Below are positions 1 through 64,000 of a DNA stretch of 64,000 nucleotides, piece after piece. Source of the stretch: Blastochloris sulfoviridis (GTDB taxonomy: Bacteria; Pseudomonadota; Alphaproteobacteria; Rhizobiales; Xanthobacteraceae). The stretch is from contig NZ_VWPL01000015.1 in assembly GCF_008630065.1 (NCBI RefSeq), forward strand, positions 1 to 64,000, written 5' to 3'. Under the pieces are notes generated by a model, which ran no database searches, was not told the origin of the DNA, and saw only the letters and a program-made list of their open reading frames with translations. Both the position numbers and the translations under genes were made by a program. The stretch's first letter is position 1, and every line of letters begins with the position of its first letter.

Positions 1-1567
1 CGTTGAGCGCGAGCAGGTTGGTCTGGCCGGCGATGGTCGAGATCAGCCCGACGATGTCGCCGATCTTCTGCGCCGCCTGCGACAGCCGGCCGACCTTCTG
101 GGCGGTGGCGTCGGCGTCGCGCGCCGCCTCCGCGGCGATCGAGGCGGACTCATTGACCCGCCGGCCGATCTCGGTGACCGAGGCCGCCAGTTCCTCGGCG
201 GCCGAGGCCACGGTCTGGACGTTGGAGGAGGCCTGCTCGGATGCGCTCGCCACCGCCATCGACTGGCGGTTGGTCTGCTCGGCCGCCGCCGACATGGTCT
301 GCGCCGCACCCTGGAGCTGCGAGGAGGCGCTGGACACCGCACCGATGATGCCGCCCACCGCCCGCTCGAAGCCCTCGGCGAGCTGGTGCATCGCCTGCTT
401 CTTCTCGGCTTCGGCGCGCGCCTCGGCAGCCTTCTGCTCGGCCGTCATCTGGTCCATCCGTATCAGATTGTCCTTGAACACATTGGCGGCACGGGCGGTG
501 TCGCCGACCTCGTCGCCGCGGCGGGTGAACGGGATTTCGACACTCTTGTCGCCGCCGGCGAGCTGCTCCAACACCCCGGCGATGCGGCTGATCGGCCGGC
601 CGACGGCCAGGAAGCCGAACACCGTCGAGCCGATCAGCACCAGCACGGTCAGCGCCCCCAGGATCAGGCCGCTGGTGTCGGCGCTGGCAACGGCCGAGTC
701 GACATCCCGATTGAGCGACGCGGCGAATGCGCTCGCCGCATCGAGTGTCTCATCGACCAGCTGCGTGACCTCGACACGCACGGCGCCAGCCTTCTTGACG
801 GCTGCTGCGCGCTGCGCGGCAGCCGCGCTCGCCGCGTCGAACACCTCGCGGTGCTGCTCGGCAAGTTTGGCGAGCGCCGGCAGGATGGCGGCGAGCTGCG
901 GGGACGGATCCTTCGCCTGCAGGTCGCGCAGTTCGCTCAGCGCCGTCTCGACGCCGTTGCGCACCTGATCCTTCAGCCGCTCGTCTTCGGTGGCGTAGAA
1001 CCGCCAGATCGCCGAGCGGGCCTCGGCAACCCGGCCGTCGATGCGCTCCAGCAGGGTCGCAGTGTCGGCACCCAGCCGGCTGGAGACTGCCTGCACCTTG
1101 GCGAGCTCCGCGCCCCAGGCGTCGACGACGCCCATCAGCTTCTTCTGGACCTGCAGCAGGTCGCGCTGCCGGGCGGCTGCCTCGCGCCAAGTCGCGATGT
1201 ATCCGTCCACGTCGGTCTTGGCGCGCACCATGCGCTCGCGATTGGCGGCAACCGATGCGGTGGCCGCGACGTCACCGACCCGCTGCGACAGCGCCGGCGC
1301 GATCTTGTCGAACTCGGCGACCACCTTGTCGATACCCTCGACGCTGGTGGCGACGCTCGCCTGATAGAACAACGAGCGCATGTCGCGCAGGTCGAGCTTG
1401 CTGTCGGTCAGCTTGCCGACAAGGGTCGCCGCCCGCTCCAGCGAATTGGTGGCATTGTCGATCCGATCGAGCGCCACGCGGGAGACGACGACGAGGGTGA
1501 GAACCAGCGCCATGCCAATGGCGGCGCTGATGCCGAGTTTCTGCCCGATCTTGAGATTGAATCGCAT
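1..1567 (-). CDS. Methyl-accepting chemotaxis protein, 3' end beyond window
   Basis: Membrane chemoreceptor that would signal to CheA/CheW. Reading the minus strand from ATG 1567 gives about 522 residues before the window edge. A first membrane helix lies at about residues 10-30, followed by a long helical ligand-facing region. A second membrane helix (LILGALTVLVLIGSTVFGF) lies at about 298-316, then a HAMP linker (GRPISRIAGVLEQLAGGDK). The signalling hairpin ends at the window edge in the conserved tip motif TNLLALN. The rest of the tip and the return helix lie outside. The ligand cannot be told. The long periplasmic part is helical and resembles helical-bundle sensors rather than PAS or Cache types (inference). 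No che genes are in the window, so it looks like an orphan receptor. Confidence 0.93.
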   Translation of the reverse strand, partial: MRFNLKIGQKLGISAAIGMALVLTLVVVSRVALDRIDNATNSLERAATLVGKLTDSKLDLRDMRSLFYQASVATSVEGIDKVVAEFDKIAPALSQRVGDVAATASVAANRERMVRAKTDVDGYIATWREAAARQRDLLQVQKKLMGVVDAWGAELAKVQAVSSRLGADTATLLERIDGRVAEARSAIWRFYATEDERLKDQVRNGVETALSELRDLQAKDPSPQLAAILPALAKLAEQHREVFDAASAAAAQRAAAVKKAGAVRVEVTQLVDETLDAASAFAASLNRDVDSAVASADTSGLILGALTVLVLIGSTVFGFLAVGRPISRIAGVLEQLAGGDKSVEIPFTRRGDEVGDTARAANVFKDNLIRMDQMTAEQKAAEARAEAEKKQAMHQLAEGFERAVGGIIGAVSSASSQLQGAAQTMSAAAEQTNRQSMAVASASEQASSNVQTVASAAEELAASVTEIGRRVNESASIAAEAARDADATAQKVGRLSQAAQKIGDIVGLISTIAGQTNLLALN

Positions 1568-2216
1568 GACCAATCGGCCTTCTCCGGGGGTGCGCTCCGC
1601 CGTTGGAAGAACCGCGGGATGCGGCTTCCGATGCCTCAAGACGAACGCGCCATTTTCACAGCTTGGAATGATATTCGCATTCCGATACGGCATCTAGCTT
1701 GATTCAAAAAAGTTAATTTCTGCTGACCAGCGAATCTACGCGCAATTTCGACTTTAGACTCGACTCCATATCTATTTTACAACAGCGGCAGGAGGTATCT
1801 ATTGATTCACGATCATATAATGTCTTGGATTGGTTGCGCGGAATACGATCAAAATACTTTCGGAGATGAAATTGGGCCTTCCGTGAATGGACCTCACCTG
1901 CGAATAACCAAACCAATTGTAAAATTACGTACGTTTGCTTCAAACGACGCATTTTTTGCGAAATTTAGCTTGTTGCAGAACCAGTATTCCGCCACACGCC
2001 CAACCGGACGATGGCGCCGGCTAAACATGTCCGGCCCCTACGACGACCTTTGAAATTGCCTTCAGACCGCGGCTTTGCGACGCCGCGTCACCCATACGGC
2101 ATCCAAATACCCCCATATTTCATCATGTAAATCGAACCTGGAAACCCGCCCGCGAAACTGGCGTCCGCCTGATTCGCCCGCTATCCTGCGCGACTGTCGG
2201 ACCAGAAGGATCGAGC
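1568..2216. other. Intergenic region, AT-richer than surroundings
   Basis: This stretch separates the divergently transcribed chemoreceptor and the CHCC zinc-finger gene, so both promoters should lie here. Bases 1690-2000 are clearly richer in A and T than the rest of the window. Short open frames exist on both strands (for example 1713-1952 minus and 1802-2053 plus), but they have no recognisable motif and no good ribosome binding site. I see no RNA gene. Confidence 0.5.
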
Positions 2217-2468
2217 ATGGCGCAACACCTCGTCCCCCATTTCCACAACGGCCCGGGCGTTCCGGTCATTGAGGTGGGCGCCCGGGAGTTCATGTGCATC
2301 GGGGCGCCGCCGCCCTTCGACCATCCGCACGTGTTCCTGGACATGGGCGGCGAGCGCGAGATCGTCTGCCCCTATTGCTCGACCCTGTACCGGCTCGACC
2401 CCACGCTCGGACCCGCCGAGGCGCGGCCGGCCGAATGCCGCTGGGAGAACGCGGCGCAAGCCGCCTGA
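2217..2468 (+). CDS. Zinc-finger CHCC domain protein (NDUFS6-like)
   Basis: An 83-residue protein of the zf-CHCC family, the bacterial relatives of mitochondrial complex I accessory subunit NDUFS6. The signature is a Cys in EFMCIG, a His pair in FDHPHVFLDMG and the closing pair VCPYCSTLY, which together make one zinc site. Length and spacing fit the family. It stands alone, about 49 kb from the nuo operon in this window. In mitochondria the homologue helps assemble complex I; a similar role here is inference. The start at ATG 2217 is preceded by a purine-rich stretch (AGAAGGATCGAGC). Confidence 0.85.
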   Translation: MAQHLVPHFHNGPGVPVIEVGAREFMCIGAPPPFDHPHVFLDMGGEREIVCPYCSTLYRLDPTLGPAEARPAECRWENAAQAA

Positions 2469-2781
2469 TCGCGGGAACCGGACCGAACTGCGGACCATCC
2501 ATTGGCCGCGCAAACACGCGGCTGCGCCGTTCCGATCGCCCACGCTCGCGGGCCATCCGGCCGCTCCCAAGCGGCACGAGCTAAGCGCAAACATGACCGT
2601 CGACGGTGGAGGTATGGGCCAATTGCGCAGCAGTTATCGATTGTTTGCGATATCGGCGCCTTATTTCGGACCTTAACCCTTCAGAAACGTTTCCCGTTGA
2701 ACCTGCAGGCCTCGTCCTTCGACAAAACGAGCAAATGCCCCTTCCGTGCGCCGCGTGCGTACTGCCGCGAGAGGTTTCTCC
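2469..2781. other. Intergenic region, no gene seen
   Basis: No convincing coding frame or RNA gene is visible between the zinc-finger gene and the possible 28-residue peptide. The frames that exist on both strands are GC-driven and have no recognisable motif. Confidence 0.4.
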
Positions 2782-2868
2782 ATGCCCGCCCTGTTTCGTC
2801 TGGTGATCGGCACCGGTCTTGCGTTCGAGGCGATCGCCTTGATTGGTGCCTTCCTGGCAGCGGCGTGA
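2782..2868 (+). CDS. Possible 28-residue single-pass membrane peptide
   Basis: A short frame starting with ATG 2782 and ending with TGA 2866-2868. The product begins MPALFRLVIGTG and is then almost entirely hydrophobic with one Glu in the middle, which fits a single membrane helix. A purine stretch (CGAGAGG) lies about 8 bases upstream. A 17-bp perfect hairpin follows 60 bases downstream. It resembles in size and style the 34-residue frame at 26704-26808. The function is unknown, and with 28 codons it could be chance. Confidence 0.35.
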   Translation: MPALFRLVIGTGLAFEAIALIGAFLAAA

Positions 2869-2928
2869 TCGCGCGCCCGAAGGGCCGGAAACGGCACGAC
2901 GCCTTCGCCCAATTTCACGGCTTCCGAT

Positions 2929-2965
2929 GATACCCAATCCGGCCCACAGGGCCGGATTGGGTATC
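2929..2965. other. Perfect 17-bp hairpin
   Basis: Two perfectly complementary 17-base arms (2929-2945 and 2949-2965) flank a 3-base loop. The stem is very stable but has no T-run on either side, so it is not a classical intrinsic terminator. It could end the transcript of the small frame just upstream or be a relic of a palindromic repeat. Confidence 0.6.
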
Positions 2966-3322
2966 CATTGGCTCGCCGGCAATTGGGGCTCGCCGGCATT
3001 TCGGCCCGCCGGCAACGGCCCCGGTCCCGGCTGGCGGTGGCGCGCTCGGACGAAGTGCGATCCTGGCCTGACCGTCATGGCGGCGCAGGCCGGGCTCTAG
3101 GCCGGCGGCGCCGATCGCGGCGCATCCCGGAAATCGAGCATGCCCTGCGCCGATGCGGGCTGGCCCTACCCTCGCTTGCGGCGCTCGGGTCTTGAGCCAG
3201 CCGCCCGACCCGCGCTACGAATTCGCGCGACCTTCAATCTTTGAGGACGTGGACTCTCGCGAACGAAGACGCGCGAGCCCAATGACCGGATGCGCCGACA
3301 TCCCGAACGTCGGCAGTCTAGA
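2966..3322. other. Intergenic region before tRNA-Leu
   Basis: No credible coding frame is seen. The stretch contains short repeated GCCGGCA-type motifs near 2975-3015 and then plain GC-rich sequence up to the tRNA gene. The tRNA promoter presumably lies at the end of it. Confidence 0.4.
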
Positions 3323-3408
3323 GGCCGCTTGCCGGAACCGGTAGACGGAAGGCACTTAAAATGCCTCGGGCTATGCCCGTGTGGGTTCGAGTCCCACAGC
3401 GGCCACCA
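3323..3408 (+). tRNA. tRNA-Leu (anticodon UAA)
   Basis: The gene folds as a class II tRNA. The acceptor arms are GGCCGCT (3323-3329) and AGCGGCC (3398-3404), followed by A and an encoded CCA (3406-3408). The anticodon stem AGGCA/TGCCT closes the loop CTTAAAA, giving anticodon TAA. A long variable arm (CGGGC/GCCCG) and a T arm with GTTCGAGT follow, as expected for tRNA-Leu. Confidence 0.95.
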
Positions 3409-3461
3409 TTGCCGGACCTTCGCGCCGCATGCTGCCCCGAAATCCCACCCGTGAAGGTCTT

Positions 3462-3506
3462 CCGTCTGCAAGTCTGCCGTCTGCACGTCTGCCGTCTGCA
3501 AGCCTC
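3462..3506. repeat. Three 15-bp tandem repeats
   Basis: Three copies in a row of a 15-base unit starting CCGTCTGCA, at 3462, 3477 and 3492, differing at a few positions. It is a short minisatellite about 55 bases downstream of tRNA-Leu. No function is apparent. Confidence 0.75.
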
Positions 3507-3630
3507 CCGACACGTCGGCGATCCGGCGATCGCACCCGATCCCTGCGCCAGCCCCGCCGAGCATCCCGGTTCGGGGCCACACAAGTTCCTTGACCGGAAG
3601 CCGGCGGGATTTCGCTCGCCGAAGTTCCCG

Positions 3631-3780
3631 TTAGAGCATTTTCCGCAAAAGTGGATACCGGTTTTGCGAAAGAAAATGCGACAAACCAAAAACTTAGAGC
3701 GTCCGATCTGATGCAGTCAGATCGGATAACGCTCTAGAGCATTCTCCGCACGTGTGGATACCGGTTTTGCGGAGAATGTT
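3631..3780. repeat. Dispersed palindromic repeat, family A
   Basis: Two inverted-repeat units in tandem. Each begins TAGAGCATT-TCCGCA, continues to GGATACCGGTTTTGCG and folds back to AATG. Between them is a second hairpin (CCGATCTGA...TCAGATCGG) flanked by AGAGCG/CGCTCT. Related copies lie at 30488-30590, 34646-34813, 52551-52600 and 62007-62072. It lies between tRNA-Leu and the convergent RTX gene. This is a noncoding repeat family, not a gene. Confidence 0.85.
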
Positions 3781-3804
3781 CCAGGTGACGGCCACCAACG
3801 AAAA

Positions 3805-3827
3805 CGCCCCGGGGAATCCCCGGGGCG
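3805..3827 (-). terminator. Intrinsic terminator of the RTX gene
   Basis: A 10-bp perfect GC stem (CGCCCCGGGG, loop of 3) followed on the minus strand by TTTTC. It lies 30 bases beyond the stop codon of the RTX-repeat gene, so it should end that transcript. Confidence 0.85.
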
Positions 3828-3856
3828 CTTCAAGAGACCAGACAGTGGAGCCGAGA

Positions 3857-5386
3857 TCAGGGCTCTGACTTGAACTGGATGTCCTCGACGCCGAAGAGTT
3901 GGATCGTCTGGCCGTCCGAGAACGAAATCGTCCCGCTACCAGTCGCAGCATTGTACGTCGAATTCGCCAGATCGACTTCGCTGAACGCATGGGTCGAATA
4001 ATAGGTATCCGTCCCATCGCCGCCAAAGATGACGTCGTCGCCGGCGCTGCCGACGATCGTGTCGTTGCCGTCGCCGCCAGTGACGGTGTCGGCGTCGGCA
4101 CCGGTGACGATCACGTCATTGCCCGCGCCGCCCGAGATCTTGTTCAGGCCGTCACCGGCATAGATGGTGTCGTTGCCGATACCACCGAAGATCGTGTCAT
4201 TGCCAGCGCCGGCCCCGATCAGATCGTCGCCGCCGTCGCTGCCCGTGCTGTAGTCGCCATAGATCAGGTTGTTGCCAGTGCCGGCATCGATGGTGTCGGC
4301 GCCGCCGCCGCCATAGATGGTGTCATTGCCGGAGCCGGCGCCAATGGCGTCGTTGCCCGCGCCGCCGTCGACAGAGTTGCTGCCCTCGCCGGCATTGATC
4401 ACGTCGCCGCTGGCGCCGCCATAGATCGTGTCGTCGCCACCGTAGGAATAGATCGTGTCGCTGCCGCCACCGCCATAGATCGTGTCATTGTCGGAGCCGG
4501 TGGCGATGCCGTCGGCACCGTCGCCGCCATCGACGAAATTGGCGCCTTCGCCGGCATTGATCACATCGGCGCCGGAACCGCCATAGACCGTGTCATTGCC
4601 ACCATTGGAATAGATCGTGTCGGCACCGTCGCCGCCATAGATCGTGTCGGCACCCGAGCCGGTCACGATGCCGTCGCCGCCATCGCCGCCATCGACATAA
4701 TTGTCGCCATCGCCGGCAACGATCGTGTCGGCGCTGCCGCCGCCATAGATCGTGTCATTGCCGGAGCCGGCCGTGATGGAGTCGGCGCTGTCGCCGCCAT
4801 CGACATAGTTGTCGCCGCTGCCGGCAACGATCGTGTCGGCACCCGCCCCGCCATAGAGCGAATCATTGCCGGCGTCGCCCTGCAGGTAATCGCGGCCGTC
4901 GCCACCGAAAAGCTGGTCATCGCCGGCACCGCCAACCAGTTGATCATCGCCGGCGCCGCCGAGAATGGTGTCGTTTTGCGCGCCGCCCATGACGATGTCG
5001 TCGCCGCCATTCGTCTCGATGTAGCCGGCGTCGGCGCCGGACAGAAGGACGGTATCGTCGCCGTCGGCGGTGAAGACGCCGATCGTGCCGTCGGTCGACG
5101 ACTCGACGAAGATCATATTGCCACCGTCACTATTGACGATGATGGCCTCATTGTCCCCCGACGGCATGAACACAGTGTCAATGCCGTCCGGCCCGGGGTT
5201 CACGATATACAATTCTGCCGCAGGATCGATCGGCTCTGAACCATCCGTCGACTGCTGCGTATACGCCAAGCCGTCGCCGGCGAACACGCCTTGATCGTCC
5301 AGATACTTTAGAACGTCTTCGGTAGCCGGGCCAAAGTTTGGCGAAACGATATCGTGGACTTCAGGTCTGGTAAGGGGATACGTCAT
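3857..5386 (-). CDS. RTX-type calcium-binding repeat protein
   Basis: A 509-residue acidic, glycine- and aspartate-rich protein. From about residue 108 to 455 it is built of nonapeptide repeats of the RTX form GGxGxDxUx (for example GGAGDDQLV, GGGGADTID), which bind calcium in a parallel beta roll. The N-terminal ~100 residues are unique, and the last ~50 form a non-repeat cap ending in IQFKSEP. There is no Sec signal peptide. RTX proteins usually leave by type I secretion, but no exporter genes are in the window. ATG 5386 (MTYPLTRP) was chosen because GGGAGCGG stands just upstream; the frame runs open to 5485. No catalytic domain is recognised, so the role (adhesin, matrix or S-layer-like) is unknown. 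Confidence 0.85.
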   Translation of the reverse strand: MTYPLTRPEVHDIVSPNFGPATEDVLKYLDDQGVFAGDGLAYTQQSTDGSEPIDPAAELYIVNPGPDGIDTVFMPSGDNEAIIVNSDGGNMIFVESSTDGTIGVFTADGDDTVLLSGADAGYIETNGGDDIVMGGAQNDTILGGAGDDQLVGGAGDDQLFGGDGRDYLQGDAGNDSLYGGAGADTIVAGSGDNYVDGGDSADSITAGSGNDTIYGGGSADTIVAGDGDNYVDGGDGGDGIVTGSGADTIYGGDGADTIYSNGGNDTVYGGSGADVINAGEGANFVDGGDGADGIATGSDNDTIYGGGGSDTIYSYGGDDTIYGGASGDVINAGEGSNSVDGGAGNDAIGAGSGNDTIYGGGGADTIDAGTGNNLIYGDYSTGSDGGDDLIGAGAGNDTIFGGIGNDTIYAGDGLNKISGGAGNDVIVTGADADTVTGGDGNDTIVGSAGDDVIFGGDGTDTYYSTHAFSEVDLANSTYNAATGSGTISFSDGQTIQLFGVEDIQFKSEP

Positions 5387-5866
5387 TGCACCGCTCCCTG
5401 CGAGGCATAGCCAATGGTCAAAAACTCTTGCTTCCGCCCCGGCACACCGCGACGGACCCGCCCAATGAGGCAATGGGGAAACCAAACCTTTGCCTTATGA
5501 GACCTTGATTACGCGATTGCACAAGGGCTGTCAATTCGCGGGCCGAGAGGCGTCCCCGGAATTTCTATACTCGAATCGGACGGCGGAGGACAATCGACTT
5601 GAGTGGAATTGGTCACATTTAAAGATAAGATAGCGCATGGAATCCAAGCTATCCTGGCCATTCCCAAACGAAGACATTAGCCGGCGATCATTGATCGATA
5701 TAAGGTTTTCGGAGAGATCAAAAACAATCAAAGAAAAAACGTCATATTAACGACAAACCGATTTGCCCCGCAAAGGGCCGGCAGAGGCGGTGGAGCAATC
5801 GATGGGTGTGCAACCGGGCTCGCGCGGGCGGATCAGCCGGCCTGCAATGGCCCTGGCTTTGCCTCG
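5387..5866. other. Intergenic region upstream of RTX gene
   Basis: This region holds the promoter side of the RTX gene and the 3' end of the lpxB transcript. Bases 5570-5760 are AT-rich compared with the neighbours. A 66-residue minus frame (5531-5731) has no ribosome binding site or recognisable motif, and I do not call it. No RNA gene is seen. Confidence 0.4.
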
Positions 5867-7054
5867 TCAGCAGGGCGCGCGCCGCCCCGTCCTGGCCTCG
5901 AAGGCCGCAACCACCAGTTCTGCCGCATGACTGGAGGGCGCCGCGCCGTCGACATTCATCATCTGATCAAGCCGGGCGAAGGCCGCCGTCTGGCGGGCAC
6001 GTTCCGGCCCCTCGCGCACGATGGCGCCGACCGCAGCGGCCAGCTTCTCCGCCGTGCAGTCGGTCTGCAGGTATTCGGGCACGATCATCTCGCCGAGCAC
6101 GAGATTGGCGAGGATGAACATGTGCAGGCGAATCAGCCGCCGGGCCGCGAACGCCTCGATCGACGAGCCGCGATAGGCCGCGATCATCGGCACGCCGGCC
6201 AGCGCCAGTTCCAGCGTCACCGTGCCGGACGCCGCGATCGCCGCGCGGGCGTTGCGAAACGCTTCCAGCTTGCCGGCCTCGCTGGCAATGAGTCGCGGCT
6301 TGACCGGCCAGTCCCGCACCCCCGCCTCGACCTGGGCTTCGAGGTGCGGCAGCGTCGGCAGCACCGGCTCGAACGCCCCGATTCGCCGCCGCAGGAGATC
6401 CAGCGTCTCGCCGAACACCGGCAGGAGGTGGTGCAGCTCGGCCCGCCGGCTGCCGGGCAGCACCACGATCAGCGGCGGCTCGGCGGCCCGGCGGGCCGCT
6501 TCGGCGGGGCCGGGACGCAGCTCGTCGAGCCGCTCGATCAGAGGATGGCCGACATAGGTGCAAGGTGGGCCGTGCAGATCGCGGTGCGCGGCGGGCTCGA
6601 ACGGCAGCAGCGCCAGGATGTGGTCGCACCATTTGGCCATGGCCCGCGCCCGCCCCGGCCGCCACGCCCACACCGTCGGCGACACATAGACCACGATCGG
6701 CAGCTTCGGCAGGCGGCGGCGCACCCGCCGCGCCACCCGGTGGCAGAAGTCCGGACTGTCGATCAGCACCAGCACGTCGGGCGGGTTGTCGATGATCGCC
6801 CGCGCCGTCTCCTCGATTCGCCGCAGCGCCCGCCGAACCTGGCGGGCCACCGCGATGAAGCCCACCAGCGCGATGTCGGACATCGGGAACAGGCTCGCAA
6901 GCCCCTGCCCGACCATCGCCGGCCCGCCGACGCCGCGAAAGGCGATCCGGCCGCCGGTCCTCGCCCGCAGCGCCGCCATCAGCTTGTCGCCGAGCTGGTC
7001 GCCGGACGCCTCGCCGGCAACGATGAACACGTCCAGAGGCGCATCCGTGGTCAT
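5867..7054 (-). CDS. lpxB: Lipid-A-disaccharide synthase LpxB
   Basis: Peripheral inner-membrane glycosyltransferase joining UDP-2,3-diacylglucosamine and lipid X to make the lipid A disaccharide. The product is 395 residues, normal for the family. Visible signatures are the N-terminal FIVAGEASGDQLGD, RGVGGPAM, the YVSPTVWAWRPGR segment and CTYVGHPLIERL. It is the last gene of the lpx cluster, and its ATG overlaps the lpxI stop by four bases (ATGA), so the two are translationally coupled. The gene is intact. Confidence 0.97.
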   Translation of the reverse strand: MTTDAPLDVFIVAGEASGDQLGDKLMAALRARTGGRIAFRGVGGPAMVGQGLASLFPMSDIALVGFIAVARQVRRALRRIEETARAIIDNPPDVLVLIDSPDFCHRVARRVRRRLPKLPIVVYVSPTVWAWRPGRARAMAKWCDHILALLPFEPAAHRDLHGPPCTYVGHPLIERLDELRPGPAEAARRAAEPPLIVVLPGSRRAELHHLLPVFGETLDLLRRRIGAFEPVLPTLPHLEAQVEAGVRDWPVKPRLIASEAGKLEAFRNARAAIAASGTVTLELALAGVPMIAAYRGSSIEAFAARRLIRLHMFILANLVLGEMIVPEYLQTDCTAEKLAAAVGAIVREGPERARQTAAFARLDQMMNVDGAAPSSHAAELVVAAFEARTGRRAPC

Positions 7055-7923
7055 GAGGATGGCCCGCGCAGCGGAATGCCGGCGACGAACAGGCCGGCGC
7101 GGTCGGCCGCCGCCACGGTCTCGGCGGCATCGGCCACCAGCGTCTCGCCGGCGGCGACCGCGATGCCGCGCAGTTCGGCCCGCAGCGCCCCGGCGACCGT
7201 GGAGGCGCCGATCGCCGGCAGGTCGACGCGGCGGTCCTGGTCGGGCTTCGGCGTCTTCACCAGCACGCCGGCGCGGCCGGACAGGCGCAGCCGCCCCATG
7301 GCGCGGAGCTCGGCCACGCGCGCCAGCATCAGGTCGGTGCCCTCCGCCGCCTCGATCGCGACGATGCGATGATTGGCCACCACCACCGCCTGGCCGATAT
7401 CGAACCGGCCGGCGGTGGCGAGGTAGTCGATGCCGATGGCGATGTCGGCGGCGTCCGCCGGGCTCGGTGCGCAGCGGCCGAGCGGCCCCTCCCCGGCCAG
7501 AAGCTCGGGCGCGATCTCGTGGGCGCCGCGCACCGTGAAGCCTTCGGCCTCGAACAGCCGCACCAGCCAGGTCAGGAGCTTGTCGTCGCCGCCGAGCAAA
7601 GCGCGGGCGTAGCGGGTGATCAGCCGCAACGCCTTGAAGTCGAGCCGGATGTCGCGGATGCGCGGGCGCGTCGCCGAGCCGACGATGACGATCTCGCGGC
7701 AGCCGGCACCGCGGAACGCGGAAAACACCCGCCCCGGCATACCGATCGGCACCACGATGTGGGAAAAACGCGCAACCTCGGGCACGGCGAGGCCGCGCAG
7801 CGCCACGACGAACACCGGACGGCCGGCGCGCGCCGCTGCCTCCGCCACCATGATCGGCACCCGGCCACCCGCCGCAACGATGCCCAGCGGCTGCGCGCTT
7901 ATGCCCTCGGCGGCCACCGTCAC
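7051..7923 (-). CDS. lpxI: UDP-2,3-diacylglucosamine hydrolase LpxI
   Basis: Hydrolyses UDP-2,3-diacylglucosamine to lipid X, the step done by LpxH in gammaproteobacteria. Alphaproteobacteria normally use LpxI at this position. The protein is 290 residues, with N-terminal QPLGIVAAGGRVP, then GDDKLLTWLVRLFE and the C-terminal VKTPKPDQDRRVDLPAIG typical of the family. The frame is open to 8160, but a GTG start at 7923, four bases after the lpxA stop and about ten bases after a GAGG, gives the family's normal length. It overlaps lpxB by ATGA. Confidence 0.93.
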   Translation of the reverse strand: MTVAAEGISAQPLGIVAAGGRVPIMVAEAAARAGRPVFVVALRGLAVPEVARFSHIVVPIGMPGRVFSAFRGAGCREIVIVGSATRPRIRDIRLDFKALRLITRYARALLGGDDKLLTWLVRLFEAEGFTVRGAHEIAPELLAGEGPLGRCAPSPADAADIAIGIDYLATAGRFDIGQAVVVANHRIVAIEAAEGTDLMLARVAELRAMGRLRLSGRAGVLVKTPKPDQDRRVDLPAIGASTVAGALRAELRGIAVAAGETLVADAAETVAAADRAGLFVAGIPLRGPSS

Positions 7924-7927
7924 GGCG

Positions 7928-8728
7928 TCAGACCTCGTCGAGCCCACGCGGCACGGTGATCCGCCGCTTGGAGCCGGCACGCAGGAAGGCGACGATCTTG
8001 CCGACATTGGCATCGTCCGGGAACGTCGCCGCCACCTGCTCGACGCGCTCGGCCAAATTGCCTTCGCCGAAGAACAGTTGCCGATAGGCGCGGCGCAGCG
8101 CATGGATCGCCTCGCGCGAGAAGCCACGGCGCTTGAGGCCGACCAGATTGAGCCCGCCAAGCTTGCCGCGCGATCCGAGCACCGAGCCGAACGGGATCAC
8201 GTCGTGCTCGACGCCGCTCATGCCGCCGATGATCGACTGCTCGCCGATGCGCGCGAACTGATGCACCCCGCACTGGCCGCCGAGGAACACCTTGTCGCCA
8301 ACCGTGCAATGTCCGCCGAGGGTGGCATTGTTGGCGAAGATGACCTCATCGCCGACGTGGCAGTCGTGCGCCACGTGCGAGCCGGCCATCAGGAAGCAGC
8401 GCTCGCCGACGCGCGTCACCCCGCCGCCGAAATCGGACCCGCCATTGATGGTGACCGACTCGCGGATGGTGCAATCGGCGCCAATCTCGACCCGGCTTTC
8501 GCCGCCGGCGTGGCGCAGCGCCTGGGGCGAGCCGCCGATCACCGAGAAGGGGTGGAGTTTGGTGCGGGCGCCGATGCGCACCGCTCCGGCGATGACGACA
8601 TGCGACATCAGCTCGACGCCGTCGCCAAGCTCGACCTCGGCGCCGACGATGCAGAAGGGGCCGACCACCACGTCGGCGCCGAGCCTGGCGCCAGCCTCGA
8701 CGCGCGCGCTCGGATCGATCCTCGCCAT
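7928..8728 (-). CDS. lpxA: UDP-N-acetylglucosamine acyltransferase LpxA
   Basis: First committed step of lipid A synthesis: acyl transfer from acyl-ACP to UDP-GlcNAc in the cytoplasm. The 266-residue product shows left-handed beta-helix hexapeptide repeats over about residues 1-190. The catalytic His lies in AHDCHVGDEV, followed by FANNATLGGH and a helical C-terminus. ATG 8728 (MARIDPSA) was chosen. A GTG at 8737 overlapping the fabZ stop would add three residues and cannot be excluded. It sits between fabZ and lpxI. Confidence 0.96.
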   Translation of the reverse strand: MARIDPSARVEAGARLGADVVVGPFCIVGAEVELGDGVELMSHVVIAGAVRIGARTKLHPFSVIGGSPQALRHAGGESRVEIGADCTIRESVTINGGSDFGGGVTRVGERCFLMAGSHVAHDCHVGDEVIFANNATLGGHCTVGDKVFLGGQCGVHQFARIGEQSIIGGMSGVEHDVIPFGSVLGSRGKLGGLNLVGLKRRGFSREAIHALRRAYRQLFFGEGNLAERVEQVAATFPDDANVGKIVAFLRAGSKRRITVPRGLDEV

Positions 8729-8733
8729 CGCCG

Positions 8734-9192
8734 TCACTCGCCCAGCATGGCGCCGAGGTCGGCCTCGGCGGCGATCTCGCCATTGACCTTGGCTTCGCCG
8801 TGGTACCACCACATGTTCTTGCGCTTGGCGGTCTTGGTCATGTGGAACTCGACGACGTCGCCCGGCACCACCGGCCGGCGGAACTTGCAGTTGTCGATGG
8901 TGAGGAAATAGACCACACTTGGGATGTTGGTGCCGCGCGACAGGATGCAGATGGCGCCGGCGGTCTGGGCCATGCCTTCGATCAGCAGGACGCCCGGCAT
9001 CACCGGCCGGCCGGGGAAGTGACCCTGGAAGTGCGGCTCGTTGATGGTGACCGCCTTGATGCCGACGGCCGAATTGTCGCCGTCGATCTTCTCGATCCGG
9101 TCCACCAGGAGGAACGGATAGCGGTGCGGCAGCAGCGCCAGCACGCGCTGGATGTCGAGCGTTTCGAGCACCTTGCCCGTTTCTGCGGTCAT
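8734..9192 (-). CDS. fabZ: 3-hydroxyacyl-ACP dehydratase FabZ
   Basis: Hot-dog fold dehydratase of type II fatty acid synthesis; it draws on the same 3-hydroxyacyl-ACP pool that LpxA and LpxD use. The 152-residue protein has the active-site stretch [20 protein letters not shown], with the catalytic His (GHFPG) and Glu (LLIEG). ATG 9192 overlaps the lpxD stop (ATGA), so it is coupled to lpxD. The much longer open frame upstream to 9756 is a shadow of lpxD. Confidence 0.97.
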
Positions 9193-10265
9193 GTCTCCCC
9201 CCCTTCGTCCTTGCCCGCCGGCCGGTCGCCCTCCCCCTGGGCCGCCAGCTTGGCCAACAACGTCACTTCGCGGAACCAGGCGCGCACCGGCTTGGCCGGC
9301 GCCCCACCCCAGCGCGCGCCGGGCGGAACATCGTCCTTCACCGAGGAGGTGGCGGCGATCTGCGCCCCGTCGCCGATATTGACGTGGCCGATGACGCCGG
9401 CCTGACCGCCAATCACCACGAAATCCCCCAGCGTGGCGCTGCCGGAAATGCCAACCTGCGCCACGATCACGCAGTTGCGCCCGATGGTGACGTTGTGGGC
9501 GATCTGCACCAGATTGTCGATCTTGGTGCCCTCGCCGATCACCGTGTCGCCGCCGGCGCCGCGGTCGATGGTCGAGTTGGCGCCGATCTCGACGTCGTCC
9601 TGGATGATCACCCGGCCAAGCTGGGGCACCTTGAGGTGGCCGCGCGGCCCCATCACATAGCCGAAGCCGTCCTGGCCGACGCGCACCCCGCCATGGACGA
9701 TCACCCGGTTGCCGAGCAAGGCGTGGGTGACGCTGGCGCCGGGGCCGATCCAGCAATCGCGGCCGACGCGCACGCTCTGGCCGACCACCGCATTGGCGGC
9801 GACGCAGGTGCCGGTTCCGATCTCGACATCGGCACCCACCACCGCGCCGGGATCGACGGTGACCCCGGGTTCGAGCCGCGCCGTCGGGTGAACGATGGCG
9901 CCCGGCGCCACCCCGGCTGTGCCGAACACCGAAGCCGGCTTCAGCGCCTCGGGATGGAGCTTGCGCGACAGCAGCGCGAGCGCGCGGTGCGGATCGGCCA
10001 CTACCAGCACGGCGATGTGCGCGGGTACCTGCGCCGCGAGCCGCGCCCGTGTGAAACAGGCCGCCGCCCGCGAGGCGCCAAGCGCCGGCAGGTATCTGGT
10101 GTTGTCGAAGAAGGTGGCATCGCCCGGCCCCGCCCGATCGAGCGGCGCCACGCCCGAAATCTGGCGATAGAGGTCCACCGGCCGCGGCAGATCGGCCCCG
10201 ACCAGTTCCGCCACCTCGCCAAGCGTCACAGGCTGGGGGCTGGGAAAGAAGCAGGGCTCGGGCAT
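9189..10265 (-). CDS. lpxD: UDP-3-O-acylglucosamine N-acyltransferase LpxD
   Basis: Third lipid A step: N-acylation of UDP-3-O-acylglucosamine. The 358-residue protein has an N-terminal uridine-binding domain (about 1-110). A long hexapeptide beta helix follows, with repeats such as [13 protein letters not shown] and the catalytic-His region [10 protein letters not shown], and then a C-terminal helix. Length and layout are typical. It is first in the lpxD-fabZ-lpxA-lpxI-lpxB run, 641 bases downstream of bamA across a repeat-rich spacer. Confidence 0.96.
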
Positions 10266-10409
10266 GGCGGCTGACTGTCGCCGGCAGGCCGTGGCCGACC
10301 GGCGGACTCTTTCAAAGGCGGGACCAGACCTTCCGGCATCGCGGGAGCAAACCGGAAGATCGCGTTTGAGACGAACCCGGCCAATCAGGCCGGAGCGTCG
10401 TAGACCTGT

Positions 10410-10490
10410 CGCTGAAAAACCCTATTTCGATCAAGGATTTTCCGGCGAGACCGCTTCCGGCATCCCGAAGGGATCGGCCGGAAACGATAT
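10410..10490. repeat. Dispersed repeat, family B (partial copy)
   Basis: It matches the right part of family B: GAAAAACCC, GGATTTT, CCGGCGAGACCG, then CATCCCGAAGGGATC and GGCCGGAAACGATAT. The left terminal repeat found in other copies (20141-20258, 21849-21968) is not recognisable, so this is a truncated or diverged copy. Confidence 0.75.
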
Positions 10491-10663
10491 GAGTCGTGGC
10501 GTCTTCTATCGCAAAACCGGCTGTCGCGGTTGCGGAAAACGCGCTCTGGCGCCGCCTGCGGCATCGCCATCCCCAGCCGACTGCCGAAAGCCGGGGCCGG
10601 CTCGGCCCCGGTTGCCGAACGCCAGCGGTCGCAGACCAATACTGGGGCCCTCGGCTTTGACCC

Positions 10664-10763
10664 GCCGTGGTCATGGCCGGGCTTGTCCCGGCCATCCACG
10701 TCTTTGTTCTATATACGCTTTAAGTCCTGGATGCCCGCGACAAGCGCGGGCATGGCGAGTCAC
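10664..10763. repeat. Inverted repeats GGCCGGGCTTGTCCCGGCC type
   Basis: A hairpin at 10676-10694 (ATGGCCGGG...CCCGGCCAT) and a second at 10735-10755 (ATGCCCGCG...CGCGGGCAT) share the same design. This is a widespread spacer repeat in rhizobial genomes (established knowledge). It has no coding role. Confidence 0.7.
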
Positions 10764-10831
10764 ATCCTACGGTCCCAAGCATGAAATCAGAGATTTCGCG
10801 AAAACCTGCGACCGGACCCAGGACCAAACGA

Positions 10832-10857
10832 AAATCCGGCCCGCGGGGGCCGGATTT
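10832..10857 (-). terminator. Terminator-like hairpin after bamA
   Basis: An 11-bp perfect stem (AAATCCGGCCC/GGGCCGGATTT, loop GCGG) lies 49 bases beyond the bamA stop. On the minus strand it is followed by TCGTTT, a weak T-run. The sequence just downstream (10780-10826) matches family C, so the hairpin may have arrived with a repeat. Confidence 0.55.
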
Positions 10858-10906
10858 CGCAGAACGTCTTAGCCGCGCATTGAGTTGGCGGCGGATGCCG
10901 TCCGCC

Positions 10907-13291
10907 TCAGAACCGCGTGCCGCCGCTGAAGCGGAAGGCCTGGGTCTTGTCGTAGTCCGCCTTCGACAGCGCCACGGCGTAGTCGATACGGATCGGGCCG
11001 AAGGGCGACGACCAGATCACACCGGCGCCGACCGACGACCGGATGACGTTTCCGTCCTCGACTTCCATGCCGTTGTAGACTTCGCCCTGATAGTCCCACA
11101 GCGAGCCGGCGTCGGCGAACAGCGCGCCCCTGAGGCCGAAGTCCTTCGGCATCCACGGCACCGGGAACTGCACTTCCGCCGTGGTGCCCCAGTACATGCT
11201 GCCGCCGAGCGCATCCTGATTGTTGGAGTCCATGTCGCGCGGGCCGATACCGGCCGACTTGAAGCCGCGCACCAGATTCGGCCCCATGAAGAAGCCATCC
11301 ATGATGCGGAACTCCTGGTCGCCCCAGCCGGTGACGTAGCCGCCCTGGGCGCGCAGCAGGCCGACGATGTCGCTGCCGAGGTCGTGGTACCAGCGCACGT
11401 CGCCGGTGGTGCGGACGAAGTTGACGTCGCCGCCGATACCCGCGAAGTCCTGCTTCAACTCGGCGTAAAGACCCTTGGTCGGCTGCTTGTTGCTGTCGAG
11501 CGTGTTGTAGGCCAGCGTATAGCCGACGAGCGACACCATCTGCGGATCGCCGGCGATCTGCTTGAAGGCCTGCGACGCCTCGCCGTTCTCCTGACAATCC
11601 GGAAAGGGAACGTTACCCTGCGGGGCGCAGTCCCGGTACTCTGGGTTCCCGATCTCGATCTCCTGCTGGTAGAGCGAATAGCGCAGCAGCAGCGAGAGAT
11701 TGTCCTGCAGCGGCAGGCCGAAGCGGATGGTGCCGCCCACCATGTTGTTGCTGTAGGAGGCCGACGTCGACGAGGACGGCTCGGTCTGCTTGTAGAACAG
11801 GTCGAAGCCGGCCGCGATGCGGTAGCCCATGAAATAGGGATCGGTGAAGTTGAACTCGGCGCTCTTGGAGTACTCACCCCAGGAGCCGGCCAGACGGACA
11901 TAGTGGCCGCGGCCGAGGAAGTTGCGCTCCGCCACCGCGACTTCGCCAATGAAGCCTTCGGCCGTCGAATAGCCGCCCGCCACCGAGAACTCGCCGGTCG
12001 GCTGGTCTTCCACTTCGACGTTCAGGATCACGCGGTCGGGCGCCGAGCCGGGCTCGTTGGTGATCTTCACCGTCTTGAAGTAGCCAAGGTTCCTCAGCCG
12101 CCGCTCGGCCCGGTCGACCATCACGCGGTTGTAGGCGTCGCCCTCGAAGATGTCGAACTCGCGCCGCACGACATAGTCACGGGTGCGGGTGTTGCCGCGG
12201 ACATTGATGCGCTCGATATAGACCCGCGGTCCTTCTTCGATCACATAGGTGACCGAGATCTGCTGGGTTTGCGCATCGCGGTCGCCACGCGGGCGCACCT
12301 GCGCGAAGGCATAGCCCTTCTTCGACACCTCGATGGTCAGATCCTCGATCGTCTTCTCGACCAGATCGGCATTGTAGGTGTCGCCCTGGCGCGTGCGCAG
12401 CACCCTGCGCAGCGAGTCCGACTCGACGTCGCGGATGTTCGACTGAACCTCGACCGTTCCGAACTTGTACTGCTGGCCTTCGTCGAGGGTGATGGTGATG
12501 TTGAATTCGTTCTTCTGCCGATCGAGATCGGCCACCGCCGACAGGATGCGGAAATCCGCATAGCCGTGCTGGAGGTAGAAGCGCCGCAGCAGTTCCTGGT
12601 CGGCATTGAGCCGGTCGGGATCATAGACGTCGCTGTTCTTGATCCAGCTCAGCCAGTTGGACTCGGTCGTGTTCATCACGTCCTTGAGCTTCCAGGAACC
12701 GTACGCCTTGTTGCCCACGAACTCGATGCGGCGGACCGCGGTCTTGGTGCCTTCGGTGACCTCGAACACGAGGTCGACCCGGCCGTTCGGCAGGTCGATC
12801 GTCTTCGGCTCGACGCGCACGTCGTAGCGGCCCGACCGGCGGTAGACTTCCAGGATGCGCTGAGTATCGGACTGGACGACGGCGCGCGACAGCGGCCCGC
12901 GCGACTTGGACTGGACCTCGCCAGCCAGCACGTCGTCCTTGATCTTCTTGTTGCCCTCGAAGGCAACGCGATTGATCACGAGGTTCTCGACCACCGTGAC
13001 CACCAGCCGCCCACCCTGCTGGCTGACCCGCACGTCCTCGAACAGGCCGGTGGCGAACAGCCCCTTCACGCCCTCGTCGATGGTGACGGCGTCGAGCCGG
13101 TCGCCCCGGAAATAGCCGCGGATGGTGTCGGCGTCGACGCGGCGGTTGCCCTGGACGACGATGGACGACGCGGACTGGGCAGACGCTTGCGTGGCAAGCA
13201 TCACCGACCCTGTCCCGGCCGTGGCCATGCCGCCAGCGGCAAGCATGACCACCGTGACCAGTCGACCAACAACCCGAACACAATAAGTCAT
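10907..13291 (-). CDS. bamA: Outer membrane assembly factor BamA
   Basis: Omp85 protein that folds beta-barrel proteins into the outer membrane. The 794-residue product has a signal peptide (hydrophobic to about residue 30, likely cut near ASAQS). Five POTRA domains follow, beginning with IVVQGNRRVDADTIRGYF and running to about residue 400. A C-terminal 16-strand barrel ends in the aromatic residue F (GGTRF). ATG 13291 (MTYCVRVV) gives a normal signal peptide; the open frame to 13423 has no signal-like start. It lies just downstream of rseP, the usual alphaproteobacterial order. Confidence 0.96.
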   Translation of the reverse strand: MTYCVRVVGRLVTVVMLAAGGMATAGTGSVMLATQASAQSASSIVVQGNRRVDADTIRGYFRGDRLDAVTIDEGVKGLFATGLFEDVRVSQQGGRLVVTVVENLVINRVAFEGNKKIKDDVLAGEVQSKSRGPLSRAVVQSDTQRILEVYRRSGRYDVRVEPKTIDLPNGRVDLVFEVTEGTKTAVRRIEFVGNKAYGSWKLKDVMNTTESNWLSWIKNSDVYDPDRLNADQELLRRFYLQHGYADFRILSAVADLDRQKNEFNITITLDEGQQYKFGTVEVQSNIRDVESDSLRRVLRTRQGDTYNADLVEKTIEDLTIEVSKKGYAFAQVRPRGDRDAQTQQISVTYVIEEGPRVYIERINVRGNTRTRDYVVRREFDIFEGDAYNRVMVDRAERRLRNLGYFKTVKITNEPGSAPDRVILNVEVEDQPTGEFSVAGGYSTAEGFIGEVAVAERNFLGRGHYVRLAGSWGEYSKSAEFNFTDPYFMGYRIAAGFDLFYKQTEPSSSTSASYSNNMVGGTIRFGLPLQDNLSLLLRYSLYQQEIEIGNPEYRDCAPQGNVPFPDCQENGEASQAFKQIAGDPQMVSLVGYTLAYNTLDSNKQPTKGLYAELKQDFAGIGGDVNFVRTTGDVRWYHDLGSDIVGLLRAQGGYVTGWGDQEFRIMDGFFMGPNLVRGFKSAGIGPRDMDSNNQDALGGSMYWGTTAEVQFPVPWMPKDFGLRGALFADAGSLWDYQGEVYNGMEVEDGNVIRSSVGAGVIWSSPFGPIRIDYAVALSKADYDKTQAFRFSGGTRF

Positions 13292-13450
13292 TGGTAAGCA
13301 ACCGTTATGTTTGTTATGACGCCGTTCCGCGAGAGGGGAATCCCACGGGGACGAACCGCTTGTACAGTCATTTCCACCCCCTGGAAACCAAGGCCTTGGC
13401 TGGCGCAGCGAATTTCTGGGCACCGTTGCTCTTCCGCCACTCTGTGATGG

Positions 13451-14596
13451 TCATGACGTCGCCAGATGGACGATGTCGTTCCACGTTGCGAACACCATCA
13501 GCATGACGACCAGCGCCAGTCCGACCCGGAAGGCCATTTCCTGCGCGCGCTCGCTGATCGGACGACCCCGCGCCGCCTCGATGGCGTAGAAGAGAAGGTG
13601 GCCGCCGTCGAGCATCGGCACCGGAAACAGGTTCAGAAGGCCGATCGACACCGACAGAACCGCCGTCAGGTTGAGCAGCGCAACCAGGCCGATCCCGGCG
13701 ACCTGCCCGGAGAGCTGGGCGATGCGAATCGGCCCGCCGAGCTGATCGGCGGATTCGCTGCCGCTGATCAGGCCGCCGATATAGGCCACCGTGCGGTCGA
13801 TCACGAACCAGGATTCCTGCACCCCCATCCACAGCGCGGTGAACGGGTCGTAGCGCTCAAAGGTCACGTCCTCGGGCGTCGTCGACCGCGTCAGGCCGAG
13901 AATGCCGGTACGCAGGACGTTGCCGAAATTGTCCTTCTTCTCGCGCAGCTCGGGCGTGGCCATGAGGGTCTGGCGGGTGCCGCCGCGGTCGACCTCGACG
14001 GTGATCTGCACGCCGGCGCTGGCACCGACGATGCGCTGCATGTCCGAGAAGCTGCGAATCGGCCGCCCGTCGATCGCCATCACCACGTCGCCGGGCTGGA
14101 ACCCGGCCGCCTCGGCGGCGCTGCCCGCCTCCACCCGGTCGACCCGGGCGGCGGTAATCTGCTTGCCGTAGAAGGTGAAGATGCCGGCGAAGATGACGAT
14201 GGCCAGCAGGAAATTCGCAACCGGCCCGGCCGCCACCACCGCCGCCCGCTGCCCCACCGTCTTGTGGAAGAAGCTGACCCGGCGCTCGGCCTCGGTCATG
14301 GCGCGGACGGCCTCGCCGTCGGGCACGCTGGCGGCGTTCTCGTCGCCGAAGAAGCGCACATAGCCGCCGAGGGGGACCAGCGCCACCCGCCAGCGGGTGC
14401 CGTGCCGGTCATTGAAGCCGAACAGCTCCGGCCCGAACCCGATCGAGAACGCCTCGACCCTCACCCCGCACCGGCGGGCCACCCAGAAGTGCCCGAACTC
14501 GTGGAAGAACACCACGATGGTGAGGACGAAGAGGAACGGCAGAACGTAGCCGACAACCCCACCCCCGAAGGCGCCGAGCGCGCTGAACAAATCCAT
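13451..14596 (-). CDS. rseP: RIP metalloprotease RseP (site-2 protease)
   Basis: Intramembrane zinc protease that cuts anti-sigma factors and leftover signal peptides. The 381-residue protein has the zinc motif HEFGH in the first membrane helix (near residue 31). One PDZ domain is visible (GDVVMAIDGRPIRSFSDMQR, about 165-205). The second metal-ligand motif LDGGHLLFY is in the C-terminal helix. One PDZ domain rather than two is common in alphaproteobacteria. It sits between dxr and bamA. Confidence 0.95.
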   Translation of the reverse strand: MDLFSALGAFGGGVVGYVLPFLFVLTIVVFFHEFGHFWVARRCGVRVEAFSIGFGPELFGFNDRHGTRWRVALVPLGGYVRFFGDENAASVPDGEAVRAMTEAERRVSFFHKTVGQRAAVVAAGPVANFLLAIVIFAGIFTFYGKQITAARVDRVEAGSAAEAAGFQPGDVVMAIDGRPIRSFSDMQRIVGASAGVQITVEVDRGGTRQTLMATPELREKKDNFGNVLRTGILGLTRSTTPEDVTFERYDPFTALWMGVQESWFVIDRTVAYIGGLISGSESADQLGGPIRIAQLSGQVAGIGLVALLNLTAVLSVSIGLLNLFPVPMLDGGHLLFYAIEAARGRPISERAQEMAFRVGLALVVMLMVFATWNDIVHLATS

Positions 14597-14761
14597 CTTG
14601 TGCGTCCTGCTCCCTTTGAGTCGATGTCCGGCCGATCAGGCAGGCGCTCCGTGCTCCGGCTGCCGAGAACCGACTTCGAGCAGCGGATTCGGGCCAAGTT
14701 TGGACCGGCGGTCGGACCGGCATCCCTTAAACGATCTGCCAGATCCCTTAGGACTTGGTAA

Positions 14762-15979
14762 CTAAGATGCCTTTGCGGCGATTTCGGACAAGAGCCCCTC
14801 GGCCACCGCGCGGCTCTCGGCGTCGAGCGCCAGGGCCTCGGCAAGGGTCTGCGGCGCTGCGCCAGGGGCAACGGACTCCAGCGTTGCCGCCACCAGTCCG
14901 GCAATGCCGGAAAACGTTAACCGTCTTTGCAGAAAGGCCGCGACGGCGATCTCGTTGGCGGCGTTCAGCACGGTCGGCGCGGCGCCGCCGGCGGCCAGGG
15001 CCTCCATGGCGATTCGCAGGGCCGGGAATCGGTCGAGGTCGGGCCGCTCGAAGGTGAGGCTCGAAATCGCCGCCAGATCGAGCCGGGTCACCGGCCCGTT
15101 CAGCCGCACCGGCCAGCCGAGGCAGTGGGCGATCGGCACCCGCATGTCGGGCACCGACATCTGCGCCAGCACCGCGCCGTCGCTGTACTGGACCAGCGCG
15201 TGCACGATCGACTGCGGATGCACCAGCACGTCGAGCTGGTCGGCGTCGAGCTGGAACAGGTGCATGGCCTCGATCAGCTCCAGGCCCTTGTTCATCAGCG
15301 ATGCCGAATCGATGGTGACCTTGGCGCCCATGCTCCAATTGGGGTGCTTCAGCGCCTGCTCGGGCGTCGCCGCCGCGATCGCCGCCCGCGTCCAGGTGCG
15401 GAACGGCCCGCCCGACGCGGTCAGCGTCACGCGCTCCACCGCCGCGCGCGGCCCCGACAGCATCCCCTGGAAGACGGCGTTGTGCTCGGAATCGACCGGC
15501 AGCACGGTGGCGCCGACCTCGGCGGCACGCCGCATGAACAGCTCGCCGGCCGTCACCAGGCATTCCTTGTTGGCCAGCGCGAGCCGCCGGCCGGACGCCA
15601 GCGCGGCGAGACTGGGGGCAAGGCCGGCGGTGCCGACGATCGCCGCCATCACCCAGTCGGCCGGGCGCTGCGCCGCCTCCACCACCGCGTCGGGGCCGGC
15701 CGCCGCCTCGATGCCCGAGCCGGAGAGCGCAGCCGCCAAGTCGCGATAGGCGGCCGGATCGGCCACCACCGCGAGCCGCGCGTCATTGGCCCGCGCCGCC
15801 GCCGCCAGCTTCGTCGCATCGCGCTGCGCCACCAGCGCCTCGACGCGGTAGCGCTCGGGGGCGCGCGAGACCAGATCGAGCGTGCTGGTGCCGATCGAGC
15901 CGGTCGCGCCGAGCACGCTGATCCGCAGCGGCTCGCCTGAGGAGGTCGCCTGCTGCGGCACCTGGAGCGGAACGGTCAT
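14762..15979 (-). CDS. dxr: 1-deoxy-D-xylulose 5-phosphate reductoisomerase
   Basis: NADPH-dependent second step of the MEP isoprenoid pathway. The 405-residue product shows the dinucleotide-binding GATGSIGTSTLDL at about residues 24-36, ANKECLVTAG and the metal-binding/catalytic stretch DSEHNAVFQ. The C-terminal helical domain is complete. It lies four bases after the cdsA stop. With uppS it supplies the precursor and then the undecaprenyl chain for cell wall and LPS carriers. Confidence 0.97.
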   Translation of the reverse strand: MTVPLQVPQQATSSGEPLRISVLGATGSIGTSTLDLVSRAPERYRVEALVAQRDATKLAAAARANDARLAVVADPAAYRDLAAALSGSGIEAAAGPDAVVEAAQRPADWVMAAIVGTAGLAPSLAALASGRRLALANKECLVTAGELFMRRAAEVGATVLPVDSEHNAVFQGMLSGPRAAVERVTLTASGGPFRTWTRAAIAAATPEQALKHPNWSMGAKVTIDSASLMNKGLELIEAMHLFQLDADQLDVLVHPQSIVHALVQYSDGAVLAQMSVPDMRVPIAHCLGWPVRLNGPVTRLDLAAISSLTFERPDLDRFPALRIAMEALAAGGAAPTVLNAANEIAVAAFLQRRLTFSGIAGLVAATLESVAPGAAPQTLAEALALDAESRAVAEGLLSEIAAKAS

Positions 15980-15983
15980 GACG

Positions 15984-16838
15984 TCACCATATCAGGATGC
16001 TGGCCGCCGGTGTGCCGGCTCCGCCGCGGATGAGACCGACCAGCACCAGGAACAGCACCGCCGCGATCACCCCGTCGAGGCGGTCCATCAGGCCGCCATG
16101 TCCGGGAATGAGGCTGCCGCTGTCCTTGGCGCCGAACCGGCGCTTGAACCAGGATTCGAACAGATCGCCGCCCTGGGAGACGACGGAGGCCGCAAGCGCC
16201 ACCGCCGTCACCTGCCAAGTCACGGGAATCCCAAGAAGTGCGACGACGGCGCAGCCCGCTGCGGTGCCCGCCGCGGCCCCGCCGATGCCACCCGACCAGG
16301 TCTTCTTGGGGCTGACGCGCGGCGCGAGCTTCGGGCCGCCGACCGCCCGGCCGACGAAATAGGCCGCAACATCCGTCGTCCACACCGTTGCGAACAGGAA
16401 CAGGATGCCGGCGAGGCCGTAGGCCGCATCCCAGCGCAGCGCCAGGGCCGGCAGAAGCAGCGCTGCGGCGTACGCAACGCCCGCCAAGACCCATTTTCGG
16501 TGCGCTGCATCGGTGGAGAGCGCCGCTGCGGCGCCGCCGGCCGCCACTGCGGCGACCGACGCCGCGCCCCAGCCGACCACCCAGGCCAGCGTCGCCAGCG
16601 CCAGCCCCAGGCCGCCGGCGATCGCCACCTTGCGCATCGGCCCGCCGGCGATCAGGCGCAGCCATTCCTCCTGCACGATCAGCGATGCCACCAGAACGAG
16701 ACCGGCGAAGGCCGGGCCGCCAAGAATGGTGAGCCCCAGCGCCACCGGCGCCAGCACCACGGCCGACAGCACCCGCATCCGCAGGTCAGAGGTTGGCCGA
16801 ACGCGGCCTGCCACCGGCGTCACCAACGTGCCCTTCAC
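15984..16838 (-). CDS. cdsA: Phosphatidate cytidylyltransferase CdsA
   Basis: Integral membrane enzyme making CDP-diacylglycerol, the branch point of phospholipid synthesis. About eight hydrophobic segments are visible. The family signature is near the C-terminus: [16 protein letters not shown], then [22 protein letters not shown] start at 16838 overlapping the uppS stop (GTGA) gives 284 residues. A later start near [11 protein letters not shown] would also be complete, so the start is uncertain. The same frame stays open through uppS to 17546, which is a GC shadow. Confidence 0.92.
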
Positions 16839-17599
16839 GGTGAGCCGGCGGCCACCCGGCCGCCGAACCGGCGTTCCCGGGCGCTGAACTCGGCGATCGC
16901 CGCCTCCAGCGCCGCGCGGTCGAAGTCCGGCCACAGCACCGGCGTGAACACGAACTCCGAATAGGCTGCCTGCCACAAGAGGAAGTTCGACAGGCGCTGC
17001 TCCCCGGAGGTGCGGATGATCAGGTCGGGATCGGGGATCCCGGCGGTGTCGAGGCAGCGGGCGAAGGCGTCGGTCGTCAGCGCCTTCGGGTCGAGCGCGC
17101 CGGCGGCGATGGCACCGGCCACTTGGCGCACGGCGTTGAGGATCTCCTGGCGGGAGCCGTAATTGAACGCGAACACCAGCACCAACCCGGTATTGCTGGC
17201 GGTGAGGGTTTCGGCCTCGTGCAGCATGCCCCGGATGTCCGGCTCGAGCCCCTCGCGCACCCCGATCACCCGCACCCGGGTGTTGTTGGCGTGCAGATCC
17301 GCCAGATCGTTGCGGATGAAGCGGCGGATCAGCCCCATCAGGTCGCCGACCTCCTCGGGCGGGCGCGACCAGTTCTCCGAGGAGAAGCTGTAGAGGGTGA
17401 GGTAGTCGATGCCGAGCTCGCGGCAGGCACGCACGGTGCGGCGCACCGCCTCGACGCCGCGCCGATGCCCCTCGACCCGCGGCAGCAGGCGTGCCGACGC
17501 CCAGCGGCCGTTGCCGTCCATGATGATCGCCACGTGCCGCGGGCATTTGCCTGCGGCCGGCGACTGCGTCTCGGACAGCTTGTGTTCTGGCATCGGCAT
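16835..17599 (-). CDS. uppS: Undecaprenyl diphosphate synthase UppS
   Basis: Cis-prenyltransferase making the C55 carrier for peptidoglycan and O-antigen. The 254-residue product has [13 protein letters not shown] with the catalytic Asp, [16 protein letters not shown] and [15 protein letters not shown], all family landmarks. ATG 17599 (MPMPEH) was chosen because AACAGG lies about nine bases upstream. The earlier in-frame ATG 17635 has no ribosome binding site. It overlaps cdsA. Confidence 0.95.
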
Positions 17600-17648
17600 C
17601 CGAAAGACCTGTTGTTGCCGGCCTGGCGCGGCCATGACCGTCGCGGGC

Positions 17649-18212
17649 CTAGACGGTCATGATCTCTTTCTCTTTTTGCGCCAGGATCTGGTCCACCTCG
17701 GCGATGGCGGCATCGGTGGCTTTCTGGACTTCGGTGCTCAGCCGGTCGAGATCATCCTGGCTGACGTGCCCGTCCTTTTCCTGCTTCTTGAGATGATCGA
17801 GCCCGTCGCGCCGCACATGCCGCACCGCGACTCGCGCCGCCTCGGCATATTTGTGGGCGACCTTGACAAGCTCTTGACGGCGCTGCTGCGTCAGCTCCGG
17901 AATCCGCAGGCGGATCACCTGCCCTTCGGTCGAAGGGTTCAGTCCCAGGTCGCTGTCGCGGATCGCCTTTTCCACGGCATGCGTCATGCCCTTGTCCCAG
18001 ACCTGGATCGACAGCAGCCGCGGCTCGGGCACGCTGATCGAGGCCACCTGGTTGAGCGGCATCCTGGCGCCATAGGCCTCCACCTCGATCGGCTCGACGA
18101 GGCTCGCCGACGCCCGGCCAGTGCGCAAGCCGTTCAATTCGTGGCGCATCACGCCGATGGCGCCCTGCATGCGCCGCTTCAGTTCGGGCAGGTCGTGTTC
18201 ACCCGACGACAT
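17649..18212 (-). CDS. frr: Ribosome recycling factor
   Basis: Splits post-termination ribosomes together with EF-G. The 187-residue product has the long three-helix bundle with [16 protein letters not shown] and the C-terminal coiled region [21 protein letters not shown] strong GGAGG stands seven bases before ATG 18212 (MSSGEHDL), which fixes the start. The frame open to 18281 is not used. It lies between pyrH and uppS. Confidence 0.97.
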
Positions 18213-18273
18213 GTCAATCCTCCGCTGGAGCGTCTTCTGCGCGTCCCGGCGCGGCTGCCTCTCATGGCCCGAT

Positions 18274-18301
18274 CCTGACACCCGCGAACGCCGATGTCAG
18301 G
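18274..18301. repeat. Short inverted repeat, family D
   Basis: The arms CCTGACA and TGTCAGG surround a CCGCG-rich loop. The same design is found inside the large hairpin at 20282-20310. It lies in the pyrH-frr spacer of 177 bases. Confidence 0.6.
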
Positions 18302-18389
18302 CCAAATCGGTCCACAAATTGTTGAATCCGCGGACGAAACCTCCCCGAGACCGGACACCGCACGGGTGCCAGATGCCGGATTTCATCCA

Positions 18390-19106
18390 CTAGGCCGTGA
18401 CGAGGGTTGCTCTCCCCTCCCCCCGAAGCACGGCGGTGATCGCACCAGGCTCCTGAATCGAAAAAACGATGATAGGCATGCGGCTGTCCCGGGCAAGCGC
18501 GAACGCGGCGGCATCCATCACGCCGAGCCGGCGGTCGATGGCTTCCGAATGGGTCAGCCGCTCGTAGCGCACGGCGGCCGGGTCCGTCTTCGGATCGGCC
18601 GAATAGACCCCGTCGACATTGGTCGCCTTGAGCAGGGCGCCGCAGCCGAGTTCGGCCGCCCGCAGCGCGGCTCCGGTGTCGGTGGTGAAGAACGGGTTGC
18701 CGGTGCCCCCCGCCAGCAGCACCACCCGCCCCTTGCCGAGGTGGGCCAGCGCCTTCTGCCGGGCATAGGGCTCGCACACCGTCGGCATGGCGACCGCCGA
18801 CAGGGTGCGCGCCGGCGCGCCGGCCGCCTCCACCGCCTGTTCGAACGCCAGGCAGTTCATCACGGTCGCCAGCATGCCCATCTGGTCGGCGCAGGCCCGG
18901 TCGAGCCCCTTGGCCGCCCCCTGCACGCCGCGGAAGATGTTGCCGCCGCCGACCACCACCGCCAGTTCGATGCCCAGCGCCCGCGCCGAGGCGAGATCGG
19001 CCGCGATGCGCGCCACCGTCGGCGGGTGAAGGCCGAAGGCCTCGGGCCCCATCAGGGCTTCGCCCGAGACCTTGACCAGAACCCGCTTGTGGGGAAGCGC
19101 GCCCAC
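18390..19106 (-). CDS. pyrH: UMP kinase PyrH
   Basis: Phosphorylates UMP to UDP for pyrimidine nucleotide synthesis. The 238-residue amino-acid-kinase fold protein shows [10 protein letters not shown] at the N-terminus, [11 protein letters not shown], the [18 protein letters not shown] nucleotide loop and [13 protein letters not shown]. It lies nine bases after tsf, in the conserved rpsB-tsf-pyrH-frr order. Confidence 0.97.
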
Positions 19107-19115
19107 GGCCGGCGC

Positions 19116-20045
19116 TCAGCCGACGCCGCCCGCGGCCGCCACTTCGGCCGCGAAGTCCTCTTCCTTCTTCTCGACGCCCTCGCCGAGGGCGAAGCGCACG
19201 AAGCCCTTCACCGCCACCGCGCCGCCGGCCTTGCCCTCGATCTCCTTGATCGCCTGGGCCACCGTCTTGGCGGGGTCGTGCACATAGGGCTGGTCGAGCA
19301 GGCAGACCTCCTTGAAGAAGGTCTTCAGCCCGCTTTCGGCGATCTTCTCGATCACCGCCGGCGGCTTGCCGGAAGCGGCGGCCTTCTCGGTCAGCACCGC
19401 GCGCTCGCGCTCGACCACCGCCGGGTCGATGCCCGACGGATCGACCGCCAGCGGGCTGGCGGCGGCGATATGCATCGCCAGCATGCGGCCGAACGGGGTC
19501 AGCACGTCGGCGGCGCCGGTCGACTCCAGCGCCACCACGACGCCGATCTTGCCGAGGCCGGAATCGCGGGCGATCTCGCTGTGGACGTAGGCGCCCACCA
19601 CGCCCGAGCCGACCTCGACCAGCCCGGCGCGGCGCAGCGTCATGTTCTCGCCGATGGTGGCGATGGCGCTGGCGATCGCCTCCTGCACGGTGTGCTCGCC
19701 GACCTTGGCGGCGAGGATCGCCTCGACGTCGTCGCCGACCTTGATCGCCACCTGCCCGATCAGCTTGACCAGGCCCTGGAAATGGTCGTTGCGGGCGACG
19801 AAGTCGGTTTCCGAATTGACCTCGACCACCACGCCCTTGTGGCCCTCGACGATCACGCCGATCAGACCGTCGGCCGCGACGCGGCCGGCCTTCTTGGCAG
19901 CCTTGGCGAGGCCCTTCTTGCGCAGCCAGTCGACCGCGGCCTCGATATCGCCGCCGGTTTCGTTCAGCGCGGTCTTGCAGTCCATCATGCCCGCGCCAGT
20001 CTTCTCGCGCAGGTCCTTCACCATCTGGGCCGTGATGTTGGCCAT
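19116..20045 (-). CDS. tsf: Elongation factor Ts
   Basis: Nucleotide exchange factor for EF-Tu. The 309-residue product begins with the UBA-like [19 protein letters not shown], then [10 protein letters not shown], the EF-Tu contact region, and [12 protein letters not shown] strong AGGGAGCGAAGG ribosome site lies just before ATG 20045. It is separated from rpsB by 320 bases containing a repeat element and a large hairpin. Confidence 0.98.
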
Positions 20046-20140
20046 GATCCTTCGCTCCCTGAAAAAGGTGAACCGGGCGGCCCCTGTGACTCAAATCAGA
20101 TACGCGCCACCGAGTATCTGACTTCAGTCACAGACCGAAT

Positions 20141-20258
20141 ACGGTTTCCGGCTGAACACGCCTTCGAGCCGCATTCCGATCGCCGAAAACCCGGTTCTCA
20201 CGCTCGGACTTTCGGCGAGGCCGTTTCCGGCACCCCGAAGGGATCAACCGGAAACCGT
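20141..20258. repeat. Dispersed inverted-repeat element, family B (complete)
   Basis: 118 bases bounded by 11-base terminal inverted repeats ACGGTTTCCGG (20141-20151) and CCGGAAACCGT (20248-20258). Inner landmarks are CTTCGAGCCGCATTCC, CGCCGAAAA, TTTCGGCGAG and CCCCGAAGGGATCAACC. Further copies are at 21849-21968 (complete), 34844-34936 and 10410-10490 (partial). Size and ends resemble a miniature inverted-repeat element without coding capacity. Confidence 0.8.
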
Positions 20259-20270
20259 GCAACGCGTTGT

Positions 20271-20317
20271 GGTCCGACGTGCCCTGACACCCGCGGCGCG
20301 GATGTCAGGGTCGGACC
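20271..20317. other. Large hairpin in rpsB-tsf spacer
   Basis: Outer arms GGTCCGAC/GTCGGACC and inner arms CCCTGACA/TGTCAGGG form one long interrupted stem. The inner part repeats at 18274-18301. It lies 49 bases downstream of the rpsB stop on the minus strand and could end or slow that transcript, although no T-run follows. Confidence 0.6.
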
Positions 20318-20365
20318 ACGGGGCCACCCGCTCGCATCATTCGACGCCGAGCCGGAAAGACCGGC

Positions 20366-21364
20366 TCACTCGCCTTCGGCCGACAGTTCCTTGGCCTTGT
20401 TGATCCAGCCCTCGATACGACCCGGCAGGCCGACCGCATCGCCGACGCGGGCCGCATCGTTCGCATTGAACGCGGCGACCTGCCAGTGATGGAAGATGCC
20501 GAGTTCGTTCAGCTTCTTCTCGATGGCCTTGGACACGCCGGGCAGCTGGGTGAGATCGTCCGGGGTGCCGCGCGGACCGGACAGCGCCTCGAAGCCCGAC
20601 ACCGGCTCTTCCGCCGGCAGATCCTCGATCACCGGGGCTTCCGCCTCGCCGATGTCGATGCCGAGGTCGCCCTGGGCGCGCGAGATGCCGTCGATGGCGG
20701 CGCGCACGATCAGGTCGCAATAGAGCGCGATGGCCCGGCCGGCGTCGTCATTGCCGGGGATCGGGAAGGCGATGCCGTCCGGATCGCAATTGGTGTCGAC
20801 CACCGCCACCACCGGGATGCCGAGGCGGGTCGCCTCCTTGATCGCGATGTTTTCCTTGTTGGTGTCGATCACGAACAGCAAATCGGGCGTGCCGCCCATG
20901 TCGCGGATGCCGCCGAGCGCGCGCTCGAGCTTATCCTTCTCGCGCGACAGGGTGAGCCGCTCCTTCTTGGTGTAGAAGCCGCCGGACTCGCCCGACAGCA
21001 TCTCCTCCAGCTTCTTCAGCCGCTGGATCGACTGGGAGATGGTCTTCCAGTTGGTGAGCGTGCCGCCGAGCCAGCGCGAATTGACATAATATTGGGCCGA
21101 CCGCTTGGCCGCCTCGGCCACCGCGTCCGCCGCCTGGCGCTTGGTGCCGACCAGCAGCACGCGCCCGCCGCGGGCCACGCAGTCCGACACCGCCTGCAGC
21201 GCGCGGTGCGCCAGCGGCACGGTCTGGGCGAGATCGATGATGTGGATGTTGTTGCGGGTGCCGAAGATGTACGGCGCCATCTTCGGGTTCCAGCGGTGCG
21301 ACTGATGGCCGAAATGCGCCCCAGCTTCAAGAAGCTGGCGCATCGAGACGTCGGGCAGCGCCAT
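20366..21364 (-). CDS. rpsB: 30S ribosomal protein S2 with C-terminal extension
   Basis: A 332-residue S2, longer than the roughly 240 residues of E. coli S2. The core (about 1-230) has [31 protein letters not shown] and [12 protein letters not shown]. The last ~90 residues form an acidic linker and then a helix-hairpin-like domain ([20 protein letters not shown]), a known trait of alphaproteobacterial S2. ATG 21364 (MALPDVSM) follows GGAAAAGGAACTGCC. The open frame to 21442 lacks S2 similarity. Confidence 0.97.
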
Positions 21365-21545
21365 GGCAGTTCCTTTTCCGGTTGAGCCTCCGCGGACGGT
21401 TGCCCCGGGTATCGAGGCACCGGACGGGTCCCGAAAGACCATGAGTCCGCGTGTGGAATGGTCGCGCTTATAGTGGCGGACAGAACGGGGCGCAACCCTC
21501 GCCGGGAGGTGCGCTTCGCGGGCCCTTGCGGCGAATTGCGCTTAT

Positions 21546-21565
21546 GACTAGTGTGCTAACTAGTC
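21546..21565. promoter_or_regulatory. Palindrome upstream of antitoxin, likely operator
   Basis: A perfect inverted repeat, GACTAGT and ACTAGTC with a 6-base centre, lies 25 bases before the antitoxin start. Toxin-antitoxin operons of this type are autoregulated by binding of the antitoxin or complex to such palindromes, so this is the expected operator (inference). The promoter should overlap it. Confidence 0.6.
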
Positions 21566-21589
21566 TATCTTCCAGCGCGGGAGGCGATC

Positions 21590-21847
21590 ATGCGAAGCTG
21601 GCCGGTTCAGGACGCCAAGGCGCGGTTCAGCGAGCTGCTGGAAACCTGCCTCACGGAGGGCCCCCAGCTCGTCACCCGGCGCGGGGCGGACACCGCCGTG
21701 CTGGTGCCGATCGGCCAATGGCAGCGATTGCAGCACGCGGCGCGGCCGAGCCTGAAGGATCTGCTGCTGGCCGACACTGCCCGCGGCGACCTGCTCCTCC
21801 CCGCCCGCGGCGACCGGCAGCGGCGCGGGCCGGCGGAGCTGCTCTGA
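21590..21847 (+). CDS. Antitoxin, Phd/YefM-like (VapB role)
   Basis: An 85-residue antitoxin. It begins with MRSWPVQDAKARFSELLETC and continues with GPQLVTRRGADTAVLVP, the pattern of Phd/YefM antitoxins in which the N-terminus binds DNA and the C-terminal tail covers the toxin. GGGAGG lies six bases before ATG 21590. Its partner toxin follows in the same direction, but 265 bases away rather than touching, because two repeat elements fill the gap. The stop codon ends two bases before the first repeat begins. Confidence 0.88.
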   Translation: MRSWPVQDAKARFSELLETCLTEGPQLVTRRGADTAVLVPIGQWQRLQHAARPSLKDLLLADTARGDLLLPARGDRQRRGPAELL

Positions 21848-21848
21848 C

Positions 21849-21968
21849 ACGGTCTCCGGCCGGTCAGGCTTTCGAGCCGCATGTCGTGCGCCGAAAACGC
21901 CCTTACTTCCCAGGGGTTTTTCGGCGGGATCGTTGCCTTCGATCCCGAAGGGATCAACCGGAAACCGT
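21849..21968. repeat. Family B inverted-repeat element between antitoxin and toxin
   Basis: A complete copy of 120 bases with ends ACGGTCTCCGG (21849-21859) and CCGGAAACCGT (21958-21968). It starts one base after the antitoxin stop. Internal landmarks CTTTCGAGCCGCAT, CGCCGAAAA and ATCCCGAAGGGATC match the copy at 20141-20258. Confidence 0.8.
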
Positions 21969-21971
21969 ATC

Positions 21972-22096
21972 ATACGAACGGCCCCAGACGCTGACGCGTG
22001 GGGCCGTTGACACTCACGGATTTTCTCTCATGAAATCAAGGATTTCGCGAAATTCCGCGACCGGAACCACCGGCCAGCTTTTGCGGCCGTTGGCAT
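21972..22096. repeat. Family C inverted-repeat element between antitoxin and toxin
   Basis: 125 bases with ends ATACGAACGG (21972-21981) and CCGTTGGCAT (22087-22096). Inner parts are CCCCAGACGCTGACGCGTGGGG, TCACGGATTTTCTCTC, ATGAAATCAAGGATTTCGCG and CCGCGACCGGAACC. The copy at 62072-62195 is the same element in reverse orientation with ends ATACCAACGG/CCGTTGGTAT. The right end runs into the first ATG of the toxin frame. Confidence 0.78.
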
Positions 22097-22112
22097 GACC
22101 CTGCGCCCGCCA

Positions 22113-22526
22113 ATGTATCTCCTCGACACCAATGTCGTCTCGGAACTGCGCCGGCCGCGCCCGCACGGCGCCGTGCTGGCCTGGCTGGAGCGGGTGGCCG
22201 ATCCGGATCTCCATCTGTCGGCGGTGACGATCGGCGAAATCCAGGCCGGCATCGAGATCACCCGTGAGCGCGACCACGCCAAGGCGGCGGAGATCGAGCT
22301 TTGGCTGGAGCAGGTTGCCGAAACCTACAATGTGCTGCCGATGGACGCGCGGACGTTCCGGGTGTGGGCGCGGCTGATGCACCGCAAGAGCGACCATCCG
22401 ATCGAGGATGCGATGATTGCGGCGACTGCCCTCGTGCATGATCTGATCGTCGTCACCCGCAATATCGCCGACTTCGACCAGCTGGGCGTACGGACACTGA
22501 ACCCATTCGAGGCCCGGACGCCGTGA
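22113..22526 (+). CDS. vapC: Toxin, VapC-like PIN-domain ribonuclease
   Basis: A PIN-domain toxin of 137 residues. The acidic metal-binding residues are in MYLLDTNVVSELRRP (Asp), SAVTIGEIQAGIE (Glu), HPIEDAMIAATA (Asp) and VVTRNIADFD (Asp), all in family order. PIN toxins of this type cleave tRNA or other RNA and are held inactive by the antitoxin upstream. I chose ATG 22113, which matches the canonical VapC N-terminus. The ATG at 22095 lies at the edge of the family C repeat and would add six residues. There is no clear ribosome site before either. Confidence 0.9.
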   Translation: MYLLDTNVVSELRRPRPHGAVLAWLERVADPDLHLSAVTIGEIQAGIEITRERDHAKAAEIELWLEQVAETYNVLPMDARTFRVWARLMHRKSDHPIEDAMIAATALVHDLIVVTRNIADFDQLGVRTLNPFEARTP

Positions 22527-22930
22527 GGCGCCAGCCGTCCTGCGCCAGCCGTCCTGCGCCGAAACAGAAACGGATCAACTCAACCGCTGCCCTGGCCGGG
22601 GCCGCCTCTGCGTGCCGGCCATCCCAACATCCTGGCCATCAGCGCCTGCGCTGCCCCAAGCCTGCGCTGCCCCAAGCCTGCGCTGCCCCAAGCCTGCGCT
22701 GCCCCAAGCCTGCGCTGCCCCAAGCCTGCGCTGCCCCAAGCCTGCGCTGCCCCAAGCCTGCGCTGCCCCAAGCCTGCGCGCCTGCGAGGCAGCGCGGGGT
22801 GGCAGTTCGCCCTACTGCGCTACCCCAAACATGCGCTGCCACAAGCCTGCGCCCCCCCATCGAGATCGCCAGGATGAGCCCGGCGACGACGCCGGGGATT
22901 GCAGGCCCGGCATGGCGCCACGTGCCGGCC
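22527..22930. other. Spacer between vapC and dnaE
   Basis: Apart from the 16-bp tandem array (22644-22779) and a few degenerate copies up to about 22853, the region holds no gene. It is the convergent junction of the toxin gene and dnaE. I see no clear terminator. Confidence 0.5.
22644..22779. repeat. 16-bp tandem repeat, eight exact copies
   Basis: The unit GCCTGCGCTGCCCCAA repeats eight times exactly (22644-22771), then a half copy. Degenerate copies (GCGCTACCCCAAACAT, GCGCTGCCACAAGCCT) follow at about 22816-22853. As 16 is not a multiple of three, the frames across it only give a 16-residue periodic artefact. Perfect copies imply recent expansion by slippage. There are no spacers, so it is not a CRISPR array. 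Confidence 0.92.
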
Positions 22931-26440
<3,510 letters not shown>

Positions 26441-26703
26441 CCCGTCCCTCCCTGCGGCCGATGAGTCCACAGTGCGCACTCCCGCCCCCCGCTGTCGAGC
26501 CGACCCGGCCGACCGTCCACAGCCTGCCGACGCCGGCTTCCGCAGATGGCGACCCGCCCCGCGATTGCCGCCCGCGATGTGGGGCCGCGCCCGATGAACG
26601 ACCTTCGCCGGGCGAGGTGCAGCCGCGCGCGGGATCCCGCGGGATCCTGTGCAGGTTCCTCAGCGGCCGAACCGCGGCCCGCCGGCTCCCGAAGGGGCCT
26701 TCC

Positions 26704-26808
26704 TCAGAAACTGCCGGCGCCGAGCAGCTGCGCCCACACCACAACGGTGGCGGCGAACAGGCCGAGCGAGGCAAGGGCGGCGGCTTCTGTGACGAACGCG
26801 CGGATCAT
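26704..26808 (-). CDS. Possible 34-residue membrane protein upstream of dnaE
   Basis: A short frame starting MIRAFVTEAAALASL and continuing with a hydrophobic helix that contains a Trp (VVVWAQLL) and ends at TGA 26704-26706. CGGAGG stands about seven bases before ATG 26808. The make-up is one membrane helix with an N-terminal Arg and Glu. It points toward dnaE, 263 bases away. The function is unknown. It is better supported than the 28-residue frame at 2782 because of its ribosome site. Confidence 0.5.
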   Translation of the reverse strand: MIRAFVTEAAALASLGLFAATVVVWAQLLGAGSF

Positions 26809-27270
26809 GGCGACCTCCGTGGTGACCGGAACAAACCCGGAACTCAACCATGTTCGATTTTTGTTCTCGCGTCAACACGCGATGCGCGCAGTCGTGCTCC
26901 AGCTTGAATTTTGGGGCGCGGCGATGCCGAGTTGTGAGGGGCAACCGAGGCCAGCTTGAGGCTGAAAAAGGGTTGCGCGTAGTGCGAGCGAGTGACCGGC
27001 TACTCGCGCGAATCGAAAACGCCAGCAGACTGGCCGGGAGACACTGCAGCGCGACAATCGCGAATGCACCAGCACGTCGAATTATTCAACGGAGACGAAT
27101 CGGCGTAAGCTTACGACGCTATACTAACGTGCAGTTCCGTTTTTGTTCCGAATATGATAATGAGTTATCAACTCAAAAAAGTTGAGGATACTCAATATGT
27201 GGCGGTTGTGCCGCGGGAACAACGGTATGGTCGCGAGCGTCTAGATTCCACGCTTGCCGGAGGCACAACC
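26809..27270. other. AT-richer intergenic region upstream of Dcd-like unit
   Basis: Divergent promoter region between the 34-residue frame and the 27271 gene. From about 26830 on, the base composition is visibly richer in A and T, and this continues through the next two genes. The frame of the next gene is open back to 27154, but that part has no ribosome site. No RNA gene is seen. Confidence 0.45.
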
Positions 27271-27537
27271 ATGATGCGCGTCAAAGTGGAGCGGGTGAGC
27301 AGGGGGCTGCATCCGAGCGAGGTCGTAGTGGCCGTTACAACGAAGAGCGGCAAGGAGGAGCTTGCCGTCGATGGACGGTCTTTGCAGGACTCAACTCTTG
27401 GGATAGGTTGGCCGGTAGGCCAAGAGGATGGCTACTACTTGGTAGAGCTACCCAACGAAACTTTTCGAGGATTTTGGCGCGTTTGGGTGCCAAAAACTGA
27501 CGTGATTTGCAACGACGCCGCAAGGATCCCTGCGTGA
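27271..27537 (+). CDS. Hypothetical protein coupled to Dcd-like gene
   Basis: An 88-residue protein that I do not recognise. It starts MMRVKVERVSRGLHPSEVVV, is mixed alpha/beta in character, and has a C-terminal half rich in Trp, Gly and Tyr (IGWPVGQEDGYYLVEL, FRGFWRVWVPK). GGAGG lies eight bases before ATG 27271, so this start is preferred to the upstream ATG 27154. Its stop overlaps the GTG of the dCTP-deaminase-like gene (GTGA), so the two are translationally coupled and probably work together. No membrane segment or signal peptide is seen. Confidence 0.65.
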   Translation: MMRVKVERVSRGLHPSEVVVAVTTKSGKEELAVDGRSLQDSTLGIGWPVGQEDGYYLVELPNETFRGFWRVWVPKTDVICNDAARIPA

Positions 27538-28091
27538 TTCTCACCGATCGCGAGATCAAAAACTCATTGGTGAGCGGGCTTATCGAAATTATCCCGCTCC
27601 CTGCGGCAGATGCGTATTCTTCGACTTCGGTCGATCTGAAGTTGGGGCCGATAATCCGTGTCTTTAAACAGCACACGGTGGGCCTTACGGCTGCGATTGA
27701 CCCAACCGTTCCCGGTTATAGCGTCGTCAAGCTGATCGAGAACGAAACCGAGGCGATAGACATATCGACGTCCGGATACGTTCTCCCTGGCAAGACGCTC
27801 ATTCTCGGTTGGACGCGAGAAGCGATCGCGCTGCATGAACGTGGCCGTGTCGCGGCCCGGGTTGAAGGCAAGAGTTCGCTGGCGCGCATCGGGCTGGCCG
27901 TGCATGTCACCGCGCCGACCATTCATGCCGGATTCAAGGCGCCATCGATCCAGCTCGAAATCGTGAACCACGGGCCGCTGCCGATCAGGCTCAGCCAAGG
28001 GATGCCGATCTGCCAGCTCATTTTTGAGCAGACACTCGGCATGCCGGACAAGGCCTATCAGGGACAGTTCCTCGGCCAGACGCCGACGTAG
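27534..28091 (+). CDS. dCTP deaminase family protein
   Basis: A 185-residue member of the Dcd/dUTPase superfamily. Residues match the E. coli Dcd core: EGKSSLARIGLAVHVTAPTI (K113-S115 and R118 in the nucleotide loop) and QLEIVNHGPLPIRL with the likely catalytic Glu142. The C-terminus YQGQFLGQ replaces the flexible tail of E. coli Dcd. It would deaminate dCTP to dUTP, possibly with further hydrolysis. It starts at GTG 27534 inside the stop of the 88-residue gene. Its surroundings are AT-richer than the chromosome average, which suggests acquisition. Nucleotide salvage or a defence-type nucleotide depletion role are both possible. Confidence 0.85.
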   Translation: MILTDREIKNSLVSGLIEIIPLPAADAYSSTSVDLKLGPIIRVFKQHTVGLTAAIDPTVPGYSVVKLIENETEAIDISTSGYVLPGKTLILGWTREAIALHERGRVAARVEGKSSLARIGLAVHVTAPTIHAGFKAPSIQLEIVNHGPLPIRLSQGMPICQLIFEQTLGMPDKAYQGQFLGQTPT

Positions 28092-28466
28092 CAGGTCCAC
28101 GCCCGCCGCAGGTCATGGGTCCCCTTCCCTCGCGCGGCCAGGGCCGCGCTCGCCGGGGACGACGGGTGGCTGCTGAAAGCTGCGGTGGTCCAAGGACGCG
28201 CGGAGCCCCCTCACCCGCCCTCTCCCTCCACCGCCATCAACTATCGCATCCAGGGGACTGGTGTCCTCACCCGCCCTCGCTGCGCTCGGGCACCCTCTCC
28301 CGCAAGAGCCTGCGCCCGGGCGCGCGCAAGCGCGGCCCGGGTGGGAGAGGCAAGAAGGTGCGTCGCTCACTTCGAGAGTTGCCTCCCCCGGCGCCCGCTC
28401 ACCCCAAGCGCGCTCTCACCCCAAGCGCGCTCTCACCCCGAGGGCTCCCTCACACCAAGCGCGCCC
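28092..28466. other. Spacer with repeats between dcd-like gene and lolD
   Basis: No gene is seen. It is filled by pyrimidine-rich CCCTCACCC motifs, a family F inverted repeat (28265-28350) and a 17-bp tandem array (28398-28482) that runs into the lolD stop codon. It is a convergent gene junction. Confidence 0.5.
28265..28350. repeat. Dispersed repeat, family F (CCCTCACCC...GGGAGAGG)
   Basis: It carries CCTCACCCGCC, CACCCTCTCCCGCAAGAG and the complementary GGTGGGAGAGG around a CGCGGG-rich centre. It is related to the element at 62361-62515. This type is common in spacers of rhizobial genomes (established knowledge). Confidence 0.65.

Positions 28467-28482
<16 letters not shown>
28398..28482. 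repeat. 17-bp tandem repeat, about five copies
   Basis: Units start at 28398, 28415, 28432, 28449 and 28466 with CTCACCCC or CTCACACC. The first two are identical and the others diverged. The last unit overlaps the 3' end of lolD, so the array includes its final codons. Confidence 0.8.
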
Positions 28483-29159
<677 letters not shown>

Positions 29160-29160
29160 C

Positions 29161-30468
29161 TCACTCGTAGCGCAGGGCTTCGACCGGATCGAGCCGGGCG
29201 GCCCGCCAGGACGGATAGAGCGTCGCCAGCACCGACAGCGTCAGCGACATCACCACCACCGCCGTGGTCTCGCGCACGTCGAGCTCGGCCGGCAGCTTGG
29301 ACAGGAAATAGAGCTCCGGCGCAAACAGCTGGGTGTTGGTGAGCCAGGAGACGAAGCGCCGGATCTCCTCGACATTGAGGCTGACCGCCAGTCCCACCAT
29401 CAGCCCGGTGAGCGTGCCGATGATGCCGATGGTCGAGCCGGTGATGAGGAAGATGCGCATCACCGCGCCCTGCGTCGCCCCCATGGTGCGCAGGATGGCG
29501 ATGTCGTGGCTCTTGTCCTTCACCAGCATGATGAGGCCGGAGATGATGTTGAGCGCCGCCACCAGCACGATGAGGGTGAGGATCAGGAACATCACGTTGC
29601 GCTCGACCTGCAGCGCCCCGAAGAAGGTGGCGTTGCGCTGGCGCCAGTCGACCATGAAGATCGGCCGCTCGGCCGCCGCGTCCAGTGCCTTGCGGAACTG
29701 CGGCATGGCGTCTGGATTGTCGGTGTAGACCTCGATGAAGTTCACATCGCCCTTGCGGTTGAAATAGGCCTGCGCCTCGGGCAAGGGCATGAAGATGAAG
29801 ATCTGGTCGTACTCCGACATGCCGACTTCGAAGATCGCCGCCACCTTGTAGGATTTCAGCCGCGGCATGGTGCCCATCGGCGTCACCGCGCCGCGCGGCG
29901 ACACCAGCGTCACGAGGTCTCCGGGCCCGACCGCGAGCTGGTCGGCCAGCCGCTTGCCGAGCGCGATGCCCTCGCCCTTGTCGAAGGCGCTGAGGCTGCC
30001 GGCCCTGATGTTGCCGCTGACCGAGGGAAGGCGCGCGAGGTCGCTTTCGCGGATGCCGCGCACCAGCGCGCCGGCCGCGGCATAGGGGCTGGAGGCCAGC
30101 GCCTGCCCCTCGACCAGGGGCACGGCCATCTTGACGCCCGGCACCTTCGACAGCTTCTGGGCCAGCTCGGCGAAGTCGGTCATCGGCTTGTCGACCGCCT
30201 GCACCAGCACGTGGCCGTTGATGCCGAGGATCTTGCCGAGCAGCTCCTTGCGGAAGCCGTTCATCACCGCCATCACGATGATCAGCGTGGCGACGCCGAG
30301 CATGATGCCGGTGAAGGAGAAGCCGGCGATGACCGAGATGAAGCCTTCCTTGCGGCGCGCCCGCAGATAGCGGCCCGCCATCATCCATTCGAACGGCGAG
30401 AACGCCCGGGTTCCGCTCGAAACCTTGCCGGATGACGCCTTCTTCTTCGCGGCCACGGCCTGTTCCAT
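29161..30468 (-). CDS. lolC: Lipoprotein-releasing permease LolC/LolE family
   Basis: Membrane partner of LolD, 435 residues. It has the family N-terminus [21 protein letters not shown], one membrane helix (about 45-70), a large periplasmic domain and three C-terminal helices ending in [20 protein letters not shown]. Only one permease gene is present rather than separate lolC and lolE, so it probably works as a homodimer (LolF-like). AGAGGGG before ATG 30468 sets the start. Confidence 0.94.
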
Positions 30469-30487
30469 TCCCCTCTTGCCTGCTTCC

Positions 30488-30590
30488 TCTAGAGCGTCCG
30501 GTCTGACCACGTCAGATCGGGCGCTCTAGGCTTTCGAGAACTCGCATTTTCGTGTGCAAAGCCGGTTCCCCCCTTTGCGGAAAATGCGCC
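30488..30590. repeat. Dispersed repeat, family A
   Basis: It has TAGAGCG, a hairpin GGTCTGACC-type centre with GTCAGATCGG, GCGCTCTA, and then GCATTTT...GCCGG...TTTGCGGAAAATGC, the same modules as the copy at 3631-3780. It fills the proS-lolC gap almost entirely. Confidence 0.75.
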
Positions 30591-30599
30591 AGTCCGCCC

Positions 30600-31922
30600 T
30601 CAGCCGGCGAAGCGCGCCAGCGCGTCGGACGGGCTCACCAGCTCGCGCGCGCCATCGGCGCGGCGCTTCAGCTCCACCTTGCCCTCGGCCAGTCCCTTGG
30701 GCCCCACCAGGATCTGGTGGGGGATGCCGATCAGGTCGGCCTTGGCGAACTTGGCGCCCGGCCGCTCGTCGGTGTCGTCATAGAGCACGTCCACCCCCTT
30801 GGCCTTCAGCGCCGTATAGAGCGCGCCGCAGGCGGCGTCGGTGGCGCTGTCGCCGGCCTTCAGATTCAGCACCGCCACCGTGAACGGCGCCACCGCCTCC
30901 GGCCAGATGATGCCGGCCTCGTCATGGCCGGCCTCGATCAGCGCGGCGACGAGGCGCGACGGGCCGATGCCGTAGGAGCCCATGTGCACGGGGCGCTCGA
31001 CGCCGTCCGGTCCGGCCACGGTCGCATTCATCGGCGCCGAATACTTGGTTCCGAAGTAGAAAATATGGCCGACCTCGATGCCGCGCGCCGAAACCCGCCG
31101 ATCCTCCGGCACCGCGGCGAACGCCGCCGCGTCGTGCTTCTCGCTGGTGGCGGCATAGAGCGAGGTCCAGCGGTCGAAGATCCCCTGCAGCCCCGCGACG
31201 TCCTCGAAATCGGTTTCGGCCCCGGGTACGTCGAAGTCGAGGAAGTCCTTGTGGCAATAGACCTCGCTCTCGCCGGTCGAGGCCAGGATGATGAATTCGT
31301 GGGAGAGGTTGCCGCCGATCGGCCCGGTGTCGGCGACCATCGGGATCGCCTTCAGCCCCATCCGCGCGAAGGTGCGCAGGTAGGCCACGAACATCCGGTT
31401 GTAGGAATGGCGGGCGCCGGCCTGGTCGATGTCGAAGGAATAGGCGTCCTTCATCAGGAACTCGCGCGAGCGCATGGTGCCGAAGCGCGGCCGGATCTCG
31501 TCGCGGAACTTCCACTGCAGATGATAGAGATTGAGCGGCAGCGACTTGTAGGACTTCACATAGCTGCGGAAGATCGAGGTGATCATCTCCTCATTGGTCG
31601 GCCCGAACAGCATGTCGCGCTCGTGCCGGTCCTTGATGCGCAGCATCTCCTTGCCATAGTCGTCGTAGCGGCCGCTCTCGCGCCACAGATCCGCCGACTG
31701 GATGGTGGGCATCAGGAGTTCGATGGCGCCGGCGCGGTCCTGCTCCTCGCGCACGATGCGGCAGACCTTCTGCAGCACCCGGTGGCCGAGCGGCAGCCAG
31801 GCATAGATGCCGGCCGACTGCTGCTGCACCAGGCCGGCGCGCAGCATCAGCCGGTGCGAAACGATCTCCGCTTCCTTCGGGGTTTCGCGAAGGATCGGCA
31901 CGAAATAGCGGGACAGACGCAT
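30600..31922 (-). CDS. proS: Prolyl-tRNA synthetase
   Basis: Class II synthetase charging tRNA-Pro, 440 residues. Motif regions are visible: [42 protein letters not shown] (motif 2), [15 protein letters not shown] (motif 3) and a C-terminal anticodon domain ([18 protein letters not shown]). At this length it lacks the inserted editing domain of E. coli ProRS (about 570 residues), as is usual in alphaproteobacteria. ATG 31922 (MRLSRYFVP) matches family N-termini; the frame open to 32033 does not. Confidence 0.96.
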
Positions 31923-32460
31923 GGGAGGAGCTCGCGAGTCGGTCGGCGGCGCGGTCGGAAGGCGCGACAGAACCCGGAACACCACGAAAAGACAAGCCCC
32001 CGCCCGCCATTCGGTGCCGGCGGCGGGCGTCACCCGGCCGGGCGACGCGGCGAACGCCCGCCTTCCGCAAGAGGAACTGCCCCGCGCAATTCGCAGGTGA
32101 CACGCAATTTCGCGTTCTGTACTCTAGCCTTGCGAGAAGGGACCGCCTCCGGTTGAATCCGGGGTGATGTGGGTCCAGGTCTCGGGGGGAAATTCGAGGG
32201 CAAGGCGGTGGCGGCGGTCCTGCAGGGGCCTCAAGGCAATGCCTGAACGCCGTCCAGAAATCCCGCCGCCAAAACACAAGGCCGTCAGGATAGGCGGCCA
32301 CCTCAGGGCGCTGCGCGGGCGGGATTGGATCCCGCCCGTTGTCGTTTTCACGACAATTCCTTCCCGCCGCCGGCGCCCGCTCCCGCGCGGCCTGGATCGA
32401 CACGGTCCGCAGATCAGGTCAGCTCCCGCCTTCCCTCTCGGTCCGCGTGCATCCTGAAGG
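31923..32460. other. Spacer between mce and proS
   Basis: Related genomes often have a small DUF1467 membrane protein gene here (established knowledge), but none is recognisable. The only frame of note is 32124-32351 on the minus strand (75 residues from a GTG with AAGGA upstream). It has no membrane helix and no recognised motif, and I do not call it. No RNA gene is seen. Confidence 0.5.
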
Positions 32461-32865
32461 TCACGCCTGCTCCAGCTCCACCAGCGTGCCGAGGAAATCC
32501 TTGGGATGCAGGAACAGCACCGGCTTGCCGTGGGCGCCGATCTTGGGATCGCCATTGCCCAGCACCCGCGCGCCCTGCGCCTTCAGCTGGTCGCGGGCGG
32601 CGAGAATGTCGTCGACCTCGTAGCAGATGTGGTGGATGCCGCCGTCGGGGCTCTTCTCCAGGAACTTGGCGATCGGCGAGTTCTCGCCCAGCGGCTCCAG
32701 CAGCTCCACCTTGGTGTTGGGAAGCTTGATGAACACCACATTCACGCCGTGCTCGGGCTGCGGCAGCACGTCGGACACCTCGGCGCCGAGCGTATCGCGG
32801 TAGACGGCGGACGCGGCCTTGATGTCCTTGACCGCGATGGCGACGTGATTCAACCGGCCGATCAT
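32461..32865 (-). CDS. mce: Methylmalonyl-CoA epimerase
   Basis: Glyoxalase-fold enzyme interconverting (S)- and (R)-methylmalonyl-CoA in propionate metabolism. The 134-residue product has the metal-binding His in LNHVAIAVKD, VELLEPLGE, GIHHICYEVDD and a closing Glu in GTLVELEQA, the full ligand set of the family. It lies between rnj and proS, its usual place in this group of bacteria. Confidence 0.95.
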   Translation of the reverse strand: MIGRLNHVAIAVKDIKAASAVYRDTLGAEVSDVLPQPEHGVNVVFIKLPNTKVELLEPLGENSPIAKFLEKSPDGGIHHICYEVDDILAARDQLKAQGARVLGNGDPKIGAHGKPVLFLHPKDFLGTLVELEQA

Positions 32866-32962
32866 GCATTCCTCCAGCGATGGTCAAAGACCGTCATACG
32901 AAGAATAGTCTGCGAAAATAAGTCACGAAGATCGTTGCCTGGAGATCGTCCTGCAAAGACTG

Positions 32963-34633
32963 TCATACCTGGACAACCATCACCCGGACAATCGGCTTCT
33001 TTCCCCAGGCCTCTGCGACCGTACCGCGCACGCCGCGCAGGATCGATTCCTCGACGGCGCGCGGATCGCGCCGGCGCGCCCGCGGCAGGGTGTCGAAGGT
33101 TTCGAGCACCGCGTCGTCGACGATCGAATCGAAGGTGCGGCCGTCGGCCGTGCGCTCGGGCAGGCCGAGCGACTCGATGCGGACGTCGCCGGCCAGTTCG
33201 CCCTTGTCGGTGAGCGCCAGCGCCACCGCGACGATGCCGACGAAGGACAGCTTGCGGCGGTCGGCGATGGTGCGCGAGGCATCCTCGATCAGCACCTTGC
33301 CGTCCTTGTAGAGGCGCGCCGCCGGCACTTCGTCGACCACCTCGGCCGGCCCCGGCGCCAGCCGCACCACGTCGCCATTGCCGCACCGCACCACCTCGGG
33401 AACGCCGACTTCCTCGGCCAGCACGGCATGCTCGTGCATGTGCAGCGCCTCGCCATGCACCGGCAGCAGGATGCGCGGGCGCACCCAGCGCAGCAGGTCG
33501 GCCATCTCGCTGCGGCGCGGGTGGCCGGAGACGTGGATCATGTGGGTGCGGTCGGTGATCACCTCGACGCCCTGGCGGATCAGCGCATTGATGATGCGGC
33601 CGATGCCGACCTCGTTGCCGGGGATGGCCCGGGCCGAGAACACCACCGTGTCGCCGGGCGACAGCGCGATGTCGGGGTGCTCGTCGAGCGCGATGCGCGA
33701 CAGCGCCGCGCGCGGCTCGCCCTGGCTGCCGGTGATCAGCGCCACCACCTTGTCGCGCGGCAGGTAGCCGTAGGTATCGACCGAGCGGAATTCGCGCACG
33801 CCATCCAGATAGCCGAGCTCGCGCGCCACCATGGAGACGCGCTCCATGGCGCGGCCGACCAGCACCACCTCGCGGCCGGCCGCCTCGGCGGCCTTGGCCA
33901 CCGACACCATGCGCGCCACGTTGGAGGCAAAGGTGGTGACCGCCACCCGCCCGCGCGCCTCGGCGATCACCTTGGCGAGGTTGGCGCCGGCATCGGCCTC
34001 GGAGGGCGAGCGCCCTTCCCGCACCGCATTGGTCGAATCGGCCACCATCGCCAGCACGCCGGCATCGCCCAGCGCACGGAAGCGCGCCTCGTCGGTGATG
34101 GAGCCGACCACCGGCGTGGGGTCCATCTTCCAGTCGCCGGTGTGCAGCACGGTGCCGAACGGCGTGCCGATCGCCAGCGCGTGGCTTTCGGGGATCGAGT
34201 GGGCGACGGGAATGAAATCGACCTCGAACGGCCCGAGCGAGACGTGGCCGCCGACCGGCACGACCTCGATCGGAATGTCCGGCGCGCCCGGCTCCTGCAG
34301 GCGGCGCACGGTGATGAGCTGCGCCGTGAACGGCGTGGTGTAGACCGGCGCCCGCAGGCGCGGCCACAGATCGGCCAGCGCGCCGATATGGTCCTCGTGG
34401 CCGTGGCTGATGACGATACCGAGGAGGTTCTTGCGCTCCTCCTCGATGAAGCGGACATCGGGCAGAATGATATCGATGCCCGGCAACTGGTCGTTGGCGA
34501 AGCCGACGCCGCAGTCCACCGCCAGCCACTGGCGCTTGCGCCCCTGGCCGATGCCATAGAGCGCGAAATTCATGCCGATCTCGCCGACACCGCCGAGCGG
34601 CACGAACACCAGTTCGGCTTCGCCCTTGGTCAT
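32963..34633 (-). CDS. rnj: Ribonuclease J
   Basis: Metallo-beta-lactamase/beta-CASP ribonuclease for rRNA and mRNA processing, with both endo- and 5'-exonuclease activity in the family. The 556-residue product has the zinc motif SHGHEDHIGA, HTGDWKMDPTPV, the beta-CASP region and MIHVSGHPRRSEM. The C-terminal domain is present. GGGAGAA before ATG 34633 fixes the start (MTKGEAEL). It lies between birA and mce. Confidence 0.96.
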   Translation of the reverse strand: MTKGEAELVFVPLGGVGEIGMNFALYGIGQGRKRQWLAVDCGVGFANDQLPGIDIILPDVRFIEEERKNLLGIVISHGHEDHIGALADLWPRLRAPVYTTPFTAQLITVRRLQEPGAPDIPIEVVPVGGHVSLGPFEVDFIPVAHSIPESHALAIGTPFGTVLHTGDWKMDPTPVVGSITDEARFRALGDAGVLAMVADSTNAVREGRSPSEADAGANLAKVIAEARGRVAVTTFASNVARMVSVAKAAEAAGREVVLVGRAMERVSMVARELGYLDGVREFRSVDTYGYLPRDKVVALITGSQGEPRAALSRIALDEHPDIALSPGDTVVFSARAIPGNEVGIGRIINALIRQGVEVITDRTHMIHVSGHPRRSEMADLLRWVRPRILLPVHGEALHMHEHAVLAEEVGVPEVVRCGNGDVVRLAPGPAEVVDEVPAARLYKDGKVLIEDASRTIADRRKLSFVGIVAVALALTDKGELAGDVRIESLGLPERTADGRTFDSIVDDAVLETFDTLPRARRRDPRAVEESILRGVRGTVAEAWGKKPIVRVMVVQV

Positions 34634-34645
34634 CGCCGTTTCTCC

Positions 34646-34813
34646 CGCATTCTCACGAAATCTGCGCATCCGCAAAAACCGGCTTTGCGCAGCAAAAACC
34701 CGGTCCGTTCGAGCATCCGCCAATCATACTGAAACGGCCGGATGCTCTAACTCCTTGAATTGTCGCATTCTCTTCCGCAAAACCGGTTCCCGCTTCTGCG
34801 GAGAATGCTCTTA
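34646..34813. repeat. Dispersed repeat, family A
   Basis: Two family A units flank a hairpin with arms GAGCATCCG and CGGATGCTC. It contains TCCGCAAAAACCGGC and the right unit GCATTCTCTTCCGCAAAACCGG...TGCGGAGAATGC. It occupies the spacer upstream of rnj. A family B copy follows. Confidence 0.75.
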
Positions 34814-34846
34814 TGCGAAATCCGGACGATTGGGCCGGATTTCGCA
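34814..34846. other. Hairpin between repeat elements
   Basis: Perfect 12-base arms TGCGAAATCCGG (34814-34825) and CCGGATTTCGCA (34835-34846). The same AAATCCGG arm sequence appears in the terminator-like hairpin after bamA. It lies about 90 bases after the birA stop on the minus strand and may help end that transcript. Confidence 0.55.
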
Positions 34847-34936
34847 TTCCGGTCGCCGAAAAACCCTTTTCATATCAAGGATTTTTTCGGCGAAACCGTT
34901 TCCGGTATCCCGAAGGGATCAACCGGAAACCGTATT
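34844..34936. repeat. Dispersed repeat, family B (partial)
   Basis: It matches family B from GCATTCCGGTCGCCG through TTTTTTCGGCGAAACCG and CCCGAAGGGATCAACC to CCGGAAACCGTAT. The left terminal repeat is absent. The right end reaches the last bases of birA. Confidence 0.78.
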
Positions 34937-35744
34937 AGGACCCATGCCGAACCTGATCCGGCGGCGAAGGGTCGGGGATGGTCGTCACCAGCGGCAGAAT
35001 CTCGCCGGTGCCGATTCGCGTCCTGGTGCCGTCGCCGCGCAGCAGAACCAGCGCGCCATCGCCGTCCAGCGTCTCGAACCGGCCGTCGACCACCTCCGCG
35101 CCGGTGCGCACCGTGATCGGCTGGCCGAGCGTGCCGGCCCGCGCCAGCCAGCCTGCCCGGATCGCCGGGAAGCCGTCGCCGCCCCGCCACTCGGCGAAGC
35201 GGACCGCCAGCGCCGCATCCAGCGCCGACAGCAGCAGCGCCGGCGTCACCGTGCAGCCCGCCGCCGAGAGATGCGTCGCCGGATACGACGTGCCCTGCGG
35301 ATGGTGGGCGCAATTGACGCCGAAGCCGATGACCGCCGCCAGCGGCCGGCCGGCCGGCGCCACCTCGCCCTCCACCAGGATGCCGGCGCACTTGGCGCCG
35401 TCGAGCATCAGGTCGTTTGGCCATTTCAGCGACAGGCGCGGCACGTCGAGGCCGCACACCGCCCCCACCGCGTCGAACAGCGCCAGCCCGGCGACGAAGC
35501 ACAGTTGCGGGCAGGCTTCCGAGGGCGCCGGATCGGTGAGCAGGATGCTGGCGTAGAGATTGCCGGGCTCGGACGCCCACGTCCGCCCACGCCGGCCGCG
35601 ACCCTCGCTCTGCCGCTCGGCGGTGATCCAGAACGGCCCGAACTCGCCACGCCTCGCCCGCGCCAGCGCCTCGGCATTGGTGGAGCCCACAAGGTCGAGG
35701 GCGATGACGGGCGCGCTCCCGCCCGCGAACTCACCAACACCCAT
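34935..35744 (-). CDS. birA: Biotin--[acetyl-CoA-carboxylase] ligase BirA
   Basis: Attaches biotin to the carrier protein of acetyl-CoA carboxylase. The 269-residue protein has DLVGSTNAEAL, the biotin/ATP loop SEGRGRRGRTWASEPGNLY, SLKWPNDLMLDGAKCAGIL and GFGVNCAHHP. There is no N-terminal DNA-binding domain, so it is a type I ligase and not a repressor. It follows nuoN by 26 bases, so it is probably the tail of the nuo transcript, as in many alphaproteobacteria. Confidence 0.95.
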   Translation of the reverse strand: MGVGEFAGGSAPVIALDLVGSTNAEALARARRGEFGPFWITAERQSEGRGRRGRTWASEPGNLYASILLTDPAPSEACPQLCFVAGLALFDAVGAVCGLDVPRLSLKWPNDLMLDGAKCAGILVEGEVAPAGRPLAAVIGFGVNCAHHPQGTSYPATHLSAAGCTVTPALLLSALDAALAVRFAEWRGGDGFPAIRAGWLARAGTLGQPITVRTGAEVVDGRFETLDGDGALVLLRGDGTRTRIGTGEILPLVTTIPDPSPPDQVRHGS

Positions 35745-35770
35745 CGACGCGACTCATCCCTCGGCGTGGT

Positions 35771-37231
35771 TCAGAACAGCGATTTCGCCGCCGCCGCTGC
35801 GGCGTTGTTCAGTCCCGAGGGATACACGATATAGAACGAGACAAACAGCCCCGCCGCGCCCAGCACCGCCTTGAGCTCCCCGCTCATCGGCACGAACGCC
35901 CCCTTCGGCTCGTCGAAATACATGATCTTGACGATGCGCAAGTAGTAGTAGGCGCCGACCACGCTGGCCAGCACGCCGATCACCGCCAGCACATAGAGCT
36001 TGGCCTCGATGGCCGCCAGAAACACGTAGAACTTGGCGAAGAAGCCCGCGAACCACGGCACCCCGGCCAGCGAGAACAGCAGCGTGCCGAACAGCAGCGC
36101 CATCAACGGCTTGGTGCGGGCGAGGCCGGCGAGATCGGAAATGTCCTCGACCGGCCCCTCGGGGCGGCGCATCGCCAGGATGCAGGCGAACGAGCCCAGC
36201 GTCATCACCACATAGATCGACATGTAGATCAGCACGCCGCTGACCCCGTCCGCCGTGCCGGCGGCGAGCCCGGTGAGAGCGAAGCCCATGTGGCTGATCG
36301 ACGAATAGGCCATCAGCCGCTTGATGTTGCTCTGGCCGATGGCGGCGAACGCACCGAGCGTCATTGAGGCGATGGCGACGAACACCACGATCTGCTGCCA
36401 GGCCGGGACGATGCCGGGGAAGGCATCGAGCGCCACCCGCACGAAGATCGCCATGCCCGCCGCCTTGGGCGCCGCGGCGAAGAAGGCGGTCACCGGCGTC
36501 GGCGCGCCCTCATAGACGTCCGGCGTCCACATGTGGAACGGCACCGCCGACACCTTGAAGCACAGGCCGGCGAACACGAAGACGAGGCCGACGACGACGC
36601 CGATGCTCGACGCCGACGCCTCGGCGCCCGGCCGCATGGCCTCCGCCGTGACCTGGGCGATGCCGGGGAAGCTCACCGTGCCGGCGAAGCCATAGATCAG
36701 CGACGCGCCATACAGCAGCATCCCCGAGGACAGCGCGCCGAGCACGAAATACTTCAGGCCGGCCTCGGTCGAGCGCAGCGAGTCGCGGTCGATCGCCGCC
36801 ACGACGTAGAGCGCGAGGCTCATCAGCTCCAGGCCGAGATAGAGCGCGATCAGGTCGTTGGCCGAAATGATCATGCCCATGCCGCAAGCCGCGAGCAGCA
36901 CCAGCACCGGAAATTCGAAGCGCGCATTGGGCCCGGCGCAGAAATGCTCGCCCGCCATGGCCAGCGCGACGGCCGAAGCGGCGAACGTCAGCACCTTGAG
37001 GAAGCGCGCAAAATCGTCGAGCACGAAGGCGCCGCCGAAGGTCTCGATGCGTCCCGGCTCGCCCGCCAGCACCAGCAGGGCGGCCATCGCCAGCAGCGCC
37101 ATCGACGCGCCATTGATGAAGCCGGCGCGCCGCGCGCCGCCGAAGGCGCCGACCATCAGCAGCCCGAGCGCGCCGAGCGCCAGCGTGATCTCCGGCACCG
37201 CCGGCAGCAGAGAGGGGATCGCGGCAACCAT
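35771..37231 (-). CDS. nuoN: NADH-quinone oxidoreductase subunit N
   Basis: Antiporter-like proton-channel subunit of complex I, 486 residues with about 14 membrane helices. Family landmarks are [14 protein letters not shown] with the conserved Glu, [36 protein letters not shown] with the conserved Lys, and [21 protein letters not shown] lies before ATG 37231. It is the last nuo gene of the operon. Confidence 0.96.
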
Positions 37232-37244
37232 GGACGAATCTCCC

Positions 37245-38753
37245 TCAGAAGCCGGCGACCAGCGTCGCGGTGGCGCCGAGCGCCTGCAGATAGCCCTCGA
37301 CGAGGCCCTTGACCGCGGCGGCCGAGGTGTCCAGCACCGGCATCGGCCAGAACCCGAACAGGATGGTGAGCACGATCAGCGGAGCGAGGCTCGCCACCTC
37401 GCGCCCGTTCAGATCGGCGATCGTTGCCAATGACGGCTTGTCGAGAACCCCGAAGATCACCCGGCGATAGAGCCACAGCGCGTAGCACGCCGACAGGATG
37501 AGGCCGAGGGCTGCGGCGAACGCCACCAGCGTATTGGCGCGGAAGGCGCCGACCAGCGTCAGGAACTCGCCGACGAAACCCGACGTGCCGGGCAGGCCGA
37601 CATTGGCCAGCGTGAACACCATGAACGCCGCGGCATAGAGCGGCATGCGGTTGACCAGCCCGCCATAGGCGGCGATGTCGCGGGTGTGCATGCGGTCGTA
37701 GATGACGCCCACGCACAGAAACAGCGCGCCCGACACCAGCCCGTGCGACACCATCTGGAACACCGCGCCCTGCATGCCCTGCTCGGTGGCCGAGAAGATG
37801 CCGAGCGTGACGAAGCCCATGTGCGCCACCGACGAATAGGCGATGAGCTTCTTCATGTCCTCCTGCACCAGCGCGACCAGGGAGGTGTAGACGATGGCGA
37901 TCACCGACAGCGTGAAGACCAGCGGCGTGAAGAACTCGCTGGCGTCGGGGAACATCGGGATCGAGAAGCGGATGAAGCCGTAGCCGCCCATCTTCAGCAG
38001 GATCGCCGCCAGCACCACCGAGCCGGCGGTCGGCGCCTCGACATGGGCATCCGGCAGCCAGGTGTGCACCGGCCACATCGGCAGCTTGACCGCGAAGGAG
38101 GCGAAGAAGGCGAGCCACAGCCACGTCTGCATCCCCGGCGGGAAGCCGTAGGCTTGCAAAGCCCGGATGTCGGTGGTGCCGGCCTGCCAGTACATCGCCA
38201 TGATGGCGAGCAGCATCAGCACCGCGCCGAGGAAGGTGTAGAGGAAGAACTTGAACGCCGCGTAGATGCGCCGCTTGCCGCCCCACACGCCGATGATCAG
38301 GAACATCGGGATCAGGCCGCCCTCGAAGAAGACGTAGAACAGCACGAGATCGAGCGCGCAGAAGGTGCCGATCATCAGCGTTTCGAGCACCAGGAAGGCG
38401 ACCAGATATTCCTTCACCCGCTGGCTGATCGACGTCCAGCTGGCGATGATGCAGATCGGCATCAGGAAGGTGGTGAGGATGACGAACGGCAGCGCGATGC
38501 CGTCGATGCCCATCCGGTACTGGATGTTGGGACCGAGCCACGCCCGCGTCTCGACGAACTGGAACTCGGGCGAGCCCGGATCGAACTCGACGAGCAGGAT
38601 CAGCGAGATCGCGAAGGTGACGACCGTGGTCCACAGCGCCACCCAGCGGGCATTGCTGAAGGTCCTTTCATCGTCGCCGCGCAGGGCGAAAATGAACAGC
38701 GCGCCGACCAGCGGCAGGAAGGTGATGACGGAAAGAATCGGCCAGCCCGACAT
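37245..38753 (-). CDS. nuoM: NADH-quinone oxidoreductase subunit M
   Basis: Second antiporter-like subunit, 502 residues. It shows [37 protein letters not shown] with the conserved Glu, [20 protein letters not shown] with the conserved Lys/His and [15 protein letters not shown]. The ATG at 38753 overlaps the nuoL stop (ATGA). The frame open to 39005 is a shadow of nuoL. Confidence 0.97.
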
Positions 38754-40783
38754 CAGCGCACCCCCCCGGCGAACATGAACCACGTCACCAGCGCCGCGAC
38801 GCCGATCAGCATCGCGAAGGCATAGTGGTAGAGATAGCCGGTCTGCAGCCGCACCACGCGGTTGGTGGTGTCCATCACCCGCGCGGCGACGCCGTCCGGC
38901 CCCAGCCCGTCGATCACCGCGCCGTCGCCCTGCTTCCACAGGAGACGGCCGAGCCGCTTGGCCGAATTGACGAACACAACCTCGTAGAGCTCGTCGAAGT
39001 ACCACTTGTTGAGCAGGAACAGATAGAGCGGCCGCAGGCGTTGCGCGAACAGCGCGGGAAGATGCGGCGAGACGATGTAGAACAGCACCGCCACCGCGAA
39101 GCCGGCGGCCATGGCGATGGTCGGCGCGAACACCACCAGCGGCGGCAGATGGTGCATCTCTTCGAGCAGGCCGTCCTTGGCGAGCGAGATCGACTGGCGG
39201 AAGAACTCGCCCACGCCGTGCGCATCGACGAACGCCGTTTTGAAGGCGAAGCCGGCGCCGAGCGCGCCCACGGCCAGCACCAGGAGCGGCAGCAACATCG
39301 TCTTGGGCGCCTCGTGCACATCCTCGAGGCGGGTGATGGCGTGGTGCCCGTGGTTGCCGTGCGCGTGATCGTCATGCGCATGAGTGTCGTGCGCGTGAGC
39401 GTCGTGGCCATGGGCATGCCCGTGGCCCTCGGCGACGAAGCGCGGCTTGCCGTGGAAGGTGAGCAGGATCAGCCGCCAGGAATAGAACGAGGTCAGCGCC
39501 GCCGCGATCACCAGCATCCAGAAGCCGTAGCCCGACAGCGCCGCGTGCGAGGCGAAGGCGGATTCGACGATCGCGTCCTTGGAATAGAAGCCGGCGGTGA
39601 AAGGGAAGCCGGTGAGCGCCAGCGTGCCGATCACCATCATCGCATAGGTGAAGGGCAGCGCCTTCCAAAGCCCACCCATCTTCCGGATGTCCTGCTCGTG
39701 GTGCATGGCGATGATCACCGCCCCCGAGCCGAGGAACAGCAGCGCCTTGAAGAAGGCGTGGGTGAACAGGTGGAACATGCCCACCGAATAGGCCCCCACC
39801 CCCATGGCGACGAACATGTAGCCGAGCTGCGAGCAGGTCGAATAGGCGATCACCCGCTTGATGTCGTTCTGGACGAGACCCACCGTCGCGGCGAAGAAGG
39901 CGGTGGTGGCGCCGACCAGGATCACCACCTCCTGGGCGGTGGGCGCCAGCTCGAACAGCGGCGACAGCCGCGCCACCATGAACACGCCCGCCGTGACCAT
40001 GGTCGCGGCATGGATCAGGGCGGAGACCGGGGTCGGGCCCTCCATCGCGTCCGGCAGCCAGGTGTGCAGCAGGAACTGCGCCGACTTGCCCATCGCCCCC
40101 ATGAACAGCAGCAGGCAGATCAGGGTCAGCGCGTCGAACCACGTGCCGCCGAGCGGGATCACCTTGCCCTGCAGCGACGGCGCCTGGGCGAAGATGGTGT
40201 CGAAATCGATCGACCCCACCATCCAGTAGGTGGCGAAGATGCCGAGCGCGAAGCCGAAATCGCCGACGCGGTTGACCACGAAGGCCTTGATGGCGGCGGC
40301 GTTGGCCGAGGGCTTGAGATACCAGAAGCCGATGAGCAGGTAGCTGGCGAGGCCCACGCCCTCCCAGCCGAAGTACATCTGCACCAGATTGTCGGCGGTC
40401 ACCAGCGCCAGCATGGCGAAGGTGAACAGCGACAGATACGAGAAGAAGCGCTGGCGGTGCGGATCGTCGGCCATGTAGCCGATCGAATAGAGGTGCACCA
40501 GCGCCGAGACGGTGTTGACCACCACCAGCATGACGGCGGTGAGCGTGTCGATGCGCAGCGCCCAGTCGACCTTGAAGGTGCCGACCTCGAACCAGGTGAA
40601 CAGCATCACCCGCGTGGTCTCGCCGCCATAGCCGACATTGAAGAAGGCGACCCACGACAGCGCCGCCGACACGAAGACCAGGGCGGTGGTGATCACCTCC
40701 GAATTGCGTGCGCCGATGAAGCGGCCGAACAGGCCGGCGATCAGGCAGCCGAGGAGCGGGAGCAGGACGATGGCTTGATACAT
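38753..40783 (-). CDS. nuoL: NADH-quinone oxidoreductase subunit L with His-rich loop
   Basis: Largest antiporter-like subunit, 676 residues. It has about 15 membrane helices, the long amphipathic lateral helix near the C-terminus, [38 protein letters not shown] and [16 protein letters not shown]. Residues 453-481 form a soluble loop with about 13 His among Gly, Ala and Asp ([14 protein letters not shown]...). This lies between membrane helices in the later part of the protein, and comparable His-rich loops occur in some alphaproteobacterial NuoL proteins. GAGGGG precedes ATG 40783. Confidence 0.96.
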
Positions 40784-40787
40784 CCCC

Positions 40788-41096
40788 TCAGCCCTTCATC
40801 ATGTTGACGTCTTCGACCGCGATCGAGCCGCGGTTGCGGAAGAACACCACGAGGATGGCCAGACCGATGGCCGCCTCGGCGGCGGCCACGGTCAGCACGA
40901 ACAGCGCGAACACCTGGCCGACGAGGTCGCCGAGAAAGGCCGAGAACGCCACGAAATTGATGTTCACCGACAACAGGATCAGCTCGATCGACATCAGGAT
41001 GACGATGACGTTCTTGCGGTTGAGGAAGATCCCGACCGTGCCGATGGTGAACAGGATGGCGGCCAGGATGAGGAAGTGCGACAGACCGACGGTCAT
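40788..41096 (-). CDS. nuoK: NADH-quinone oxidoreductase subunit K
   Basis: Small three-helix membrane subunit of complex I, 102 residues. The two conserved intramembrane Glu residues are in [17 protein letters not shown] and [14 protein letters not shown]. It lies four bases from nuoL and three from nuoJ. The length is exactly as expected. Confidence 0.97.
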
Positions 41097-41099
41097 GGC

Positions 41100-41711
41100 T
41101 CAGATCCCCCGCCGCGACTTGACTTTGCGAAGCTCGACCGCCGTGGCCGGCCCGCGCGCCACCTGCCGGGCGATGTCCTGGCGCTTGACGCCCTCCTTGT
41201 GGTGGAGCGTCAGCACGATGGCGCCGATCATCGCCACCAGCAGCACGAGGCCGGCCGCCTGGAAGAAATAGACGTACTGGGTGTAGAGCACCTGGCCCAG
41301 CGCCACGGTGTTGGACACCTCGGCCGGCTGCAGCGGCATCTTCACGGCGCCGGACACCCCCGGCCCCACCGCCCAGGTGCCGAGCACCAGCACCAGCTCC
41401 ACCAGGAACACCAGCCCGACGATGCCGCCGATCGGCAGGTATTGCAGCGCCCCCTGCTTCAGCTCGGCGAAATCGACGTCGAGCATCATCACCACGAACA
41501 GGAACAGCACGGCGACGGCGCCGACATAGACCACCACCAGGATCATCGCCAGGAACTCGGCGCCAAGCAGCAGGAACAGCCCGGCCCCGTTGACGAAGGT
41601 CAGGATCAGCCACAGCACCGAGTGCACGGGGTTGCGCGCCGCCACCACCATGAAGGCGGAAGCGACGGCGACGCCCGCAAATAGATAGAAGAACGCTGCG
41701 GCAACCCCCAT
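41100..41711 (-). CDS. nuoJ: NADH-quinone oxidoreductase subunit J
   Basis: Five-helix membrane subunit, 203 residues. It starts FYLFAGVAVASAFMVVAARNPVHS, followed by GAEFLAMILVVVYVGAVAVLFLFVVMML, the conserved helix with a pi-bulge that takes part in coupling. The C-terminus is a cytoplasmic basic tail. ATG 41711 is preceded by GGGGGACTGGG. Confidence 0.96.
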   Translation of the reverse strand: MGVAAAFFYLFAGVAVASAFMVVAARNPVHSVLWLILTFVNGAGLFLLLGAEFLAMILVVVYVGAVAVLFLFVVMMLDVDFAELKQGALQYLPIGGIVGLVFLVELVLVLGTWAVGPGVSGAVKMPLQPAEVSNTVALGQVLYTQYVYFFQAAGLVLLVAMIGAIVLTLHHKEGVKRQDIARQVARGPATAVELRKVKSRRGI

Positions 41712-41771
41712 CCCAGTCCCCCGTGTCCGGCGCCCGGCGCCGGGCCCACTTGTCCCGCGTGACCTGCGACC

Positions 41772-42260
41772 TTACCGGTAAGGCGCGTCCAGGCCGATAT
41801 TGCGGGCGATTTCCCGTTCCCAGCGCTCGCCATTGGCGAGCAGCCGTTCCTTGTCGAAATAAAGCTCTTCGCGCGTCTCGGTGGCGTACTCGAAGTTCGG
41901 CCCCTCGACGATGGCATCCACCGGGCACGCCTCCTGGCAGAAGCCGCAATAGATGCATTTCACCATGTCGATGTCGTAACGCGTGGTGCGGCGCGTGCCG
42001 TCGTTGCGGCGCGGCCCGGCCTCGATGGTGATGGCCTGGGCCGGGCAGATCGCCTCGCACAGCTTGCAGGCGATGCAGCGCTCCTCGCCGTTCGGGTAGC
42101 GGCGCAGCGCGTGCTCGCCGCGGAAGCGCGGGCTCAGCGCCCCCTTCTCGAACGGATAGTTGATGGTCGCCTTCGGCCGGAACAGGTAGCGCATCGACAG
42201 GAAGAAGGCCGAGACGAACTCGGTGAGAAACAGCGCACGGGCCGCCTGGTCGAGTTTCAT
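41772..42260 (-). CDS. nuoI: NADH-quinone oxidoreductase subunit I
   Basis: Ferredoxin-like subunit carrying clusters N6a and N6b, 162 residues. The two binding motifs are [12 protein letters not shown] and [12 protein letters not shown]. Its N-terminal helix contacts the membrane arm. GGGAGCGG before ATG 42260 (MKLDQAAR) sets the start; the frame to 42323 is longer without similarity. It is separated from nuoH by two small extra genes. Confidence 0.97.
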
Positions 42261-42303
42261 GATCCGCTCCCTCCCCGCCAGCCCGCACGCACCCATCCCG
42301 CGC

Positions 42304-42558
42304 TCACGACAGGCCACCGGCAATGGTCTGCCCGAACAGATAGCCGACCGCCGAGAACGCCACGATATCCAGAACCAGCATGGTGCGGCGCATCAGGGTG
42401 ATGCGCCGCTCGAAGTCCGCCTTCTCGGCCGCGTTGGTCGAACGGTCGAGCGCCCGCAGCCGCGTCTCCACGAAGCTGACGACAACGCCGAAGTTCAGGA
42501 GCCCCAGCGCGAGGCCCATGGCGGCGCCGATCAGTCCCGGCAGGGAGAGTGAGAGCAT
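42304..42558 (-). CDS. Small membrane protein inside nuo operon (second of a pair)
   Basis: An 84-residue protein that I cannot name. A hydrophobic helix lies at about 8-30 ([21 protein letters not shown]), a charged middle at 31-57, and a second helix at about 58-80 ending [11 protein letters not shown]. It resembles its neighbour at 42574-42831 in length, helix placement and the closing VGY-LG/FG pattern, so the two look like an old duplication. It lies 15 bases after that gene and 43 bases before nuoI in the same direction. It could be a complex I accessory or assembly factor (inference). Confidence 0.8.
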
Positions 42559-42573
42559 GGTCAGGCTCCGCCG

Positions 42574-42831
42574 TCATTGCATCAGTCCCCAGAGGCGGGT
42601 GCCGAGGTCGTACCCCACCACGCCGCAAACCACCGGAAACGCCAGCCGGTAGGCCAGGGTCGTGATTCTGGTCAGACGGGCGATGTCGCCGCCGGAACCA
42701 CCGGCGCTCTCACGCTGCGCGTGCGTCTGGCGCTGCGCCTCCAGCACCCGCGGCAGCACCGCCATGTTGGCGAACAGCGCAAACGCGAGTCCCACCCCAA
42801 CGCCGAACAGGCCGGCAACGAGCTCCGTCAT
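42574..42831 (-). CDS. Small membrane protein inside nuo operon (first of a pair)
   Basis: An 85-residue protein of unknown function. Helix one is at about 5-28 ([20 protein letters not shown]), a polar linker with several Gln and Gly at 30-52, and helix two at about 58-80 ([21 protein letters not shown]). ATG 42831 overlaps the nuoH stop (ATGA), so its translation is coupled to nuoH. It is similar in layout to the following 84-residue gene. The longer frame to 43869 is a shadow of nuoH. Confidence 0.8.
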
Positions 42832-43889
42832 GGCGCCCACCCCATGGTCTGCAGAACGCCGGCCACCGCCACCACCATGAACAGGGACAGCGGCAGGAAC
42901 ACCTTCCAGCCCAGCCGCATCAACTGGTCGTAGCGGTAGCGCGGCACGAACGCCTTGACCATCGCGAACATGAAGAACACCAGCGACAGCTTGAGGATGA
43001 ACCACACCACCCCCGGCACCCAGGTGAAGGGCGCCACGTCGAACGGCGGCAGCCACCCGCCCAGGAACAGGATGGTGGTCAGCGCGCACATGGTCATGAT
43101 CGCCACATACTCGGCCAGCATGAACAGCAGATAGGGCGTGGACGAGTATTCGACCATGAAGCCGGCGACGAGTTCGGATTCGGCCTCCGGCAGGTCGAAG
43201 GGCGGCCGGTTGGTCTCCGCCAGCGCCGAGATGAAGAACACCACGAACATCGGGAACAGCGGCAGCCAGAACCAGTTCAGCATCGTCGCCCAGGGGATGC
43301 CGAGCATCGTGGCAAAGCCGCGCTCGCGCTGGGCGAACACGATGTCCTGCAGGTTCAGCGACCCCACGCACAAGAGCACGGTGATGATGACGAAGCCGAT
43401 CGACACCTCGTAGCTCACCATCTGCGCTGCCGAGCGCAGGCTGCCCAGGAACGGATATTTCGAGTTCGACGCCCAGCCGCCCATGATGATGCCGTACACG
43501 CCGAGCGAGGAGATGGCGAAGATATAGAGGATGCCGACATTGATGTCGGCCACCGCCCAGCCGGCATCGGCCGGGATCACCGCCCAGGCGGCCAGCGCCA
43601 GCACGCACGACACCAGCGGCGCGATCAGGAACACGACCTTGTTGGCGCCGGAGGGGATCACCGGCTCCTTGGTCATGAACTTGATAAAGTCGGCGAACGA
43701 TTGCCACAGCCCGACCGGGCCGACCACGTTCGGCCCCTTGCGCAGCTGCACCGCCGCCCAGACCTTGCGGTCGGCGAGCAGGACGAAGGCGATGAAGACC
43801 AGCAGCGCCACCAGCACCGCCAGGCTGTGCAGGGCGATGACGATAAGATGGAGGGCGGTGTCCAGCCACGCACTATCAAGCCAGCTCAT
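42828..43889 (-). CDS. nuoH: NADH-quinone oxidoreductase subunit H
   Basis: Quinone-site membrane subunit of complex I, 353 residues with eight helices. Landmarks are [20 protein letters not shown] in the first loop, [40 protein letters not shown] (the conserved acidic loop) and [16 protein letters not shown]. It lies seven bases after nuoG. Confidence 0.97.
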
Positions 43890-43896
43890 GTCGCCC

Positions 43897-45975
43897 TCAC
43901 TCCGCCGCCGCCTGGACGCGCCCGGCCGCCAGGCTTGAGCAGTCCGCCATGACGGCGGAGGCCCGGGCGATCGGGTTGGTCAGATAGAAATCGCCGACCG
44001 CGCCGACGAACGGCGCCTTGTCCGGCACCCCGCTTTGGGCCGCAAGCGCAGCGATGGTCCCGGCATCGGCCGGCTCGGCGACGCCGAGGCGGGCCATGTG
44101 CGGATGGGCGGCCACCAGCGCCGACCGGAGCGCGGCAAGCGAGTCATAGGGCAGCGTCTCGCCGAGCCGCTCCGACAGCGCCCGCAGGATCGCCCAGTCC
44201 TCGCGCGCATCGCCAGGCGGGAAGCCGCCGCGCTGGCCGAGCTGCACCCGCCCCTCGGTATTGACCCAGATGCCCGACTTTTCGGTGTAGGCCGCGCCGG
44301 GCAGGATGACGTCGGCGCGGTGGGCGCCACGGTCGCCATGGGTGCCGACATAGACCACGAAGGCGCCGGCCGGCACCGTGACCTCGTCCGCCCCGAGCAG
44401 GACCAGCACGTCGAGCGCGCCGGGCTTGAGCATGTCGTTGGTCGAAAGCCCGTCCGGCCCCGGCACGCAGCCGACGTCGAGCGCGCCCACCCGGCTGGCC
44501 GCGGTGTGCAGCACCGAAAAGCCGTTCCAGCCGTCCTTGACCGCGCCGATGGCCAGCGCCGCCTTGGCCGCCGCTGCGGCCACCGCCGCGCCGTCGGGCC
44601 GCGCCAGCGCGCCCTGCCCCACCAGCACCATCGGCCGCGCCGCGGCCTTGAGCACGCTGGCGAAGGGATGGCGGCCGCCAGCGATCTCCGCCAGCGTGTC
44701 CGGCCCGGCGCCGAGATGCTGGGCGTCATAGGTGAGGTCCGCCGCCTCGCCGATCAGCCCGATCGGGAAGCCACCCATGCGCCAGCGCTTGCGGATGCGG
44801 GCGTTCAGCACCGCCGCCTCCGCCCGCGGATTGGAGCCGACGATCAGCAGCGCGTCGGCCTGCTCGAGTCCGGCGATGCCGGGATTGAACAGATAGCTTG
44901 CCCGCCCCAGTGCCGGATCGAGCGCCGCACCGTCCTGCCGGCAGTCGAGACTGGCGACGCCGAGGCGGTCCAGCAGGCCCTTCAGCGCGAACGCCTCCTC
45001 CACCGAGGCGAGATCGCCGACCAGCGCGCCGACGCGCCCGGCCGAAGTCGCGTCCATCTTGGCCTTGATCGCCGCGAACGCCTCGCCCCACGTCGCAGGC
45101 GCGAGCTTGCCATCGCGGCGCACATAGGGGCGGTCCAGCCGCTGGGTCTTGAGGCCGTCCCAGATGAAGCGGCTCTTGTCGGAGATCCACTCCTCGTTCA
45201 CCGCCTCGTTGACGCGCGGCAGGATGCGCATCACCTCGCGGCCGCGCGTGTCGATGCGGATCGCCGCGCCAACCGCGTCCATCACGTCGACCGATTCGGT
45301 CTTGGTCAACTCCCACGGCCGGGCGTGGAAGGCGTAGGGCTTCGAGGTCAGCGCGCCGACCGGGCACAAATCGATGACGTTGCCCTGCAGCTCCGAGCGC
45401 ATGGCGCGCTCAAGATAGGTGGTGATCTCCATGTCCTCGCCGCGGCCGATGGCGCCGAGATCGGGCACGCCCGCCACCTCGGTGATGAAGCGGATGCAGC
45501 GCGTGCAATGGATGCAGCGGTTCATCGCCGTCTTGACCAGCGGGCCGATATATTTGTCCTCGACCGCCCGCTTGTTCTCCGCGAAGCGCGAGGTGTCGAC
45601 GCCATAGGCCATCGCCTGGTCCTGCAGGTCGCACTCCCCGCCCTGGTCGCAGATCGGGCAGTCGAGCGGGTGATTGATGAGCAAAAACTCCATCACCCCT
45701 TCGCGCGCCTTCTTCACCATCGGCGACTTGGTGCTGATCACCGGCGGCTCGCCATTGGGGCCGGGGCGCAGGTCGCGCACATTGACCGAGCACGAGGCCT
45801 GCGGCTTGGGCACGCCCTTCACCTCGACCAGGCACATGCGGCAATTGCCGGCCACCGACAGCCGCTCGTGGTAGCAGAAGCGCGGGATCTCGGCCCCGGC
45901 CTCCTCGCACGCCTGCAGCAGCGTGTCGTCGGGCGACACGTCGACCTCGGTGCCATCGATGATCAGCTTGGCCAT
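43897..45975 (-). CDS. nuoG: NADH-quinone oxidoreductase subunit G
   Basis: Large iron-sulfur subunit of the peripheral arm, 692 residues. The N-terminal ferredoxin domain has the 2Fe-2S ligands in [17 protein letters not shown]. The His-Cys3 and 4Fe-4S ligands are in [17 protein letters not shown] and [10 protein letters not shown]. The rest is the molybdopterin-oxidoreductase-like domain without cofactor. GGAAG before ATG 45975 gives the start. Confidence 0.97.
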
Positions 45976-45990
45976 GCGTAATCTTCCAGC

Positions 45991-46194
45991 CTATGCGTCC
46001 GAGAGTTCGAGGCGGCGCCCGATGCGCTCGACCCACTGCTCCAGCCGGTCGAGCCGGCGATTCACGCCCGCCAGACCGTCCTCAAGAGCCGTCACCCGCA
46101 CTTTGACGTCATGCAGTTCCTGCGCCATGCGTTCGGTTCGCTCGTCGATCCGGCGCACCAGGACGAAAACGACGTTGTCGGACACCGCGGCCAT
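45991..46194 (-). CDS. Small coiled-coil protein between nuoF and nuoG
   Basis: A 67-residue protein made almost entirely of one heptad-patterned helix (VRRIDERTERMAQELHDVKV, VTALEDGLAGVNRRLDRLEQ). A predicted coiled coil runs from about residue 14 to the end. The GCGGAG ribosome site overlaps the nuoF stop region, five bases away, so it is cotranscribed. The function is unknown. Similar stand-alone coiled-coil proteins occur in rhizobial genomes, but it is not a known complex I subunit. Confidence 0.7.
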   Translation of the reverse strand: MAAVSDNVVFVLVRRIDERTERMAQELHDVKVRVTALEDGLAGVNRRLDRLEQWVERIGRRLELSDA

Positions 46195-46199
46195 CGCGC

Positions 46200-47522
46200 T
46201 CACTCCGCCGCCACGGCGATGTCGGACGGCTCGCGCACCGCCGCCGCCACATCCGGCCGCGCCGCATAAGCGTCGATGCGCGCCTCGATCTCGTGGCGGA
46301 AATGGCGGATCAGGCCCTGCACCGGCCACGCCGCGGCATCGCCCAGCGCGCAGATGGTGTGGCCCTCGACCTGATAGGACACGTCGAGAAGCAGGTCGAT
46401 CTCGCGCTTGGTGGCGCGCCCCTCGGCCATGCGGCTCACCACCCGCCACATCCAGCCGGTGCCTTCGCGGCACGGCGTGCACTGGCCGCAGCTCTCGTGC
46501 TTGTAGAAATAGCTGAGGCGAGCGATGGCGCGGATGATGTCGGTGGACTTGTCCATCACGATCACCGCCGCGGTGCCCAGCCCCGAGCGCAGCGCCTTCA
46601 GCGAATCGAAGTCCATCGGCGAGTCGATGATCTCCGCTGCCGGCACGCACGGCACCGATGAGCCGCCGGGGATGACGGCCAGCAGATTGTCCCAGCCGCC
46701 ACGCACGCCGCCGGCGTGCTTGTCGATCAGCTCGCGGAACGGCACGCCCATCGCCTCCTCGACATTGCAGGGCGTGTTCACGTGGCCGGAGATGCAGAAC
46801 AGCTTGGTGCCGGTGTTGTTGGGCCGGCCGATGCCGGCGAACCACGCGCCGCCGCGGCGCAGGATGTCCGGCACCACCGCGATGGATTCGACATTGTTGA
46901 CCGTGGTCGGGCAGCCATAGAGGCCGACATTGGCCGGGAATGGCGGCTTCATCCGCGGCATGCCCTTCTTGCCCTCGATGCTCTCCAGCATCGCGGTCTC
47001 TTCGCCGCAGATATAGGCGCCGGCACCGTGGACGACGTAGAGGTCGAAATCCCAGCCGTGAATATTGTTCTTGCCGAGCAGCCGCGCCTCATAGGCCTGG
47101 TCGACCGCCGCCTGCAGCCGCTCGCGCTCACGGATGAACTCGCCACGCACATAGATGTAGCCGGTGTGCGCGCCCATGGCGAAGCCGGCGATCAGCGAGC
47201 CCTCGACCAACAGATGCGGGTCGTGGCGCAGGATTTCGCGGTCCTTGCAGGTGCCGGGCTCGGATTCGTCGGCGTTCACCACGAGATAGGACGGCCGCCC
47301 GTCCGAGCCCTTGGGCATGAACGACCATTTGAGCCCGGTCGGGAAGCCGGCGCCGCCGCGCCCGCGCAGGCCCGAGGCCTTGACCTCGTTGATGATCCAG
47401 TCGCGGCCCTTCTCCAGCAACACCCGCGTGCCGTCCCAGCCGCCACGCGCGCGGGCGCCCTTCAGCCCCCAGTCGTGGAGGCCGTAGAGATTGGTGAAGA
47501 TGCGGTCCTTGTCGGCGAGCAT
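46200..47522 (-). CDS. nuoF: NADH-quinone oxidoreductase subunit F
   Basis: NADH- and FMN-binding subunit, 440 residues. The NADH loop is in [15 protein letters not shown], the FMN region is [16 protein letters not shown], and the N3 4Fe-4S ligands are in [12 protein letters not shown] plus the later Cys in [18 protein letters not shown] 47522 (MLADKDRIF) is chosen; the frame to 47873 is a shadow of nuoE. Confidence 0.97.
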
Positions 47523-47527
47523 GGCTT

Positions 47528-48166
47528 TCACTCCGCCGGAGTCTTGTCGTCGGCGCCCGGCGCCGGATCGCCAGTCAGCGTGGTCAGGCCGCCGGCCGGC
47601 GCCGAGAACTGGCGCTCGACCTGCGGCCCCGGCTTGACCGGACGGCCGGCGGCGAGGTTGTCCAGCAGCTTCGCCAGGGTTTCGGGCGTGAGGTCCTCGT
47701 AATAGTCGGCGCCGATCTGCACCATCGGCGCGTTCACGCAGGCGCCCAGGCACTCGACCTCCGCCCAGGAGAACTTGCCGTCGGCGGTGACGTGGCGCTC
47801 GTGGCCGATCTTGTCGTGGCAGACCTTCTTCAGCGCCTCGGCGCCGCGCAGCATGCACGGCGTCGTGCCGCACACCTGCACGAAATGCTGGCCGACCGGC
47901 TCAAGGTTGAACATCGTGTAGAAGGTCGCGACCTCCAGCACCCGGATAGGGGGCATGGCGAGCAGCTCGGCCACATGCTCGATCGCCTTCTGCGGCAGCC
48001 AGCCGCCGGCCTGCTCCTGGGCGCGCCACAGCAGCGCGATCACCGCGGACGCCTGCCGCCCTTCCGGATATTTGGCGATCTGGGTCTGGGCCCAGGCCGC
48101 GTTCTCCGCCGTGAAGGCGAAGGCGTCGGGCTGCTGCTCGGCAGGCGCGAGACGACGGACACTCAT
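47528..48166 (-). CDS. nuoE: NADH-quinone oxidoreductase subunit E
   Basis: Thioredoxin-like 2Fe-2S subunit (cluster N1a), 212 residues. The four Cys ligands are in [10 protein letters not shown] and [10 protein letters not shown]. The last ~40 residues are a Pro- and Gly-rich tail. The gene is separated from nuoD by the Uma2-like gene and lies three bases after it. Confidence 0.97.
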
Positions 48167-48169
48167 GAC

Positions 48170-48748
48170 TCAATTCTCTCCCTGCGCAGCGGCGGGGCCG
48201 AGCAGCGCCTCGAAGGCAACCGTCATGCCGGGCGGATCGAGCACGATCTCCCCCTCATGCACGATGCGGGTGGCGATGGCCTCGCCGGTCTTGTGGTGAT
48301 GCACCACCGCGCGCTTCTCCGGCAGCACGATGAGATAATGGCGGATGCTGGGAACCGAGAAATACTCGACCAGCAGCACCTGCTGATCGTCACGCTCGCT
48401 CGACGGCGAGGTGACCTCGACCACGATCACCGGTGCCTCGATCAGCTTGGCGTCGAGGTCGGCCGGCACCCCGCACTGCACCGAGGCATCCGGCTCGCGC
48501 ACCGTATCCTTATTGACGGCGATCCCCACCCCGTCGGTGAACACCGTGCAGGGTAGCCCCGCCGCACGGACGGCATTCTGCAGAGCAACCGCAACGGCGA
48601 GCTTCACCAGATTGTGCCGCACCCGCTCCGGCGACATCGCCACCACCCGACCCTCGACCAGTTCGAAGCGGCCGGGCGGCCGGGCTTCGCCCCAGGCGAG
48701 GTAGTCGGTGACGGTCATCCGCCGGTCCGGACAGGGCGCTGCGGTCAT
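48170..48748 (-). CDS. Uma2-family (DUF820) putative nuclease inside nuo operon
   Basis: A 192-residue protein with the PD-(D/E)XK nuclease fold of the Uma2/DUF820 family. Landmarks are [24 protein letters not shown] with the conserved Asp, [15 protein letters not shown] with the conserved Glu, and the late YLIVLP strand. Its ATG overlaps the nuoD stop (ATGA) and nuoE follows after three bases, so it is translated from the nuo mRNA. This family is often scattered and expanded in genomes, and its target is not known. It is not a complex I gene and looks like a late arrival that keeps the operon frame intact. Confidence 0.9.
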
Positions 48749-49938
48749 CGGTCGACCTCGCCGAACACAACGTCGATGGTGGCGATGACGGCGGGAATGT
48801 CCGCCAGCATGTGGCCCTTGGACAGGAACTCCATGGCCTGCAGGTGGACGAAGCCAGGCGAACGGATCTTGCAGCGATAGGGCTTGTTGGTGCCGTCGGC
48901 CACCAGATAGACGCCGAACTCGCCCTTGGGCGCCTCGACCGCGGCATAGACCTCGCCGGCCGGCACGTGGAAGCCCTCGGTGTAGAGCTTGAAGTGCTGG
49001 ATCAGCGCCTCCATCGAGCGCTTCATCTCGCTGCGGCGCGGCGGCACCACCTTGTGGTCGGGCGCCAGCACCGGGCCGGCGCCGGCAACGCTGCTGAGCT
49101 TGTCGCAGCACTGCTTGATGAGGCGCACCGACTCCCGCATCTCCAGCATGCGGCAGAGGTAGCGGTCGTAGCAGTCGCCGTTCTTGCCGACCGGAATGTC
49201 GAATTCGAGATCCTCGTAGCACTCGTAGGGCTGCGCCTTGCGCAGATCCCAGGCGATGCCCGAGCCGCGTACCATGATGCCAGAGAAGCCGCGCGCCCAG
49301 ACATCCTCCGGCTTGATCACGCAGATGTCGACATTGCGCTGCTTGAAGATGCGGTTGCCGGTGAGCAGCCGGTCGAGGTCGTCGACCACGCCCAGGAACG
49401 GATCGCACCACGCCCGGATGTCCTCGATCAGCGCCGGCGGCAGGTCCTGGTGCACGCCGCCGACCCGGAAATAGTTGGCGTGCATGCGCGCGCCGGAGGC
49501 CCGCTCGTAGAAGCAGAAGATCTTCTCGCGCTCCTCGTAGACCCACAGCGGCGGGGTCAGCGCGCCGACGTCGAGCGCGTGCGAGCCGATATTGATCAGG
49601 TGGTTGGCGATTCGCGTCAGCTCCGAATAGAGCACGCGGATCAGCTGGGCGCGGTAGGGCACGGCGAGGCCGAGCAGCCGCTCGATCGCCAGCACGAAGG
49701 CGTGCTCGCAATTCATCGGCGACACATAGTCGAGCCGGTCGAAATACGGCACCGCCTGGGCGTAGGTCTTGTACTCGATCAGCTTCTCGGTGCCGCGGTG
49801 CAACAGGCCGATATGCGGATCGGCGCGGGTGATCACCTCGCCGTCGAGATCGAGGATCAGCCGCAGCACGCCGTGCGCGGACGGGTGCTGCGGGCCGAGA
49901 TTGATGGTGAAATCGCGAGCCGTGGCGTCGGCGCCCAT
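48745..49938 (-). CDS. nuoD: NADH-quinone oxidoreductase subunit D
   Basis: 49-kDa-type subunit forming the quinone pocket with NuoB, 397 residues. The N-terminus [18 protein letters not shown] has the conserved quinone-site His pair, and [26 protein letters not shown] and the C-terminal DVVFGEVDR follow. It is not fused with NuoC, unlike in E. coli. AGGGGGGAAGGAC before ATG 49938 is a strong ribosome site. Confidence 0.97.
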
Positions 49939-49950
49939 GTCCTTCCCCCC

Positions 49951-50589
49951 TCAGCCCGCCCGATTGGCCTTCTCGTCGCCGGGCAGCACATAGTCGGTGC
50001 CTTCCCAGGGCGAGAGGAAGTCGAAGTTGCGGAACTCCTGCATCAGCCGCACCGGCTCGTAGACCACGCGCTTCTGCTCGTCGTCCCAGCGCAGCTCGAC
50101 ATAGCCGCTGAGCGGGAAGTCCTTGCGCAGCGGGTGGCCGTCGAAGCCATAGTCGGTGAGGATGCGGCGCAGGTCCGGATTGCCGTCGAACAGCACGCCG
50201 TAGAGATCGTAGGCCTCGCGCTCGAACCAGCCGGCGCCGGGATAGAGCCCGACGATGGAGGGCACCGGCGTCGTCTCGTCGGTCTCCACCTTCACCCGCA
50301 CCCGCAGGTTCTGCTGCGGCGACAGCAGGTGGTAGACGACGTCGAAACGCTTCTCGCGCGCCGGCCAGTCGACGCCGCACAGATCGACGAAGGCGATGAA
50401 CCGGCAGGCCGGATCGTCGTGCAGGAAGCGCAGCACCTCGACGATCCGCGCCGCCTCGGCCCGAACGGTCAACTCGCCCAGCGCAATGTCGAAGCCCGTC
50501 ACGGCCCCGGGCAGCGCCGCTGCCGCCGCCGCGCCGATCTCCCGCAACGCCGTGTCGAGGAGACCGCCATCCCCGTAATATCTGGTCAC
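49951..50589 (-). CDS. nuoC: NADH-quinone oxidoreductase subunit C
   Basis: 30-kDa-type peripheral subunit, 212 residues. It shows [44 protein letters not shown] and the C-terminal [18 protein letters not shown] family signature. It starts at GTG 50589 overlapping the nuoB stop (GTGA). The longer frame to 50976 is a shadow of nuoB. Confidence 0.96.
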
Positions 50590-51164
50590 CGCTCGATGGT
50601 CCCCGTCCGACGAATCTTCTTTTGCAGCAGCATCACGCCGTAGAGCAGCGCCTCCGCCGTCGGCGGGCAGCCCGGAACGTAGATGTCGACCGGCACGATG
50701 CGATCGCAGCCGCGCACAACCGAATACGAATAGTGGTAGTAGCCGCCGCCATTGGCACAGGAGCCCATGGAGATGACGTATCGCGGCTCCGGCATCTGGT
50801 CGTAGACCTTGCGCAGCGCGGGCGCCATCTTGTTGGTCAGGGTGCCGGCGACGATCATGCAGTCCGACTGGCGCGGCGAGGCGCGCGGCGCGAAGCCGAA
50901 TCGCTCGAAATCGTAGCGCGGCATGGCGCCGTGGATCATCTCGACCGCGCAGCAGGCGAGCCCGAAGGTCATCCACATCAGCGAGCCGGTGCGCGCCCAG
51001 TTGATGATCTCGTCGGTGGCGGTGACGAGGAAGCCCTTGTCGGCCAGCTCGTCATTGATGCCGGTGAAGAAGGGATCGTCCGAGCCGATCGGCTTGCCGG
51101 TGCGCGGGTCGAGAATGCCTCTGGGCGCCGGGGCGATGGCCGCAGACTTGTCCATCAGTCCCAT
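50586..51164 (-). CDS. nuoB: NADH-quinone oxidoreductase subunit B
   Basis: Carries the terminal cluster N2, 192 residues. The Cys ligands are visible in [22 protein letters not shown] and [15 protein letters not shown] 51164 (MGLMDK) is chosen for the AAGGGGG upstream. ATG 51155, overlapping the nuoA stop as ATGA, would make a protein three residues shorter and is equally possible. Confidence 0.96.
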
Positions 51165-51520
51165 TCCAGGGCCCCCTTCTTCCACTCATAGACGAAGCCG
51201 ACCGTCAGCACGCCCAGAAACACCATCATTGACCAGAACCCGAACACGCCGACATCGCCGAACGCCACCGCCCACGGAAACAGGAACGCCACTTCGAGAT
51301 CGAAGATAATGAACAGGATCGACACCAGATAGAAGCGGATGTCGAATTTCATGCGGGCATCGCCGAAGGCGTTGAACCCGCATTCATAGGCCGAGAGCTT
51401 CTCGGGATCCGGCTGCTGATAGGCCACCACGAACGGCGCGATCAGCAGCACCAGCCCGATCACCAGCGACAGGCCGATGAAGATGACGAGCGGGAGATAG
51501 GCGACAAGCAGCTCGGTCAT
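51155..51520 (-). CDS. nuoA: NADH-quinone oxidoreductase subunit A
   Basis: Three-helix membrane subunit and first gene of the operon, 121 residues. Landmarks are [40 protein letters not shown] with the conserved acidic pair, and [24 protein letters not shown] lies before ATG 51520 ([10 protein letters not shown]). The frame to 51664 has no similarity upstream of this. Confidence 0.97.
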
Positions 51521-52176
51521 CGTCCAGTTCACCTCTTGAGGCGTGCGCGCGGATGAGACCGACGCGCGCGGAGAAGCCCGGCGCGTCGGCGGCCCGGCAC
51601 CCCGGACCCATCCGATAGTCGAATGGTTAGCGCACGGCCTCACCCCCCGCAAGCTCGCCGGCACGCGTTATTCGGATATCGGGGGCGTAATGACCGACAG
51701 ATCTGCAGACTTGGCCTACAATTGAGGCAGCCGCGCCAAATCCCTGGGCACGCAGTTGCAGCATTTTTGACTTCGCTGCTGCGAAATCCTGCCGGTTCAA
51801 CCGTTACGTCGACTCTCCATTGCCATTCCTGCCGGCCAGGACAAGGTCTCCCGGCGGTTTGCATCAGTCCACCATTACGCAACCGCGAAAGTTCTTGCCG
51901 CAGTCGCGGCCATCACTGCGCAGTCATCCACAGAAGCCGATATGGTGCGCGCTCTGCCGGCGGCAATGCCCGGCCCGTCCGCCCCCTGGCACCGGCCCAT
52001 TCCACGGGGCCATCCACAGGAGAATGCGGTCGGAGACGGCCGCGCGCCCGGCGCCCGAGCCGGAACCGGATGCGCGGACGCCGGCAAACGATCCTGATCG
52101 CGACCTCGCCAACGGACGGGCTTGACGAGGGCAGGGTTGGGCCTTATGTCCGCGCTCTCGCTTGCGATGAGCACGC
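51521..52176. other. Spacer upstream of nuoA and tRNA-Asp
   Basis: It should contain the nuo operon promoter (minus strand) and the tRNA-Asp promoter (plus strand). Short frames are present on both strands but none has motifs or a ribosome site. No repeat of families A-F and no RNA gene is recognised. Confidence 0.45.
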
Positions 52177-52253
<77 letters not shown>

Positions 52254-52720
52254 CTTTGTGCCCGCCGGTTTTCCGGCGCCGGGCGGCGAAAGACCAAACG
52301 CCCGAACTCAAGCTCCCAACCCAAGTTCCCAACCCAACCCAAATTCCCAACCCATTCCGTGCGCCCAACCCAAGCGTCCGGCAGCGAATACCCTTGAATC
52401 CCCAGTCCGACCCGTTGCTCCGCCTGCTGGGGCGGTCTGCCGCGGCCCGGAGTCGGGAGTAGTGGGAGTCGCACCGCCCTAAGTCCGGGCCGCGGCGCGC
52501 ACGCACCGCGCCGACCCACCTCCATCCCCTCCCCTAACGTGTTGTCCTGACGCGCTCTCTTGCGCAGAACCGGTTTCCGTTTGGACCGGGAATGCTCTAA
52601 ACCTGAACCATTCAGCCAAACGGCCGCCAGCCCCAGGGCGGCGGCGGGAACGGGACACGCCGCCCCGGATGTGCCGCCACAGGCGCTCGGCGCGGCGGCG
52701 GGACGAGAGCGGAGGGTCCG
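52254..52720. other. Spacer after tRNA-Asp with low-complexity CCCAAC repeats
   Basis: A 6-bp hairpin (CGCCGG TTTT CCGGCG, 52263-52278) follows the tRNA. Bases 52313-52374 are a degenerate array of CCCAACCCAA and TTCCCAACCC units. A diverged family A half-element lies at 52551-52600 (GCGCAGAACCGGTTT...AATGCTCTA). No gene is seen. The permease promoter should lie near its end. Confidence 0.5.
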
Positions 52721-54055
52721 ATGGACACGGCCAGGATGGACACGCCCAAGCCGGCGCGCCTGTCTTTCCTCGATCGCTGGTTCGGGGTGACGGCCAGCGG
52801 CTCCACGGTGCGCACCGAGGCGATCGCCGGCGTCACCACCTTCCTCACGATGGTCTACATCGTGTTCGTCAACCCGACGATCCTCGCCAGCACCGGCATG
52901 GACAAGGGCGCGGTGTTCGCCGCCACCTGCATCGCGGCGGCGGTCAGCACGATGGTGATGGCGCTTTACGCCAAATACCCCATCGCGCTGGCGCCGGGCA
53001 TGGGGCTCAACGCCTTCTTCGCCTTCACCGTGGTTCTGTCCTACCACTACTCCTGGCAGCAGGCGCTGGCGGCGGTGTTCTGCTCGGGCGTGCTGTTCTT
53101 CCTGATCTCGGTGTTCCGCCTGCGCGAATACGTCATCAACGCCATTCCGCGGAACCTCAAGCTCGCCATCTCCGCCGGCGTCGGCCTGTTTCTCGGCATC
53201 ATCGCCCTGGAGCAGGCGAAGATCGTGGTCGCCCACCCGGTGACGCTGGTGACGCTCGGCAGCCTGCGCGAGCCGGCGGCGATTCTCTGCCTCGTCGGCT
53301 TCGTGCTGATCGCCGCGCTGAATTCCCGCCGCCTGCTCGGCGGCACGCTGGTCGGCATCCTCGCCGTCACCCTGGCCGGCCTGCCGCTCGGGCTGACGAC
53401 CTATGGCGGCGTGGTGGCCATGCCGCCCTCGCTGGCCCCGACCTTCCTGCAGCTCGATTTCTCGCGAATCTACGAGACCGCGTTCCTGGCGGTGGTGATC
53501 AGCTTCCTGTTCATCGACGTGTTCGACAATGCCGGCACCCTGATCGGCGTCGCCCACCAGGCCGGGCTCCTGGACAAGGACGGGCGCTTGCCGCGCATGA
53601 AGCAGGCGCTGGTCGCCGACAGCTTCGCCGCCATGTTCGGCGCGCTGATCGGCACCTCGACCACCACCAGCTACATCGAGAGCACGGCGGGCGTGGCGGC
53701 GGGCGGCCGCACCGGCCTCACCGCGGCGGTGGTGGCGATTCTGTTCCTGCTGGCGCTGTTCTTCGCCCCGCTCGCCGGCATGATTCCCGCCTATGCCTCG
53801 GCGGCGGCGCTGCTCTATGTCGCCTGCCTGATGACCCGCGGCCTCGCCGAGATCGACTGGGACGACGCCACCGAATTTGCCCCGGCGGTGGTGGCGGCGG
53901 TCACCATGCCGCTGACCTATTCCATCGCCACCGGCATCGGGCTGGGCTTCATCACCTTCGTGGCCTGCAAGCTCGCCGCCGGCCGGTTCCGCGAGGTGAA
54001 CGTCGCCGCCGTCCTGCTCGCGCTGGTGTTCGTGGTGAAGTTCGCGGTGCCGTGA
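52721..54055 (+). CDS. NCS2 family purine permease (AzgA-type)
   Basis: A 444-residue transporter of the nucleobase-cation symporter 2 family, AzgA branch (adenine, guanine or hypoxanthine uptake with protons). About 12-14 hydrophobic segments are visible. Signatures are GVTTFLTMVYIVFVNPTIL, APGMGLNAFFAFTVV, FDNAGTLIGVAHQAGLLD and GTSTTTSYIESTAGVAAGGR. GGAGGG lies about seven bases before ATG 52721. It is a single-gene unit. The exact substrate cannot be read from the sequence. Confidence 0.93.
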   Translation: MDTARMDTPKPARLSFLDRWFGVTASGSTVRTEAIAGVTTFLTMVYIVFVNPTILASTGMDKGAVFAATCIAAAVSTMVMALYAKYPIALAPGMGLNAFFAFTVVLSYHYSWQQALAAVFCSGVLFFLISVFRLREYVINAIPRNLKLAISAGVGLFLGIIALEQAKIVVAHPVTLVTLGSLREPAAILCLVGFVLIAALNSRRLLGGTLVGILAVTLAGLPLGLTTYGGVVAMPPSLAPTFLQLDFSRIYETAFLAVVISFLFIDVFDNAGTLIGVAHQAGLLDKDGRLPRMKQALVADSFAAMFGALIGTSTTTSYIESTAGVAAGGRTGLTAAVVAILFLLALFFAPLAGMIPAYASAAALLYVACLMTRGLAEIDWDDATEFAPAVVAAVTMPLTYSIATGIGLGFITFVACKLAAGRFREVNVAAVLLALVFVVKFAVP

Positions 54056-54229
54056 CCGGCTCTTGCGCCGCGGACGCAGCAGAATCAGGGCCGGTCGGGC
54101 GTATTTCGCGCCCGCCGGCATCGCCAGCGGCGCTGGATACCTCCAGAACGACAAATCCCGCGTGAGGGGTGACCCGCCGCGCCCAACGAGGCTTTGACCG
54201 CGGAGGGACTTGGCCTTTACGTTCCGGGC

Positions 54230-57200
54230 ATGGCGATATTAGCGGCTCTTCATCACGTCACCCGTTACGTTTACGACCGTCCCGTCCACCTCGGGCCGCA
54301 GCTCATCCGACTCAGGCCGGCACCGCACTGCCGAACGCGCATTCCTTCCTATTCGCTGAAGGTGGTCCCCGAGACCCACTTCGTGAACTGGCAGCAGGAT
54401 CCGTTCGGCAACTGGGTGGCGCGCTTCGTCTTCCCGGAGAAGACCACCGAATTCTCGATCACCGTCGACCTCGTGGCCGAGCTCACGGTGTTCAACCCGT
54501 TCGACTTCTTCGTCGAGCCGTGGGCCGACATCTACCCCTTCGTCTATCCACCCGAGATGGCGCTGGAACTTGCGCCCTGTCTCGAATGCGAGCCGACCGG
54601 CCCGGCCTTCGAGGCCTATCTCGCTGCGCTGCCCAAGGGGCCGGTCAACACTGTCGATTTCCTGGTCGACCTCAACGCCCGCCTGCAGCGCGACATCCGC
54701 TACGTCATCCGCATGGAGCCGGGCGTGCAGGCGCCCGACGAGACGCTGGAGCTCAGGTCCGGCTCATGCCGCGACACCGGCTGGCTTCTGGTGCAGATCC
54801 TGCGCCGGCTCGGCCTCGCCGCCCGCTTCGTCTCGGGCTACCTCGTGCAGCTCAAGCCCGACCTGAAGTCGCTCGACGGCCCGTCGGGCACCGACCACGA
54901 CTTCACCGACCTCCATGCCTGGGCCGAGGTCTACATCCCCGGCGCCGGCTGGATCGGCCTCGACCCGACCTCCGGCCTGTTCTGCGGCGAGGGCCATTTC
55001 CCGCTGTGCGCAGCGCCGCACTATCGCTCGGCCGCGCCGATCTCCGGCACCGTCGACCCCGCCGAGGTGTCGTTCGCCTTCGAGATGAAGGTCACCCGCG
55101 TCGATGAGAAGCCGCGCGTCACATTGCCGTTCTCCGACGAGGCGTGGGCGGCGCTCGACCGGCTGGGCGAGGCGGTGGATGCCGACCTCGCCGCCCAGGA
55201 TGTCCGTCTCACGCTGGGTGGTGAGCCAACCTTCGTCTCGATCGACGACTACCAGTCGGCCGAGTGGAACACCGACGCGGTCGGCCCCACCAAGCGTAGC
55301 CGCGCCGATGATCTGATCCGCCGCCTGCGCGCGCGCTTCGCGCCGGCCGGCCTGCTGCACTACGGCCAGGGCAAGTGGTACCCGGGCGAGAGCCTGCCGC
55401 GCTGGTCGTTCGCGCTCTACTGGCGCAAGGATGGCAAGCCGATCTGGCGCAATCCGGACCTGATCGCCCGCGAGAACGCGCCCGCCCGCTGCTCGCCCGA
55501 AGACGCCAGGGACGTCGCCTGCGGCATCGCCGAGCGGCTCGGCCTTGAGGCCGATTACGTCGTCCCGGCATTCGAGGATCCGGCGCATTGGCTGCTGCAG
55601 GAGGCGAAGCTGCCGCCCAATGTCGATACTCAGGATTCGAAACTGGAGGACGCCGAGGCGCGCGCCCGCATCGCCAAGGTGTTCGACCGCGGGCTTGGCA
55701 CGCCGGTCGGCTACGTGCTGCCGGTGCAGCGCTGGAACGCCGATGGCCGGCGCTGGCGCAGCGAGCATTGGGCGCTGCGGCGCGAGAAGCTGTTCCTGAT
55801 GCCGGGCGACAGCCCGGTCGGCTTCCGCCTGCCGCTGGCGACGCTGCCATGGGTGCCGCCGGCCTCCTATCCCTACGTGGTGCCGGCCGACCCGGTCGAG
55901 CCGAGGGGCGAGCTGCCTGATCCCGACGTGCTGCACCAGCGCGTCGTGCGGGCCGGCGGCGGTGCCCTCCCTGCCGGCAGGAGCGAGCAGGTCGGCCAGA
56001 TCGCCTCGACCGGCGACGACGACGACGCGGTGCGCGCCGCGCTCGCGGTCGAGCCGCGCGACGGCCGCATCACCGTGTTCCTGCCGCCGACCGAGACGCT
56101 GGAGGATTGGCTGGAGCTGATCGCCTGCGTCGAGCGCACCGCCGAGGATCTCGGCCTGCCGGTGCATGTCGAGGGCTACCCGCCGCCGGTCGATCCGCGG
56201 CTTATGGTGTTGAAGGTGACGCCCGACCCCGGCGTGATCGAGGTCAACGTCCAGCCGGCGGCGAGCTGGCACGAATGCGTCGAGATCACCCGCGAACTCT
56301 ATGCCGAGGCGCGGCTCGCCCGGCTCGGCACCGACAAGTTCATGATCGATGGCCGCCACACCGGCACCGGCGGCGGCAACCACGTGGTGATCGGCGGCGC
56401 CACCCCGGCCGACAGCCCGTTCCTGCGCCGGCCCGACGTGCTGAAGAGCCTCATCGTCTATTGGCAGCGCCATCCCGCGCTGTCCTATCTGTTCTCGGGC
56501 CTGTTCATCGGTCCGACCAGCCAAGCGCCGCGCATCGATGAGGCGCGCCATGATTCGCTCTACGAGCTGGAGATCGCGCTGGCCAACATTCCCGCCCCGG
56601 GCTGTGGCCACATCCCGCTGTGGCTGATCGACCGGCTGCTGCGCAATCTGCTCGTCGATTCGAGCGGCAACACCCACCGCACCGAGATCTGCATCGACAA
56701 GCTGTTCTCGCCGGAAGGACCGACCGGCCGGCTCGGCCTCGTCGAGTTCCGCTCCTTCGAGATGCCGCCGGACTGGCGCATGAGCCTCGCACAGCAGCTC
56801 CTCCTGCGGGCGCTGATCGCGTGGTTCTGGCGCGAGCCGCAGGACGGAGCGCTGGTGCGCTGGGGCACCGTGCTGCACGATCGCTTCATGCTGCCCCATT
56901 TCGTGTGGGAGGACTTCCTCGGCGTGCTCGACGACCTTGCGCGCGCCGGCTACCCGTTCGAGCCCACCTGGTTCGCCGCCCAGCGCGAGTTCCGCTTCCC
57001 GTTCTACGGCCGGGTCGAGCACGGCGGCGTGCGGCTGGACCTGCGCCAGGCGTTGGAGCCCTGGCACGTGATGGGCGAGGAAGGCACCGTCGGCGGCACC
57101 GTGCGCTTCGTCGATTCCGCGGTCGAACGGCTTGAGGTGCGGGTGGAGGGCGTGCAGCCCGAGCGCCACGTCATCGCCTGCAACGGCCGCCGCGTGCCGC

Positions 57201-57541
57201 TGGTCTCCACCGGCCGGAACGGCGAGTATGTCGGCGGCGTGCGCTTCAAGGCGTGGCAGCCGGCTTCCGGCCTGCACCCGACGATTCCCGTGCACGCGCC
57301 GCTGACCTTCGACATCCTGGATTCGTGGAACCGCCGCTCGTTCGGCGGCTGCGTTTACCACGTCGCCCATCCGGGCGGCCGCAACTACGACACCTTCCCG
57401 GTCAATTCCTACGAGGCCGAGGCGCGCCGCCTCGCCCGCTTCCAGGACCACGGTCATTCGCCGGGCTATGTCGCCGTGCCGCCGGATGAGGCGACCGGCG
57501 AGTTCCCGTCCACCCTCGATCTGCGCCGGCCACCGCCGTGA
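54230..57541 (+). CDS. Transglutaminase-like protein with DUF2126 amidoligase domain
   Basis: A 1103-residue two-part protein. Residues 1-275 are a bacterial transglutaminase N-domain and core, with the triad visible as Cys180 (SGSCRDTGW), His229 ([10 protein letters not shown]) and Asp245 (GLDPTSGL). From about residue 290 to 1090 runs DUF2126, a predicted ATP-dependent COOH-NH2 ligase related to glutamine synthetase-like amidoligases ([28 protein letters not shown]). Together they suggest making and cutting amide bonds on an unknown peptide. There is no signal peptide, so it should be cytoplasmic. ATG 54230 matches family N-termini; a TTG at 54194 is less likely. The ATP-grasp gene overlaps its stop. 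Confidence 0.92.
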
Positions 57542-60039
57542 GCACCGCCGTGACCGGCCGCGCGCCCCACGAGCCCGATCTCGCCGGCTGCCGCCAGGCG
57601 CTCATCGACGGCTACCGGCCGCTGCCCGGCGTGCGCGACGAGATGATGGACGAAGGCGGCGCGGTGCGTCCGCACTGGCTGCCGGTGCTCGACGGGCTTG
57701 CCGCGCTGGGGCCGGCCGAGGTCGGCCGGCGGTTCCAGAACGCCGACCGCTATTTGCGCGATTCCGGCGTGTTCTACCGGCTCTATGACGATGCCGCCGG
57801 TGTCGAGCGGCCCTGGCCGCTGTCGCACCTGCCGCTGGTGATCGACCCCAAGGAATGGCAGGCGCTGGCCTCGGGCCTCGCCCAGCGCGCCACCCTGCTG
57901 GAGCGCCTTTTCGCCGACATCTACGGCCGCGGCCGGCTGGTCGCCGAAGGCCGCCTGCCAGCCGCCGCGGTGGCCGGCAGCCGCGAGTTCCTGCGCCCGC
58001 TGGTCGGCACCCTGCCGGAGGACGGCACGGGCCTCGGCATCTATGCCGCGGACCTCGGGCGCGGGCCGGACGGCCGCTGGTGGGTGCTCAACGACCGCAC
58101 CCAGTCGCCCTCCGGCGCCGGCTATGCGCTGGAGAACCGCATCACCATGGGCCGCGCGCTGCCCGAGCTGTTCGAGCAGCTTCACGTCGTGCGCCTCGCC
58201 GGCTTCTTCCAGACGCTGCGCGCCGGGCTGACCTCGCTCTGCCGCAGCGTCGATTCGCGCGTGTGCCTGCTCACCCCCGGTCCGCTCAACGAGACCTATT
58301 TCGAGCACGCCTACCTCGCCCGCTATCTCGGCTTCGTGCTGGTCGAGGGCGCCGATCTCACGGTGCGCGGCGGCGACGTCCACATCCGCACCATCGAGGG
58401 GCTGGAGCGCACCGACGTGCTGTTGCGCCGGCTCGACTCCGACTGGGCCGACCCGCTGGAGCTCAATCCCGCCTCGCGCATCGGCGTGCCGGGCCTGGTG
58501 CAGGCGGTGCGCTCGGGCAATGTCACGGTGGCCAACGCACTGGGGTCGGGCGTGCTGGAATCGCGCGCTCTGCTCGGCTTCGTGCCGGCGCTGGCGCGCC
58601 ACCTCGTCGGCCGCGAGCTGGAGATTCCCAACGTCGCGACCTGGTGGTGCGGCCAGCCGCTGGAGCGCGAGGCGGTGATCGCCGACCTCGACGCCTTCGT
58701 GATCGCCCCGGCATTCGAGCCGACGCTGCCGCCGCTTCTGCGCAGCGGATCGGTGGTCGCCGCCGAGCTCGACGCGCCCGAGCGCGACGCGCTGATCGAG
58801 CTGGTGCGCCGGCGCGGCGTCGATCTCGTCGCCCACGAGGCGGTGAAGCTCTCCACCACGCCGGTTTGGCGCGACGGCAGGCTGGAGCCGCGGCCGTTCG
58901 TGCTGCGGGTCTATCTCGCCCGCACCCGGGACGGCTGGGCGGTGATGCCGGGCGGCCTGTGCCGCATCGCCGACCATATCGACGCCCGCGCGGTGTCGAT
59001 GCAGCGCGGCGGTCGCGCCGCCGATGTGTGGGTGCCCTCCGAGGCGCCGGTGGCGCCGGTCTCGCTGCTGCCGGCGCCCGGCCACGTGCCGATCCGCCGC
59101 AATGTCGGACCGCTCACCAGCCGGGTCGCCGACAATCTGTTCTGGCTCGGCCGCTACGTCGAGCGCGCCGAGGCGGCGCTGCGCCTCGCCCGCCTGCTCG
59201 CCGCCCGCGCCGCCGAGCGCGAGCGCCGCGGCACCGTCACCACCCGCCTGATCGAGGAACTGCTGCTGGCGTGGGAGGTGGTCGACACCCCGCCCGGCAC
59301 GATGGACCTCATCCGCCTCTCGGTGCGGGCGCTCAACCACCACGACGCGCAGGGCTCGATCCTGGCGCTGGCGTCGGCGGCGCGGCGGGCGGCTTCGGTC
59401 ATCCGCGACCGCTTCTCGCCCGACGCCTGGCGGGCGCTGACCGAGCTTGAGATGGCGCTGTCGCGCACCGTGCCGGCCGACGTCACCGGCGCCACCGTGC
59501 TCGCCCGCATCAACCAGGCGCTGCGCATCACCGCCTCCTTCGCCGGCCTCGCCCAGGAGAACATGAACCAGCTCGCCGGCTGGCGCTTCCTGGAGTTCGG
59601 CCGGCGCATCGAGCGGGCGATCAACACCTGCCGCTTCGTGCGGCAGTTCGGTGTTGCCGGCGCGCCGGACGAGGCGCTCGATGTGCTGCTGGAACTCGCC
59701 GACAGCCAGATCACCTACCGCATGCGCTATGTGATGGTGGCGGCGCGCGCGCCGGTGCTCGACACCGTGGTGCTCGACTCCTCCAACCCGCGCTCGGTGA
59801 CGTTCCAGATCGAGCGCATGCGCGAACACATGGCGGTGCTCACCACGCGCCTGGTGCGCGAGCCGACCTCGCCGCCCGAGCGGCTGCTGCTGCGGCTCGA
59901 TTCCGGCATCGCCACGCTGGACGCCTCCGACATCGACATGCTCGACATGATCCGCGCCGAGCAGACGCTGATGGATCTGTCGGACGCCATCTCCGACCGC
60001 TGGTTCACCCATCGCGGCGAGGCCGACGAGACGCCATGA
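57538..60039 (+). CDS. Circularly permuted ATP-grasp protein fused to alpha-E domain
   Basis: 833 residues. About 70-480 form a circularly permuted ATP-grasp domain (DUF404/DUF407) with [37 protein letters not shown] and [16 protein letters not shown]. From about 510 on is the helical alpha-E domain (DUF403) with [17 protein letters not shown]. It starts at GTG 57538 overlapping the upstream stop (GTGA). The fold predicts ATP-driven peptide bond formation. In related genomes these domains neighbour transglutaminases and sometimes an Ntn-type protease (established knowledge). No such protease is in the window. Confidence 0.93.
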
Positions 60040-60938
60040 TCTACGACGTGCGGCAGGTGACGACCTATCGCTATGCGGCGCCGGTCGCCACGGCAAGCCA
60101 CGTGCTCAGGCTGTCGCCGGTCGACCGGCCCGGCCAGCGCGTGCTGTCGATGGCGCTCGACGTCGAGCCGTGGCCGGCCGAACGCTCGGAGGCGCGCGAC
60201 TTCTTCGGCAACGGCCTCACCCGCATCGCCTTGCACACCCGCCACGAGGCGCTGGTGCTGCGTACCACCGCGCGCATCGACGTCACCCCGCCGCCGGTCC
60301 CCGAGCCCGAGGTGACGCCGCCCTGGGAGACGGTGCGCGAACTCGCCTGGGCCTCGGCCGACCTCACCCCCACCGCGCCCGTCCACCATCTCTTTCCCAG
60401 CCGGCGGGTGCCGGTGGTGGCGGACATCACCGCCTACGCCGCCGAAAGCTTCGCGCGCGGACGGCCGATCCTGGCGTCGGCCTTCGAGCTGGCCTGCCGC
60501 ATCAAGGCCGACTTCGCCTATGAGCCCGGCGCCACCGACGTGACCACGCCGGTCGCGACGGCCTTCGCGCTGAAGCGCGGCGTCTGCCAGGATTTCAGCG
60601 AGATCATGATCGCCGGCCTGCGCGGGCTGGGCCTCGCTGCGGGGTATGTCTCGGGCTTCCTGCGCACCGAGCCGCCGCCGGGGCAGGAGCGCCTGGAAGG
60701 GGCGGACGCCACCCACGCCTGGGTGTCGCTGTGGTGCGGCCCGCGCGCCGGCTGGATCGGCCTCGACCCCACCAACGCCATGCTTGCCGGGCTCGACCAC
60801 ATCGTGCTGGCGGTGGGCCGCGACTATGCCGACGCCGCGCCGGTCGACGGCGTGATCATCGCCACCGGCGACCATGCGCTCGACGTTGCCGTCGACGTGG
60901 TGCCGGTGGACGCGCCCGCGGCCTCGGGGCCTGTGTGA
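60036..60938 (+). CDS. Transglutaminase-like cysteine peptidase family protein
   Basis: 300 residues with an N-terminal immunoglobulin-like region ([16 protein letters not shown]) and a transglutaminase core. The triad is visible as Cys184 (KRGVCQDFSE), His227 (ATHAWVSLW) and Asp244 (GLDPTNAM). ATG 60036 overlaps the ATP-grasp stop (ATGA), so all three genes are translated as one unit. It probably hydrolyses or transfers the amide bonds made by the ligases of this operon (inference). There is no signal peptide. Confidence 0.93.
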   Translation: MIYDVRQVTTYRYAAPVATASHVLRLSPVDRPGQRVLSMALDVEPWPAERSEARDFFGNGLTRIALHTRHEALVLRTTARIDVTPPPVPEPEVTPPWETVRELAWASADLTPTAPVHHLFPSRRVPVVADITAYAAESFARGRPILASAFELACRIKADFAYEPGATDVTTPVATAFALKRGVCQDFSEIMIAGLRGLGLAAGYVSGFLRTEPPPGQERLEGADATHAWVSLWCGPRAGWIGLDPTNAMLAGLDHIVLAVGRDYADAAPVDGVIIATGDHALDVAVDVVPVDAPAASGPV

Positions 60939-60977
60939 GACGCGGCGGACCCTGCTGTGAGACGCGGCGGACCCTGC
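60934..60977. repeat. 22-bp tandem duplication at operon end
   Basis: The unit TGTGAGACGCGGCGGACCCTGC occurs twice in a row, at 60934-60955 and 60956-60977. The first copy contains the stop codon of the transglutaminase gene. It is probably a recent duplication without effect on the protein. Confidence 0.85.
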
Positions 60978-61003
60978 CCGCAGTTTTCGGCGAGTGCCGC
61001 GTC

Positions 61004-61423
61004 CTACAAAGTACGCAACGTCGTGGAGAACACCTCGATCCCGTCGACACTGATGCTCAGCACCACCGTCAACTGATCCTTCTCGTCGAGATTGATCGTG
61101 GTCGTCGACAGGGGCTGGCTCTCGCCGGCCTGCAGCTTGAATTCCCCGCCCTGCTTGGTTTCCGACTTGCCGCCCTTGCTGCTGCGTGTCAGCGCCAGCG
61201 TGAACCGGCCTGCCGCATCGGTGAGGGCAAGGACGTGGCCGCGAAGGGTAATGTGGTCCCTGCCCTTGGCAGACGGCTGCACCTCGACCCAACCGATCAC
61301 GGACGCTGCGCCGGCAGCCATGGCATGTCCTCCCTGTGGGATGGTTGCTTGGATCACGAGGCCCGTGACACCGCCTGCGGCCGATTGCAGGACGGACCTG
61401 CGCGTGGGTGCTGTCGAAGTCAT
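61004..61423 (-). CDS. csgH: Curli assembly chaperone CsgH-like
   Basis: A 139-residue secreted protein. The mature part has the immunoglobulin-like CsgH pattern: GRFTLALTRSSKGGKS, QGGEFKLQAGESQ, TINLDEKDQLTVVLSISVDG. CsgH is the alphaproteobacterial counterpart of CsgC and stops curlin from forming amyloid in the periplasm (established for the Rhodopseudomonas protein). The N-terminus has a twin-arginine-like signal (TRRSVLQSAAGG) rather than a plain Sec signal. ATG 61423 overlaps the stop of the upstream secreted protein gene. The curlin genes lie upstream on the same strand. Confidence 0.82.
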   Translation of the reverse strand: MTSTAPTRRSVLQSAAGGVTGLVIQATIPQGGHAMAAGAASVIGWVEVQPSAKGRDHITLRGHVLALTDAAGRFTLALTRSSKGGKSETKQGGEFKLQAGESQPLSTTTINLDEKDQLTVVLSISVDGIEVFSTTLRTL

Positions 61424-61986
61424 CGCATTCTCCCGGGATGGAGCGGGAACGTTGGGCCGAAAAAGCCCGGCGCGGGGCGGCGCTTCTGATTGACGGTGAC
61501 GATCGGCGGGACGCCATCGACGGCTGGAATCCCAAGCCGGTCGAGCACCGGCAGCGTGTCCGGGTTCGGCTCCTGCAGCAGCGCGCCCGGCAGGGAGTCC
61601 GCCTGCGAGACCAGCGCGCAGCGCGCGGTCGGACGCGCGGACGGACAGCGGGCCGAAAGGCGCTTGCTGGAGGCGGCAAGCTTGGCATAGGTCGTGCCGT
61701 CTCGCACGCTTCCCCGTTTCGGAATCTGGCGGATGTTGGAGGACATCCCCGTCGCGGGGCGCCGCTTCGCCTGCGCGTGGCGGCGCGGCGCCGAGGCGAA
61801 CCGCGCGATCTGGGGGACTGCAACGGACCTTGTCTCAGTGGACGTGGCGGCGCGGCGCGTGCGCGTCTCGGCCGCCGCCCGGTCGATAGCCGACAGGCTC
61901 AAGACGGCGACACTCGCCAGCGCGACAAGCCGCAGCAGCAAGCGCGGCCGCCGACACCTCGAAACCGGCTTGTCGGTCACATTCAC
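61420..61986 (-). CDS. Basic secreted protein of curli locus, unknown function
   Basis: 188 residues that I do not recognise. Residues 1-45 are a signal peptide (RLLLRLVALASVAVLSLSAI, then AAAET). The mature part is rich in Arg, Ala, Ser and Pro, with two Cys in SARCPSARPTARCAL and a Pro-rich C-terminus. A GTG start at 61986 is preceded by GGAAGGCGGGAAG; the frame is open to 62169 through a family A repeat, which is not coding. It overlaps csgH by ATGA, so its function is likely tied to curli export or folding (inference). Confidence 0.7.
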   Translation of the reverse strand: MNVTDKPVSRCRRPRLLLRLVALASVAVLSLSAIDRAAAETRTRRAATSTETRSVAVPQIARFASAPRRHAQAKRRPATGMSSNIRQIPKRGSVRDGTTYAKLAASSKRLSARCPSARPTARCALVSQADSLPGALLQEPNPDTLPVLDRLGIPAVDGVPPIVTVNQKRRPAPGFFGPTFPLHPGRMR

Positions 61987-62006
61987 GACTTCCCGCCTTC
62001 CGTGGG

Positions 62007-62072
62007 CTAGAGCATTCTCCGCAAAAGTGGGTACCGGTTTTGCGGAAGAGAATGCGACAAACCAAGAACTTA
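62007..62072. repeat. Dispersed repeat, family A
   Basis: CTAGAGCATTCTCCGCAAAA, GGTACCGGTTTTGCGG, AGAGAATGCGACAAACCA: nearly the same as the first unit at 3631. It joins directly to a family C element. Confidence 0.85.
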
Positions 62073-62195
62073 TACCAACGGCAGCGAAAGCTGACCGTTG
62101 GTTCCGGTCGCGGATTTTCGGAAATCTCTGATTTCCGGAGAGAAAATCCGCGAGTGTCGGCGGCCCCACGCGTCAGCGTTTGGGGCCGTTGGTAT
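62072..62195. repeat. Dispersed inverted-repeat element, family C (complete)
   Basis: 124 bases with perfect 10-base terminal inverted repeats ATACCAACGG (62072-62081) and CCGTTGGTAT (62186-62195). The interior is the reverse complement of the copy at 21972-22096, including CCCCACGCGTCAGCGTTTGGGG and a GGAAATC...GATTTCC hairpin. There is no coding capacity. Confidence 0.8.
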
Positions 62196-62236
62196 TAGAG
62201 CATCCGCTTGATCCAATCAGATCGGCGGATGCTCTA
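62196..62236. repeat. Hairpin with 12-base arms, family A-related
   Basis: TAGAGCATCCGC (62196-62207) and GCGGATGCTCTA (62225-62236) flank a GATC-rich centre. A close relative is inside the repeat block at 34646-34813 (GAGCATCCG/CGGATGCTC). Confidence 0.75.
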
Positions 62237-62360
62237 AGCGTCACCGCAGGGCGGTCATCCTTGCCGCGCCATGCCGAACGCCAAATCGCCAACCCGCCGC
62301 GCGCAGCCCGAGTTCCGGCACCGGCTCATAGGGTTTCCGGTTGATTGGCTCGGCCTCTTC

Positions 62361-62515
62361 TTCCCTCTCCCCTTGCGGGAGAGGGTGCCGAGCGATCGTC
62401 AGGTCGCGAGGCGGGTGAGGGGCGAATCTTCCAGCATCCGCTCGTATGCACCCCTCACCCGGCTCGACCTCGCTTCGCTCGGTCTCGCCACCCTCTCCCA
62501 CAAGGGGAGAGGGAA
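62361..62515. repeat. Dispersed repeat, family F, with 15-base ends
   Basis: Perfect terminal inverted repeats TTCCCTCTCCCCTTG (62361-62375) and CAAGGGGAGAGGGAA (62501-62515). Inside are GGGTGAGGGG and the complementary CCCCTCACCC. It is a common spacer element in rhizobial genomes and related to 28265-28350. Confidence 0.8.
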
Positions 62516-62564
62516 GAACGCGGCTCCTGGCCCTCAGTTGATCCCTTCGAGTTCCGGCACCATC

Positions 62565-62996
62565 TCAGAACTGATTGACGATGAGCGGCAGGCCGTTGCC
62601 GACGCCCATCTGGTGGATCTCGACGGCGTGACCCGAGCCGAACTGGCCGACAACGGCTTTCAGGTTTGCCCCGCTCTGGTCGACCACGGCCGAATTGCCG
62701 GCCCCGGCCTGCCCGACGACCGCGCCGAGATCGGCACCCTCCTGGCGCACCGTGGCCTGGTTGTCGCTGCCGAACTGACCGACCAGCGCCGCATTGCCGC
62801 CCGCCAGCGCCCCGGCGGCGATCGCCGACTGTTCGACGGTGGCGCCATTGTTGCTGCCGGCCTGATAGGTCGTCTGCAGATTGCCGGTGATCTGCTCGAT
62901 CTCCAGGCCGCCCGCATTGGCGGCGGAGACGGCACCAACGAGAAGCCCCCCTGCCGCCCAGAATCGCCAACCCGGTCGCCGTGCCATGGCGTTCAT
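62565..62996 (-). CDS. Curlin-repeat protein (CsgA/CsgB-like)
   Basis: A 143-residue secreted amyloid subunit candidate. Signal peptide at about 1-29 (FWAAGGLLVGAVSAANAGG). Four or so curlin repeats follow, of the form QxGxxNxAxVxQ: VGQFGSDNQATVRQEG, VGQAGAGNSAVVDQSG and VGQFGSGHAVEIHQMG. It is shorter and less Asn-rich than the neighbouring large curlin, so it may be the nucleator (CsgB role) or a minor subunit. GGGGA lies before ATG 62996. Confidence 0.85.
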   Translation of the reverse strand: MNAMARRPGWRFWAAGGLLVGAVSAANAGGLEIEQITGNLQTTYQAGSNNGATVEQSAIAAGALAGGNAALVGQFGSDNQATVRQEGADLGAVVGQAGAGNSAVVDQSGANLKAVVGQFGSGHAVEIHQMGVGNGLPLIVNQF

Positions 62997-63095
62997 TCGA
63001 TGTCCCCGCGAAGCGCTGGTCTGCGGTCGAACCGGCGGGGCGCGCTCGGATGCGGCGCTCCCGCCGGCCGTCGTGTCACGGGCCTGCGCCCGCGG

Positions 63096-64000
63096 TCAGT
63101 TCTGCGTCACGTTCGCGGCGTTGCTGCCGCCGTTCTGGTTAATGGTCGAGGTGTTCACCAGGGAGGTGCCGGACTGCGACACGATTGCCTCGTTGCCGCC
63201 GCCAAATCCCCATTGGTGGATATCCGACGTGTTCGAAGTGCCGGTGCCGGACTGGGTGACTTCGGCCGTCTGATGGCCGTCGTCCTCCTGCATGATCGTC
63301 GAGAGGTTCGTGTTGTTCGTGCCGTACTGCCACACCATGACGTCATTGTAGCCGCCGGCATCACGCTGCGTGATGGTGGAAATGCTCCGGCTATTGACCG
63401 CCTCCTGCGTGACATCGGTCACGTTGAACCCGTTGCCGCCAGTCTGCGTGATCGCTGACCGGTTGCGCAGTGAGCCGCCCGAATTGCCGGACCCGCGTTG
63501 GATCACGGTGGTGTCATTGCTGCCACCGGCTCCGTTCTGGGTGAGGGTCGAGATGTTCTCGTTGGATGACCCTTCCTGGGTCACGCTCGTCCAGTTGTTC
63601 CCGCCACCGCCGCTTTGGTTGATCGTGGAGGTGTTGGTGTTGTCGTTGCCCTGCTGGGTGACGCTGAACACCTCATTGTCGCCGCCACCGCCATTCTGGG
63701 TGATGGTGGAGGTGTTGAGGTTGTCCTGCCCTCGCTGATAGACATTGGCAAGATTGCCACCACCTACGCCAAGCTGGTTGATGGTCGATGTATTCAGGTT
63801 GTCCGACCCCTCCTGGGTGACGCTGGTCTCGTTGCCCCCGCCCGTTCCGTTCTGGGTGATGGTGGAATTATTGGAGTTGCGATCGCCGCGCTGGGTCACG
63901 CTGTTGACGGTGTTTCCACCACCGGTGCCAAGCTGGTCGATAATGGAGGTGTTGGAGTTCTCCGATCCTTCCTGCAAGACTTTTGCATTGTTTCCGCCGG
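63096..64000 (-). CDS. Large Asn/Thr-rich curlin-repeat protein, 5' end beyond window
   Basis: At least 300 residues, C-terminal part complete (ends SNAANVTQN). It is made of regular repeats of about 24 residues, each with two strand-like halves: NxNTSTINQxGxGG and GNxxxSVTQxGx, for example DNLNTSTINQLGVGGGNLA. This is the curlin (CsgA) design with Gln, Asn and Gly at the ladder positions. The N-terminus with its signal peptide lies past base 64000. It would form the main fibre of an extracellular amyloid, with CsgH (61004) as periplasmic guard. Exporter genes csgE, csgF and csgG are not in the window. Confidence 0.88.
   Translation of the reverse strand, partial: GGNNAKVLQEGSENSNTSIIDQLGTGGGNTVNSVTQRGDRNSNNSTITQNGTGGGNETSVTQEGSDNLNTSTINQLGVGGGNLANVYQRGQDNLNTSTITQNGGGGDNEVFSVTQQGNDNTNTSTINQSGGGGNNWTSVTQEGSSNENISTLTQNGAGGSNDTTVIQRGSGNSGGSLRNRSAITQTGGNGFNVTDVTQEAVNSRSISTITQRDAGGYNDVMVWQYGTNNTNLSTIMQEDDGHQTAEVTQSGTGTSNTSDIHQWGFGGGNEAIVSQSGTSLVNTSTINQNGGSNAANVTQN

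Follow-up and report, generated by a model that had tools for sequence, protein, structure and literature searches.

The operon described here is viewed, with about even confidence, as a curli operon without csgE which additionally encodes a secreted, basic accessory protein (here called the GVPP protein) and a cysteine-free CsgH with a Tat signal. This view draws on gene content and gene order, on the conservation of the block between species, on a GVPP paralogue with a curlin-like end, and on the missing cysteines and the twin-arginine motif of CsgH.

Organization of the curli operon

The window, i.e., the whole stretch of 64,000 nucleotides that was analysed, is the first 64 kb of a contig (C6) of Blastochloris sulfoviridis DSM 729, whose genome comprises 3,845,334 bp in 91 contigs (PMC7193936). 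The curli operon lies on the minus strand, is composed of csgF, csgG, two curlin genes, a csgB-like gene, the gene of the 188-residue GVPP protein, and csgH, in this order, and extends beyond the window end. In window coordinates, csgF (66817-67293; CsgF profile, E 6.5e-31), csgG (65315-66616; assigned by inspection of its open frame), and the first curlin gene (64354-64932; named by eye) are located beyond the window. The second curlin gene is csgA-like and is truncated by the window end (63096-64000 within the window); its frame in the genome codes for 398 residues (63096-64292), and the true start possibly lies further inside. The csgB-like curlin gene (143 residues; 62565-62996) matches Curlin_rpt with E 8.5e-18 and the CsgB model with 54.1 bits, below the cut-off of 165. 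The last two genes are the GVPP gene (61420-61986), which starts with GTG, and csgH (139 residues; 61004-61423). Curlin_rpt, CsgF, and CsgH by profile and CsgG by eye are found in one strand-consistent block, and the curlins of the operon are acidic (pI 4.1-4.3). CsgE was absent by search from all three Blastochloris genomes, the E. coli control being positive. The promoter scan gave no site, and the terminator scan gave two sites versus 1.6 expected.

In a second Blastochloris species (G001) the same block is collinear but lacks one of the curlins. Neither the GVPP protein nor csgH had a match in G002, the third genome of the genus. The spacer between the csgB-like gene and the GVPP gene measures 578 bp in B. 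sulfoviridis versus 112 bp in G001, because it holds two repeat-bearing insertions whose boundaries are approximate. The first (62010-62240) is absent from G001 and contains a GAGCATTCTCCGCAAAAGTGG-type element, which has five matches in the window when up to three mismatches are allowed. The second (62322-62547) carries an inverted CCCTCTCCCCTTGCGGGAGAGGG element, and a 13-bp stretch of the spacer is repeated on both sides of it.

CsgH and its signal peptide

The product of csgH passes the curated cut-offs of NF041112 (69.2 bits; cut-off 35) and of PF21112, the Pfam CsgH family (29.5 bits; cut-off 27), and its best match among solved structures is PDB 2N59 (E 1.5e-5, residues 47-126). CsgH-like proteins have been defined by cysteines that are distant in the sequence (Taylor et al. 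2016, PMC4838910). The two cysteines of the disulphide are missing from the CsgH of B. sulfoviridis, of G001, and of a genome of the Rhodomicrobium family (G173). By profile the window CsgH belongs to the family, yet it falls outside the cysteine definition.

This feature was placed among 71 distinct CsgH-like sequences, derived from 66 of the 67 genomes of the order with a match (397 searched) and from G001. G118 and some second copies were left out, and some starts in the set are mis-called (L046_27, L065, L067, and others). Counted from a point shortly before the profile core through to the sequence end, two cysteines are present in 55 of the 71 sequences, none in 14, one in a single sequence, and three in another. 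The cysteine-free sequences are those of the two Blastochloris species and of G173, together with 11 weaker matches from a single genus (g104).

A Tat signal is characterized by the motif [ST]RRx[FLVIM]L before a mildly hydrophobic stretch and by an AxA cleavage site. As the original prediction had stated, the N-terminus of CsgH carries TRRSVLQ, at residues 7-13 (61385-61405). The motif is kept in both Blastochloris species that have csgH, and the likely cleavage site, judged by eye, is AMA/A. The hydrophobic stretch is mild, with 15-residue maxima of 1.42 and 1.59 that rank 7 and 11 from the lowest of the 71, and the starts of the six sequences ranked below 1.42 are judged uncertain or mis-called. 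Such a signal had been proposed to be unusual for curli accessory proteins, and indeed the strict motif [STNDG]RRx[FLVIM][LIVM] occurs in only two of the 71 CsgH-like sequences, both from Blastochloris. The form [ST]RRx[FLVIM]L appears in 0.0185% of 200,000 shuffles of the window CsgH N-terminus and in 43 of 142,000 shuffles of all 71 N-termini. Tat machinery, judged from TatC, is present in the three Blastochloris genomes (TatC E 6.5e-68).

Tat substrates fold before export, a property that would suit a CsgH domain free of disulphides. The missing cysteines and the Tat signal together suggest that this CsgH probably reaches its folded state in the cytoplasm and then leaves through Tat. A Sec route with an incidental twin arginine has an appreciable chance of being correct. 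It agrees with the Pfam TAT models, which stay below threshold on CsgH (PF10518, TAT_signal: 11.6 of 22.7 bits, E 0.29; PF10399: 11.8 of 24 bits, E 0.17), with the lack of any NCBIfam TAT model match to the 41-residue N-terminus, and with the occurrence of some RR in the first 35 called residues, by the loosest count, in 19 of the 71 CsgH N-termini. However, a full motif before a mild hydrophobic stretch, its presence in both species, and the absence of any cysteine that would need periplasmic oxidation argue against Sec export. The cysteine-free CsgH of G173 and the 11 of g104 are without the strict motif, and therefore the loss of cysteines does not require Tat.

The GVPP gene and its relatives

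The 188-residue GVPP gene is a real gene, as judged from its conservation. It overlaps csgH by ATGA at 61420-61423, which is the coupling originally predicted, and the same overlap recurs in G001. The mechanical list of open reading frames gave a longer frame, from 62169; nevertheless, in G001 the GTG that matches the start of the gene is preceded, at a distance of just 9 codons, by a stop, which supports the 188-residue start. Between the two species, the GVPP proteins are 76% identical and the CsgH proteins 91%. The dN/dS ratio is 0.48 in the own frame versus 0.56-1.76 in the other five, and since one antisense frame reaches 0.56 the distinction is clear, not overwhelming. The last half of the gene is the most conserved (dN 0.10 versus 0.18-0.21 elsewhere).

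Structurally, a Sec-like signal would be followed in the protein by a long basic middle region and by a short GVPP module towards the C-terminus. The signal-peptide-like N-terminus extends to about residue 39 by eye, and the module occupies residues ~132-170 (61477-61593). With the cleavage site placed by eye, the mature protein has a pI of about 11.9 and a net charge of +18, which bears out the basic character first ascribed to it. The four stand-alone GVPP proteins range from pI 11.0 to 12.0 and from +9 to +18 (cleavage sites by eye), and a 254-residue copy in G173 has a pI of 9.2.

The protein had also been described as having no known match. This holds as regards named families. The window protein has no Pfam family at E<=1 and no curlin repeat was found in it, its sole NCBIfam row being LppK (E 0.32, far under the cut-off); the proteins of G001 and of Rhodomicrobium sp. 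R_RK_3 (G201; genome note PMC5571419) and a 138-residue copy in G173 have no Pfam or NCBIfam match above a curated cut-off. Matches below cut-off are T2SSM and GAS_sig_Nterm for the G001 protein and curlin models and HpnR for the 254-residue copy. Searched as a profile against the PDB, the module had no match at E<=1. In AlphaFold models of low confidence (mean pLDDT 53.0 and 46.8), the module is predicted as short helices and the curlin-like end of the G173 protein as strands.

The description does not hold for the C-terminal module, EPNPDT..LDRLGIPAVDGVPPI, which is found behind curlin genes in G173 and G201, two genomes of the Rhodomicrobium family (f31); the shared core reads L..ALL.EPNPDT.P.LDRLGIPAVDGVPPI. 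A two-sequence profile detected, among the frames fetched, two adjoining ones of G173 (E 2.7e-7 and 5e-4), a genome originally fetched solely for its csgH, and a four-sequence profile detected G201 (E 2.2e-12); the values of 3.7e-34 to 6.3e-29 obtained by relatives once they are in the profile arise by construction. The order in G173 is curlin, csgB-like, the 254-residue GVPP protein, the 138-residue GVPP protein, and csgH, with 37 bp between GVPP and csgH. In G201 it is csgF, csgG, curlin, csgB-like, and the GVPP protein, with no csgH nearby; the csgH of this genome lies on a separate contig and encodes two cysteines. The curlin genes preceding GVPP match Curlin_rpt in both genomes, at a gap of 44 bp in G173 and 59 bp in G201, and CsgF was found in both. 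The first tandem copy of G173, that of 254 residues, ends in curlin-like repeats, which match the CsgB model (E 2.7e-5, 24 of 165 bits) and Curlin_rpt (E 0.0016, 18.8 of 20.7 bits) below the curated cut-offs.

The GVPP family so far comes from four genomes only and is narrow, as far as profiles can tell. Strong profile matches occur in at least 3 of 397 genomes of the order, in at least 1 of 385 of the class, namely, B. sulfoviridis itself (two weak matches being left out of this count), and in at least 2 of 296 of its own family. In these searches scoring was limited to 13-17 first-look candidates per genome at most, and distant members may escape. In f31, where all candidates were scored, 2 of 8 genomes have a match. 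Contig profile searches returned no relative with the two Blastochloris proteins and Rhodomicrobium sp. R_RK_3 only with five GVPP sequences. Weak matches in seven genomes of the order (E 3.7e-4 to 0.0096) were rejected, six being judged by eye as unrelated or overlapping alternative frames and G057 being left out; the rejected frame of G368 scores 7.9e-4 with the five-sequence profile. Two further weak matches have internal stops. In the CsgF tree, Blastochloris groups with the Rhodomicrobium family (support 67/86; the G173 branch is long), and horizontal transfer of the curli operon is only suggested.

Possible role of the GVPP protein and comparison with known curli systems

The GVPP proteins are best read as basic, secreted members of a narrow family, and they may act on curli fibres or be built into them. 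A fibre-associated accessory role is favoured because GVPP sits behind the curlins and has once been joined to curlin-like repeats. The protein would leave the cytoplasm most likely by Sec. It would either encounter the acidic curlins once in the periplasm or pass CsgG together with them, and it might be retained with the fibre as an anchor or a minor constituent. CsgH would act as the usual amyloid-blocking chaperone, without its disulphide cysteines and with a Tat signal. These export routes, the binding to curlins, and the location in the fibre are inferred.

It has been reported that the action of CsgC and CsgH on CsgA is charge-based (PMC4838910), and given a basic GVPP protein and acidic curlins a contact between the two is plausible. 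The charge of the repeat region did not differ significantly between the nine curlins of GVPP operons and 82 others (p 0.19). A special acidity of GVPP-operon curlins is not supported by this value, and the charge pairing is therefore generic at best. More tentatively, and on the unlikely side, the GVPP protein may be a new factor for curli assembly or anchoring which passes through CsgG alongside the curlins and enters the fibre, in a system whose CsgH has been rewired from Sec export and a disulphide to pre-folded Tat export. If true, the chaperone of this curli pathway would arrive already folded, and its client would be threaded through Sec.

The main rival to a fibre-associated role is a GVPP protein that stays in the periplasm and replaces CsgE, delivering curlins to CsgG and gating the pore; it is rather improbable. 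Consistent with it, no CsgE is found in the three Blastochloris genomes although B. sulfoviridis and G001 have CsgF and CsgG. Alphaproteobacteria have been reported to lack csgE, and where only curlins are recognisable alternative proteins must fill the other roles (Dueholm et al. 2012, PMC3521004). However, the same report extends the absence of csgE across Alphaproteobacteria, whereas GVPP occurs in few genomes, so that most would manage without it, and the paralogue with a curlin-like end fits a fibre component better than a CsgE substitute.

It seems improbable to a greater degree that the GVPP protein is a dedicated partner (co-chaperone) of CsgH, as the ATGA overlap might indicate. The overlap is present in both Blastochloris genomes having the two genes, GVPP adjoins csgH in G173 as well, and CsgH is cysteine-free in all three. 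Conversely, the GVPP gene of G201 belongs to a csgF-csgG-curlin operon without an adjoining csgH, and its csgH is cysteine-bearing and located elsewhere; the GVPP protein therefore follows the curlins rather than CsgH. In this regard, the original proposal of a curli-linked partner is supported by the module behind curlin genes and its one fusion to curlin-like repeats, whereas the link to curli does not rest mainly on the coupling to csgH. Least probable is an orphan gene of the genus that has nothing to do with curli and lies in the operon by chance, which would suit the faster-evolving middle region and the presence in at least 2 of 296 own-family genomes but not the same place behind curlins in a second family or the paralogue with a curlin-like end.

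Curli of Alphaproteobacteria are little studied and reportedly work without CsgE. The GVPP protein, being small, linked to curlins in two families, and once joined to curlin-like repeats, is a concrete candidate for a missing curli role. A Tat-exported cysteine-free CsgH, if true, would mean that cells can deliver an amyloid-blocking chaperone in its folded state, with no need for periplasmic oxidation. The literature on curli with CsgH, Rhodomicrobium, Blastochloris, or twin-arginine/CsgC, mostly as represented by index entries, does not describe a GVPP protein or a Tat-type CsgH. Searches joining curli with Blastochloris returned no paper, a curli-prefixed word occurred together with Rhodomicrobium in a paper on cotton leaf curl, and searches joining curli, twin-arginine, and CsgC returned only an E. 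coli drug screen. The main text of Dueholm et al. 2012 (PMC3521004) makes no mention of Blastochloris or Rhodomicrobium.

Compared with CsgA and CsgB, the window GVPP protein is strongly basic and has no detected curlin repeat, the likeness being limited to the one G173 paralogue that ends in curlin-like repeats below the curated cut-offs. The CsgH of Rhodopseudomonas palustris (PDB 2N59), a CsgC-like amyloid inhibitor, resembles the window CsgH in its location in a curli operon, whereas the latter is cysteine-free, has a Tat-type signal, and is parted from the curlin gene by another gene. It has been reported that csgH is always next to csgA/B (Dueholm et al. 2012, PMC3521004), whereas in B. 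sulfoviridis, G001, and G173 the GVPP gene lies between. With the alphaproteobacterial operons of that study, the operon of B. sulfoviridis shares csgF, csgG, several curlins, csgH, and the lack of csgE, and its distinguishing feature is the additional GVPP gene, which separates csgH from the last curlin gene.

Neighbours and spacer of the curli locus

Next to the curli locus lies a convergent cluster of three genes (54194-60938) which overlap by 4 bases and encode a transglutaminase-like protein of 1115 aa (named by eye), a protein combining ATP-grasp and Alpha-E parts, and another transglutaminase-like protein. The spacer between csgB and the GVPP protein gene carries two insertions bearing repeats (within 62010-62547), both of which are absent from G001, a second Blastochloris species. 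Beside one of them, a stretch of 13 bp is repeated. Elements of the GAGCATTCTCCGCAAAAGTGG type have 5 matches within the window; outside the spacer, the positions noted are 3634, 3737, 3761 and 34790.

The csgB-like gene of the second species

In G001, the beginning of the csgB-like gene (locus L013, 9028-9480) is a signal peptide resembling that of the long csgA-like protein of B. sulfoviridis (63096-64292), and the remainder is csgB, whose counterpart in B. sulfoviridis lies at 62565-62996. It looks as if a curlin gene had been lost or gained via recombination.

CsgH and CsgF forms in other genomes

Cysteine-free CsgH-like proteins are encoded in genus g104 (loci L069-L072, L074, L075, L077-L079, L081 and L082), where their neighbours are very large curlins. 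They constitute a second CsgH group devoid of cysteines, and they lack the strict Tat motif.

A short CsgF-like form was found by profile search in 8 of the 29 genomes with CsgF. Seven of these sequences were read (loci L135-L140 and L142; 100-125 aa as stop-to-stop frames): the profile match is confined to the N-terminal Y.P.NP.FGG part of CsgF, up to about position 54 of 132, and the tails beyond it are unrelated and often rich in Pro, Gly and Thr. The N-terminal part of CsgF serves to bind CsgG, and the short proteins may have retained this portion alone.
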